Below are positions 1 through 64,000 of a stretch of 64,000 nucleotides of DNA, in pieces. The notes beneath the pieces were generated by a model. The model saw only the letters and a program-made list of their open reading frames with translations, was not told the DNA's origin and did no database searches. The DNA comes from Burkholderiaceae bacterium (GTDB lineage Bacteria > Pseudomonadota > Gammaproteobacteria > Burkholderiales > Burkholderiaceae). The position numbers and the translations under genes were made by a program. The stretch lies in NCBI GenBank assembly GCA_947447945.1, contig CANFLR010000005.1, forward strand, positions 1 through 64,000. Direction: 5' to 3'. Each line of letters opens with the position of its first letter. The stretch's first letter is position 1.

Positions 1-234
1 ACCTGCTCGGTATGGTCTGCGCGGGAAATTTTGCGATTTACTCAATCAGAGTTGCGCCGAGTCATTTGGCTTGGGAATAGTTATCATATAGTCACTATTG
101 ATAATGAGCGCGAGATAGTCTTGAATGAGGTGTTGAGATTTTTAGATCGCGCTGATGCTGCTAATCGCTCTTTAGATTCATACTACAGCGAACATAATCT
201 AAAAAAATTAAAGGCAAGGGATGTAGAGGTCTAG
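1..234 (+). CDS. alpha/beta hydrolase (carboxylesterase-like), C-terminal fragment truncated by window start
   Basis: Frame 1 is open from base 1. The C-terminus '..RRVIWLGNSYHIVTIDNEREIVLNEVLRFLDR' resembles the catalytic-His tail of carboxylesterase/lysophospholipase-type hydrolases (SYHxxTxDxER). Confidence 0.55.
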   Translation, partial: TCSVWSAREILRFTQSELRRVIWLGNSYHIVTIDNEREIVLNEVLRFLDRADAANRSLDSYYSEHNLKKLKARDVEV

Positions 235-251
235 GGCTCTTTTCATAAAGC

Positions 252-278
252 AAAAAGCCTCCCATTGGGAGGCTTTTT
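252..278. terminator. Rho-independent bidirectional terminator
   Basis: aaaaagcctccc-att-gggaggcttttt perfect hairpin flanked by A/T tracts. Confidence 0.85.
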
Positions 279-282
279 AAAT

Positions 283-359
283 TGGCGGAGCGGACGGGAC
301 TCGAACCCGCGACCCCCGGCGTGACAGGCCGGTATTCTAACCAACTGAACTACCGCTCC
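283..359 (-). tRNA. tRNA-Asp(GTC)
   Basis: Reverse complement GGAGCGGTAGTTCAGTTGGTTAGAATACCGGCCTGTCACGCCGGGGGTCGCGGGTTCGAGTCCCGTCCGCTCCGCCA; anticodon GTC, encoded CCA. Confidence 0.97.
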
Positions 360-407
360 AGTTAAAACAAATGCTACTTGTGTCACTAACAACAACTAGC
401 CAAAATT

Positions 408-483
408 TGGCGTCCCCAGGGGGATTCGAACCCCCGTACTCACCGTGAAAGGGTGATGTCCTAGGCCTCTAGACGATGGGGAC
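408..483 (-). tRNA. tRNA-Glu(TTC)
   Basis: Reverse complement GTCCCCATCGTCTAGAGGCCTAGGACATCACCCTTTCACGGTGAGTACGGGGGTTCGAATCCCCCTGGGGACGCCA; anticodon TTC. Confidence 0.97.
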
Positions 484-518
484 AAGGACGACTACTTTTA
501 TTGCCTACTTCAAAAACT

Positions 519-594
<76 letters not shown>

Positions 595-672
595 TCAATC
601 CCGCATTAAATCTACAAGACAAGCAAAACAATCCAAGATTTTAGCCTATTTTGCTGCTGTTACGCAAATTGC

Positions 673-2070
673 CTATAGAACGACCTTAGATAAGCGTTTT
701 ATAGCTTCCTCTTTTCCAAGAACAACCAATACCGAGTCAATTGCTGGAGTTTGGGTGGTGGCAAATAAAGCATAACGCACTGGCATTGCCAGAGCCGGCA
801 TCTTGAGCTGATGAGTAGCTAATACTTGCTTAAAAGCAGCCCCATAAGCATTTTTATTCGGCTCGGCAGAATCAATGAGCCTAATGAGATCTTTTAAGGC
901 AGGCTTAATACTATCGGGTATATTTTCTGCTAGCTGCTCGGGGTTAAAAGTTGGCGCAGGCAGGTAAAAAAGCTTTGCACCCTCGGCGATCTCAATCAGG
1001 GTGTTGGCACGATCTTTGAGCAAAGAAACTACCTGAACAAAATCAGGCCCACTTTCAGTATCGATACCCATCTCATGCGCAAATGGCTTGGTGGATGCAG
1101 CTAAACTCACTGGATCAGCACTCTGGATGTATTGATGATTGAGCCACAATAGTTTTTCTGGATTATGTTGTGCCGGTGATCTGCCTAGGCTGTCCAAATC
1201 AAACCAAGTGACAAACTGCTCTTTAGTGAACACTTCAGCATCACCATGTGACCATCCTAGGCGTGCCAAGTAATTGAGAATTGCTTCTGGTAGGTAGCCT
1301 GCTTTTTGATAGTCACGCACACTCATGGCACCATTGCGCTTACTCATCTTTTCACCTAGGTCATTTAAAACTGTCGGTAAATGAGCGTAAATAGGCGGTG
1401 TACCCCCTAGGGCTTTCATGATATTGATTTGACGGGGGGTGTTATTAACGTGATCATCACCGCGAATGACGTGGGTAATATTCATATCAAGATCGTCCAC
1501 CACAACACAGAAGTTATAAGTGGGCGTGCCATCAGGCCTGGCGATTACTAAATCATCTAATTCCTCATTACTAATTTCAATTCGGCCTTTGACTGCGTCA
1601 TCCCAAATAACTGACCCGCCAATAGGATTTTTAAAGCGAATTACTGGGTTAACGCCGACAGGTATTGCTGGGAGCGTCTTCCCTAGTTCTGGGCGCCATA
1701 AACCGTTGTATCTTGGTTTTTCTTTATTTGCCATCTGTTGATCGCGCAATAGATTGAGGTCTGCTTCACTCATAAAGCAGGGGTAAGCCAAACCGGTATC
1801 TAGCATTTGCTTAATGACTTCTCTGTAGCGATCAATTCTTTGCATCTGATAGATGGGGCCTTCATCCAGATCAAGCCCAAGCCAAGCCATTCCCTCAATA
1901 ATGACGTCGACCGCCTCTTGGGTTGAGCGTTCTAAGTCTGTATCTTCAATGCGAAGGATGAAATCACCCTGATTGTGACGGGCAAACGCCCACGGATAGA
2001 GGGCACTACGAAGGTTGCCCAAATGGATAAAGCCCGTTGGACTAGGGGCGAAACGTGTTCGAATATGCAT
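673..2070 (-). CDS. gltX: glutamate--tRNA ligase
   Basis: 465 aa; '[19 protein letters not shown]' HIGH motif and 'KMSKRNGA' KMSKS motif. Confidence 0.97.
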
Positions 2071-2119
2071 AGACTTTATTATCTCAGGTCAGTTATAAAC
2101 AGATCAAATTCTGAAAAAC

Positions 2120-3103
2120 GTGGATACTTTAAGACTTATGAATGAACTCCTGGTCTTTATGTGTGACGGAGCCCCTGTACGGGGCGAGATTGTGTCAATT
2201 TGCAGCGTTTGGCAGGCAATTTTAGAGCGCCGCAATGACCCTCCCGCTGTACGTAAAATTCTTGGGGATTTTGTTGGTGCCGCCGTCCTATTAAGTGCTA
2301 GCCTCAAATTTGAGGGGACTATGATTATTCAGGCGCAAAGCAAGGGCCCTATTCAACTGCTGGTTGTGGAATGCACTTCTGATTTAACTATTCGAGCAAC
2401 AGTAAAACTATCCATTGATGCTGGCGACATTTCTCCCCATGCCACATTAGGGGAGCTTTTAGATGCCTCCAATACGGGCCAGCTCGTGATCACTCTAGAC
2501 CCAGCTAAGCGCCAACCTGGTCAACCCCCCTACCAGGGTATTGTTGCTCTTCAAGATCACGTAGGTGCGGATATAAGGCCTGTAACGTCTGTAGCAGAAG
2601 CAATTGGCTTGTATATGCAACATTCAGAACAACTGGATACACGTATCTGGCTATGCTCCAATGAAACCCATATTGGGGGTTTATTGCTACAGCGCTTACC
2701 TGACTCTGGTGGCCATGCCCATCTTGATCCTGAGGAGGCGGCTGAGGGTTGGGGTCGAATTCAGGCTCTGGGTGAAACTATCACGGCAGATGAACTTTTA
2801 AATCTCAGCCCTGCGACTACGTTTCGACGACTTTTTTTAGAAGAATCTTCACAAAATGGCGTGCGTAGTTTCCCTCTGAGGAAAATTCAATTTGCATGTC
2901 GCTGCTCTCGCACTAAGGTTGCAGATGTTTTAAGAATGCTGGGTGAGGAAGAGGTAGAAGACATCATAGCCGAACAAGGGCAAGTTGAAACTGCCTGTGA
3001 CTTTTGTGGAAAAGAATATAAGTTCGATGCCGTAGATTGCCGTCAGGTATTTAAAACAGACCTACTGAGCGACGCCACTAGACCACCCTCAAGCGGACAC
3101 TGA
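2120..3103 (+). CDS. hslO: Hsp33 redox-regulated molecular chaperone
   Basis: 327 aa; C-terminal zinc/redox motif CxC...CxxC ('FACRCSR...CDFCGKEY'). Confidence 0.93.
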   Translation: MDTLRLMNELLVFMCDGAPVRGEIVSICSVWQAILERRNDPPAVRKILGDFVGAAVLLSASLKFEGTMIIQAQSKGPIQLLVVECTSDLTIRATVKLSIDAGDISPHATLGELLDASNTGQLVITLDPAKRQPGQPPYQGIVALQDHVGADIRPVTSVAEAIGLYMQHSEQLDTRIWLCSNETHIGGLLLQRLPDSGGHAHLDPEEAAEGWGRIQALGETITADELLNLSPATTFRRLFLEESSQNGVRSFPLRKIQFACRCSRTKVADVLRMLGEEEVEDIIAEQGQVETACDFCGKEYKFDAVDCRQVFKTDLLSDATRPPSSGH

Positions 3104-3105
3104 AA

Positions 3106-3411
3106 CTATTGCTTCAGTGTTGCAGGTGCAGCTGATTCGTTATTCGGCAGAATTTGGACGAAAAACTCACCTTCCTTGATCATCCCATGCTCAACCCTGG
3201 CACGCTCTTCAATCGCTCGGGTACCCTCTTTTAAATCCTTAACATCCCCAGCTAATTTGGCATTTCGGAGGCTAAGAGCGCTGTTCCTAGCTTCTTGAAT
3301 CTCCAGTTGACGTTCCATCTCATAGACTTTGAGCCAGCCACCTTTTCCTAGCCATAGCGGGAATTGGATCGCTAATAGCAATGCCAGCATCGAGTAAATG
3401 ACAATCCGCAT
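3106..3411 (-). CDS. ftsB: cell division protein FtsB
   Basis: 101 aa; N-terminal TM helix plus coiled coil; downstream of eno as in other proteobacteria. Confidence 0.9.
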
Positions 3412-3440
3412 GATCTATCTACGTAATTGAGTTAATGAGA

Positions 3441-5622
<2,182 letters not shown>

Positions 5623-5631
5623 ATCTTCCTT

Positions 5632-7296
<1,665 letters not shown>

Positions 7297-7674
7297 TTAA
7301 GCTCTGTTGGAAAAAGTAATTATAACGATAGCTATAACATCTGTAAAAATTTCAATGGCGCTTATATTTGATGACTTGTAGATCTAAAAAGCTTGGAATA
7401 TTGCGAAAACCAAGCCCTCTTACCAAAATTAATGGGTCAATTTTTACCCTCAATATCTTCTGGTCCGGTCTTTGATTGGCTGGGTGCTTACCTTGGTCTG
7501 GGCACTCTTAATGAAGAACAAGTCATTTAAGCCCTTTTTTGGCCCATTTTTAGCCCAAATCAGTAGTTATATCCATACTCAGGGCATGCCCATGCAATTA
7601 CAATAGTTTGTGATCGGGAATGCATTTCTCCTCGAAGCCTTTCTGTTGAAAACAATTACCTCATAGGAAATACG

Positions 7675-10260
7675 ATGTTAGAAGCTTACAACGCCCATGT
7701 TGCCGAACGCGCAGCCCTTGGTATCCCAGCCCTCCCCTTAACGAAGGATCAAACAGCTCAGCTGGTAGAACTACTTAAAAACCCACCGAAAGGTAAAGAA
7801 ACTGAACTTTTAGAGCTTATTACAGATCGCGTACCTGCTGGCGTTGACGAGGCTGCCAAAGTCAAAGCAGAATTTCTAGATGCAGTAGCTAAAGGTAGCG
7901 CTCAATCTCCGCTGATTTCCAAGTTGAAGGCTACTGAGCTTCTTGGCACCATGCTCGGCGGTTATAACATCAAGCCATTGGTAGAGCTCTTGGTAGATTC
8001 TGATTGTGGCCCTACTGCTGCAGAAGCCCTCAAGAAAACCCTCTTGATGTTTGATTATTTCAATGATGTTCAAGAACTTGCTGAAAAAGGCAATGCAAAC
8101 GCTAAGGCTGTCATGAAAAGCTGGGCTGATGCAGAGTGGTTTACAGATCGCCCTCCAGTCCCAGAAATTATGAAGCTGACGGTATTCAAGGTCACCGGCG
8201 AAACCAATACTGACGATCTATCTCCAGCCCCAGACGCATGGAGCAGACCAGATATTCCTTTACATGCCACGATTATGCTTAAGAATCCTCGACCAGGTAT
8301 CGAACCAGATGAGTCTGGTATTCGTGGTCCAATGAAGCAAATTGCTGCGCTCCAGAAAAAAGGCAATCAAATTGCTTATGTTGGGGATGTCGTTGGAACT
8401 GGCTCCTCTCGCAAATCAGCAACTAACTCTGTCCTTTGGTGGACGGGTCAAGATATTCCGTTTGTGCCTAACAAGCGTTTTGGCGGCGTTTGCCTGGGCG
8501 GCAATATCGCCCCCATCTTCTTTAATACCATGGAAGATTCTGGCGCACTACCAATTGAACTCGATGTATCTCAAATGAACATGGGTGATGAAATTGAATT
8601 GCGTCCATATGAAGGCAAGGTATTTAAAAACGGTGCTGAAATTACAAGCTTCGCCCTAAAATCCCCCGTCATATTGGATGAAGTCCGAGCCGGCGGTCGT
8701 ATTCCGCTGATCGTTGGTCGTGGCCTTACGGCTAAAGCACGTGCTGCACTAAGTTTGCCTGCCTCTACAGAGTTCCGCTTACCAGTGAGCCCTCCAGACA
8801 ATAAAAAAGGTTTCAGCCTCGCGCAAAAGATCGTGGGTCGCGCCTGTGGTTTACCGGAAGGCCAGGGCGTTCGTCCAGGAGCTTATTGCGAACCACGCAT
8901 GACAACCGTTGGCTCTCAAGATACTACTGGTCCAATGACACGCGATGAATTGAAAGACTTAGCTTGCTTAGGCTTCTCTTCGGATTTGGTCATGCAGTCT
9001 TTCTGCCATACCTCAGCCTATCCAAAACCAGTTGATATTCGCACTCAACATGAATTGCCGCCATTTATGACAAATCGCGGTGGGGTTGCGTTGCGCCCAG
9101 GCGACGGGGTGATTCATAGTTGGTTAAACCGTCTCTTGTTACCCGATACCTGCGGTACTGGTGGCGATAGCCATACTCGCTTCCCGATAGGCATTTCATT
9201 CCCTGCAGGATCTGGTTTGGTCGCTTTTGCTGCTGCAACGGGTGTAATGCCTTTGGATATGCCCGAGTCTGTATTGGTTCGCTTTAAAGGCAAAATGCAA
9301 CCCGGTATCACCTTGCGTGATCTTGTGAATGCAATTCCTTTGTACGCAATCAAGCGCGGTCTGCTTACTGTAGAGAAACAGGGTAAGAAGAATATTTTCT
9401 CTGGCCGGATCTTAGAAATTGAAGGCTTACCAGACCTCAAGGTTGAACAAGCATTCGAATTATCTGATGCTTCAGCAGAGCGCTCTGCTGGTGGTTGCAC
9501 TGTTCACTTGAACAAAGAGCCCATCATTGAATACATGCAGTCAAACATCACCTTGATGAAGTGGATGATTGCAAATGGCTATGAAGATAAGCGCACGCTA
9601 GGCCGTCGTATTAAAGCTATGGAAGCTTGGATTGCGAATCCTCAATTGCTTAAGGCCGATGCTAATGCGGACTATGCTGAGATCATCGAAATCAATGTTG
9701 ACGAAATCAAGGAACCGATTCTGGCTTGCCCCAATGATCCTGATGATGTCAAAATCCTCTCTGAAGTTGCTGGAGAGAAGATTGATGAGGTATTCATTGG
9801 CTCCTGCATGACTAATATTGGCCACTTCCGAGCTGCTGGACAAGTCTTGCAAGGCAAAAAAGACATGCCAACCCGCCTCTGGGTCGCCCCCCCTACAAAG
9901 ATGGATGCTATGGTGTTGATGGAGGAAGGCTATTACGGCATGCTGGGCGCCGCAGGTGCGCGGATGGAAAGTCCTGGTTGCTCATTGTGCATGGGTAATC
10001 AAGCCCAAATTCGCAAAGGCTCTACAGCAGTTTCAACTTCGACACGCAATTTCCCTAATCGCTTAGGAATTGATACGCGGGTTTTCTTGGCCTCTGCTGA
10101 ATTGGCATCTGTAGCTGCGTTGTTGGGTCGTTTGCCAACTCCAAGCGAATACCTTGAGAAAGTACAGGCGCTGGATGCAAAATCAGCCGAAGTTTATCGC
10201 TATATGAGTTTTGATAAATTGAAGTCCTTTAGTGATGTTGCAGATACAGTGACCATCTAA
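7675..10260 (+). CDS. acnB: bifunctional aconitate hydratase 2 / 2-methylisocitrate dehydratase
   Basis: 861 aa; AcnB architecture, '[13 protein letters not shown]' Fe-S region. Confidence 0.97.
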
Positions 10261-10293
10261 GGATTCAATAAGGCCTCTGGCTTTATTGTGGAT

Positions 10294-10321
10294 AAAAAGG
10301 CGATCAGTTGATCGCCTTTTT
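10294..10321. terminator. Bidirectional Rho-independent terminator between convergent genes
   Basis: aaaaaggcgatca-gt-tgatcgccttttt perfect inverted repeat. Confidence 0.85.
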
Positions 10322-11088
10322 CATATGCAGAGTTTATTTTCTTGATTGACATTTTCACGAGCTATCCCAGATACCCAATTATTAGTGGGTAAGCCTGTCT
10401 TTTCTCGTATTAATTTAGCTCTTTTAGAAACATCAGACCATTCAACTTCCAATTTGGGACCTTTAAAAGCAATAGCAACTACATTGCAATCATGCGACTC
10501 TGGAAATAACAATACTCGATTCTGAAATGCATCGCAGATATTCTGTAAATTAATTTCAAAGCTTTTATGACGTGAAAAAAGGTTCACTGTCATTACGCCT
10601 GGCTCTTTGAGTAAATCAAAGCAACCTTGGTAAAAATGCACAGAACTTGCAGCAGGGCCATCACAAATTGCATCATAAAGGTCTACTTGGACCGCATCAA
10701 ACTGTCGGTGCTGTTGTGGCTGCTTTACAAATAGTTTTGCATCAACTTGCAAGGTTTGAAGTCGACGATCATCACTGGGTGTGAAGAACATGCTTCTTGC
10801 AGAAACAATCACTGCCGGATTGAGTTCGATAACGGTTGTTTTAACGGCCGGGCAATAGCGATGCTGAAACTTAGCAAGCGCTCCGGTGCCCAATCCTAAC
10901 TGAGCAACGCGCATACCGGGCTTTGTTTTCAAAAAAAGGAGCCAAGCCATCATCTGCTGGTTGTACTCGAGATAAATTTCATCGGGATCATGCATCCGCA
11001 TTGCGCCTTGGATTAATTCACTGCCGAAATGTAAGTAGCGGATACCGCCACTTTCAGAGAAAGTTACAGGTTCCATCCCTACCGACAT
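10321..11088 (-). CDS. spermidine synthase-like methyltransferase-fold protein
   Basis: 255 aa; 'VAQLGLGTGALAKF...VIELNPAV' SAM/dcSAM-binding fold typical of the SpeE-like superfamily. Confidence 0.75.
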   Translation of the reverse strand: MSVGMEPVTFSESGGIRYLHFGSELIQGAMRMHDPDEIYLEYNQQMMAWLLFLKTKPGMRVAQLGLGTGALAKFQHRYCPAVKTTVIELNPAVIVSARSMFFTPSDDRRLQTLQVDAKLFVKQPQQHRQFDAVQVDLYDAICDGPAASSVHFYQGCFDLLKEPGVMTVNLFSRHKSFEINLQNICDAFQNRVLLFPESHDCNVVAIAFKGPKLEVEWSDVSKRAKLIREKTGLPTNNWVSGIARENVNQENKLCI

Positions 11089-11091
11089 GAA

Positions 11092-14000
11092 TTAATCTGC
11101 CCAACAACGCGCATTGCGGAAAAGGCGTAGCCAAGGACTTGCGCCATCAGAAATATTAAGCCATTCAGGCGGACACCAACTCATCTGTGCCGCTCTAAAG
11201 ACACGCTCAGGATGAGGCATCATGACCGTGAAACGCCCATCACTCGTGGTTACACCCGTTAAGCCGTCTGGCGAGCCGTTGGGGTTCATTGGATAGACCT
11301 CAGTTGGGTTACCTTGGTGATCTACAAAACGTAAAACTGCCAAGCCTTGTTTTTGAATCTGCTCTAAATTGCCCTGCTGCGTGAAATTGGCAAAGCCCTC
11401 TCCATGGGCAATAGCGATAGGCAAGTGACTGCCTTCCATTCCTTTGGTAAAAATAGAAGGTGATGCCATCACTTCAGCCATAACTAAACGAGCTTCATAT
11501 TGTTCAGAAAGATTGCGGGTGAATTTAGGCCAGGCTTGCGCACCTGGAATAATTCCAGATAAATTGCTCATCATCTGACAGCCGTTGCAGACGCCTAATG
11601 CAAAACTATCTTGACGGCCGAAGAAGGCTAAAAACTGATCTCGCAACTGGGAGTTAAAGAGGATTGTTTTAGCCCAGCCTTCTCCGGCACCCAACACATC
11701 ACCATAACTAAAGCCACCACAAGCAATCAGGCCGCGGAAATTTTCTAATTTAGCTCTGCCAGCTAGTAAATCAGACATATGGACGTCATAGCTCTCAAAA
11801 CCGGCCCAATTGACAGCGTAGGCCATTTCAACATGGGAGTTAACGCCCTGCTCACGCAAGATCGCCACCTTAGGCCTAATATTCTTTTTAATATAGGGGG
11901 CTGCAATATCATCAGCTGAACTAAAGCTGAGCTTTGGTGACATGCCAGGGTCTGTTAGGTCGTCCAGTAAGTGGAATTCACTATCTGCGCAGGCTGGGTT
12001 ATCGCGTAATCGCGCAATTTGATAGCTGGTATTAGCCCATAGTTTCTGCAAAACCTGTCTTGGCTCTGCAAAAATATTTTTAGCATCGCGCCAAATTTCA
12101 ATACGTCCATTATGGTTCGGTTTACCAATCACATGGCTATGGGTACTCAGCCCATGATTTCTCAAGATCGCAAAGACCGCATCTCGTTCTTCTCTGCGAA
12201 CTTGAATCACAGCTCCAAGCTCCTCATTAAACAGGGCTCTAAGGGTTTGCTCATGGCGACGACCGGAAACTTGTTGTGCCCAATTTTTGGCATCACCGTG
12301 ATCTGGTTCGTGATCTATATCAACTGCAATCATATCGACATTGATCGAAATCCCACAATGAGAAGCAAAGGACATTTCTGCAATACAAGCCAGTAAACCA
12401 CCGTCTGAGCGATCGTGATACGCAAGTATCTTCTGCTCTTTACGCAGCTCAATAATGACAGCCGCCAGCGCTTTTAAATCTTCGGGGTGATCAAGATTTG
12501 GCGCAGTTTTACCAGATTGACAGAGGACTTGAGCAAGAATGCTGGCAGCCATCCGATTTTTTCCACGACCCAAATCAATTAAAATGAGTTCGGTATCTAA
12601 AGTCTCGCCATTAGAATCTTTTAGCTTTAAGAGTGGGGTTAATGTTTCGCGAACATCAATCACTGGAGCGAAAGCAGAGATAATCAAAGAAACAGGAGAC
12701 ACTACTTTTTTAGCCTGATTGCCGTCGCGCCATTCGGTGGCCATTGAAAGCGAATCTTTTCCGACAGGAATAGAGATCCCTAGCGCTGGACACAACTCCA
12801 TACCGACTGCTTTAACGGAATCATACAACTTAGCATCTTCACCAGGTGTACCACAGGCTGCCATCCAGTTAGCAGACAACTTCACATCTTGCAAGTTAGC
12901 GATATCAGCAGCAAGAAGATTGGTGATCGCCTCACCGATAGCCATCCGAGCTGCTGCTGGAGCATCAATCACGGCCAATGGAGTTCTCTCTCCCATAGCC
13001 ATGACTTCACCGCGATATCCCTTGTAATCCATTAAAGTAACTGCACAGTCCGCCACTGGAACTTGCCATGGACCTATGAAAGGATCTCGCGCATTTAAGC
13101 CACCCACAGTCCTATCACCGATCGTGATCAAAAAGGCTTTGCTAGCAACAGTTGGTTGCTGTAATACCCAAGCGATTGACTGCGCCAAGTCCACATCAGT
13201 AACATTAAGCTCAGTAAATTCTTGATGAATGCGAGAAACATCGCGATGCATTCGTGGTGGTTTGCCAAGCAGTACATCCATTGGCATATTGATTGGTAAT
13301 GCAGCATCAGAACCGTTTGCTTGTTTGCTATCTTTCAGCTGAAGCTGACGTTCAGTGCTAGCTTCTCCGACAACTGCAAAAAGGCAACGTTCACGCTCAC
13401 ACAAGGATTTAAATAAGTCTAGTTGCTGAGCATCAATCGCTAAAACATAGCGTTCTTGTGACTCGTTACACCAAATTTCAGCGGGGCTCATACCACTTTC
13501 CTCGAGTGGAATGCTCCGCAAATTAAATGATGCCCCTAAGCCTGCCCCATCGGCCAATTCGGGAAAGGCATTGGATAAACCACCGGCACCAACATCATGA
13601 ATTGAAACAATAGGATTATCTTCCCCCATAGCACGACAGGCATTAATTACCTCTTGAGCACGGCGCTCCATCTCGGGGTTACCGCGTTGAACTGAATCAA
13701 AATCTAAGTCTGCAGTATTCGTGCCAGTTGCGACAGAGCTTCCTGTTGCACCGCCCATACCAATACGCATACCTGGTCCACCCAATTGAACTAATAAATG
13801 ACCCGCTTCAATAGGTTTTTTATGCGTATGAATAGCATCAATGCTGCCGATACCTCCGGCTATCATGATGGGCTTATGATAGCCGCGACGTATTTCGCCA
13901 AAGGTTTGTTCAAAGACGCGGAAATAGCCACCCAAGATTGGTCGGCCAAACTCATTATTAAATGCTGCACCACCCAACGGTCCTTCTATCATAATTTGTA

Positions 14001-15129
14001 GTGGCGTTGCTATTCGATCTGGTTTGCCATACCTCTCAGATTCCCATGGAAGATCTGTGCCCGGAATATTTAAATTGGAAACAGAAAAACCAGTAAGGCC
14101 GGCTTTAGGACGTCCACCAATGCCGGTTGCGCCCTCATCCCGAATTTCCCCACCCGCGCCAGTCGATGCACCTGGAAATGGTGCAATTGCGGTTGGATGG
14201 TTATGCGTTTCCACCTTCATCAAGGTATGGACTAAGCGCATATCTTTTTTGTATCGCTGCTCTTCGCCTTGTGGAACCCAAGTCTCAGAGTTGCAGCCTT
14301 CCATGATGGCCGAATTATCTGAGTAAGCAACAATCGTTCCCTCAGGATGTAACTGATGGGTATTTCGAATCATGGCAAATAAAGAATGCTCTTGATCGTC
14401 ACCATCAATAGTCCAAGATGAATTAAAGATTTTATGTCGGCAATGCTCGCTATTTGCCTGAGCAAACATCATGAGCTCAACATCACTAGGATTACGCTCT
14501 AATCGAATAAAATTTTCGGTGAGGTAGCTCACCTCATCATCGGATAAAGCTAGTCCCAAGTCTTGATTTGCTTTATCTAAAGCGGTTCTACCTTCCGTCA
14601 AAACTGGAATGCGCAGTAGCGGACGATCTGCGAGCGTTTGATATAAGTTTGCGGCTTGATCTGGAGCGTCAATGACTACTTCGGTCATACGATCATGAAT
14701 GCTAGCTAAGACAATATCTGTTTGGGTTTTAGTTAACGCTTTTGAGGTCTGCCAAACATATTGGACACCGCGCTCAATACGGAGAATATTTAAGCCACAC
14801 TGACGGGCAATGTCAGTTGCTTTACTGGACCATGGCGATACTGTCCCAAACCGAGGTATGACGATTGCAGTTTGTTGAAGGCTCGATCCATTGGAAAACC
14901 AGGAAGATCCTGATTTTGAGTTTGAGATAAAGGGCTGACCATAAGTTAGGAGGCTAGCGAGAATTTCGGATTGATGGGTGTCTAGCTCCAAATCTGCCCA
15001 AACGAAGTGAAGGAATTGAGCCTCAACCGAATTAATCTTGATGCCCTGCCCCTCTAAGGAAGTTAAAAGGCGCCGTTGGCGAAAGGCTGAAAGGGCGGCA
15101 GCCCCAGGTAAGAAACAAAAAGATGACAT
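11092..15129 (-). CDS. purL: phosphoribosylformylglycinamidine synthase
   Basis: 1345 aa single-chain FGAM synthase; '[28 protein letters not shown]' and C-terminal glutaminase 'GVCNGCQMM'. Confidence 0.98.
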
Positions 15130-15150
15130 CTTGAGATTATAAGGTTTGGA

Positions 15151-15831
15151 TTAGACTAATCGCCCAGCCTGAAGTTTCAACTGACGACTGCATTGAGCTG
15201 CTAGGGTTGAGTCATGGGTCACCAACACCAGGGTGGCATGAGACTCAAGATTGAGGTCAAAAAGCAGTTGAATTACTCGACTGCCGTTGGCTTCATCAAG
15301 GCTGCCAGTAGGTTCGTCCGCAAATAAGATGGCGGGCCTATTAATAAAGGCTCTGGCGAGGGCAACCCGCTGTTGCTCACCGCCAGATAAGGTCCTTGGA
15401 AAATGGGTTAAGCGACTTGTTAGCCCAACTTTATCAAGCCAATATAAGGCCTGATTTCGGGCATCTGTTAGATCTAAACCAGCAATTTCAGCAGGCAACA
15501 TAACATTCTCAAGAGCATTCAGATGAGGTAAAAGTTGGAAGGACTGGAAAACAAAGCCTGTATGCAGACCCCGCAACTGAGCTCTGCCATCTTCATCTAA
15601 TACAGTAAGGTTTTGACCCATTAAATGAACTTCACCTTCCGTTGGTGTGTCAAGACCAGCTAAAAGACTGAGAAGCGTACTTTTTCCTGACCCAGAGGCG
15701 CCAACAATAGCTATGGACTCCCCGGCATACACATCGAAGCTGATGTCGTGCAAAATGGATAAGGATTGGTCATTGACTTGAACGGTCTTACCCAATCTTG
15801 CCGTATGAATTGTTTTGAATAACCCGTTCAT
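15151..15831 (-). CDS. ABC transporter ATP-binding protein (YbbA/LolD-like)
   Basis: '[16 protein letters not shown]' Walker A, '[14 protein letters not shown]' signature, 'ILFADEPTG'. The listed ORF starts at 15876; I prefer the internal Met at 15831 because the longer version overlaps the divergent tesA start. Confidence 0.88.
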
Positions 15832-15858
15832 GACATGCCTATTTCGCCAAACCCCTAA

Positions 15859-16518
15859 ATGATCGATCAAATTCACAAAAGCTTTAAGACTCTTGGAGCA
15901 ACTTTCCTAACAGGTCTATTTTGCCTGTTTATTGGCTGGAACCCCTCAGCTCAAGCCAATCAAGTCATTTTGGTCATGGGCGACAGCTTATCGGCTGAAT
16001 ATGGCTTGCCTCGCGGCACTGGCTGGGTGAATTTATTGCAACAACAGCTTCTTAAGGAGGGCAGCTCCTGGACTATATTCAACGCCAGCATCAGCGGAGA
16101 AACAACTTCAGGTGGACGCTCTCGCTTAAAAGACTTATTGGTACAACGTAAGCCGAGCTTAGTGCTTCTGGAGCTTGGGGCTAACGATGCATTAAGGGGA
16201 TTACCAATTACTCAAACAGAAATCAATTTGCGTAAGATGATTCAAATGAGTCAAGAATCTGGGGCCAAGGCCCTCTTATTTGGCATGCAAATTCCTCCCA
16301 ATTATGGGCAAACATACACTAGGCAATTCCGCGATCTCTACCCTGCTTTAGCGATCCAGGAAAACATTGCTTTGCTACCGTTTTTTTTAAAGGGCGTGGC
16401 CGATAGACCGGAGCTATTCCAAGCGGATAGACTCCATCCCAATGCGGAAGCCCAAAACATCCTCTTTCAAAATGTATGGGGCTCTATGGCCCGATACAAA
16501 AGCATGCTCAAGCAGTAA
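15859..16518 (+). CDS. tesA: GDSL-type arylesterase / acyl-CoA thioesterase I (TesA-like)
   Basis: 219 aa; N-terminal signal peptide, 'VMGDSLSAEYG' GDS block, 'LELGANDALRG', 'DRLHPNAEA'. Confidence 0.9.
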   Translation: MIDQIHKSFKTLGATFLTGLFCLFIGWNPSAQANQVILVMGDSLSAEYGLPRGTGWVNLLQQQLLKEGSSWTIFNASISGETTSGGRSRLKDLLVQRKPSLVLLELGANDALRGLPITQTEINLRKMIQMSQESGAKALLFGMQIPPNYGQTYTRQFRDLYPALAIQENIALLPFFLKGVADRPELFQADRLHPNAEAQNILFQNVWGSMARYKSMLKQ

Positions 16519-16524
16519 TCACGA

Positions 16525-17991
16525 TTAGCTGCCAGCGCTACCTGAGTTCATTGGTTTTAGTGGGTTAATGAGTTTTACACCAGCAGAATCACGCCAATAG
16601 CTCATAAACCCAGCAAACTCTGATTGAGCCTGTAAGGATTGCATTTGTTGTGCTTGAGCCTTATGAACTTTTGCATCAACTGCAGCCGGTTGACGAATCT
16701 GATTGATTCTATAAACATTAGAACCAACACCTGGATTTGTTACTGAGACGTAAGCGGGGAGCTTGTCCAGGTTTGCAGACATCACTTGATCCATTGCTGG
16801 GCCAACTAAATTAGCTGGTTTATTTCGAGAAACCCACACTGGCAAAGCAAAGCTTGTGGTGCTTTTGGGGTCATTCTGTAATGTGGCGTAAAAGTCTGCC
16901 GCAGCTGCAGCAGCCAACTTTTGTGCGGCGCGCTGACTGACTTGTCTTTTGACTTCAGCAGCAACAACATTAAAAGGCAATGTGCTAGCGGGATGAAACT
17001 CAATAACACGTGCTGATACAAACACTCCGGGAGAAGTTTGAACGGCCTCAGTATTGCGCTTATTCTTGACGGCCTCGTCGCCAAATAAAGCCTGGAGTAC
17101 CTTGGCGCTACTCAGAGGATGATCTTTTCCAAGACTAGGAACACCACTACGGGTCACATTTTTTTGAGACAAAATAGTGAGCTTCAATTTATCAGCAGCC
17201 GGCTTTAAGCTATCAGGCTGGTCGTATGTTATGTTAGTGAATTGATCAGCTTTCTCACCGAATACCTTGGCATCGCCTTTGGGGTCAGCCTTCAAGACGA
17301 TATATTCAACGTCAACATATTCAGCCGTTTCAAATAAGCGGGTATTTGCATCGTAAAAGGCCTGAAGCTCAGAGGTAGATGGATTCACTTTATTCAAATA
17401 ATCATTGGCGTTAAATTGTGCAACCTGCACTTCTCGCTCGGCCTCATAAAGCGATGAAATCACCTCGGAAATTTTTGGTGTCGGTAGCTCAGTGCGGGCA
17501 ACTGACCCAACTAGTTGTTGAATTTTTAAATCAAACCCTTGACTTGCGTAAAACTGCGTCTCATTCATGCCGTTAGAAGCGAGAAGCTGCTTAAAGCGTT
17601 CATCGTCAAAACTGCCATCTTGCTTGTAAAGTGCACGGATTTGAGGGATATTCTGCAGGCTCTTAATGAGCGTCTCTTTACCTATCTGGAGACGAAGATC
17701 ACTGACGGCGAATCCAAGGATCTGTTGTTGGATTAATTCACTCAGAATGGCTTGGCGAAACTGCAAGCTCTGTGCGATTTGTACATTACCGCCCACTCGC
17801 TCAGCCTGCCTCTTGGCAGCAGAATCAACCTCTTGAGCATTGATTGATTTACCATTGATTTTGACTAAGTCCGTTTCTTTATCCATAAAACCTGAGTAGC
17901 TTGAAATGCCAAACATTACAAACGATGGAACGATGAATAGCATTAAAACAAGCTGAAGAATTTTTTGGTGCTTACGTACGGTATCGAACAT
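16525..17991 (-). CDS. ppiD: PpiD-like periplasmic chaperone (SurA_N domain, apparently lacking the parvulin domain)
   Basis: N-terminal 'MFDTVRKHQKILQLVLMLFIVPSFVMFGISSY' anchor and SurA_N region; C-terminal PpiD region 'SLKPAADKLKL...LFGDEAVKNKRNTEAV'. Confidence 0.85.
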   Translation of the reverse strand: MFDTVRKHQKILQLVLMLFIVPSFVMFGISSYSGFMDKETDLVKINGKSINAQEVDSAAKRQAERVGGNVQIAQSLQFRQAILSELIQQQILGFAVSDLRLQIGKETLIKSLQNIPQIRALYKQDGSFDDERFKQLLASNGMNETQFYASQGFDLKIQQLVGSVARTELPTPKISEVISSLYEAEREVQVAQFNANDYLNKVNPSTSELQAFYDANTRLFETAEYVDVEYIVLKADPKGDAKVFGEKADQFTNITYDQPDSLKPAADKLKLTILSQKNVTRSGVPSLGKDHPLSSAKVLQALFGDEAVKNKRNTEAVQTSPGVFVSARVIEFHPASTLPFNVVAAEVKRQVSQRAAQKLAAAAAADFYATLQNDPKSTTSFALPVWVSRNKPANLVGPAMDQVMSANLDKLPAYVSVTNPGVGSNVYRINQIRQPAAVDAKVHKAQAQQMQSLQAQSEFAGFMSYWRDSAGVKLINPLKPMNSGSAGS

Positions 17992-18082
17992 GAGTTAGTC
18001 GCTAGGAAAGAATGCCAATGATGGAGTGTACTAGGCGTTGGGACTAGATCGGCTGGTAGCCTAAAAGCGTATAGGGAAATCT

Positions 18083-18158
18083 TGGTGGGCGCTGAGAGGC
18101 TCGAACTCCCGACATTCTGCGTGTAAGGCAGACGCTCTACCAACTGAGCTAAGCGCCC
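18083..18158 (-). tRNA. tRNA-Val(TAC)
   Basis: Reverse complement GGGCGCTTAGCTCAGTTGGTAGAGCGTCTGCCTTACACGCAGAATGTCGGGAGTTCGAGCCTCTCAGCGCCCACCA; anticodon TAC. Confidence 0.96.
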
Positions 18159-18261
18159 CAAAATTACTACAGGTAGGATTGTAACCTAATCGCATTAGAA
18201 AAGGATGCTCCTGGGTCTCTCTGAATAGGCAAAGGAGCGCCCGATCTCTAAAACCTTGAAA

Positions 18262-20694
18262 TTAGTGCTTCAAAACCTCTGCAGCACCCGATTTATCAAT
18301 TCCTTTACTTGCTTCAGCAGCTTTTTTTGCTAGCTCTTCAGGTGTTGGCTCTGGTAGGGCTTCAGGCTTGCGTTCAAGTGCTAGCTCTAAAACTTGATCA
18401 ATCCAACGCACCGGAATAATCTCAATCGCGTTCTTTACCTTATCCGGAATATCAATTAAATCTTTGACGTTTTCTTCTGGAATGAGAACAAGTTTGATTC
18501 CACCTCGGTGGGCAGCTAATAGCTTTTCCTTTAAACCGCCAATCGGCAACACTTCTCCGCGCAGAGTAATCTCACCAGTCATCGCCACATCCGAACGAAT
18601 TGGAATACCTGTGAGCACCGAAACTAATGCGGTGGTGATTGCAATACCTGCAGATGGCCCGTCCTTTGGGGTTGCGCCATCAGGAAAGTGAATATGAATA
18701 TCCCGCTTCTCAAAAGCTTCATCAGCAATACCCAGGCGTCTAGAGCGCGAACGAACAACTGTCCGAGCTGCCTCGACAGATTCCTTCATGACATCACCAA
18801 TCGAGCCAGTGCGGGTAATAACCCCCTTACCAGACATCACGGCAGCTTCAATTGTCAATAGATCACCGCCAACCTCGGTCCACGCTAAGCCGGTTACTTG
18901 ACCAACTTGATTCTCTTTTGCAGCCAAGCCAAAGTCATACATGCGAACCGATAAGAACTTCTCAAGATTGTCGGCATTCACCTCGATTGGGGCGGCCTCT
19001 TTTTTGAGTAGCAACAGTTTGACCACTTTGCGACAGATTTTGCTGATTTCACGTTCCAAGGAGCGGACACCAGCCTCCCGTGTGTAGTAACGAATCATGT
19101 TACGTACAGCACTTTCATCTATCTTCAATTCATCTTTTTTCAAACCATTATTTTTGATTTGCTTAGGGATGAGATAGTTAACAGCGATGCTGGTTTTTTC
19201 ATCCTCGGTATAGCCCGCAAGGCGAATGATTTCCAAGCGATCCAGTAAGGGTCCTGGAATATTTAAGGAATTTGCCGTAGCAACAAACATCACATCAGAT
19301 AAATCGAAATCAACCTCAACATAGTGATCTTGAAAGGTATGGTTTTGCTCGGGGTCCAAAACCTCAAGCAAGGCACTTGCAGGATCGCCACGGAAATCCA
19401 TACCCATCTTGTCGACTTCATCAAGCAAGAACAAAGGATTGCGAACACCAACCTTGGTAAGGCTAGTCAGAATCTTGCCTGGCATAGATCCAATATAGGT
19501 GCGTCGATGACCACGAATCTCAGATTCATCACGCACACCACCCAAGGCCATCCGAACAAACTTCCGATTAGTGGCTCTGGCAATGGATTGACCTAAAGAG
19601 GTTTTGCCAACCCCCGGTGGGCCAACCAAACACAAAATGGGGGCCTTAACTCGGTCAACTCGTTGTTGCACCGCGAGGTATTCCAAAATACGTTCTTTAA
19701 CTTTGTCCAAGCCATAGTGATCTTCATCCAACACTTTTTCAGCATTCGTGAGGTCATTATTAATCTTGCTTTTCTTTTTCCAAGGCAAGTTCACCAAGGT
19801 ATCGATAAAGTTTCGAATCACTGTCGCCTCTGCAGACATTGGAGACATCAACTTCAACTTCTTCAGTTCAGACTCTGCCTTTTTCAAGGCTTCTTTTGGC
19901 ATACGAGCCGCCTTGATACGCTTCTCGAGCTCTTCGAGATCAGCGCCCTCTTCACCTTCTCCCAGTTCTTTTTGAATGGCCTTAACCTGCTCATTCAAAT
20001 AGTACTCACGTTGGCTTTTTTCCATTTGACGCTTAACGCGTCCGCGAATGCGCTTCTCAACTTGCAAGATATCGATTTCACTCTCAAGATCAGCCAAGAG
20101 ACTTTCCAGTCTTTGAACCACATCAATCATTTGTAAAAGCTTCTGCTTTTGTTCAAGTTTGACTGGCAGGTGAGCGCAGATGGTATCGGCTAAACGTCCT
20201 GGATCATCGATTCCCCCTAGGGATGAAAGAATCTCTTGGGGTACTTTTTTGTTGAGCTTCACATACTGATCAAATTGCGCCATGATGGCACGGCGTAATG
20301 CTTCCGTTTCATGTGCATCCAATGCGGTGAGCGGGGTTGGCGTAGCTTCACAAGCGAAATAACCTTGACTATCTTCTACTTGACTTACATCAGCTCGCTG
20401 CACGCCTTCAACGAGAACCTTCACAGTACCGTCCGGAAGTTTGAGCATTTGCAAGATATTGGCGATACAACCCACTTCATAGAGATCTTCAACCGCTGGC
20501 TCATCTTTTGCAGCAGTCTTTTGAGCCACTAAAAGCACATTTTTCCCAGTTTCCATCGCTGCTTCTAAAGCTTTAATAGACTTAGGGCGACCAACAAATA
20601 AAGGGATCACCATATGGGGAAAAACCACAACATCCCGCAATGGGAGTAATGGCAATTGAATCGGTTCAGAGGGCAGTAATAAGTGGCCAGGCAT
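18262..20694 (-). CDS. lon: endopeptidase La (Lon)
   Basis: 810 aa; '[15 protein letters not shown]' and the catalytic '[11 protein letters not shown]' Ser-Lys region. Confidence 0.98.
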
Positions 20695-20787
20695 GGGGCA
20701 AATCCTCCAAAGTAGTCGATCCTCAAAAAGCTCCCAAAACTACAAAAACACTATATGGGGGCATTATTAAGGAATAGGATACTACCT

Positions 20788-20815
20788 ATATGGGTTTAGT
20801 CTCAGAAAAAACAAG
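20788..20815 (-). promoter_or_regulatory. candidate sigma-32-type promoter of lon
   Basis: Minus strand CTTGTTT-N14-CCCATAT resembles the RpoH consensus CTTGAAA-N13/14-CCCCATNT. Confidence 0.45.
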
Positions 20816-20874
20816 AGTCCGAAATGCTAAAAATGCTGATCTATAGACTCAAAAAGACAAAAAAACCTTAAAAA

Positions 20875-22236
20875 TTAAGCTTTTTTGCTTAAATCTTCAT
20901 GTTTTACATCTTGCTTATAGACTAATAGCGGTCTACCACCTTCTTCAAGGCTCGCTTCATCGATAACCACTTTTTGGACATTCTTTAATGAAGGTAGGTC
21001 GTACATGACATCCATCAATGAACCCTCGAGGATTGATCTTAGGCCTCGGGCACCCGTTTTGCGGGCAATCGCCTTTTTAGCAATGGCAGAAAGCGCCTCT
21101 TTCCGCACCTCAAGCGTAGCACCCTCCATCGTCAAAAGAGCCTGATATTGCTTGACCAGGGCGTTTTTAGGTTCAGTAAGGATTTGGATCAAAGCTTCTT
21201 CGTTAAGCTGAATCAAAGTAGCTACCACTGGCAGGCGACCGATCAACTCAGGGATTAAGCCAAATTTGATCAAATCTTCCGGCTCTACCTCAATTAAAAG
21301 ATCGCTAACGCCACGATCATCTTTTCCTGGAACGGTTGCATTAAATCCAATGCCGGTTTTAGCAGTACGTTGTTGAATGACTTTTTCGAGGCCATCAAAC
21401 GCTCCACCGCAAATAAAGAGAATATTCGTCGTATCAACTTGTAAAAAATCTTGATTAGGATGTTTGCGTCCGCCCTGCGGAGGAATCGAGGCCATAGTGC
21501 CCTCAACCAACTTTAAGAGCGCCTGTTGAACGCCTTCACCAGATACATCGCGAGTAATAGATGGATTATCAGACTTACGGGAGATCTTATCGATTTCATC
21601 GATGTAAACAATCCCGCGCTGTGCTTTTTCGACGTTGTAATCACAGGCCTGAAGCAGTTTCTGAATAATATTTTCAACATCCTCACCAACATAACCAGCT
21701 TCGGTCAGTGTGGTGGCATCGGCCATCACAAATGGGACATCTAACATTCGGGCTAGAGTTTGAGCAAGCAAGGTCTTGCCGGAACCAGTTGGCCCAATCA
21801 GGAGAATATTACTTTTGGCGAGCTCTACACCGTCAACAATGGCTTTTGCTGGCGTCTTAGAATCTTTTTTATCGGCCGTCTCAGCGGGTTTACCTTCTTT
21901 ATCTAGCTTATCTTTTTTAGGCTTAGGTAAGTATTGCAGGCGCTTGTAATGGTTGTAAACCGCTACTGCAAGGGTCTTCTTCGCATGATCTTGACCTATG
22001 ACGTACTGATCTAAATTTTCACGGATCTGATGAGGGGTTGGCAATGCATCATCACCCTCACCTTTGGGTAACTTAGCGATTTCTTCTGTGATGATATCAG
22101 TGCACAAATCAATGCACTCATCACAAATAAAAACAGAAGGTCCAGCAATCAGCTTTTTTACCTCATGCTGACTCTTACCGCAGAATGAGCAATACAGTGT
22201 TTTGTCTGAGGTGGCTGAAGAAGAAATATCGCTCAA
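20875..22236 (-). CDS. clpX: ATP-dependent Clp protease ATP-binding subunit ClpX
   Basis: 453 aa; N-terminal zinc finger '[15 protein letters not shown]...CDEC', 'GPTGSGKT'. Confidence 0.98.
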
Positions 22237-22261
22237 GTGCTTGCCTAATTAGGTGATGTAT

Positions 22262-22891
22262 TTATGGACGCTTGTCGATAACTTTATCGATCAAGCCATA
22301 GTCACGCGCCTGTTCTGCGGACATAAAATTATCTCTATCGGTATCTTTTGCAATGGTCTCAATGGATTGACCAGTGCGATCAGCCAAAATTTGATTAAGG
22401 CGTTCGCGCAAATACAAAATTTCGCGGGCCTGAATCTCAATATCTGAGGCTTGACCGCGAGCGCCGCCTAATGGCTGGTGGATCATCACTCGAGAGTTAG
22501 GTAATGCATAGCGCTTGCCCTTTTCCCCAGCGCATAACAGGAATGCACCCATGCTTGCAGCCATGCCCATACATAAAGTACTCACATGCGGTTTGATAAA
22601 TTGCATCGTATCGTAAATTGCTAAGCCTGCGGATACTGATCCGCCAGGAGAGTTGATGTACAAAGAAATTTCTTTATCTGGATTTTCGCTCTCTAAAAAT
22701 AATAGTTGGGCAATTACTAAATTAGCTGTTTGGTCGTTTACCTCTCCAACCAAAAAAACAACACGCTCTCTTAATAGGCGTGAATAAATATCATAAGCAC
22801 GCTCACCACGACCAGAGGTCTCGATGACCATGGGAACCAAACCCAAACCCATTGGCTCTAAATTTTCAGACTGAGAATGATTTTGGTTCAT
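22262..22891 (-). CDS. clpP: ATP-dependent Clp protease proteolytic subunit
   Basis: 209 aa; '[11 protein letters not shown]' catalytic Ser and '[10 protein letters not shown]' catalytic His. Confidence 0.98.
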
Positions 22892-22910
22892 GTATATGCG
22901 CCTTATCCGA

Positions 22911-24248
22911 TTAATTTAATTTGCTGAGCTCTTCAAAGGCAATTGCCTTCTCATTGACTTTGGCTAGTGACGTGAAATACTTGATGACGTTATCTTCAAG
23001 GACCAAGTTTTCGATGTCCTTAAGGCGACTAGGATTGCTGTAATACCAACGCACTACCTCTTTAGGGTCTTCGTAGGTTGCAGCTTGCTCTTCGATCTCA
23101 GCCTTGATTTGGTCGGCAGTAGCAGATAGATTCTGCTGCTTTACGAGGTCACCCAGAATCAAGCCTAGACGAACACGCTTAGTGGCTTGCTCTGTAAACA
23201 TTTCTGCGGGAATAGGTGCATCTTTTGCGTTCGGAATACCACGTTGCATAAGATCTTGGCGTGCAGACTGAATCAAGCGCTCTTGTTCAGATGCAATCAA
23301 TGCTTTAGGAACATCAAGTTCACATGTCTTGCCAATTTGATCCATTACTTCATTTTTTAATAATGAAGTAATCCGACGTTTTACTTCGCGATCTAAATTT
23401 TCTTTGACTTCGGCGCGCATTTTAGCGACACCACCTTCAGAAACACCTAAAGAAAGTGCAAAGGCATCATCAACAACCGGTAAATGAGCCCAATTGACTT
23501 TCTTTACAGTGATAGTGAAGTCTGCAGTTTTGCCGGCCACATCTTTACCATGGTAGTCAGCAGGAAAGCTTAGGGGGAAGGTCTTGCTCTCGCCAACTTT
23601 CAGGCCCAATGTTGCAGCTTCAAATTCCGGAAGCATCCGCCCTTCGCCTAAAACATATTCAAAGTTCTCTGCTTTACCACCAGCAAATTCAACGCCGTCA
23701 ATCTTGCCAATAAAATCAATTACTACCTGGTCACCCGCTTGTGCAGCAGTATTTTCTCCGCCATCACCGTGAGGACTGGTCTCGCCACGGGGGTGGTAGT
23801 GGACCTGCTGTTTACGCAGTACCTCTAAAGCGCGGTCGATTTCTGCATCACCAATATTGGTAGTGTATTTAGTCACCTCCAATTTACTGAAGTCGCCGAT
23901 TTTGACCTCAGGCAAGACTTCGAAATAGGCATCAAAAACAATCTGTTCTGCATCAAGCTCGCTCTTCGGTTCTAAGCGTGGCTGACCAGCCAATAAGATG
24001 CCTTCATTTTTGCTAAGCTCAAAAAATAATTCAGAGGCCTTATCAAATTGGATTTCAAAATCCACTTGCATGCCGTATTGCTTCTCGACAATATTTTTTG
24101 GTACTTTACCTGGACGAAAGCCGGCCATTTTCATGGTCTTTCCAACCTTAGCCAAACGGGCTTCCCGTGCCTTCGCCAAATCCGCGCGTGGGAACTCTAA
24201 GGTCATTTTGCGGTCTAGTTGACCTAAATTTTCTATCTGCACAGCCAT
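22911..24248 (-). CDS. tig: trigger factor
   Basis: 445 aa; '[17 protein letters not shown]' ribosome-binding signature, FKBP-type domain. Confidence 0.97.
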
Positions 24249-24306
24249 TCTCGTCTCTTAATTGAAGATCAGGATTATATGAAGTCCAAGCCAAGTAGCT
24301 AACTTG

Positions 24307-24393
24307 TGGTGCGAGGAGGGGGACTCGAACCCCCACACCATTTCTGGCGTCAGGACCTAAACCTGGTGCGTCTACCAATTTCGCCATCCTCGC
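24307..24393 (-). tRNA. tRNA-Leu(TAG)
   Basis: Reverse complement GCGAGGATGGCGAAATTGGTAGACGCACCAGGTTTAGGTCCTGACGCCAGAAATGGTGTGGGGGTTCGAGTCCCCCTCCTCGCACCA; long variable arm, anticodon TAG. Confidence 0.96.
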
Positions 24394-24551
24394 GAATTCC
24401 GCAAACGCTACCTAGCTTAAACTTCACTCTAAAGACTCTAATTCTACAATGCCCAGCATAATAAGAGGATCTTACGGCTGTAAAACAGTAAAGATTGGAT
24501 GAGCAATAACTACGAAACAGAGCCTGCACAGAGGTCAAAATAAGTCAGCAA

Positions 24552-24578
24552 AAGCCATTTTTCCACGCTTAATGGCTT
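24552..24578 (-). terminator. possible weak terminator downstream of ispF
   Basis: AAGCCATT...AATGGCTT inverted repeat, 11-nt loop, short T run on the minus strand. Confidence 0.35.
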
Positions 24579-24629
24579 CAGAGCTGTTTTAATGGGGCTT
24601 TAAATCAGGGCGGATAGGCTAGAAATTAC

Positions 24630-25130
24630 CTATGCTTTGTATAACAAGGCAACCGCATGGACTGCTATACCCTCACCCCGTCCAAGATGACCTAGCGACT
24701 CATTAGTCTTGGCCTTCAGATTAACGTGACTGGCTGTCACAGCCAAATCCTCAGCAATATTACGTACCATTTCAGGCAAAAAGCTCGCCAGCTTGGGGCT
24801 TTGGCAGATGATGGTTGCATCAACATTGCCGATATGAAACCCTGCAGCCTGAACCTTTTGCAAGGCAGAGCGCAATAAAATACGGCTATCCATATCTTTA
24901 TATTGAGGGTCGTTATCTGGAAAGAGTTGGCCTATGTCATTTAACCCAGCACCACCAAGCAATGCATCAGTAATAGCGTGTAACAGGGCATCTGCATCAG
25001 AGTGCCCTAACAGGCCTTGATGATGGGGAACATGGACGCCACCCAAAATCAAACGGCGATTGGAGACTAAGGCATGGATGTCATAGCCTTGGCCGATACG
25101 AAATTGAGGAGTGTGTGCAGTTGGTGTCAT
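24630..25130 (-). CDS. ispF: 2-C-methyl-D-erythritol 2,4-cyclodiphosphate synthase
   Basis: 166 aa; '[11 protein letters not shown]', '[19 protein letters not shown]'. Confidence 0.97.
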
Positions 25131-25152
25131 GTTGGTCAGTCTTAATTGGTTA

Positions 25153-25914
25153 TCACTCTGATGATGACTTGCCCTTGAGTGACAGGAGAATTTCCATCAA
25201 ACTCCAGTCTGCAGGATGTGTCACTTTAAAGTTTCTTATTTCGCCTTCTATTAACAAAGGCTTGAAGCCAGCCAATTCCATAGCACTGGACTCATCGGTT
25301 ATATCAGCCTCCATTCGTATGCCATCTTGAATGGCATCATGAAGTTTTTTTAAAGGAAACATTTGCGGAGTTTGCGCTTGCCAGAGGTGATTGCGAGAAA
25401 TGGTTTTCTCGGCATGAATTAAGCTTCCTGCCAATGTACCATCAAGGTCTGCCAGTTTTAGGGTATCAGCGACCGGTAGTGCTAACAAACCTCCAATACC
25501 AGAGGGAGTAACAGCGGTAATCAGCCTCTGAATCAACTGTGGAGAAATCCCTGGGCGTGCCGCATCATGGACCAGCACCCAATCTGTCTCGGGTATTCCT
25601 GTCGCCAACATTGCAGCCAAAGTATTCCGTACGGTTTCCTGACGTGTTGGGCCGCCACTTGGTAAAAAATGTAATGGCTTATTGGCATCCACCAGCGAAC
25701 CAAGTACGGGATGATTGATAAAGCTGGGAGGAACACCGACCCAAACTGATTCAATCGCTGGAGAACTGCAAAATGCTTCAATCGCATAAGCTAACATCGG
25801 CCTACCAGCTAGCTCCTGAAATTGCTTTGGCAAGGGTCCGCCAAGACGAGACCCGCTTCCAGCAGTAGGTAGCAAAGCATGACAGTGAGAAAAGGTTTGA
25901 TTTCCATTACCCAT
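25153..25914 (-). CDS. ispD: 2-C-methyl-D-erythritol 4-phosphate cytidylyltransferase
   Basis: 253 aa; '[20 protein letters not shown]', '[12 protein letters not shown]'. Confidence 0.96.
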
Positions 25915-25929
25915 GCCTGATTCTATAAT
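25901..25929 (+). promoter_or_regulatory. candidate sigma-70 promoter for mfd
   Basis: TTTCCA (25901-25906), 17-nt spacer, TATAAT (25924-25929), with the mfd ATG 8 nt after the -10. Confidence 0.5.
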
Positions 25930-25937
25930 GAGTGCAG

Positions 25938-28900
25938 ATGTCTAATGCATTAAATCTAGTACCCCCCATACCCGCTCCACGGGCTGGGCAGCGCTTTACC
26001 TTTTCTGGTCTGGTTGGATCTGCAGATGCCGCCTTAATTGCCCAGTCAGCCATTCGCTACCGAACAAATTTTTCAGTCATGGTTGTTTTTTGTGCCTTGG
26101 CGCAAGATGCCCAGCGACTCCTGCAAGAAATCCCTGCTTTTGCCCCACAACTCAAAACTCGTCTTCTCCCAGATTGGGAAATCCTTCCATACGACCACTT
26201 TTCACCGCATCAAGATTTGGTTTCCGAGCGCTTGGCTACGCTGTATGAGTTGCTTAACGGCAGTTGTGACATTGTGTTGGTTCCCGTCACCACAGCGCTT
26301 CAAAGGCTGGGGCCACCCGATTTTTTATCTGGACATACCTTCTTTTTTAAACAAGGTGACAGGCTAAATGAAGCAGCCTTGAAGCTACAACTCCAACAAG
26401 CTGGCTATGACCCCGTCAGTGCAGTAATGCGACCGGGCGAGTACAGTATTCGAGGAGGGTTAATTGATTTATTTCCGATGGGATCTAGCCTCCCATACCG
26501 CTTAGATTTATTTGGTGATGATATAGAGCAAATCCGCGCCTTTGACCCGGATAGTCAAAGGAGTCTCTATCCAGTTAAGGAGGTGAGACTGCTACCAGGA
26601 CATGAATTTCCTTTTGATGACACTTCAAGAACCGCTTTTAGGGGGCGCTGGAGGGAGGAATTCGAAGGAGATCCAACGCGTTGCTCAATTTATAAAGACG
26701 CCAACTTGGGAATACCTAGTGCCGGCATTGAATCCTACTTACCGCTTTTTTTTGAGGAATCATCCAGCCTTTTTGATTTCTTTCCGCGATCCGGAGACCC
26801 AGTTTGGCTTCTGAATGTTGGCGATGTTGATGAATCAATAAAGGGCTTCTGGAAAGATACCCAACAGCGATATGACTTTTTAAAGCATGATCTAGATAGG
26901 CCGATTCTTTCTCCAAAGGCACTATTTCTAGATGCCGATGAATTTTTTACCCAACTTAAGTCTAGGGCACGTCTCGTTCTCAATCGCGAGCCCAATGAGG
27001 AGGATCTCTTTGCAAGCGTCCCAGATGTTGCTGTTCATCGACGTGATGCAGACCCAATTAATCGCTTACGCCAACTCGTCTCTAAAACCAATACCCGCAT
27101 TTTAATTTGTAGCGATAGTGCGGGACGGAATGAATCCATTCGGCAATTACTGAATGAAAGTAACTCCGCTGCAAGTATCGATGGCAAACCTCTCTTCCCG
27201 CTCGAGCCAGAGAGCTTTGCAAGCATTGCAGACTTCATTAAAAGCGACTCTGTTTTTGGTTTGGTCATTGCGCAACTATTTAATGGATTTTCTTGGCCTT
27301 CAGAGAACTTACTGGTCATTACTGAAGCTGAATTATTTACTTCTACTGCACGACAACGGCGCACTAGTAAAGCTAGCGAGAACGCTGATCCTGACATGCT
27401 CTTCAAGGATTTATCTGAGCTAAAGATTGGGGACCCTGTTGTCCATGCCGAGCACGGCATCGGGCGTTACCAAGGCTTAGTTCTACTCAATATCGCAGCG
27501 CCAAAAGAATCACCCATCTTTGAAGAATTTCTTCATCTTATTTATGCAAATGAAGCTACCCTCTATGTGCCGGTACAACAACTGCAAATGGTTACCCGTT
27601 ACGCTGGCTCAGATCCTGATTCAGCCCCACTACATCAACTCGGCTCTGGTCAGTGGGATAAGGCTAAACGTAAGGCCGCCCAACAAATTCGAGATACAGC
27701 AGCGGAATTACTCAGTCTGTATGCTGCTAGGGCTATCCGCAAGGGTCACGCATTTGAATATTCAAGTCATGACTATGCTGCCTTTGCTGAAAGCTTCGGC
27801 TTTGAAGAAACTCCTGATCAAGCAAGTGCGATAACCGCTGTCATTGCGGATATGACTAGTGGCACACCAATGGATCGACTGGTTTGTGGTGATGTAGGTT
27901 TTGGTAAAACTGAAGTGGCACTACGAGCTAGTTTTATTGCAGTGATGGGCGGAAAACAAGTCGCCATTTTGGCCCCAACCACCTTGCTTGCCGAACAACA
28001 TGTTTCAACTTGGAAGAATCGCTTTGCTGATTGGCCAGTAAGGATCGTTGAGCTTTCACGGTTTAAAACTAACAAAGAGATACAAGCTGCATTAGCAGCA
28101 ATTGCTAAAGGTGAAGCCGACATTATTATTGGCACCCATAAACTTCTTTCCAAGGAAACCCAATTCGCCAACTTAGGCCTGGTAGTCATTGATGAAGAAC
28201 ATCGCTTTGGGGTTAGACAGAAAGATGCCTTAAAAGCCTTGCGTGCTGAAGTGGATATCTTGACCTTAACAGCAACCCCCATACCGAGAACACTAGGAAT
28301 GGCAATGGAGGGTTTACGTGAATTTTCGATCATTGCAACCGCCCCTCAAAAACGTTTAGCAATTAAAACTTTTGTCCGCCGTGAAGGCGATGGCGTGATC
28401 CGCGAGGCAATATTGAGGGAAATTAAGCGTGGCGGGCAGGTCTACTTTTTGCACAATGAAGTCGAAACTATTGAGAACCGCAAATATGCATTACAACTTC
28501 TGATTCCTGAAGCCCGCATTAGTGTTGCCCATGGTCAGATGCATGAGCGTGAACTTGAGTCAGTCATGCGTGAATTCGTGACCCAGAGGACCAATATTTT
28601 ACTTTGCACCACGATTATTGAAACTGGTATCGATGTTCCTACAGCCAACACCATCATCATGCATCGGGCAGATAAATTTGGGCTAGCGCAATTACATCAA
28701 CTCCGAGGTCGTGTGGGTCGCTCTCATCACCAGGCCTATGCCTACCTACTGGTACCCGACCTAGATGCCTTGAGTAAGCAAGCTCAACTACGCCTCAATG
28801 CTATTCAAGCGATGGAAGAGTTGGGCTCTGGATTTTATTTAGCAATGCATGACCTAGAGATCCGCGGAGCCGGTGAGGTGCTGGGCGATAAGCAGTCAGG

Positions 28901-29471
28901 TGAAATCCATGAAATTGGCTTTCAGCTCTATACCGAAATGCTGAACCGTGCAGTGAAATCCCTGAAGAGCGGTAAGGAGCCTGATTTATTGGCTCCTTTG
29001 CAAGCAACAACAGATGTTAATTTGGGTATCCCCGCCCTTCTACCCGAAGATTATTGTCCCGATGTGCACGAGCGTCTCTCGCTCTACAAACGATTTGCAG
29101 GAACCCATGATTTTTCTGATCTCATGGGCTTGCGCGAGGAGTTAATTGACCGCTTCGGAGCTCTGCCGGATCAAGCAAAATCATTTTATGAGACACACCG
29201 TCTGCGCTTAGAAATGTCGGGCTATGGCATCAAGAAAATTGATGCTACGCCCACTTCGATACAAATACAGTTCATCCCCAACCCGCCTATCGATCCGCTG
29301 AAGATTATTCAACTTATTCAGACATCTAAGAATATTAAGCTCAATGGACAAGACAAACTTAAGGTCTTACCCGTGAAAGAGCATGACTTTGAAAAACTTG
29401 AGCAGCGCCTGGATAGTATTCGCAAGATTCTCAAAAGCCTTCATCAGTCTGCTACGTTGACCACTTTATAA
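25938..29471 (+). CDS. mfd: transcription-repair coupling factor
   Basis: About 1177 aa; UvrB-like N-terminus, RNAP-interaction 'GDPVVHAEHGIGRYQGL', helicase 'GDVGFGKTEVA', 'DEEH'. ATG at 25938 preferred over GTG at 25932. Confidence 0.98.
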   Translation: MSNALNLVPPIPAPRAGQRFTFSGLVGSADAALIAQSAIRYRTNFSVMVVFCALAQDAQRLLQEIPAFAPQLKTRLLPDWEILPYDHFSPHQDLVSERLATLYELLNGSCDIVLVPVTTALQRLGPPDFLSGHTFFFKQGDRLNEAALKLQLQQAGYDPVSAVMRPGEYSIRGGLIDLFPMGSSLPYRLDLFGDDIEQIRAFDPDSQRSLYPVKEVRLLPGHEFPFDDTSRTAFRGRWREEFEGDPTRCSIYKDANLGIPSAGIESYLPLFFEESSSLFDFFPRSGDPVWLLNVGDVDESIKGFWKDTQQRYDFLKHDLDRPILSPKALFLDADEFFTQLKSRARLVLNREPNEEDLFASVPDVAVHRRDADPINRLRQLVSKTNTRILICSDSAGRNESIRQLLNESNSAASIDGKPLFPLEPESFASIADFIKSDSVFGLVIAQLFNGFSWPSENLLVITEAELFTSTARQRRTSKASENADPDMLFKDLSELKIGDPVVHAEHGIGRYQGLVLLNIAAPKESPIFEEFLHLIYANEATLYVPVQQLQMVTRYAGSDPDSAPLHQLGSGQWDKAKRKAAQQIRDTAAELLSLYAARAIRKGHAFEYSSHDYAAFAESFGFEETPDQASAITAVIADMTSGTPMDRLVCGDVGFGKTEVALRASFIAVMGGKQVAILAPTTLLAEQHVSTWKNRFADWPVRIVELSRFKTNKEIQAALAAIAKGEADIIIGTHKLLSKETQFANLGLVVIDEEHRFGVRQKDALKALRAEVDILTLTATPIPRTLGMAMEGLREFSIIATAPQKRLAIKTFVRREGDGVIREAILREIKRGGQVYFLHNEVETIENRKYALQLLIPEARISVAHGQMHERELESVMREFVTQRTNILLCTTIIETGIDVPTANTIIMHRADKFGLAQLHQLRGRVGRSHHQAYAYLLVPDLDALSKQAQLRLNAIQAMEELGSGFYLAMHDLEIRGAGEVLGDKQSGEIHEIGFQLYTEMLNRAVKSLKSGKEPDLLAPLQATTDVNLGIPALLPEDYCPDVHERLSLYKRFAGTHDFSDLMGLREELIDRFGALPDQAKSFYETHRLRLEMSGYGIKKIDATPTSIQIQFIPNPPIDPLKIIQLIQTSKNIKLNGQDKLKVLPVKEHDFEKLEQRLDSIRKILKSLHQSATLTTL

Positions 29472-29506
29472 GTTCAATTAGACGCTACTCATATTATTAT
29501 TAGCTT

Positions 29507-30397
29507 ATGCCTTCACGCTTAACCCTTGTATCTCTATCAGACAAACCCATTTCTTCAGGTTTGGGTGCTGACCTTGCTAAGCATGCTCGCATACTAGGGA
29601 TTGAGTTGCAGCAGATCAGCAAGGATTTGCCGAACTCTCCATATTTTTCGGAGTGGTGGCAAACCTCTGACACTCTGATGCCAGAAGCGCGACTAGTAAT
29701 GCGCAATATAGCGGCTCAACATGATACTGATTTGGCTTTTCTGCATGATGGCTTTAAATCTGAAGAGGTCAAAATTCTGGCGATGGATATGGACTCAACC
29801 TTAATTAATATCGAGTGCATCGATGAGATTGCAGATTTCACTGGGAAAAAAAGTGCTGTTTCAGAAATTACTGAAGCAACCATGCGGGGTGAAATTAAAG
29901 ACTTTGAAGAAAGTTTGCGCAGGCGAGTTGCACTTCTTGCCGGCATTTCTGAAGAGGTATTGGAGTCGGTATATCAAGAACGACTTCGGCTCAATCCGGG
30001 TGCTGCCGAGCTATTACAGGCTGCAAATCACCGAGGAATTTATACCCTACTTGTTTCCGGTGGCTTTACTTTCTTCACTGAAAAACTTCAGAAAACATTA
30101 GGCTTTACACAATCACAAGCAAATACTTTAGAAATTGTTGATGGCAAGCTGACCGGCAAGGTGTTAGGTGACATTGTAGATGGCTCTGCTAAAGCCTCCT
30201 ACCTAACTAAGGTCTGTAGTTTGCTCAATTGCAGTAGATCGAATGCAATCGTCATCGGCGATGGATCTAATGATCTGCCAATGATGCAAGGCTCAGGAAT
30301 CAGCATTGCATTTAGGGCAAAGCCTATCGTCAAAGAAAAAGCCGACGCGGCTTTTGACCGAGTCGGCTTAGATGCTGCCTTACTCCTGATTGCTTAA
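29507..30397 (+). CDS. serB: phosphoserine phosphatase
   Basis: 296 aa; HAD motif 'AMDMDSTLI', 'VIGDGSNDLPM'. Confidence 0.95.
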   Translation: MPSRLTLVSLSDKPISSGLGADLAKHARILGIELQQISKDLPNSPYFSEWWQTSDTLMPEARLVMRNIAAQHDTDLAFLHDGFKSEEVKILAMDMDSTLINIECIDEIADFTGKKSAVSEITEATMRGEIKDFEESLRRRVALLAGISEEVLESVYQERLRLNPGAAELLQAANHRGIYTLLVSGGFTFFTEKLQKTLGFTQSQANTLEIVDGKLTGKVLGDIVDGSAKASYLTKVCSLLNCSRSNAIVIGDGSNDLPMMQGSGISIAFRAKPIVKEKADAAFDRVGLDAALLLIA

Positions 30398-30433
30398 GCA
30401 GTTAACTTACACAATCATTGGGACTAAGTGGTG

Positions 30434-31618
30434 TTACAAGCGCTCAAAAATGGTCGCGATACCTTGTCCGCCACCAATACACATAGTCACTAAAGCATAT
30501 TTACCATTAACACGTTGTAATTCATGGATGGCTTTAGTGGCAATCGCCGCACCAGAACAACCAATTGGATGGCCTAAAGCAATCGCACCACCATTCACGT
30601 TCGTCTTCGCAGGATCCAGTCCTAATCCCTTAGTAACTGCCAAGGCTTGTGCCGCAAAGGCTTCATTGGATTCAATTACATCAATTTGATCTAACTTCAA
30701 ACCAGCGCGCTCAAGAGCAATCTTGGTTGCAGGAATCGGACCCTCGCCCATAATATGATTAGGCACGCCCGCTACAGCATAAGAGACCAAGCGTGCGATC
30801 GGTTTATGACCAGCTTTTTTGGCTGTTTCTGCGTCTGCCAAAACAAAAAATGCAGCGCCATCATTAATGCCTGAAGCATTACCAGCGGTAACGCTACCAC
30901 CCTCTTTTTTGAAGACAGCCTTCATCTTCGCTAAAGTTTCCATCGTGGTATCTGGCTTGCAATGCTCATCAGTATCAAAAACAATCTCACCCTTTCGAGT
31001 CTTAATCGTAATTGGAACAATCTGAGATTTAAAACGACCTTCTTTGATTGCATGGGCAGCACGACGGTGAGATTCGACCGCTAATGCGTCCTGCTCTTCA
31101 CGTGTCAACTTCCATTTTTCAACAAGGTTTTCGGCAGTCACGCCCATATGACCAACACCAAAAGGGTCGGTTAAAACCGCAACCATCAAATCCAACATTT
31201 TGGTGTCACCCATCCGCGCACCACTGCGCATCGCTGGTGAACCGTACATGCCGCGTGACATCACCTCTACTCCGCCACCAACGCCGTAGTCGCAATCACC
31301 GAGCATAATTTGTTGGGCAGTTGTCACAATTGCCTGCAAACCTGAACTACACAAACGGTTCAAGGCCATCGCGACAGACTCCATTGGCAATCCCGCTTGA
31401 ATTGAAGCAACGCGGGCAACATAGGCATAACGACTATCAGTCGGGATAGTATTACCAACAGTTACATAGTTGATTAGGGCAGGATCTACTCCAGACCGAG
31501 CGACAGCCTCTTTCATCACAATTCCACCCAGCTCTGAAGGCTCAAAACTACTGAGAGAACCATTAAAGGTGCCAATTGCAGAACGTACTGCACTTAAAAC
31601 AACGACATCACGACTCAT
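30434..31618 (-). CDS. acetyl-CoA C-acyltransferase (BktB/PhaA-type thiolase)
   Basis: 'NRLCSSGLQAI' active Cys, 'ALGHPIGCSGA', 'CIGGGQG'; start assigned to MSRDVV at 31618. Confidence 0.93.
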   Translation of the reverse strand: MSRDVVVLSAVRSAIGTFNGSLSSFEPSELGGIVMKEAVARSGVDPALINYVTVGNTIPTDSRYAYVARVASIQAGLPMESVAMALNRLCSSGLQAIVTTAQQIMLGDCDYGVGGGVEVMSRGMYGSPAMRSGARMGDTKMLDLMVAVLTDPFGVGHMGVTAENLVEKWKLTREEQDALAVESHRRAAHAIKEGRFKSQIVPITIKTRKGEIVFDTDEHCKPDTTMETLAKMKAVFKKEGGSVTAGNASGINDGAAFFVLADAETAKKAGHKPIARLVSYAVAGVPNHIMGEGPIPATKIALERAGLKLDQIDVIESNEAFAAQALAVTKGLGLDPAKTNVNGGAIALGHPIGCSGAAIATKAIHELQRVNGKYALVTMCIGGGQGIATIFERL

Positions 31619-31689
31619 GTTAATCCCCTTAGCTGAGTGCTCCAACTGGAGCAAAATTGATCTATCAAGTTCTATTTTGATTCAAAAAG

Positions 31690-33048
31690 TCAAGTTTCGG
31701 CAATTAGGTCATGCCCTTGGGAGTTCACGATGGTCACGCGGACAAATTCCCCGGCCCGATAACGTTTTGATGGCTTAAGGGCTGGCAAAACCCTCACTAA
31801 ACCATCAATTTCAGGGGCATCCCCAGCGGTACGGCCAATGCCACCGCCTTCATCTATCTGATCAATTAAGACATGCATGCGCTTGCCAACCTTCTTTTTA
31901 AGGCGTTGGATGGATATCTCTTCAGCTTTAGCCATAAAACGCGCTTTACGCTGTTCGCGTATTGATTCTGGCACAGCCCCATCGAGCTGGTTGGCTGTCG
32001 CCCCAGCAACTGGTGAATACGCAAAACATCCCGCCCGATCAATTTGGGCTTCATCAAGGAAATTCAATAAATACTCAAACTCTTCTTCAGTCTCGCCAGG
32101 AAATCCAGCAATAAAGGTGCTTCTAATAACCAAATCAGGACAAGTTAAGCGCCACGCCTGAATCCGCTCCAAGTTTTTCTCACCACTCGCAGGGCGTTTC
32201 ATACGTTTAAGGACATCTGGGTGAGCATGCTGCAAAGGGATATCAAGATATGGCAATACGCCATAACCATATTCCGAAAACTCTGCCATCAAAGGCAAGA
32301 TCTCATCAACATGCGGATAGGGATAAACGTAATGCAATCGAACCCAAGCTTGATGTTTACGTGCAATTTGATTCAATGCATTTACCAAATCAAATAAGCG
32401 GGTTTTGACGGGCATGCCATCCCAAAAACCAGTCCGGTATTGAATATCCACACCATAAGCGCTTGTATCTTGCGAGACCACTAAGAGTTCTTTAACACCC
32501 GACTCAAATAGGCGTTCAGCCTCCAGCAGAACCTCGCCAATCGGCCTAGAAACCAAATCACCGCGCATACTAGGAATAATGCAGAAAGTGCAGCGATGGT
32601 TGCATCCTTCAGAAATTTTTAGATAAGCGTAATGCTTGGGAGTGAGTTTTACTCCAATTGGAGGAAGTAAATCTGTAAATGGATCGTGTGGCTTGGGTAA
32701 GTGCAGATGGATTGCCTGCATTACCTCATCGGTTGCATGAGGGCCTGTAACAGCCAAAACTTTCGGATGAATGCTGTGAATGAGATCATCGCCATCAGCA
32801 TTTTTTCTGGCACCAAGGCAGCCGGTAACGATCACTTTACCGTTCTCTGCCAAAGCCTCTCCGATAGCCGAGAGACTTTCCTCAACCGCCGAATCAATGA
32901 ATCCACAGGTATTCACAATTACAAGATCAGCATCAGAATAGTCTTTAGAGGTTTCATAGCCCTCCGCACTTAATTGCGTCAGAATTAATTCTGAATCAAC
33001 CAAGGCCTTAGGACAACCCAGGGAAATAAAGCCAACCTTCCCTGCCAC
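31690..33048 (-). CDS. rimO: ribosomal protein S12 methylthiotransferase
   Basis: 452 aa; radical-SAM '[15 protein letters not shown]', '[15 protein letters not shown]'. Confidence 0.96.
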
Positions 33049-33050
33049 AA

Positions 33051-33611
33051 CTATTGATTTTCTGCTTTAGTAGCTGGCTGAGCAAACGGGAAGCCAGAAA
33101 AAAGACTTTGCGAACCTTGCATCTGTTCTTGCATCTTGACAAAAAGATCTTTACTTTGCTCCATGTAGTTGCCCATGAGATTTTGCATCATAGGGTTCTG
33201 AAGATTGAGCATCTGCGCCCAAGCCTCAGGACTACTACCAGCTCCCAAACCTTTGGATTGATCGCCTAATTTATTATGGATATCTACAAAGGATTGCATG
33301 GTGTTCTCAAGGTAATTACCCATCAAGCCTTGCATAGAGTTACCGTAAAAACGAATGATCTGCGAAAGCATCTGTGTAGAAAATACTGGCGCTCCACACG
33401 CCTCTTCTTCCAAGATGATTTGCAGCAAAATATTGCGCGTTAAATCGTCTTCCGTTTTGGCGTCCACTACTTTGAATGGCTCACCACCCATTACCAAACT
33501 CTTGATGTCCGATAGCGTGACATAAGAGCTGGTTTGGGTGTCATAAAGACGCCGATTGGGGTACTTTTTGATCAGACGATCTTGACCAACGCGTTTTGAA
33601 CGGGCAACCAT
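33051..33611 (-). CDS. phaR: polyhydroxyalkanoate synthesis repressor PhaR
   Basis: 186 aa; '[28 protein letters not shown]' PHB/PHA accumulation regulator DNA-binding domain. Confidence 0.93.
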
Positions 33612-33715
33612 ATATTTTTCCTAAATCAATGTACTGCATTGCAACAACGACATAGTGTATCCCTAGTTGATAGAAAAGGTAAATAGGTCGTTGTTGCATG
33701 CCTTAAGGGGCAGTT

Positions 33716-34456
33716 TTATCCCGTATGAATACCACCATTTAAGGAGAAATCAGCGCCTGTAGCGTATCCGCCGTCCGCAGAAGCAATCCAGCAGCAGATC
33801 GAAGCAATTTCCTCTGGAGTTCCCAAACGTTTGACTGGAATGCCGGCAACGATCTTCTCAAGGACATCTTCGCGGATTGCCTTGACCATATCGGTACCGA
33901 TATACCCAGGGGAAACCGTGTTAACAGTAACTCCTTTGGTGGCAACTTCTTGAGCCAAGGCCATAGTAAAACCATGCAATCCAGCCTTGGCTGTAGAGTA
34001 GTTAGCTTGACCAAACTGCCCTTTTTGACCGTTTACGGAAGATATATTGATAATTCGACCCCAATTGTTCTCGCACATTCCATCAATCACCTGTTTCGTG
34101 ACATTGAATAATGAGTTCAAATTGGTATCAATAACGGCCTTCCAAGCGTCAGGCGTCATCTTACGAAAAACGCTATCGCGCGTAATGCCGGCATTGTTCA
34201 CCAGAACATCAACGCGGCCAACCTCTGCCTTGACTTTATCAAAGGCTGCAACAGTACTATCCCAGTCGGAAACATTTCCTTCTGAGGCGATAAAGTCGTA
34301 GCCAATAGCCTTCTGCTCTCCAATCCAGCGATCTTTACGTGGAGAATTTGGCCCACATCCTGCAATGACCTTAAAGCCATCTTTAGCCAAGCGTTGACAA
34401 ATAGCAGTACCAATGCCACCCATACCACCAGTTACATATGCGACTTTTTGAGACAT
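33716..34456 (-). CDS. phaB: acetoacetyl-CoA reductase
   Basis: 246 aa SDR; 'YVTGGMGGIGTAIC', 'YSTAKAGLHGF', neighbour of phaC. Confidence 0.94.
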   Translation of the reverse strand: MSQKVAYVTGGMGGIGTAICQRLAKDGFKVIAGCGPNSPRKDRWIGEQKAIGYDFIASEGNVSDWDSTVAAFDKVKAEVGRVDVLVNNAGITRDSVFRKMTPDAWKAVIDTNLNSLFNVTKQVIDGMCENNWGRIINISSVNGQKGQFGQANYSTAKAGLHGFTMALAQEVATKGVTVNTVSPGYIGTDMVKAIREDVLEKIVAGIPVKRLGTPEEIASICCWIASADGGYATGADFSLNGGIHTG

Positions 34457-34490
34457 ACACTCCCCCTTTTAAAAATGGTAGTTGCCGGTT

Positions 34491-36125
34491 TCATTTCGCT
34501 ACCGGACCGATTTTTTCTTTTACATACTGACCAGGCGCTGGTTCCAACTTCTTATAGTTAGAGTTTCCAAATGTTTTTCTTGCGGCAATTTTCTTTCCGC
34601 CAAAGGAAGATAGCCACTCAACATAGTTAGGCCACCAACTCCCTTTGATTTCTTTGGCAGCAGCAAGCCACTGATCGGCTGACTTAGTAATCTGATTATT
34701 TTCAAAGTAATAGCGTTTATTTTTGGCAGGTGGGTTAATGACGCCCGCAATGTGGCCCGAAGCGCCAAGCACAAAACGGTTTCTACCCTTTAGGATTTGC
34801 GTGGATTGATAAGCTGATTGCCAAGGAACAATGTGATCTTCCTGAGATGCATAAAGATAGGCGGGGCAATTGATTTTACTTAAATCAATTTTTTGACCAC
34901 ATAAACTAAGCTTACCGGGCTTAACCAAGTCATTTTGCAGGTAGGTATGGCGCAAGTACCAGCAATACATTGCTCCTGGCAGATTAGTTGAGTCACCGTT
35001 CCAATACAGCAAATCAAATGGTGGCGGTGAATTACCTTTTAGATAATTTTCCACAACGTAGTTCCACACTAGATCGTTGGGACGCAAAAAAGAGAAGGTA
35101 TTACCTAAATCCAAACCAGACATCATGCCAAATTTTCCGGAATCTCCGCCAATCGAAGCCTCTCGCATCTTGACCGTCGTCTCATCAATAAAGACATCCA
35201 AGATGCCGGTGTTTGTGAAATCGAGTAGCGTTGTAAATAGTGTCAAGCTAGCAATCGGAGTTTCTTTTCGAGCGGCGAGAACAGCTAAGGCAGAGGCAGT
35301 CAATGTCCCGCCTACACAAAAACCAAGAATATTAATTTGTTCCGTACCGCCAATGTCTTTGGCCACCTCAATGGCTTTGATTACACCTTTCCCAACATAG
35401 TCTTCCCATGTCACCTGGCACATTGAATCATCGGGGTTTTTCCAAGAAACCAAAAATACAGTGTGTCCTTGTTCCACCATATAGCGAACAACGGAATTTT
35501 CAGGTTGCAAATCAAGAATGTAATATTTATTAATGCAAGGCGGCACCATGAGGTATGGGCGCTCATACACCGTCTCGGTAAGCGGTGAGTATTGAATCAG
35601 CTCAAATAGCTCACAACGAAAAACCACCTGCCCTGCGGTGGTTGCAATATTTTTTCCAACTTCAAAGGCCGTCTCATCGGTCTGAGAAACCTTGCCTTTT
35701 TTCATATCGCCCAACAAATTTACAATGCCATTTTGAATAGACTGGCCTTGAGAGCTAATGATGTTTTCAAGCACTTCTGGATTGGTGGCAATAAAGTTTG
35801 ACGGCGAAAGTGCATCAATCATTTGCTCGGTGGCGAATAAGATCTTTTGTTTGGATTTTTCATCTGTCTCTACTGCTTTGGCGAGGGCCATAAGATGCCG
35901 CGCATTGAGCAGGTATGTTGCAGCAATGGCTTTGCTCCAAGATGAATGCCATGCCTTGCCAGAGAATCGACGATCCTTGACTTCGACTGCTTCTGGATTC
36001 GTAGCAAGATGCGCTAGCTCAGTGAAATACTCTTTTTGAATTTCTGACAAACGTTCTGGCGGAATCATCGCCATATGGTGAGGCGCTAATGCTGGTGCAG
36101 CCCCTGTATTCGTTCCTGCAAACAT
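34491..36125 (-). CDS. phaC: class I poly(R)-hydroxyalkanoic acid synthase
   Basis: Lipase-like box 'LGFCVGGT', 'VFLVSWKNPD', 'ASGHIAGVINPP'; start assigned to MFAGTNTG at 36125. Confidence 0.95.
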   Translation of the reverse strand: MFAGTNTGAAPALAPHHMAMIPPERLSEIQKEYFTELAHLATNPEAVEVKDRRFSGKAWHSSWSKAIAATYLLNARHLMALAKAVETDEKSKQKILFATEQMIDALSPSNFIATNPEVLENIISSQGQSIQNGIVNLLGDMKKGKVSQTDETAFEVGKNIATTAGQVVFRCELFELIQYSPLTETVYERPYLMVPPCINKYYILDLQPENSVVRYMVEQGHTVFLVSWKNPDDSMCQVTWEDYVGKGVIKAIEVAKDIGGTEQINILGFCVGGTLTASALAVLAARKETPIASLTLFTTLLDFTNTGILDVFIDETTVKMREASIGGDSGKFGMMSGLDLGNTFSFLRPNDLVWNYVVENYLKGNSPPPFDLLYWNGDSTNLPGAMYCWYLRHTYLQNDLVKPGKLSLCGQKIDLSKINCPAYLYASQEDHIVPWQSAYQSTQILKGRNRFVLGASGHIAGVINPPAKNKRYYFENNQITKSADQWLAAAKEIKGSWWPNYVEWLSSFGGKKIAARKTFGNSNYKKLEPAPGQYVKEKIGPVAK

Positions 36126-36254
36126 AGTGTTCTCTTTAATTGAATGTTGACATTCTCCTTCTATAAGCATTAATGGGTTATACGCACTAACCCTAGCACT
36201 AGAGGCGAGCTAGTAATTACCCCGAGTTATCTGCATCTGCCAAAAGAATGGAAA

Positions 36255-37022
36255 TTAAGTAAACCAAATTAAAGAAGCAAACCGACCTGAGATCGCATCA
36301 CGACGGTGCGAAAAAAAGCGGTTTTGATCTTTTACAGTGCACAAGTTTCCACCACTAATTCGCTCCACTCCTAGAGATTCCAGGCGTGATTTAGCTAATA
36401 AATAGAGATTTGCATGGTATTTACCAGGTCGGTCTGAAATTGGTATGAAGGCATTGTGAGGAAATGCTATTCCTGCATCAGTAAATGCCCCATATACATC
36501 TTCACCTACTTCAAAGGATTCCGGCCCAATAGCTGGTCCGAGCCATGCCAATAATTGATTGGGAGCTAAGTTAGGACATAGATGAAGCAACTCTCCCACA
36601 GTATTTTCAAGGATTCCAGCACATAAGCCACGCCAACCAGCATGGGCAATACCAACCACGTCTCCGGCCTGATTGCTAAAGAAAACTGGCAGACAATCTG
36701 CTGTCAATATCACCAAGACTTCATTGGGAATATTGGTAACGGCGGCATCTGCCTCGATCCCCTGAGTAGATAATATTGTGCGATTATCTGGGGTGCTTAC
36801 GTTGGTGCCGTGGACCTGCTTTAGCCAAAGAGGGTCCGATGGTAGGGATGCCCTCAAAATAGAGCGATTAGCTTCAACAGCCTGGGTTAAATCACCAACG
36901 TGCTCGCCTAAATTTAGCGACGCATAGGGAGATTCACTCACCCCACCATGCCGAGTGGTCACCAAACTATTGACCTGAAGAGGCGCAGGCCAGTCAGGTC
37001 TAATGAGTTTCAGATCAATCAT
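36255..37022 (-). CDS. pgeF: peptidoglycan editing factor PgeF (YfiH / multicopper polyphenol oxidase family)
   Basis: 255 aa; 'VLTADCLPVFFSN', 'IAHAGWRGL'; 4-nt overlap with rluD. Confidence 0.92.
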   Translation of the reverse strand: MIDLKLIRPDWPAPLQVNSLVTTRHGGVSESPYASLNLGEHVGDLTQAVEANRSILRASLPSDPLWLKQVHGTNVSTPDNRTILSTQGIEADAAVTNIPNEVLVILTADCLPVFFSNQAGDVVGIAHAGWRGLCAGILENTVGELLHLCPNLAPNQLLAWLGPAIGPESFEVGEDVYGAFTDAGIAFPHNAFIPISDRPGKYHANLYLLAKSRLESLGVERISGGNLCTVKDQNRFFSHRRDAISGRFASLIWFT

Positions 37023-38050
37023 TGACTATCAATAGAATGTAAGGTAGCAGCTTCGGTTGGTAGATCCTCTGGTGTCATGCCCACTAAGTGCAATAAAGTC
37101 ATTAGGTCTTCGGGTGGCAGCCGGAACCATGTCATCGTATTCATAGATACGGGGTGCTGCAAGCTTAAAGAGTAAGCGTGTAGAGCTTGTCGGGCAAAAG
37201 GCAGATTTTTAGCTGCCCCTGGTGTTTTTTTGCGGTATACGGGATCGCCCATGATTGGAAAACCTAAGGATTCTAAATGGACTCGAATTTGATGCGTTCG
37301 ACCAGTCTCAAGGCGGCACTCCAGCAAGGCACTTGGAGAGCTATCAAATATTCCTTTAGCAAGACGTCTAAATGAAGTTGCCGCTGGCTTTCCTTGCGCA
37401 GAACCGGCCGCCATTCTTAAACGATCTCGCTGATCACGACCCACCGTAGCCAATACTTTTCCCTGTGATGGCGTTTCTCCCCAAACCCAGGCTAAATAAC
37501 GCCTACCAACGGTACGATCTTGAAGTTGTCTTACTAATGCTGTTTGAGCATGCGCTGTTCTCGCTACCACCATTAACCCAGAGGTATCTTTATCAAGGCG
37601 ATGAACTATGCCTGCTCGAGGTAAATTTTTAAGTTCGGGATACCGAAATAACAGGGCATTTAAAAGTGTGCCTGTCCAATTGCCAGCAGCAGGATGAACC
37701 ACCAAGCCAGGTGGCTTATTGACCACAATGATCGACTCGTCTTCATACACCACATCTAAGCCGATCTCTTCGGGACTGAAAGCAAATTGCTCTGGCAATT
37801 CTTGCGGAAAGACCTTAATACTCTCGCCGCCACGTAATAAGTGTCGAGCTTTGGTCACCTTACCATCCACCATGACAGCACCTGCTTCAACCCATGCCTT
37901 CAAGCGATTGCGCGAATAATCAGGCAAACAGCTCGCCAAAACCTTATCCAGGCGTTCACCGTTTACCTCTAACGGGATTTCTACGGTTATGAAGTCCTCT
38001 TCATCGATATAATCAATGAGATTCGAATCGGGGGTTTCCGGCAATGCCAC
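37019..38050 (-). CDS. rluD: 23S rRNA pseudouridine synthase RluD
   Basis: 343 aa; S4 domain and 'AGIVHRLDKDTSGLMVVA' catalytic motif. Confidence 0.94.
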   Translation of the reverse strand: MALPETPDSNLIDYIDEEDFITVEIPLEVNGERLDKVLASCLPDYSRNRLKAWVEAGAVMVDGKVTKARHLLRGGESIKVFPQELPEQFAFSPEEIGLDVVYEDESIIVVNKPPGLVVHPAAGNWTGTLLNALLFRYPELKNLPRAGIVHRLDKDTSGLMVVARTAHAQTALVRQLQDRTVGRRYLAWVWGETPSQGKVLATVGRDQRDRLRMAAGSAQGKPAATSFRRLAKGIFDSSPSALLECRLETGRTHQIRVHLESLGFPIMGDPVYRKKTPGAAKNLPFARQALHAYSLSLQHPVSMNTMTWFRLPPEDLMTLLHLVGMTPEDLPTEAATLHSIDSQ

Positions 38051-38151
38051 GCTTAAAAGGCCTTTCAGTTATGTTAGATGTACTTTCAAACGCCAGTTTA
38101 AGGCTTGCCAAGCTTATGGGGAGGCTAAACCTCAAACGCCGCCGACTTGGA

Positions 38152-38964
38152 ATGAGTACAACTTCAGGTTTTTTACTGGCTTTTAGCGCTACTGCCCTGA
38201 TTTTGACAGCTTGTGCTGGTAGCGATGGCCAAAAAGATGATACCGATAAATGGTCCGAGACAAAACTCTACTCTGAAGCAACAGATAAGCTAAATGATGC
38301 AGATTTTGCAAGATGTGGAAAATATTTCGAAAAACTAGAAGCGCGCTTTCCCTTTGGCCCCTACTCTCAGCAAGCCCAAATTAACGCGGCTTACTGCTAT
38401 TGGAAAGCCCAAGAACAAGCACAAGCCCTGGTTGCGATTGATCGGTTCATTAAGTTATTTCAAGGCAGCCCCAATATCGATTACGCCTATTATTTAAAAG
38501 GTTTAATTACCTTCAATGATGATTTGGGGTGGCTTGGTAAATTTACTGGGCAAGACTTAAGCGAGAGAGATCCCAAGGCAGCCAAAGAGGCCTTTGAATC
38601 TTTCAAGGTTGTTGTGGAGCGCTTCCCAAACAGTAAATATGCAACCGACTCATTAGATCGGATGCGTTATATCGTCAACTCATTGGCTGAGGCCGATGTG
38701 ATTGTTGCGCGCTACTACTATCAGCGTGGTGCTTATTTAGCTGCAGCGAACCGCGCGCAGTTAGTTATCCGTGATTATGATCGTGCGCCTGCGGTTGAAG
38801 AGGCTCTATATATTCTGATCAAGTCTTACGATATGTTGGGCATGAAAGATTTGAGTGCTGATGCGACACGTGTGATGGAGCTAAACTTCCCCGATAGCGA
38901 AATGATGAAGTCTGGTCAGCGGATCAAAAAAGAACGTCGCTGGTGGCAGCTCTGGAATAAGTAA
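38152..38964 (+). CDS. bamD: outer membrane protein assembly factor BamD
   Basis: Lipobox 'LILTACAGS', TPR repeats, 'FPFGPYSQQAQ'. The listed ORF starts at 38044; the lipoprotein signal fits the Met at 38152. Confidence 0.92.
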   Translation: MSTTSGFLLAFSATALILTACAGSDGQKDDTDKWSETKLYSEATDKLNDADFARCGKYFEKLEARFPFGPYSQQAQINAAYCYWKAQEQAQALVAIDRFIKLFQGSPNIDYAYYLKGLITFNDDLGWLGKFTGQDLSERDPKAAKEAFESFKVVVERFPNSKYATDSLDRMRYIVNSLAEADVIVARYYYQRGAYLAAANRAQLVIRDYDRAPAVEEALYILIKSYDMLGMKDLSADATRVMELNFPDSEMMKSGQRIKKERRWWQLWNK

Positions 38965-38978
38965 TTCGTTTCTTGGGT

Positions 38979-40103
38979 TTACTGAATTTCTACAGGGACA
39001 CGCGGAGCAAGAGCGCAGAGTAATTCGTAGCCAATTGAACCGCTCATCTCTGCCACATCGTCGACTGGAACTCTGCTACCCCATAACTCGACACGATTTC
39101 CAATGCAGGCTCCTGGTGCTTGACGCAGGTCAATGGTGATCATGTCCATTGACACGCGACCAATCAAGGGGCAAATGAGTCCCGATCCATCAGCAGCTCC
39201 ACCATCAACCCACACTGGTGTACCGTCTTTAGCCTGACGTGGGTAGCCGTCTGCATAGCCACAAGCTATCACCCCAATACGCATTGCCTCAGACGCCTCA
39301 TAGCGTCCACCATATCCAACTCGGTCACCCTTTTGCAATTCTTGAATGTCAATAATCTCACTGTGCAAATGCATTGCAGCTTGAAGATTGACATGTTCGA
39401 TATCTTTAAAACGACCAGTTGGTGATGCCCCATAAAGCATGATGCCTGGACGAACCCAATCTCCCAAGGCATTACGGTGCCACAAAATTGCAGCAGAATT
39501 GGCTAGGGATGTTGGTGCCTCTAAGCCCATAGAGGTCTCTAAAAAACACTCTAGCTGCTCACCAACAGTCGGGGATTGATTGACTTGATCGGCATTGGCA
39601 AAATGCGTCATATGGTGCATTTGATAGCCCAATGCATGCAAGCGATGGAAAGCGGTACGGTAATGATCAGGCTTAAATCCCAAGCGATTCATGCCACTAT
39701 TCATTTTGAGAAAAATATTGAATGCCTTGGCCTGTTTTTTCTGGAAACTCTCAAGCCATTGCACTTGGGTTTCACAATGAACAACCAAATCACAAGCCAA
39801 ATCCTCGGCTAAAGCAGTTTCATTTTGGTGAAAAAGGCCCTCCAATAACAAAATACGACCCTTCCAGCCGACATCCCTTAGACGAACGGCATCTTGAATG
39901 TCTAGAACCGCAAAACCATCGGTGGATTCAAGACCCTTAAAGGCGGCCTCAAAGCCGTGTCCATAGGACCTAGCCTTAATGACAGCCCAGATCTTTGATT
40001 CAGGGGCAAGTTTACGAACTTGGGTTAAATTGTGACGAAAGGCTTGGGTATGAATTGATGCCAAAATAGGTCTATTGATCAAGCTATGGACCGAATCACT
40101 CAT
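38979..40103 (-). CDS. alr: alanine racemase
   Basis: 'WAVIKARSYGHG' PLP-lysine region, 'YGGRYEA', 'GRVSMDMITIDL'. Confidence 0.95.
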   Translation of the reverse strand: MSDSVHSLINRPILASIHTQAFRHNLTQVRKLAPESKIWAVIKARSYGHGFEAAFKGLESTDGFAVLDIQDAVRLRDVGWKGRILLLEGLFHQNETALAEDLACDLVVHCETQVQWLESFQKKQAKAFNIFLKMNSGMNRLGFKPDHYRTAFHRLHALGYQMHHMTHFANADQVNQSPTVGEQLECFLETSMGLEAPTSLANSAAILWHRNALGDWVRPGIMLYGASPTGRFKDIEHVNLQAAMHLHSEIIDIQELQKGDRVGYGGRYEASEAMRIGVIACGYADGYPRQAKDGTPVWVDGGAADGSGLICPLIGRVSMDMITIDLRQAPGACIGNRVELWGSRVPVDDVAEMSGSIGYELLCALAPRVPVEIQ

Positions 40104-40153
40104 CTTCCTACCTCCTTTCATGTTTTAATTCTACTAATGACTAGATTGTACGA

Positions 40154-41473
40154 ATGAACCGTAGCTTTTACATCATTATGGCGGCGCAATTTTTTTCGTC
40201 GCTTGCTGATAATGCCCTGCTCATTGCAGCCATAGCCCTATTGGCGCAGCTAAATGCTCCAGCTTGGATGACGCCCTTGCTCAAGCTCTTTTTTGTACTC
40301 TCCTACGTTGTTCTGGCTGCTTTTGTGGGCGCTTTTGCTGACTCTCGACCCAAAGGTAATGTGATGTTCATTACCAACACCATTAAATTTTTGGGTTGTG
40401 TCACCATGCTTTTAGGCGGTCATCCTCTCTTATCTTATGCGATTGTTGGCTTGGGTGCAGCAGCATACTCGCCAGCCAAATACGGTATTTTGACCGAATT
40501 ACTTCCCCCAGAGAAATTAGTGGCAGCAAATGGGTGGATTGAAGGCCTGACAGTCGGTTCGATCATTTTGGGCACTGTCATGGGAGGTATTTTAATTAGC
40601 AGCACTGTTTCTGAAGGCCTTCTCAGCTTGGATCTACCAGTGATTGATACTGGGATCGATACTCCGGCTGAGTCAGCAATTTTGATCATCATGATGATTT
40701 ACATCATCGCCGCGCTCATTAATCTCCGGATACCGGATACTGGCGCGCGCTATGTTTCTCAAAAAACGAACCCCATATCCCTAGTGAAAGATTTTGCAAT
40801 CTGCTTTAAAACCCTCTGGCATGATCGCTTAGGACAAATTTCACTAGCGGTAACCACTTTATTTTGGGGGGCTGGTGCAACCTTGCAATTTATTGTGATT
40901 AAGTGGGCCCAAGTCGCACTGCATATGAACTTATCGCAAGGCGCTATTTTGCAAGCTATTTCTGCTGTAGGCGTTGCAGCAGGGGCAGTATGGGCAGCCT
41001 GGAAAATACCTCTTCGAAGCTCCCTCACTGTTTTACCTTATGGCATAGCAATGGGATTGGTGGTTTGCGTTTTAGCTGTCTATAACGCTGATATGTTGCC
41101 AAACACTGTACTTTGGACCGTTGGGAAAATGGCTGTTACCCTTAATCTAGTACCTGCCTATTTCCTATTATTATTAGTTGGTTGGCTTGCAGGGTATTTT
41201 GTAGTACCCATGAATGCACTACTTCAACATCGGGGACACGTTTTAATGTCCGCTGGACACTCTATCGCTGTCCAAAACTTCAATGAAAATATCTCTGTTC
41301 TCTTAATGTTGCTAGTCTATTCCCTGTTAATTTGGTTGGATGCCTCGGTTACCTATGTCATCATCGGCTTCGGAATCATGGTCAGCCTCTTAATGTGGAT
41401 GGTAATCAAAAGACATGCTGCAAACCAAGCGGAATATGACTCTATGCACCTCATCGGCGAGCATAAGCAATAA
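40154..41473 (+). CDS. lplT: lysophospholipid transporter LplT
   Basis: 439 aa MFS; 'QFFSSLADNALLIAAIALL' N-terminus characteristic of LplT. Confidence 0.92.
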   Translation: MNRSFYIIMAAQFFSSLADNALLIAAIALLAQLNAPAWMTPLLKLFFVLSYVVLAAFVGAFADSRPKGNVMFITNTIKFLGCVTMLLGGHPLLSYAIVGLGAAAYSPAKYGILTELLPPEKLVAANGWIEGLTVGSIILGTVMGGILISSTVSEGLLSLDLPVIDTGIDTPAESAILIIMMIYIIAALINLRIPDTGARYVSQKTNPISLVKDFAICFKTLWHDRLGQISLAVTTLFWGAGATLQFIVIKWAQVALHMNLSQGAILQAISAVGVAAGAVWAAWKIPLRSSLTVLPYGIAMGLVVCVLAVYNADMLPNTVLWTVGKMAVTLNLVPAYFLLLLVGWLAGYFVVPMNALLQHRGHVLMSAGHSIAVQNFNENISVLLMLLVYSLLIWLDASVTYVIIGFGIMVSLLMWMVIKRHAANQAEYDSMHLIGEHKQ

Positions 41474-41493
41474 AAAGCTTAGTGACTCTCAGT

Positions 41494-42030
41494 CTATAGA
41501 TTTTGTAAAACCGATTTAGCTAAAAGCAGGTCTTGCCAAAGCAGGGCTTTCTCTTTGGGCCTCCCAATCAAATAGGCTAAATCAAAAGATGCAATCAGCG
41601 GAATATCTTCTGCAAATTCATCGCTAACCGACAAAATTGTCTCCCTCAGTGATGAAAGATCATCGCGCTCACCGCTGAGCTTTTGAGCAGCAGGCGCTCC
41701 AAATGCAAAGGCCACTCTCGATAAACCATTCTCACTAGATTCTTTTGGTAACGGGTCTCCTAGATTTTTCCATAACCAATCATTTGGAGATAGTCCTAGT
41801 GCGCGAATGATGCCCTGAAATAGTAAGTCAGCCTCACCTTGAGGAGTGTTACCAAAAAAATACCAAGTACCTTCACTAATCTTGATAGATGAGCTCTCAG
41901 CAAGATTTTCCTGAGCATTCGCATTAGCAGAGAAAACTTCTGAAGATGTACTTATAAGTGTTGCATCACGTGAGGCCCACTCTGTGATCCCCATTTCCTT
42001 TAAGAAAGCTGTGTTGGATGTGGTGTTCAT
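41494..42030 (-). CDS. uracil-DNA-glycosylase-fold / DNA polymerase III psi (HolD)-like protein
   Basis: 178 aa, no cysteines; N-terminal 'FLKEMGITEWASRDA' resembles the HolD N-terminal motif; C-terminal 'LIASFDLAYLIGRPKEKALLWQDLLLA' resembles the family-4 UDG C-terminal block; ATGA overlap with rimI. Confidence 0.6.
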   Translation of the reverse strand: MNTTSNTAFLKEMGITEWASRDATLISTSSEVFSANANAQENLAESSSIKISEGTWYFFGNTPQGEADLLFQGIIRALGLSPNDWLWKNLGDPLPKESSENGLSRVAFAFGAPAAQKLSGERDDLSSLRETILSVSDEFAEDIPLIASFDLAYLIGRPKEKALLWQDLLLAKSVLQNL

Positions 42031-42560
42031 GTCGATAGCTTAATCGATTTTGCCATGACCGTTGCATCTTCACGCCTGCCAGAGGTGCCATCAACCGGAT
42101 AGTAATTTTTACGCGTCCCAATCTGGTCATATCCTAGGCTTCTATAGAGATTTAGAGCTAATTCATTAGATGGTCTGACCTCAAGAATAATACGCGGCAT
42201 CTGTTGTTGCGCAGCTACCACTTCAATAGCGTGCATCATTCGCCGTGCAATACCTCTTCGCCGTAATTTTGGGGAGACGGTAATATTGAGTAAATGAAGC
42301 TCATCTACCGCTGGAAATAAAATACAGTAGGCCCATAAAACATGAGGGTCTAAATAAGTTCCTTTAATGGCCTGTGCAACCTGTGGACGAATGCAATATG
42401 CCCAATGACCAGCATTCAAAGAATCAGAGAAATTACCACGTGTCCAAGGATGGGGATGGGATGCGACTTCAATAGCTAGAACCTCTTCGAGGTCGGCGGA
42501 TTGCATTGGCAAAAAAGATAGCTCAGCATCTCCTGTTTCAGAATCCAGTAAGTTAGACAT
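42027..42560 (-). CDS. rimI: ribosomal protein S18 alanine N-acetyltransferase
   Basis: GNAT fold, 'RRRGIARRMMHA', 'LEVRPSNELALNLYRSLGY'. Confidence 0.92.
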   Translation of the reverse strand: MSNLLDSETGDAELSFLPMQSADLEEVLAIEVASHPHPWTRGNFSDSLNAGHWAYCIRPQVAQAIKGTYLDPHVLWAYCILFPAVDELHLLNITVSPKLRRRGIARRMMHAIEVVAAQQQMPRIILEVRPSNELALNLYRSLGYDQIGTRKNYYPVDGTSGRREDATVMAKSIKLST

Positions 42561-42564
42561 AAAA

Positions 42565-43287
42565 TTAATGAGCTACTTGTTTACGTTCTTGTGCTGTGAA
42601 TGCAACTTTATTACGGACATAAAGTGGCTCAAGCAGATGAATATCTTGCGCGAGACCTTTTGCCCAAGAAATTTGGCCGCAGGTGAGAATGCCAATGGCG
42701 CTAATGCCAATATCAGCATCGAGCTGATCTGCGGAAAATGGCTGCCCAGAATGACTTAATAAACGATTGCCGAATTCACCAATAGCATTTCCAGCGATAA
42801 ACTGTATACCATCCAACGGCACATCATCGGGCGAACTTACGCTTACATCACCCAGACGAACAGGCAGACCTAAGGCCGTTATTTGATAATGAGCCCAATA
42901 GACCTCATCCATTCGTGCATCCACTGCAACCATAAAACGAGATGGCTTAGCGGCAGAAAATTGTGGTTTCTGAACCAATTGCGCAGCAATTCCATCTAGG
43001 CTAACAATTGGCAACACAGGGAGATTGGCCGCAATGGCCAAACCTTGCACTACAGCAACACCGAGTCGCACACCAGTAAAAGCACCAGGGCCAACACCTA
43101 CAGCAATCGCATCAAGTGACTGTAAGTCTATTTGAGCCTTCTTCAATAGATTCTCAATCCAGGGGAGCAGATGTTGGCTTGCCCCTGCAGAGAGCTTTTC
43201 ATGCAGAAGCAAGGGCTCTTGATCATCAATTCCTAGTGCAACAGAACACCAGGCTGATGAGGAGTCAATAGCAAGTATGCAAGTCAA
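42565..43287 (-). CDS. tsaB: tRNA threonylcarbamoyladenosine biosynthesis protein TsaB
   Basis: 'LAIDSSSAWCSVAL', 'GVGPGAFTGVRLGV'. Confidence 0.93.
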   Translation of the reverse strand: MTCILAIDSSSAWCSVALGIDDQEPLLLHEKLSAGASQHLLPWIENLLKKAQIDLQSLDAIAVGVGPGAFTGVRLGVAVVQGLAIAANLPVLPIVSLDGIAAQLVQKPQFSAAKPSRFMVAVDARMDEVYWAHYQITALGLPVRLGDVSVSSPDDVPLDGIQFIAGNAIGEFGNRLLSHSGQPFSADQLDADIGISAIGILTCGQISWAKGLAQDIHLLEPLYVRNKVAFTAQERKQVAH

Positions 43288-43297
43288 TGGATAGCTT

Positions 43298-43762
43298 CTA
43301 TTTTCTTAAAACGGAAATCACATCAGGCGGAGCCTGAACTAACTCGATTAGAACGCCTTCACCCGAGATAGGAAATTGCGCATTAGCTTTGGGGTGAACA
43401 AAAGTAATATCATGCCCTGCAGCACCTTTCCGAATCCCCCCTGGAGCAAAGCGAAGTCCATTTGCAGATAGCCATTCCACAGCCTTAGGAAGATCATCAA
43501 CCCACAGCCCAATATGATTCAGGGGTGTCTGGTGTACTGCAGGTTTTTTATCCATGTCAACAGCTTGCATCAAATCCACTTCAATCTCATGAGCGCCAGA
43601 ACCAATGGTGCAAATATCTTCATCGACATTCTCTCGCTCTGATACAAAAGTACTCTTGTATTCAAAGCCAAGTAGTTCAATCCATAGTTTGCGCAAACGT
43701 GCTTTATCTTCGCCACCAATAGCGATTTGTTGGACACCCAGAATCTTAAATGGCTTCGTCAT
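43298..43762 (-). CDS. VOC-family protein, candidate methylmalonyl-CoA epimerase
   Basis: Glyoxalase-fold protein '[27 protein letters not shown]'; lies directly downstream of pccA in a methylmalonyl-CoA module. Confidence 0.75.
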
Positions 43763-43769
43763 AACTAAC

Positions 43770-45806
43770 CTATTCAAAACGAATGATCAATTGATCAACT
43801 GCTAAACTATCACCAACTGCAGCACAAATCTCGGCGACTACCCCGTCTTGGGCAGCAGACAGGGTATTTTCCATCTTCATCGCCTCAATCGCAGCGAGTT
43901 TTTGGCCCGCGGTAACCGCATCACCTATTTTCACTGAAATATTGGTTAATAATCCGGGCATTGGAGACATTACCAATTTTGAGGTGTCAGGTGGCGCCTT
44001 AACGAGCATTCGGCGCTGAAGTTCGGCGCCTAAGGGACTCACTACCATACACTCGTACTGAGCGCCATCCAAGACGAGGCAATATTTAACGCCGTGACGC
44101 GCAACTTGTGCAGTAATCTTATGGGTACCATTAATGGTAGCGTGTAAGCAAATTTCTCCAGGTCGCCAACTGCTGATAATGTCGTAGCGACTTACACCAT
44201 CTACATCATCAATATAGACGGAATATGTGGTCTCCCTCAACTCAACCCGAATCGGGACCTCAATAGGAGATTCCGGTGAACCGACGCGCGCTCCTGTAAC
44301 AACAACAAACTTTTTGGCAATCGTCATCTCATGACCAGCCAATTGACCATCGATCATTTTGATATGCTCTAAATAGCGATAGCGCATGAAAGCTGCTAAA
44401 GCAGCGAGGCGTCGAGGATCGGATGGTTGCACTGAATCTGTTTTGAAGCCTTGTGGATATTCTTCCGCAATGAACCCCGTTGTAAAGTCGCCAGATATAA
44501 AGCGAGGGTGCTGCAAAAGGGCTGCTTGGAATGGGATATTCGAGTGAATTCCTCGAATTACAAAATCATTCAAAGCAGAACGCATTTTTTCAATCGCATC
44601 AATCCGATCTTTACCATGGACAATTAACTTGGCGATCATAGAATCGTAATACATGGGAATTTCACCGCCCTCGTAGACGCCAGTGTCAACCCGAATTCCA
44701 TCAACTTCTTCTGGTGGGCAATATTTAACAAGCCGCCCCGTTGAAGGCAAGAAGTTCCGAAATGGATCATCAGCATTAATTCGACACTCCATGGACCAGC
44801 CATTTAGCTTCACATCGGCTTGCTGAAATGATAGCTTTTCACCCGCAGCCACACGAATCATCTGCTCAACCAGATCGAGACCTGTAATATTTTCCGTAAC
44901 AGGATGCTCGACCTGCAGTCTTGTATTCATCTCCAAGAAATAGAAAGACTTATCTTTACCCACCACAAACTCAACGGTACCGGCAGATTGATAGTTCACG
45001 GCCTTAGCTAAAGCAACAGCTTGCTCGCCCATTGCCTTGCGTGTGACAGGATCAATAAAGGGAGATGGGGCTTCTTCGATTACCTTCTGGTGACGACGTT
45101 GAATCGAACAATCACGTTCATTAAGGTAAACAACATTGCCATGTGCGTCCCCCAAAACCTGAATTTCGATATGGCGGGGACCTTCAACAAATTTCTCAAT
45201 GAAAATACGATCATCACCAAAACTATTCATTGCTTCAGTTTTACAAGCGGCGAAGCCTTCCGCTGCCTCTTTATCGTTAAAAGCAACTCGCAATCCTTTG
45301 CCACCACCTCCTGCAGAGGCTTTGATCATGACGGGGTAACCAATGCCTTGGGCAATCTTTACTGCTTCATCGGTGCTTGAAATTGCTTCATTATGTCCAG
45401 GAATTGTGTTTACCTTGGCCGCTAAAGCTAGCTTTTTAGAGGCAATCTTATCGCCCATGGCGGCAATAGATTGATGCTTTGGCCCAATGAAAACAATGCC
45501 TTCATCTTCACAGCGCTTCGCAAATTGCTCATTTTCAGACAAGAAACCATATCCCGGGTGTACCGCTTGTGCGCCGGTGTCTATGCATGCCTGAATGATG
45601 CGATCTATTACTAAATATGATTCGCGTGATGGTGCAGGCCCAATGAATACCGCTTCGTCCGCCATTTGCACATGTCTAGCCTCTTTATCAGCCTCAGAAT
45701 AAACTGCTACCGTTTTGATGCCCATCCTCTTGGCTGTCTTCATGATGCGACAAGCAATCTCGCCGCGATTAGCAATCAAAATTTTCTTAAACATTTTCGT
45801 AGTCAT
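43770..45806 (-). CDS. pccA: propionyl-CoA carboxylase alpha (biotin-containing) subunit
   Basis: 678 aa; biotin carboxylase domain and C-terminal '[11 protein letters not shown]' biotinylation motif. Confidence 0.93.
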
Positions 45807-45820
45807 GATGGTTCGGCGCC

Positions 45821-47353
45821 TTAAAGAGGGATATTGCCGTGTTTACGAGAAGGATTTTTCAGTTCTTTGTCTTTCAACATGGCTAAAGAACGGGAAATGC
45901 GCTTGCGGGTTTCATGCGGTAATATGACGTCATCAATATAGCCACGACGACCAGCAACAAAAGGATTAGCAAATTTCGACTTATATTCAGCTTCGCGAGC
46001 TGAAATTTTTTCGGGGTCTGACTTTTCTTCGCGGAAAATAATTTCAACCGCCCCTTTAGGGCCCATCACTGCGATCTCAGCTGATGGCCATGCAAAGTTG
46101 ACATCTCCACGTAAATGTTTAGAAGCCATCACGTCGTAGGCTCCACCATAAGCCTTACGAGTAATTAAGGTTACTTTAGGCACAGTGCAATCTGCATAGG
46201 CATAGAGCAACTTGGCGCCATGCTTAATAATTCCACCATATTCTTGCGCGGTGCCGGGCATAAATCCAGGCACATCAACCAAGGTCACTACGGGAATATT
46301 GAAGGCATCACAGAAACGAACAAAACGCGCTGCCTTGATAGAGGCTTTGATATCTAAGCATCCCGCCAAGATTAAAGGTTGATTCGCAACGATGCCAATC
46401 GATCGTCCCTCCATTCGTGCAAAGCCTATCAGAATATTTTTTGCATAGTCCGGCTGAAGTTCAAAGAATTCACCATCATCAACAATCTTCTTAATCAGTT
46501 CCTTCATGTCATAGGGTTGATTAGGGTTCGAGGGAACCAAAGTATCTAAAGAGAAATCTGGCTCCTCAGTTCGCATTGCGCCATGAATCATGGGCGCCTT
46601 TTCACGATTGGATAAAGGCAAATAATTGAAGAAACGTCGCAGCATCATGATGGCTTCAACGTCATTCTCAAATGCCAGATCACAAACGCCCGAAACTGTG
46701 GAGTGCGTAACTGCTCCACCTAGCTCTTCTGACGTGACATCTTCATGCGTCACCGTTTTAACAACTTCTGGACCTGTAACAAACATATAAGAACTGTCTT
46801 TGACCATGAAGATGAAATCTGTCAAAGCAGGTGAATAGACTGCACCCCCAGCAGATGGACCCATAATTAATGAAATCTGGGGGATAACGCCTGAAGCGGT
46901 AACGTTCCGCTGGAAAATTTCAGCATAGCCGCCCAAAGAGGCGACCCCTTCCTGAATCCTTGCTCCACCAGAGTCATTCAAACCAATCACCGGGGCTCCA
47001 ACTTTGAGAGCCTGATCCATGATCTTACAAATTTTTTCAGCATGGGCTTCAGATAATGAACCCCCCAAAACTGTGAAGTCTTGTGAGAACACAAACACAA
47101 GGCGTCCATTAATCATGCCGTAGCCTGTAACGACACCATCTCCAGGCACAGTTTGATCGTCCATACCAAAATCGTGGCATCGGTGCTCTACAAACATATC
47201 CCACTCTTCAAAGGTCCCTGCATCGAGTAAAAGCTCTATGCGTTCACGAGCAGTTAACTTTCCCTTGGAATGTTGGGCCTGAATGCGCTTTTGACCGCCT
47301 CCTAAACGAGCAAGTTCACGCTTCGCTTCAAGCTGTTGAATGATGTCCTTCAT
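45821..47353 (-). CDS. pccB: propionyl-CoA carboxylase beta (carboxyltransferase) subunit
   Basis: 510 aa; '[14 protein letters not shown]', '[21 protein letters not shown]'. Confidence 0.94.
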
Positions 47354-47362
47354 ACAAACTCC

Positions 47363-48388
47363 TTAGAAAAATTCATGTCCCATTGCTTCTAGTAGGCGCC
47401 TAGCCGCAACTGATGCCGCAACGCTGCCTTGATTTACTTGTGCGCTTAAGTCGGGCAAAAGTGCTTGCACTGCTGGGTGATTTCGAAATGCATTCTTTAA
47501 TCCCGCATCAATCCGATCCCACATCCAAGAGCCTGATTGCTCTTTACGGCGGGCCTGTAACAGGCCATTAGCATTTTGCAAAGCTTGATAGTGCAGAATT
47601 TTTTGCCATAGCTCAGGAATGCCAGTACCTTGCAAGGCACTTAAACATAAGACTGTAGGGTGCCAGTAGGATTGATTATGTGAGGCATGATCAGGATTCC
47701 CCTGAAATCCCAACAAACGAAGTGAACTGGTAATAAATAATTGAGCTCGGGTCGCGGCATCAGGATCAAGATCTACTTTATTAATCACAATCAGATCGGC
47801 CATCTCCATAACGCCCTTTTTGATTGCTTGTAAATCATCGCCAGCATTAGGTAACTGCAAAAGTAGGAACATATCAGTCATACCGGCAACTGCAATTTCA
47901 CTTTGCCCTACGCCAACAGTTTCAATAATGACCACATCAAATCCAGCAGCCTCAGCAACCAGCATCGCTTCTCGGGTTTTCTCTGCAACGCCACCTAAAG
48001 TTCCCGATGAAGGACTTGGCCTAATAAAGGCTGCATCTAAAACAGATAAGCGCTCCATACGCGTCTTATCACCCAAGATTGAGCCGCCAGATAATGTTGA
48101 AGAAGGATCAATAGCGAGCACAGCAACACGATGACCTTTTTGTATTAAGTAAAGGCCTAGGGTTTCAATTAACGTGGATTTACCAACACCAGGAACGCCA
48201 GAGATGCCCAATCTAAAGGACTTACCCGTTTTAGGTAGTAATGAATTTAAAACTTCATCAGCACGTTGACGATGATCTAAGCGCGTAGACTCTAGCAAGG
48301 TAATAATTTTGGCTAAAGCACGTCGTTGTGCAGGCGATGGAATGCCCGTAAGATCATTCACCAAATCCTGATCGGCGACATTTAACAT
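47363..48388 (-). CDS. meaB: methylmalonyl-CoA mutase-associated GTPase MeaB
   Basis: 341 aa; 'GISGVPGVGKSTLIE', 'ETVGVGQSE', next to the mutase. Confidence 0.94.
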   Translation of the reverse strand: MLNVADQDLVNDLTGIPSPAQRRALAKIITLLESTRLDHRQRADEVLNSLLPKTGKSFRLGISGVPGVGKSTLIETLGLYLIQKGHRVAVLAIDPSSTLSGGSILGDKTRMERLSVLDAAFIRPSPSSGTLGGVAEKTREAMLVAEAAGFDVVIIETVGVGQSEIAVAGMTDMFLLLQLPNAGDDLQAIKKGVMEMADLIVINKVDLDPDAATRAQLFITSSLRLLGFQGNPDHASHNQSYWHPTVLCLSALQGTGIPELWQKILHYQALQNANGLLQARRKEQSGSWMWDRIDAGLKNAFRNHPAVQALLPDLSAQVNQGSVAASVAARRLLEAMGHEFF

Positions 48389-48404
48389 GCTGAGCGATCC
48401 AAAC

Positions 48405-50591
48405 CTAGACCGACTTCATGGATAGACGAATTTGCTCAAGCACATCTTTTGCGGATGCTGGAATAGGAGTGCCTGGGCCGTATATTCCTTTAACACCGGA
48501 ATCATAAAGAAACTCGTAATCTTGCCTTGGTATCACCCCCCCTACAAAAACAATGATGTCATCCGCCCCTTGCTTCTTAAGCTCAGCAATAATGGCTGGA
48601 ACCAAAGTCTTATGACCAGCAGCCAAAGTTGAAACGCCAAGAGCATGGACGTCGTTTTCAATTGCTTGACGAGCACACTCTTCAGGAGTTTGAAATAAAG
48701 GGCCAATATCCACATCAAAGCCTAGATCAGCATAGGCGGTTGCTACCACCTTAGCGCCGCGATCATGACCATCTTGACCAAGTTTGGCAATCATCACGCG
48801 TGGACGACGACCAAAATCTTTGGCAAATTCCGCGATTTCTACTTTGAGTTTTTCCCAACCTTCGGCTGAGTCATAGGCAGCTGCATACACACCGGTCACC
48901 TTTTGCGTATCGGCGCGATGGCGCCCGTAAATTTTTTCTAAAGCATCAGAAACTTCACCAACCGTGGCACGCAAGCGAATTGCATTGACAGCCAATTCGA
49001 GTAAGTTGCCGGTATTTTCTTCAGCGGCTGTTGATAATGCTTCTAAGGCAATCTGAAGTTGCTTGGTATCTCGTTTTGATTTGATTGTTTTTAAGCGAGT
49101 AATTTGACTTTCACGAACTTGGTCATTGTCGATCATGCGGACATCGACCAAGTCCTCTTTACCTAATTTGTACTTATTAACACCGACAATCACGTCAGAG
49201 CCAGAATCAATTTTTGCCTGCTTCTCGGCGGCGGCGGCCTCAATTTTGAGCTTGGCCCAACCGCTCTCGACAGCTTTGGTCATACCACCCATGCCGTCAA
49301 CCTCTTGGATTATTTCCCAAGCCTTATCGGCCATTTCTTGAGTCAGGCTCTCCATCATGTAAGAGCCTGCCCAGGGGTCAATCACACTTGTAATGTGAGT
49401 CTCTTCTTGAATAATCAGTTGGGTATTACGAGCAACCCTACTTGAAAACTCAGATGGCAATGCGATTGCCTCGTCAAAAGAATTCGTATGCAACGATTGA
49501 GTTCCGCCAAATACCGCAGCCATTGCTTCAATCGTTGTTCTGACGACATTGTTATATGGATCCTGTTCTGTCAGTGACCAACCCGAAGTTTGACAATGCG
49601 TGCGTAACATTAGAGATTTTGGATTCTTGGGCTCGAACGATTTCATAATGCGCCACCACAATAAGCGTGCTGCACGCAACTTTGCTACTTCGAGATAGAA
49701 GTTCATACCCATCGCAAAGAAGAAGGAAAGTCGACCAGCAAAGCCATCGACATCTAATCCTTTTGCTAAAGCAGTCTTCACATATTCTTTACCGTCAGCT
49801 AACGTGAATGCCAACTCCAACACCTGATTCGCACCAGCCTCTTGAATGTGATAGCCCGAAATAGAAATCGAGTTGAACTTCGGCATATGCTTGGCGGTGT
49901 ACTCAATGATGTCGCCAATAATCCGCATTGAAGGCTCGGGCGGATAAATATAGGTATTGCGAACCATGAACTCCTTCAGAATGTCATTCTGAATCGTCCC
50001 AGATAGCTTCTCCTGCGCAACCCCCTGCTCTTCTCCGGCCACAATATAACCTGCTAAAACTGGGAGAACAGCGCCATTCATCGTCATTGATACAGAGACT
50101 TTATCCAAGGGGATCCCATCAAATAGGATTTTCATATCCTCGACAGAATCAATTGCCACGCCCGCCTTACCAACATCACCCGTTACCCGCGGATGGTCGG
50201 AGTCGTAACCTCGATGTGTTGCCAGATCGAATGCTACCGATACACCCTGTCCACCAGCATCCAGAGCCTTACGATAAAAAGCATTGGATTCTTCGGCCGT
50301 TGAGAAACCAGCATATTGCCGAATAGTCCAAGGGCGTACTGAATACATGGTTGCTTGAGGTCCGCGGACAAAGGGCTCGAACCCCGGCAATGAATTTGTG
50401 TATTGCAGGCCTGCGGTATCAGTTGCGGTATAAAGCGCTTTTAAATGTATGCCATCCGGAGTCTGCCAGCCTAATTGATCAACATCTCCATTAGGTGCAG
50501 ATTTTTGCGCAGATTTTTTCCAGGCCTCTAAATCACTGTCTGGCACATTCGGCCAGGGATTAGTTGCTTGATTTTTATCACTTGTACCCAT
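48405..50591 (-). CDS. scpA: methylmalonyl-CoA mutase
   Basis: 728 aa single chain; C-terminal B12-binding '[26 protein letters not shown]'. Confidence 0.96.
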
Positions 50592-50684
50592 AAAGCACTC
50601 CTGTTGGCTTTATTGCAAATTAACAATACTTACAGCCATTTTGCTTGACATTTATGGAATTGTCTAGATACTGTATACATAATT

Positions 50685-51323
50685 ATGAATACAAAACTGA
50701 TTAACAGACCGCTTTACGAGGATGTAGCAGAAAGATTGCGTGCGCAGATATTTGCGCATGAACTTGCTCCAGGCAGTTGGCTTGACGAGCAAAGCCTTGC
50801 TCAGGAGTTCGGAATTAGCCGAACGCCAATGAGGGAAGCTATCAAAGTGTTAGCTGCAGAGGGGTTGGTGACGACCAAAATGAACCGTGGAGCCTACGTC
50901 ACTCAAGTAGAAAGACGAGATCTAGAGCAGATTTTTACGATTTTGTCCTTACTAGAAGGTCAGGCAGCAAAAGAAACGGCTCTTAGGGCCACCGAGGACC
51001 AGTTAACCCAACTTGATAATCTGCATCATCGGCTGGAAAAAGCTGCGGCAGATCGGGATGTAGAGCAATTTTTTGATATCAACGTCCGGTTTCATGACTT
51101 AATCCAGGAAATTGCTGGAAATAAGTGGATGAATGGCGTCATCAACGACCTCAGAAAAGTTCTCAAACTACAACGACGTGACTCATTAAGCCGTAGTGGG
51201 CGTCTGCAAAACTCACTTTTAGAGCATCGACAGATCTTGCAGGCAATATTAAAGCGGGACTCGGTTGGAGCGGAGGCTTTCATGCGTAAACATTTAGCTC
51301 AAGGCCTGGAGGCTACGCAATAG
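50685..51323 (+). CDS. GntR-family transcriptional regulator (FCD domain)
   Basis: 212 aa; winged HTH 'DEQSLAQEFGISRTPMREAIKVLAAEGLV' with FCD C-terminus; divergent from the mutase gene. Confidence 0.9.
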   Translation: MNTKLINRPLYEDVAERLRAQIFAHELAPGSWLDEQSLAQEFGISRTPMREAIKVLAAEGLVTTKMNRGAYVTQVERRDLEQIFTILSLLEGQAAKETALRATEDQLTQLDNLHHRLEKAAADRDVEQFFDINVRFHDLIQEIAGNKWMNGVINDLRKVLKLQRRDSLSRSGRLQNSLLEHRQILQAILKRDSVGAEAFMRKHLAQGLEATQ

Positions 51324-51340
51324 GAACAGAAAGTGGAAAT

Positions 51341-51371
51341 AAAAAAGCCTAGATCAGTCTAGGCTTTTTTT
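51341..51371. terminator. Bidirectional Rho-independent terminator
   Basis: aaaaaagcctaga-tcag-tctaggcttttttt between convergent genes. Confidence 0.85.
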
Positions 51372-51385
51372 ATGGGGCTAATTGC

Positions 51386-51730
51386 TTACTTTTTAACTAC
51401 TAAGTTACCAGGCAGAGAAGAGACATAGGCAGCAATATCATGCAAATCTGAGTCTGAGAAAGCCTGAACTTGAGAGGACATTACGGCATTATTACGACCG
51501 TACTGAGCATTGCCATTGCCTACTTGGTAAGCACGTAAGGCGTAATAAACATAGTCAGCATGTTGGCCTGCTAATTTTGGATAAACCGGCAAAATAGGTG
51601 CATTCAAGCCTGCGCCATGGCAAGAGACACAATTGCCCTTCTCTGCCAACAATTGACCTTTTTCAAGGCTTGCAGCATTTGCTAAACCAATACTAGCCAA
51701 TAAAACGGCGGAAAATAGTACGACTTTCAT
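51386..51730 (-). CDS. monohaem c-type cytochrome
   Basis: Signal peptide 'MKVVLFSAVLLASIGLANA', single CVSCH haem site; RBS AGAGG precedes the Met at 51730. Confidence 0.9.
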   Translation of the reverse strand: MKVVLFSAVLLASIGLANAASLEKGQLLAEKGNCVSCHGAGLNAPILPVYPKLAGQHADYVYYALRAYQVGNGNAQYGRNNAVMSSQVQAFSDSDLHDIAAYVSSLPGNLVVKK

Positions 51731-51747
51731 AAACGTGCCTCTAGATA

Positions 51748-52110
51748 TCACTTTAATGGGTTGTTAGGTGAGCTGGCAGTCTGCGCAGCATAGTACTCGC
51801 CGATATCAGCCATATCTTGATCCGATAAGCTTGCAGCAATAGCGCGCATCGTTGGATGCTTTCTTTCACCCTTTTTGTATGCAGATAGTGCAGCAGCGAT
51901 ATATCCAGAGTTTTGACCACCAAGCATAGGTACGTGGTAAACAAAAGGATAGTCAGAGCGGTAATCTGGGATGGAATGGCAACCAATGCAGAGCCAAACC
52001 TTGCCTTTACCAGCATCCGCCGAACCTTGGACGTCTGCAGCTTGGGCATTAAGTCCGGTAAATGCCAAAAAGGCGCAGGCGGCTAAATGGAGGGTGAAGA
52101 GTTTTTTCAT
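51748..52110 (-). CDS. monohaem c-type cytochrome
   Basis: Signal peptide 'MKKLFTLHLAACAFLAFTGLNAQA', single CIGCH haem site. Confidence 0.9.
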   Translation of the reverse strand: MKKLFTLHLAACAFLAFTGLNAQAADVQGSADAGKGKVWLCIGCHSIPDYRSDYPFVYHVPMLGGQNSGYIAAALSAYKKGERKHPTMRAIAASLSDQDMADIGEYYAAQTASSPNNPLK

Positions 52111-52270
52111 AGAAATCACTAATTAAACGATTTGATACATAACAATTTGTGAAAGTATAGCGGAGAGTGGCCAAAACCGTCATATTGGCACTAAAAATCA
52201 CGAAAAGACAGAAACTGAGGGCGCTTTTACCTATACTTAAACCTTGATTAAACGCTTATGAAGCCTAGCC

Positions 52271-53128
52271 ATGACCAAGACTCAATCTCGTTTTAATGGA
52301 TCTCAAAGCTATGTCGCTACCGATGACCTAAAACTGGCTGTTAACGCAGCCATTACCTTACAGCGCCCCCTGCTGATTAAAGGCGAACCAGGTACCGGCA
52401 AAACCATGCTAGCTGAAGAAGTTGCAGCAGCGCTGAACATGCCCCTACTGCAATGGCATATTAAATCTACTACTAAAGCTCAACAAGGTTTGTATGAATA
52501 CGATGCAGTCAGTCGACTGCGCGACTCTCAGCTTGGAGATGAAAAAGTCAACGATATCCGCAACTACATTATCAAAGGTGTGTTGTGGCAAGCATTTGAA
52601 ACGGATGAGCCTACTGTATTGCTAATCGATGAAATTGATAAAGCTGATATTGAGTTCCCAAATGATCTCTTGCGCGAAATAGATCGAATGGAGTTTTATG
52701 TCTATGAAACCCGAGAGCTCATTAAAGCGAAGCATCGCCCTCTTGTAATCATCACCTCCAATAATGAAAAAGAATTACCTGATGCTTTCTTGCGTCGCTG
52801 TTTCTTCCACTACATCTCCTTTCCCGATGCCAATACGATGCAAAGCATTGTTGATGTGCATCACCCAAATATCAAACAAGAGCTGCTCGATGCAGCCCTA
52901 AAATCTTTTTATCAGATTAGGGCTGTACCAGGCATCAAAAAGAAACCCTCTACTTCAGAATTGATTGATTGGTTAAAACTCCTCTTGGCAGAAGAGATTC
53001 CAGCGGAAGCGCTCCATAGTTCCGATGAAAAAATTGTTGTTCCGCCACTACATGGAGCACTTCTCAAAAACGAGCAAGATATACACTTGTTTGAGCGCCT
53101 AGTAATGATGAATCGCAATCACCGCTAG
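52271..53128 (+). CDS. MoxR-type AAA+ ATPase (CoxD-like)
   Basis: 285 aa; 'KGEPGTGKTMLAEEVA', 'LLIDEIDKAD', 'VIITSNNEKELPDAFLRRCFF'. Confidence 0.92.
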   Translation: MTKTQSRFNGSQSYVATDDLKLAVNAAITLQRPLLIKGEPGTGKTMLAEEVAAALNMPLLQWHIKSTTKAQQGLYEYDAVSRLRDSQLGDEKVNDIRNYIIKGVLWQAFETDEPTVLLIDEIDKADIEFPNDLLREIDRMEFYVYETRELIKAKHRPLVIITSNNEKELPDAFLRRCFFHYISFPDANTMQSIVDVHHPNIKQELLDAALKSFYQIRAVPGIKKKPSTSELIDWLKLLLAEEIPAEALHSSDEKIVVPPLHGALLKNEQDIHLFERLVMMNRNHR

Positions 53129-53151
53129 TTATTTCACCAATACTCCTTGCG

Positions 53152-54327
53152 ATGCTCATTCAATTTTTCCTCAATCTAAAAGAGGCAAAGATTCCTGTTT
53201 CAGTTAGGGAATTTTTAACCCTTCTTGAGGCATTGAAGACTGGGATAATTGAACCATCAATTGACGATTTTTATCAGCTAGCCAGAATGAGCTTGGTAAA
53301 GGATGAGCAATACTTTGATCGTTTTGATCAAGTGTTTGGCTCCTACTTCAATGGCATTGAGCAAATCATCGCCCTACAACCGGACATTCCCTTAGAGTGG
53401 TTAGAAAAAAAACTTCAGCGAGTGCTTAGCGATGAAGAAAAAACAGCCCTTAAAAAATTGGGTGGCCCTGAAGCCTTGAAAAAACGTCTTGAAGAGCTGA
53501 TGAAGGAACAAAAGGAGTGGCACGGGGGCGGAAATAAATGGATTGGAGCGGGCGGCTCTTCGCCATTTGGTCATGGCGGCTTTCATCCTGAAGGCATGCG
53601 CATTGGTGGCGACAGCAATGGCAATCGTACTGCGATTAAAGTTTGGGAAGCACGGGAATTTAAAGACTATGACGGCAATCTCGCATTAGGCACCCGCAAT
53701 ATCAAACTTGCATTACGACGCTTGAGGCGCTTCGCTAGAGAAGGCTCGCACCTCGAATTAGATCTGGATAAAACCATTCACTCGACTGCAGCCAATGCTG
53801 GCATGCTAGATATTCAAATGCGTCCCGAACGCCATAATCAGGTGAAAGTTCTCCTGCTGATGGATGTAGGTGGTTCGATGGATGATCATATTCAAAGAAT
53901 TGCAGAACTCTTCTCTGCTGCTAAAACAGAATTCAAGCATCTAGAGCATTATTACTTTCATAACTGCGTCTATGAAAATCTATGGCAAAGTAATCGACGG
54001 CGGCGTGACCAGGTCACATCTACCCAAGATATTGTTAATAAGTATGGCCCCGAGTACAAACTCATTTTTGTTGGTGATGCCACCATGTCTCCTTATGAAA
54101 TTTTGAGCCCCAATGGTTCGGTTGAATATAATAACCAAGAGGCCGGGGCAACATGGATCAATCGCTTGATTGAGCACTTCCCGCACTTTGCATGGTTGAA
54201 CCCTGAACCTGAATCAATTTGGCAGTACCGCCAGTCCATCGATATTATGCAAAACCTGATGAAGGGACGCATGTATCCTGTCACCTTAAATGGCTTGGAA
54301 AGTGCTATGCGGCAACTTTCAAAGTAA
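53152..54327 (+). CDS. VWA domain-containing protein (CoxE-like)
   Basis: 391 aa; VWA core 'VLLLMDVGGSMDDHIQRIAELFSAA', paired with the MoxR ATPase. Confidence 0.88.
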   Translation: MLIQFFLNLKEAKIPVSVREFLTLLEALKTGIIEPSIDDFYQLARMSLVKDEQYFDRFDQVFGSYFNGIEQIIALQPDIPLEWLEKKLQRVLSDEEKTALKKLGGPEALKKRLEELMKEQKEWHGGGNKWIGAGGSSPFGHGGFHPEGMRIGGDSNGNRTAIKVWEAREFKDYDGNLALGTRNIKLALRRLRRFAREGSHLELDLDKTIHSTAANAGMLDIQMRPERHNQVKVLLLMDVGGSMDDHIQRIAELFSAAKTEFKHLEHYYFHNCVYENLWQSNRRRRDQVTSTQDIVNKYGPEYKLIFVGDATMSPYEILSPNGSVEYNNQEAGATWINRLIEHFPHFAWLNPEPESIWQYRQSIDIMQNLMKGRMYPVTLNGLESAMRQLSK

Positions 54328-54371
54328 GATCCAGTATTCTTTATAACTCCATCCATACTCCGCTCTAGAAC

Positions 54372-54830
54372 ATGACTGCCAATATTAGTGATCGCTTGAA
54401 AACCCTTGGAATTAACCTTCCACCTCCTGGCCCTCCTGCTGCAGCATATGTCATGGCAGTCACAACCGGAAATACTGTATTTGTATCAGGCCATATAGCT
54501 AAGCGCGACGGCAAGCCTTGGGTGGGCAAGCTTGGTCAAGATATGGATACCGAAGCAGGCAAAGCTGCTGCCAAATCGATAGCGATTGATTTGATTGCCA
54601 CTCTACAAGATCATCTCGGCTCTCTCGATCGCATCAAGCGAATTGTTAAGGTAATGGGTTTGGTGAACTCAACACTAGACTATACCGAGCAACACTTGGT
54701 AATTAATGGTTGTTCAGAGCTGATCTTTGAGGTATTTGGTGAAACTGGCAAACATGCACGCAGCGCTTTTGGTGTAGCGCAAATTCCTTTAGGCGCTTGC
54801 GTTGAAATTGAGCTCATTGCAGAGATTTGA
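54372..54830 (+). CDS. RidA/YjgF-family protein
   Basis: 152 aa; 'VFVSGHIAKRDGKPW', 'RSAFGVAQIPLGACVEIELIAEI'. Confidence 0.88.
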   Translation: MTANISDRLKTLGINLPPPGPPAAAYVMAVTTGNTVFVSGHIAKRDGKPWVGKLGQDMDTEAGKAAAKSIAIDLIATLQDHLGSLDRIKRIVKVMGLVNSTLDYTEQHLVINGCSELIFEVFGETGKHARSAFGVAQIPLGACVEIELIAEI

Positions 54831-54837
54831 TGCCTCA

Positions 54838-55485
54838 CTAACCGAGGGTTAGATTTTCTCGCACGATGTCCTCTAGAGTATCGACATCTAGAACATAGCC
54901 CTGTAGATCTGTTGTCATGCACTCGATGAGCTCAGGGTGCTGATCTAAATAAGGGCGACATACCATACCCGGCATTGCCAATATATCTTTGATCACGGTG
55001 CTAGAGAATAGAACGGGGTTACCTCGTTGACCATTCACTAAGGGCAGAATCACCTGTTTACCGGATTTTCTTTGCAAATACGCATTGAATAATGTTTGTA
55101 ACTCGGCAACACCAATACCTGGTTGATCTGATAAAGCAACTAATACAAGGTCATATTCACCATGCAAGGATTCCAAACCCAATCGCACCGAGCTTACCTG
55201 ACCTTGTTTTGCGGCAAGGTTACGAATAATGGAGATTGGCAATGAAGTCTTTTTTTGAAGCTCTTGGATCTCAGCCTCAATCAAGTCCGCGTGAAATCCG
55301 GTCACAATCACAATTTGAACTGGGCTGAGCTCGGCTACAGCAAGGCAGAAACGCTTTATAAGGGACTGACCATCCTTCTTTAGCAGTGCTTTTGGATACG
55401 ATCCTAGACGTGCGCCTTCTCCAGCAGCGAGTAATAAAACCGCTAGTCGAGGTATTGGGTTAGAAAGGGTTATTGACTTGTTCAT
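54838..55485 (-). CDS. MobA-like NTP transferase (MocA/CTP:molybdopterin cytidylyltransferase-like)
   Basis: 215 aa; 'LLLAAGEGARLGSYPKALL', 'LVALSDQPGIGVAELQTL'. Confidence 0.85.
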   Translation of the reverse strand: MNKSITLSNPIPRLAVLLLAAGEGARLGSYPKALLKKDGQSLIKRFCLAVAELSPVQIVIVTGFHADLIEAEIQELQKKTSLPISIIRNLAAKQGQVSSVRLGLESLHGEYDLVLVALSDQPGIGVAELQTLFNAYLQRKSGKQVILPLVNGQRGNPVLFSSTVIKDILAMPGMVCRPYLDQHPELIECMTTDLQGYVLDVDTLEDIVRENLTLG

Positions 55486-55526
55486 TAAGGCGATAATAAA
55501 ACTATATTCAATCCAAAAGATATCTT

Positions 55527-56480
55527 ATGAACAGTACCGATCTAAGTGTTCTCAAATCAGCGGTTGACTGGCTCAAGGCTGGCCATCCCGTAGCGCTTGC
55601 TACCGTAGTGCAAACATGGGGGTCCGCACCAAGGCCCGTAGGCTCATGGTTGGTGATCCGTGAAGACGGTCAGGTGTCTGGATCAGTTTCAGGGGGTTGC
55701 GTTGAGGATGATCTGATTCGACGCGTCCAAACCGAACTTTTAGCACGAAAAATCCCGGAGATGGTCGTTTATGGGGTTAGTCAACAAGAGGCGACTCGCT
55801 TTGGTATTCCTTGCGGCGGTACGCTCAGGTTGATGATTGAGCCCAAGCCTGAGCTAGCGATCTTAGAGCAACTACTTTGCAATATCTCTGCGCATCAAAT
55901 TACCCGTCGGCTTGTCGATTACTCTACAGGTCAATCTTCTATTGAGCCTGGTAATCGACACGATGCCTTCACATTTGATGAGCGAACCATGTGCGCTACA
56001 TATGGACCTCGCTGGCGAATGATCATCATTGGAGCAGGTCAGTTATCACTGTATACCGCAGACTTTGCTATTGCAGCAGACTTTGAGGTGATTGTGATTG
56101 ATCCTCGAGAAGAATATGCCCATGGAATAAATCGGCAGGATCTTCGTTTTATTAAGGGGATGCCTGATGATATTTTATTAGACATGGGGATAGATTCGCA
56201 TACCGCTGTTGTAGCTCTGACCCATGATCCTAAATTAGATGATCTTGCCTTAATGGAGGCCTTGAAATCGCCAGCCTTTTATGTTGGCGCCTTAGGTAGT
56301 AAGGTGAATCAAGAAAAACGCAAAGCACGCCTCTTAGATTTCGATGTTAGCAAGGATCAAGTAGAAAAATTGCATGGGCCGGTAGGTTTAAAGATCGGCG
56401 CACTAACACCACCCGAAATCGCCGTATCCATCATGGCCGAAGTCATTGCAGCGAAGTACGGCGTGACTGTTTCCGGGTAG
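55527..56480 (+). CDS. XdhC/CoxF-family molybdenum hydroxylase maturation protein
   Basis: 317 aa; 'SVSGGCVEDDL', 'IIIGAGQLSLYTADFA', 'VGALGSKVNQEKRKARL'. Confidence 0.9.
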   Translation: MNSTDLSVLKSAVDWLKAGHPVALATVVQTWGSAPRPVGSWLVIREDGQVSGSVSGGCVEDDLIRRVQTELLARKIPEMVVYGVSQQEATRFGIPCGGTLRLMIEPKPELAILEQLLCNISAHQITRRLVDYSTGQSSIEPGNRHDAFTFDERTMCATYGPRWRMIIIGAGQLSLYTADFAIAADFEVIVIDPREEYAHGINRQDLRFIKGMPDDILLDMGIDSHTAVVALTHDPKLDDLALMEALKSPAFYVGALGSKVNQEKRKARLLDFDVSKDQVEKLHGPVGLKIGALTPPEIAVSIMAEVIAAKYGVTVSG

Positions 56481-56484
56481 GTAA

Positions 56485-58941
56485 TTAATTTGCCTTCAGC
56501 TTTCCGTCTTTTAGACGGGGCTCAACAAAATGACCCTTGCGCGCGCGATTACCTGCAAAGGATTTCAAGGTTTTAGCATCCAACAATAACTCAGTTGGTT
56601 TACCTGCCCGGCCAGCACCAGAATACGATGCACCATCTGAGCCAACAGCAATAGCAGATGCCAGGCGCTCTTTGTCGTCCAAGCCCATCAAAATCAATCC
56701 CTTGCCGCCAGTTGGTAATCGTTTAAGTTCATCCAGAGGGAAGACCAACAACTTTGAACTTTCCGATAGACAAGCAACTTGCTTCATCCCTACTCTAACC
56801 TTCTGAGCGCCTAAAGGCGCATCACCACCCGGAAATTTAGCATCTAGACCAACAAATGATTTACCAGCCTTGTTACGTGTAGTCATATCGGCAACATTCG
56901 CCAGAAAGCCATTGCCAGATCGCGTAGAGATCAACACAAGATCATCCGACTGACCAGCGTAATACGCCACCATTTGCGAACCAGAGGCTAAATTAACAAA
57001 GCTAGTTAATGGCGAGCCATCGCCGCGGGCGCCAGGCAGCTCGCTAACGGGAACGGTATAGACCCGACCATCACTACCAAAACCTTGCATGAGATCTACT
57101 GTGCGACATTCAAATGTCGAGTACAAAGCATCACCCGCTTTAAAGCTAAATTGCGTTGCATCGTGTTCATGACCTTGGCGCACCCGGACCCAACCCTTTT
57201 GAGAAACAATTACTGTAACTGGCTCGTCAATCACTTTGGTTTCGGCAACAGCACGCTTATCTTCCTGAATCAAAGTACGGCGATCGTCACCATAATCCTT
57301 CATGTCAGATTCGATCTCTTTAATGATGCGCTTACGCAAAACGCTATCACTTTGCAGAAGACCCTCTAAATCATCGCGCTCCGATTTAAGCTCCTTAAGC
57401 TCTTGCTCAATCTTAATACCTTCAAGACGTGCTAATTGACGCAAACGAATATCTAAAATATCTTCAGCTTGGCGGTCGCTCAGTTTGAACTCTTTAATCA
57501 AGTCCGCTTTAGGCTCGTCACTATTGCGGATGATCTTAATGACCTTATCGATATTAAGAAGAACCGTTAAACGCCCCTCTAAAATATGCATCCGATCTTT
57601 TACCTTACCAAGGCGATGCTCGGTACGCCTTGTCACAGTTGCTACCCTAAATGAGATCCACTCCGTAATGATTTCTTTTAGGCCTTTTTGACGGGGGCGA
57701 CCGTCAGTACCAATCATCACAAGGTTCATTGGCGCATTAGATTCAAGAGAGGTATGCGCTAACAAGAGATTAACAAATTCATTAACATCAATGTTCTTGC
57801 TCTTAGGCTCAAAGACTAAGCGCACTGCTGCGTCTTTACTTGACTCATCACGGACACCGTCCAAGACATTTAGAATCGTGGACTTCAGATTGTTCTGTTC
57901 AGGGGTTAAAGTTTTCTTGCCAACCCGAACCTTGGGATTGGTGATCTCTTCAATTTCTTGCAGTACCCGCTGCGATGAAGTAGCCGGAGGTAATTCATTC
58001 ACGACAATTTGCCACTGACCTCTTGCAAGCTCTTCAACTGTCCAGCGCGCCCTCACCTTCAGACTGCCGCGGCCACCTTCATAAATCTGAGCAATTTCAG
58101 CGGGTGTCGAGATAATTTGACCGCCACCTGGAAAATCAGGCCCGGGAATGATCTCCAACAAATCAGTAACACTAAGTTTGGGAGATTTCATGAGCGAAAT
58201 CGCAGCAGAAGCAACTTCCCGCAGATTATGGGAAGGAATTTCGGTTGCCATACCAACCGCAATTCCAGAGGCGCCATTCAACAATACAAATGGTAAGCGG
58301 GCTGGTAATAACTTAGGCTCTTGAAATGAACCATCATAGTTTGGGGCAAAATCAACCGTGCCCTCATCGATCTCACTAAGTAATAAATTGGCAATCTTGG
58401 TTAGACGTGCTTCGGTATAGCGCATGGCAGCCGCACCATCACCATCGCGTGAACCAAAGTTTCCTTGTCCATCAATCAACGGATAACGCAAAGAAAAGCT
58501 TTGTGCCAAGCGAACTAAAGCATCGTAGGCAGATTGGTCGCCATGCGGATGAAACTTACCTAGTACATCACCGACAACACGCGCACTCTTGACAGGTTTA
58601 GCGTCAGCCCGCAAGCCCATCTCGCTCATCGAGAACAAAATACGCCGTTGTACTGGTTTTTGACCATCGGCCACATCGGGTAAGGCGCGACCCTTAACAA
58701 CGCTAATCGCATAATCCAGATAAGCGCGTTCGGCATAAACAGCTAGAGTCAAGCTATCTTTATCATCCTCATTTAATTCAACTAGCTTGGGATCATGTGG
58801 ATCTTTAGGACCATCGGTTGATAGGATAACTTTCGCCACTGGTAAAGTTTCAGAAGACTTGATCTCTTCAATTTCATCAACTCCAGAAAACAAATCAGCT
58901 TGCTCAAGATTGGCTCCAGCAGGAGTTTTTTTAATAGCCAT
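56485..58941 (-). CDS. parC: DNA topoisomerase IV subunit A
   Basis: 818 aa; '[13 protein letters not shown]' catalytic Tyr region; downstream of parE with a TAATG overlap. Confidence 0.96.
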
Positions 58942-60929
58942 TAGATATCTGCCTCCACTTCGTTACCGCGCTCTTCTAACCAATCGCGTCTTGCGCCGGA
59001 TTCAGATTTGCCCATCAGCATATCCATTGTTTTAATGGTTTCATGTGAGGTCCAAGTACCTAAGGTCACCGGCAAAAGTCGACGTGTATCGGGGTTTAAA
59101 GTGGTATCCCATAATTGCTCTGCACTCATCTCCCCCAAACCTTTGAAGCGAGAAATTTGCCAAGCGCTTTCTTTGACGCCATCTTTGCGAAGCTTGTCCT
59201 CAATTGCGGTTAATTCATTTGCATCAAGGGCGTAAATTTTCTGTGCCGGCTTCTTACCGCGTGCAGGCGCATCAACCCGAAATAATGGCGGACGTGAAAT
59301 ATAAATGTGTCCTAAATCAATTAATTTAGGGAAATGTTTGTAAAACAAGGTGAGTAATAGCACTTGAATATGCGCACCATCGACATCTGCATCGGACAAA
59401 ATACAAATCTTGCCGTATCGTAAATTTGTTAAGTCTGGTTCATCATTACTACCATGAGGATCAACACCAATGGCGACCGCGATATCGTGGACTTCATTGT
59501 TGGCAAACAAACGGTCACGCTCGGCTTCCCAAGTATTTAAGACTTTGCCGCGTAAAGGCAAAATCGCTTGATATTCTTTATTGCGCCCCATTTTGGCTGA
59601 ACCGCCAGCCGAATCACCTTCGACCAAAAAGATTTCATTCATGCCGATATCTTGGCTTTCGCAATCAGTCAACTTTCCAGGAAGCACTGCTACTCCAGAT
59701 GATTTTTTCTTTTCTACTTTTTGTCCAGCGCGCGTTCTAGCTTGTGCCTGCTTAATAACCAAGTCGGCCAATTTACGCCCGTAATCGACGTGCTCATTAA
59801 GCCAAAGTTCGAGTGCAGACTTGGCGTATCCTGATACTAAGCGCACTGCATCGCGCGAGTTCAGGCGCTCTTTAATTTGCCCTTGAAATTGGGGGTCCAA
59901 GACCTTGGCAGACAAAATAAAGGATGCTCGTGCAAAAACATCCTCAGGCATGAGCTTCACACCTTTAGGCTGTAAAGCATGCATCTCAATAAATCCTTTT
60001 ACCGCATTAAAAAGGCCTTCTCGCAAACCGCTTTCATGAGTCCCGCCAGCGGGAGTTGGAATTAAATTGACATAACTCTCGCGTACTGGAGGGCCATCTT
60101 CTGTCCATGCTACTACCCATGCTGCACCTTCGCCTTCTGCAAAGGAATCATCGTCACCCGTACCAGTTGCGTATTGCTCAGCTTCAAATGGGGGAATCAC
60201 TTCAGGACCATGTCCTGCTTGAGCGATTGCTTCATTGAGATAGCCGCGCAAGCCTTGTGCGTATTGCCATGTTTGGCTATCGCCGGTTTTCTCTTGTATT
60301 AGAGTGACTTTGACGCCTGGTAGCAATACTGCCTTGGAGCGCAATAAACGAATTAACTCGGGCATCGGGATAGTTGCGCTATCAAAGTACTTTCCGTCAG
60401 GCCAGGCTCGCACACGCGTTCCATGCGCCTTATCTTCTTTACTGGCAGGTTTAGTTTTGAGCTTTTCTATCACTTTGCCATCTGCAAAGCACAAGTTAGA
60501 TACCTGGCCCTCGCGCCAGACAGTAACTTCTAAACGTTTAGATAAGGCATTGGTTACTGAAACGCCAACGCCATGTAAACCCCCAGAGAATGCATAAGCT
60601 CCACCGGTGCCTTTTTCAAACTTACCGCCAGCATGGAGTTGTGTAAACACAATCTCTACAACGGGTAACTTTTCAGTGGGGTGCATTCCGACTGGAATCC
60701 CTCGGCCATCATCCTCAACGCTGACACTGCTATCAGTGTGCAAAGTGACAGTAATGTGCTTGCCAAAACCACCGAGCGCTTCGTCAGAGGCGTTATCCAA
60801 GACCTCCTGGATAACATGCAGTGGATTGTCGGTGCGGGTGTACATACCAGGCCGTTGACGGACTGGTTCGAGTCCTTTAAGGACCTGAATCGATGATTCA
60901 CTATATTCGGATGTTTTACGGGTAGCCAT
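58941..60929 (-). CDS. parE: DNA topoisomerase IV subunit B
   Basis: 662 aa; GHKL ATPase '[12 protein letters not shown]', TOPRIM '[13 protein letters not shown]'. Confidence 0.96.
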
Positions 60930-61008
60930 GCGCGCAAATTGTAGTCATGTCTGAGCCTAGCACGGAACTTTTACAGAATGACCCCGTTATCCGTGCCAAA
61001 ATTAGGGC

Positions 61009-62229
61009 ATGGGATCTTTAAGTCATCTACGCGTTTTAGACCTTAGCCGTGTGCTGGCTGGGCCATGGTGCACCCAAAACCTGGCCGACCTTGGCGCGGA
61101 TGTCATTAAGGTAGAGCGCCCGACTGATGGCGACGATACACGGCACTGGGGGCCCCCTTTTGCCAAGGATGCCCAAGGTCACGACACCGCAGAAACCGCC
61201 TATTTTATAGCCATTAATCGCAATAAACGCTCTATAACCGTGGATATTAGCCGTCCTGAAGGTCAGGAAATTATCCGAAATCTCGCCCTTGAGTCTGATG
61301 TGGTCATTGAAAATTACAAGGTTGATCAACTCAAAAAATATGGTTTGGACTACGAAAGTCTTAAGAAAATCAAGCCTGAGCTCATTTATTGCTCTATCAC
61401 TGGATTTGGCCAAACTGGACCCTATGCGCACCGCCCTGGCTATGACTTCATTGTCCAGGGCATGGGTGGTTTTATGAGTGTTACCGGTGAAGCAGACGAC
61501 TTTCCAGGAGCAAGCCCCCAAAAAGCAGGTGTTGCTATCGCTGATATCTTTACTGGGATGTATGCCAGTACAGCGATTTTGGCAGCTGTGCTTCATCGAG
61601 ATCGCACAGGCGAAGGCCAATACATCGATATGGCCCTACTGGACACCCAAGTTGCAGTCATGGCTAATGTGGCCAGCGCATATCTTTGTTCGGACGAAGT
61701 GCCAATACGCTGGGGGAATGCCTCCCCAACGATCGTTCCATATCAGACCTTCCCCACTGCAGACGGCTGGATGATTGTTGCCGCCGGAAATAATGGCCAA
61801 TTTAGCCATTTTGTGAGGGTTGGTGGTGAGGCTCATTTAGCTGATCATCCGCTCTATTGTGAAAACCCCTTACGCGTACAACATCGCAAACAATTAATTC
61901 CCCTTCTTGCGGATATGACCCGCAAGAAGACTAAGGCTGAATGGATTAGTCTTTTAGAAGAAGTGGGCGTTCCCTGTGGCCCTATCAATAATTTCCAAGA
62001 AGTTTTTGATAATGAGCAAGTGAAAGCGCGCGAGCTTCAATTGCAAGTAGATCACCCTACTGCTGGAAAAATGCCATTAGTTGCTAGCCCCATGCGCCTC
62101 TCTAAAACGCCTGTAGAAGTAAGAATGCCACCCCCCACTTTGGGGCAACATACTGAATCGATTCTGCAAGAGCGCCTTGGGCTCAGTCCTGAAGCAATTG
62201 ACCGACTCAAACAAAAAGGAATTATTTAG
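61009..62229 (+). CDS. CoA transferase (CaiB/BaiF family III)
   Basis: 406 aa; 'LRVLDLSRVLAGPWCTQNLADLGADVIKVERP'. Confidence 0.92.
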   Translation: MGSLSHLRVLDLSRVLAGPWCTQNLADLGADVIKVERPTDGDDTRHWGPPFAKDAQGHDTAETAYFIAINRNKRSITVDISRPEGQEIIRNLALESDVVIENYKVDQLKKYGLDYESLKKIKPELIYCSITGFGQTGPYAHRPGYDFIVQGMGGFMSVTGEADDFPGASPQKAGVAIADIFTGMYASTAILAAVLHRDRTGEGQYIDMALLDTQVAVMANVASAYLCSDEVPIRWGNASPTIVPYQTFPTADGWMIVAAGNNGQFSHFVRVGGEAHLADHPLYCENPLRVQHRKQLIPLLADMTRKKTKAEWISLLEEVGVPCGPINNFQEVFDNEQVKARELQLQVDHPTAGKMPLVASPMRLSKTPVEVRMPPPTLGQHTESILQERLGLSPEAIDRLKQKGII

Positions 62230-62234
62230 ATTCC

Positions 62235-63464
62235 ATGCAAACGCCATCACAAAAATCACTGACCCTCAAACAGGTCCTCATCTTTGGCGGCTTGATGGTT
62301 ACCCTCTCTATGGGTATTCGCCATGGCTTTGGCTTATTCAATTTGCCCATCACCTCGGCAAATGGTTGGGGTAGAGAAACCTTTGCATTAACTATTGCAT
62401 TGCAAAACTTGATTTGGGGTGCATTCCAGCCCATCACAGGAGCTTTAGCAGATCGCTATGGTGCCTACAAAATCATGATTGCTGGTGGAGTGCTTTATAG
62501 CTTGGGCTTAGCTGGCATGGCCCTTTCAAGCGATGCATTCAATTTTACTTTTGCAGGTGGTTTGCTCATTGGGCTTGCGCAGACCGCGACCACTTATAGC
62601 GTGATCTACGGAATTCTGGGGCGCAATGTTCCCGCCGATCAAAGGGTATGGGCAATGGGTATTGCTGCAGCTGCTGGATCGTTTGGGCAGTTTTTAATGA
62701 TTCCAACAGAGCAAGGATTGCTCAGTACATTTGGATCGCAAGATGCCCTCTTGATGCTAGCCCTCATGGCCAGCCTCATGATTCCACTGGCCTTCTTACT
62801 GCGTGAAAAAAACTTTGTGTACTCGCATACTAGTGGTGACCAAACAATTCAGGAGGCCCTCAAAGAGGCTACTCAAAATCCCAGCTTTCGCCTACTGACT
62901 CTCGGTTATTTTGTCTGTGGTTTTCAGGTGGTCTTTATCGCCGTGCACCTTGCGCCCTATCTAAAGGATTTATCTAGGACTTACCCTAGTGTAGGGGCGC
63001 CAGCTGTTGCTACGACCGCCTTGGCATTGATTGGGCTCTTTAATATCTTTGGCACCTACGCTGCGGGCTACCTAGGTCAGCGCCTACCCAAGCGTTACTT
63101 GCTCTCTGGGATTTATTTGGGGAGATCGCTCGCGATTATGGGGTTCTTATGGTTGCCACTCACCCCGATAACGACCTACTTATTTGCTGCCGTCATGGGT
63201 TTCCTATGGCTCTCCACTATCCCACTCACCAATGGAATTGTTGCCCAAATTTTTGGTGTGAAATACCTGACAATGCTTTCAGGTTTAGTATTCTTTTCGC
63301 ATCAATTGGGCAGTTTCTGTGGCGCCTATTTAGGCGGTTATTTATTTGATAAAACCGGTTCTTACCTGATTGTTTGGGAAATTGCGATTGCCCTTGGTGT
63401 TTTAGCTTTTTTAGTCAATCTACCCGTTAAAGAGCAAGCAATTCAAAGACATGTTGCTGCCTAA
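62235..63464 (+). CDS. MFS transporter
   Basis: 409 aa, multiple TM segments; MFS signature 'GALADRYGAYKIMIAGG'. Confidence 0.88.
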   Translation: MQTPSQKSLTLKQVLIFGGLMVTLSMGIRHGFGLFNLPITSANGWGRETFALTIALQNLIWGAFQPITGALADRYGAYKIMIAGGVLYSLGLAGMALSSDAFNFTFAGGLLIGLAQTATTYSVIYGILGRNVPADQRVWAMGIAAAAGSFGQFLMIPTEQGLLSTFGSQDALLMLALMASLMIPLAFLLREKNFVYSHTSGDQTIQEALKEATQNPSFRLLTLGYFVCGFQVVFIAVHLAPYLKDLSRTYPSVGAPAVATTALALIGLFNIFGTYAAGYLGQRLPKRYLLSGIYLGRSLAIMGFLWLPLTPITTYLFAAVMGFLWLSTIPLTNGIVAQIFGVKYLTMLSGLVFFSHQLGSFCGAYLGGYLFDKTGSYLIVWEIAIALGVLAFLVNLPVKEQAIQRHVAA

Positions 63465-63600
63465 GAATAAGCCCAATCTAATGCGGTGTATTTTGTATTT
63501 ATTCTGCTCATTAATATTGGCAACAATTTTTTCAGCTTACTATGCACCCACTATGATGGTTGCATTAACGAATCAGCTGTGGGCTCTTTGTGGTTGGTAA
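63451..63600 (+). CDS. putative small single-TM protein
   Basis: Hand-translated 49-aa ORF (not in the supplied track) overlapping the MFS stop: MLLPKNKPNLMRCILYLFCSLILATIFSAYYAPTMMVALTNQLWALCGW; one predicted hydrophobic helix. Confidence 0.35.
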   Translation: MLLPKNKPNLMRCILYLFCSLILATIFSAYYAPTMMVALTNQLWALCGW

Positions 63601-63665
63601 TTTTTTCATACCTGATTTTTAAGTGATTGAGTAGCAATTTTAGAAATTTATTTTTTATGGAATTT

Positions 63666-63740
63666 CTCGCCGTAGCACAATGGATAGTGCACATGCCTCC
63701 TAAGCGTGGGATACAGGTTCGATTCCTGTCGGCGGGACCA
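63666..63740 (+). tRNA. tRNA-Arg(CCT)
   Basis: CTCGCCGTAGCACAATGGATAGTGCACATGCCTCCTAAGCGTGGGATACAGGTTCGATTCCTGTCGGCGGGACCA; anticodon CCT, encoded CCA. Confidence 0.94.
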
Positions 63741-63744
63741 GAAC

Positions 63745-63767
63745 TTATCCACAGCTTTTGTGGATAA
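63745..63767. repeat. Inverted pair of consensus DnaA boxes
   Basis: TTATCCACA-gcttt-TGTGGATAA: perfect 9-bp inverted repeat, each arm identical to the DnaA-box consensus. Confidence 0.7.
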
Positions 63768-63925
63768 ATCGACAAAAGTTTTCGTAAGTTACCGATTTGT
63801 ATGGACCGACCTGTCTTGCCTAAATATTGAGCATTACCGACTACTTACCTGTAAAGAAATATTGGTTTACATTGTCTATAAGCTATTACTTGACATATTT
63901 AAAAAATATAAAGCCGGAGATGAGA

Positions 63926-64000
63926 ATGAAGAAGAATCGTCATATTTGTGCAAGTGCCGCAAAATTGCTTGTCACCTCCCTGTTATTTTGCGCAACCATT
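63926..64000 (+). CDS. N-terminus of a putative secreted/membrane protein, truncated by window end
   Basis: ATG with upstream GGAGA; MKKNRHICASAAKLLVTSLLFCATI... looks like a signal peptide. Confidence 0.45.
   Translation, partial: MKKNRHICASAAKLLVTSLLFCATI

Follow-up and report, generated by a model that had tools for sequence, protein, structure and literature searches.

Gene content of the locus

The window, by which we mean the whole 64,000-nt stretch of Burkholderiaceae DNA analyzed here, carries a short gene that overlaps rimI (Table 1); the host genus is probably Polynucleobacter, as inferred from kinship, named Burkholderiaceae relatives, and the small genome. The initial annotation had read this gene as a candidate psi subunit of DNA polymerase III, with a HolD-like N terminus fused to a degenerate uracil-DNA glycosylase (UDG) domain. 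The ORF and its junction with rimI were present as described, the translation contained no cysteine, and the three blocks quoted from the protein (FLKEMGITEWASRDA, LLFQGIIRALGLSPNDW, and LIASFDLAYLIGRPKEKALLWQDLLLA) were all found in the 178-aa product. The N terminus given there for E. coli HolD proved correct (HolD begins MTSRRDWQLQQLGITQWSLRRP). The stated linkage of holD to rimI in E. coli held insofar as both genes overlap; the gene order differs, being holD-rimI in E. coli and rimI-psi in the window. The ORF upstream of rimI is presumably a tsaB-like gene.

Table 1. Coordinates of the putative psi gene, its parts, and its neighbors in the window
Feature	Coordinates	Strand	Basis or remark
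Probable gene for the psi (HolD) subunit, of family-4 UDG descent, 178 aa	41494..42030	-	ATG start
N-terminal helix and LKEMGITEW peptide, residues 5-22	41965..42018	-	Homologue of the DnaX-collar-binding segment of E. coli psi; binding by the window peptide is inferred
Disordered linker, residues 23-54	41869..41964	-	pLDDT <50 at residues 20-47; dN/dS 0.35
Decayed UDG4 domain, presumed chi-binding body, residues 55-178	41497..41868	-	pLDDT, Foldseek, hmmsearch
GNTP, residues 60-63, remnant of UDG motif A (GEAPG)	41842..41853	-	Glu lost, loop after motif deleted; alignment
FDLAYL, residues 149-154, remnant of UDG motif B (YHPAYL)	41569..41586	-	His to Asp; alignment
rimI, conserved neighbor	42027..42560	-	Stop overlaps psi start as ATGA
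tsaB-like gene (presumed), upstream of rimI	42565..43287	-	ORF

HolD-like features of the protein

We compared the protein with the Pfam HolD profile (PF03603), a check that the initial annotation had proposed, and obtained a match over residues 6-88 (E = 1.2e-4, 22.7 bits; gathering cut-off 22.2 bits). The peptide LKEMGITEW, nearly invariant within the genus, fits the DnaX-binding pattern LxxxGIxxW and reached 96.5% against HolD peptides in hhalign. Together with the profile match, this supports the claim of a HolD-like N terminus. In a genome-wide six-frame search, PF03603 gave the same gene 15.7 bits, below the cut-off; because of this score and the narrow passage in the protein search, the PF03603 test is marginal on its own. 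The six-frame search returned no second PF03603 match in the genome (1.92-Mb assembly, 85% complete), so that within that assembly no independent holD, which had been named as a possible refutation, was found elsewhere. The sole PF03167 match in the genome by six-frame search of this assembly was an Ung-like protein. One HolC (chi) scored above its cut-off (E = 4.6e-29) and is encoded away from the psi gene.

Relationship of the domain to family-4 UDGs and to HolD

The domain part alone matched a beta-proteobacterial family-4 UDG (UDG4) HMM in hmmsearch with E = 4.5e-13, against 0.97 for the best of 800 shuffled sequences. A profile built from alignment A2 retrieved the UDG4 1ui0 from the PDB sequences (E 6.4e-18); phmmer with the single window protein found no match in the PDB. 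The NCBIfam model UDG_fam4 (TIGR00758) weakly matched residues 106-175 (E = 0.0063), and with 16.3 bits vs. a cut-off of 125.3 the protein fails the curated score for a family-4 UDG.

When the peptide was removed, hhalign of HolD against UDG4 gave 97.5% (gamma), 97.3% (beta), and 96.8% (outside the class). The domain of the window's genus alone gave 98.1% against beta UDG4 and 91% against HolD, and the controls (reversed profiles and RimI) remained below 1%. With only E. coli-like HolDs, the value fell to 87% over 31 columns. E. coli HolD alone gave no signal with the UDG4 HMMs, so the link between HolD and UDG4 runs via intermediates and folds. Sequences of a graded series supply such intermediates: L078/L079 and L082, with UDG motifs partly eroded, are followed by L073-L076, and the last group, with L068, was recovered by PF03603 and is also detected by UDG4 HMMs (best 3e-11). 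Judged from these profile comparisons, HolD and UDG4 are homologous.

The AlphaFold2 model, also proposed earlier as a check, has a short helix at the N terminus and a disordered linker before a confidently predicted domain (block means mostly >90). Foldseek matched it at probability 1.00 to 31 UDG4/UdgX chains of the PDB and equally to E. coli psi (1em8_B, 1em8_D, and 3sxu_B; TMt 0.51-0.60); beyond these, the next match was at most 0.33. Since seven rows of the input alignment were UDG4s, the model's likeness to UDG is not fully independent. No row was a HolD, and the likeness to psi is independent of the input. In a viral fold library, the model matched phage UDGs and DNA polymerases best. 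For an intact relative (L058), UDG4 was the best fold match (rmsd 1.2-1.9), and psi was absent among the best 50 matches listed.

Loss of catalytic residues under purifying selection

An intact UDG pocket, another possible refutation, was looked for and is gone: GNTP and FDLAYL stand in place of motifs A and B, the N-terminal part of the UDG domain and the motif A loop are shortened, and the four Fe-S cysteines of family-4 UDGs are absent from the protein. The same holds beyond the window. GE[AG]PG, the motif B His, and CxxC were lost in all 36 genus members examined, where the His column holds E, D, or T, and all three were present in each of 57 intact relatives. Loss of activity is inferred from these residues, and the window protein is predicted not to excise uracil. 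With the HMM and Foldseek matches, the lost motifs bear out the earlier description of the domain as a degenerate UDG4.

The short gene is nevertheless retained in 78 of 81 genomes of the genus, including 66/66 well-assembled ones, and it is under strong purifying selection. The dN/dS ratio was 0.106 overall; it was lowest for the peptide (∼0), followed by the domain (0.061), and highest for the linker (0.345). In a few genus members, an in-frame stop falls within the match.

We found three further groups of rimI-linked decayed copies, namely L169/L170 (TYDPNYLL), L171 (TFSPQYLL), and L174/L175 (Cys motif and GEAPG lost). Their catalytic losses are probably independent, although no tree was built. 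The L174/L175 gene bears a LHEALGLGPMWLK peptide, keeps HPARLLR, and is called by Pfam as UDG only; it may possibly be the psi of Neisseriaceae.

Architecture of rimI-linked UDG4 genes

Across the 199 genomes of the order, 193 had a UDG4 match; among the six without one are all three genomes that belong to the window's genus. The best matches to the window gene from other genera were complete family-4 UDGs, and within the same family most other genera have a full-length UDG4. In nearly all of these relatives in the order, rimI lies immediately upstream, and the UDG domain of the protein follows an N terminus of the form LxELGLxPLWxLR and a linker. Elsewhere in the class, YLxxMGIxxWxxR opens 29 of the 30 top UDG4s by pattern, the remaining one having MGITVAP, and rimI is mostly directly downstream, which is the E. 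coli order. At 80 named beta-proteobacterial loci (including Burkholderia, Paraburkholderia, Cupriavidus, Ralstonia, Pandoraea, Nitrosomonas, Thiobacillus, Methylobacillus, Hydrogenophaga, and Zoogloea), the peptide pattern was found in 76 and rimI in 79. The pattern was absent from all 17 UDG-family paralogues without rimI in genomes of the same family or class, and UDG4s outside the class (alpha-type) had neither the Trp peptide nor rimI. A chance motif was rejected, the pattern occurring in 6% of shuffled pre-UDG segments vs. 76/80 real ones.

A HolD peptide, a linker, and a UDG4 domain are thus the usual architecture of rimI-linked genes across this order and class. Most of these genes have intact catalytic motifs, and the window gene is a decayed member of the set. 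The fusion of HolD and UDG parts seen by the initial annotation is real as an architecture and is not special to this gene. One intact UDG4 (L080) exceeds both Pfam cut-offs (PF03167, 136.8 bits; PF03603, 25.3 vs. 22.2). Over 274 genomes, we detected HolC in 234, UDG4 in 221, and HolD (PF03603) in 18; co-occurrence of UDG4 and HolC is confounded by descent.

A plasmid of Candidatus Vallotia tarda bears rimI and a UDG4 with a HolD-like peptide (L200:1551-2576). A symbiont-sized genome of 0.2 Mb has an intact-looking UDG4 with CxxC, GEGPG, and HPSYLLR and no rimI nearby (L173; G656:C1:78711-79163). Some genomes of the family (g405 and g406, e.g., G669 and G670) have no psi or UDG4 recognizable by profile. 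Outside the class, UDG4s L085-L112 have variant N termini (YLREIGVQTPVSL, FYLEAGVDxAL) which may represent an earlier version of the psi peptide, and HolC is present in at least Caulobacter among the organisms there.

Interpretation

We conclude, with a probability of about 0.86, that the window gene is a psi-peptide UDG4 orthologue at the conserved rimI locus whose glycosylase site has decayed and which is kept as a noncatalytic adaptor between DnaX and chi. In this arrangement, the protein would attach to the DnaX collar through its N-terminal peptide, and beyond the disordered linker its decayed UDG body would bind chi (HolC), which contacts SSB. Binding to DnaX and to chi is inferred only. 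What is shown directly is the homology of the gene to both HolD and UDG4, the fold, the synteny, the loss of catalytic residues, the purifying selection, and the presence of HolC. The retained psi role proposed at the outset is supported by the profile, fold, synteny, and selection tests, and none of the three refutations that the initial annotation had set out came true.

The domain might instead be a decayed UDG4 kept for repairing or binding DNA (in a UdgX-like manner or as a uracil sensor) with no relation to the clamp loader, its peptide binding another partner. UDG4 and UdgX are its closest matches in sequence and fold, and intact-site UDG4s dominate the family. We nevertheless think this improbable: the Fe-S cysteines, the motif A Glu, and the motif B His are gone genus-wide, conservation is highest in the peptide shared with E. 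coli psi, where it is known to bind the clamp loader (3GLI), and that peptide is confined to rimI-linked copies.

Still harder to uphold is the idea that HolD and UDG4 are unrelated folds and that a short HolD-like peptide joined a UDG4 by chance or convergence. The peptide is indeed short, and E. coli HolD alone lacks a significant UDG4 match, but the domain-only hhalign value of 97% contrasts with controls below 1%, one model retrieves both psi and UDG4 in Foldseek, and HolD and UDG4 are bridged by the graded intermediates (L078/L079, L082, and L073-L076) and by their common rimI linkage. That the gene is a pseudogene on its way out is scarcely tenable. The lost catalytic residues and the in-frame stops in a few genus members would fit, but not a dN/dS of 0.06 in the domain and ∼0 in the peptide or retention in every one of the 66 good genomes.

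For the psi subunit that we prefer, the related bacteria offer a possible origin. Their enzyme, with its catalytic motifs intact, has the same presumed clamp-loader-binding tail, suggesting an origin of psi in a repair enzyme that rode on the replication machine. The simplest reading is that psi descends from a DnaX-tethered UDG4 and that catalysis was lost in the window's genus, in gammaproteobacterial HolD, and probably in three other lineages. We consider it likely, if well short of settled, that psi is an exapted UDG4 which in most Beta- and many Gammaproteobacteria is still catalytically complete and tethered to DnaX by the psi peptide, with uracil removal built into the replisome. E. coli HolD and the window gene would then be catalytically dead descendants that arose independently, as would, probably, those of three other beta-proteobacterial lineages. 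Because the intact relatives share the layout of peptide, linker, and body, an active UDG is predicted to sit on DnaX.

If true, this would explain the origin of psi and likewise its high variability, and it would account for HolC in many genomes without a recognized psi. It would predict a uracil-DNA glycosylase within the replisome of many proteobacteria and present a clear case of parallel conversion of enzyme to adaptor. HolC and HolD have been stated to occur only in gammaproteobacteria (PMC8092217, 2021), a restriction that would have to be revised.

Comparison with known systems

We found no paper linking HolD with UDG4 in the openly searchable literature; the initial annotation referred to an already noted UDG-like fold of psi, and an earlier mention in closed-access papers or a structure classification remains possible. 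In E. coli, psi attaches to the clamp-loader collar by its N-terminal peptide (3GLI; discussed in PMC11044049), and it joins chi, which links to SSB (PMC3331839). The window protein shows this layout, its contacts being inferred. The window protein resembles E. coli HolD (PF03603; 1EM8, 3SXU, and 3GLI) in its LxxxGIxxW peptide, rimI linkage, alpha/beta body, lack of a catalytic site, and the presence of HolC in the genome. It differs in length (178 vs. 137 aa), in a body that is still UDG4 by sequence, and in the order rimI-psi. The psi of Pseudomonas aeruginosa (PA4679, 278 aa), which could not be found by homology, is also large and divergent and needs an N-terminal stretch for function (PMC8879598).

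With family-4 UDGs (TIGR00758; Thermus thermophilus 1UI0) and UdgX (6AIL), the protein shares the fold and the C-terminal K..xWxDLxLA; unlike them, it lacks the Fe-S cysteines, the motif A Glu, and the motif B His, and its domain N terminus and motif A loop are shortened. Its counterparts in Burkholderia, Cupriavidus, Ralstonia, Nitrosomonas, Thiobacillus, and other genera are rimI-linked UDG4s at the orthologous locus with the same N-terminal peptide and domain. In contrast to the window protein, they keep their catalytic motifs intact, and curated models score their body as UDG only.
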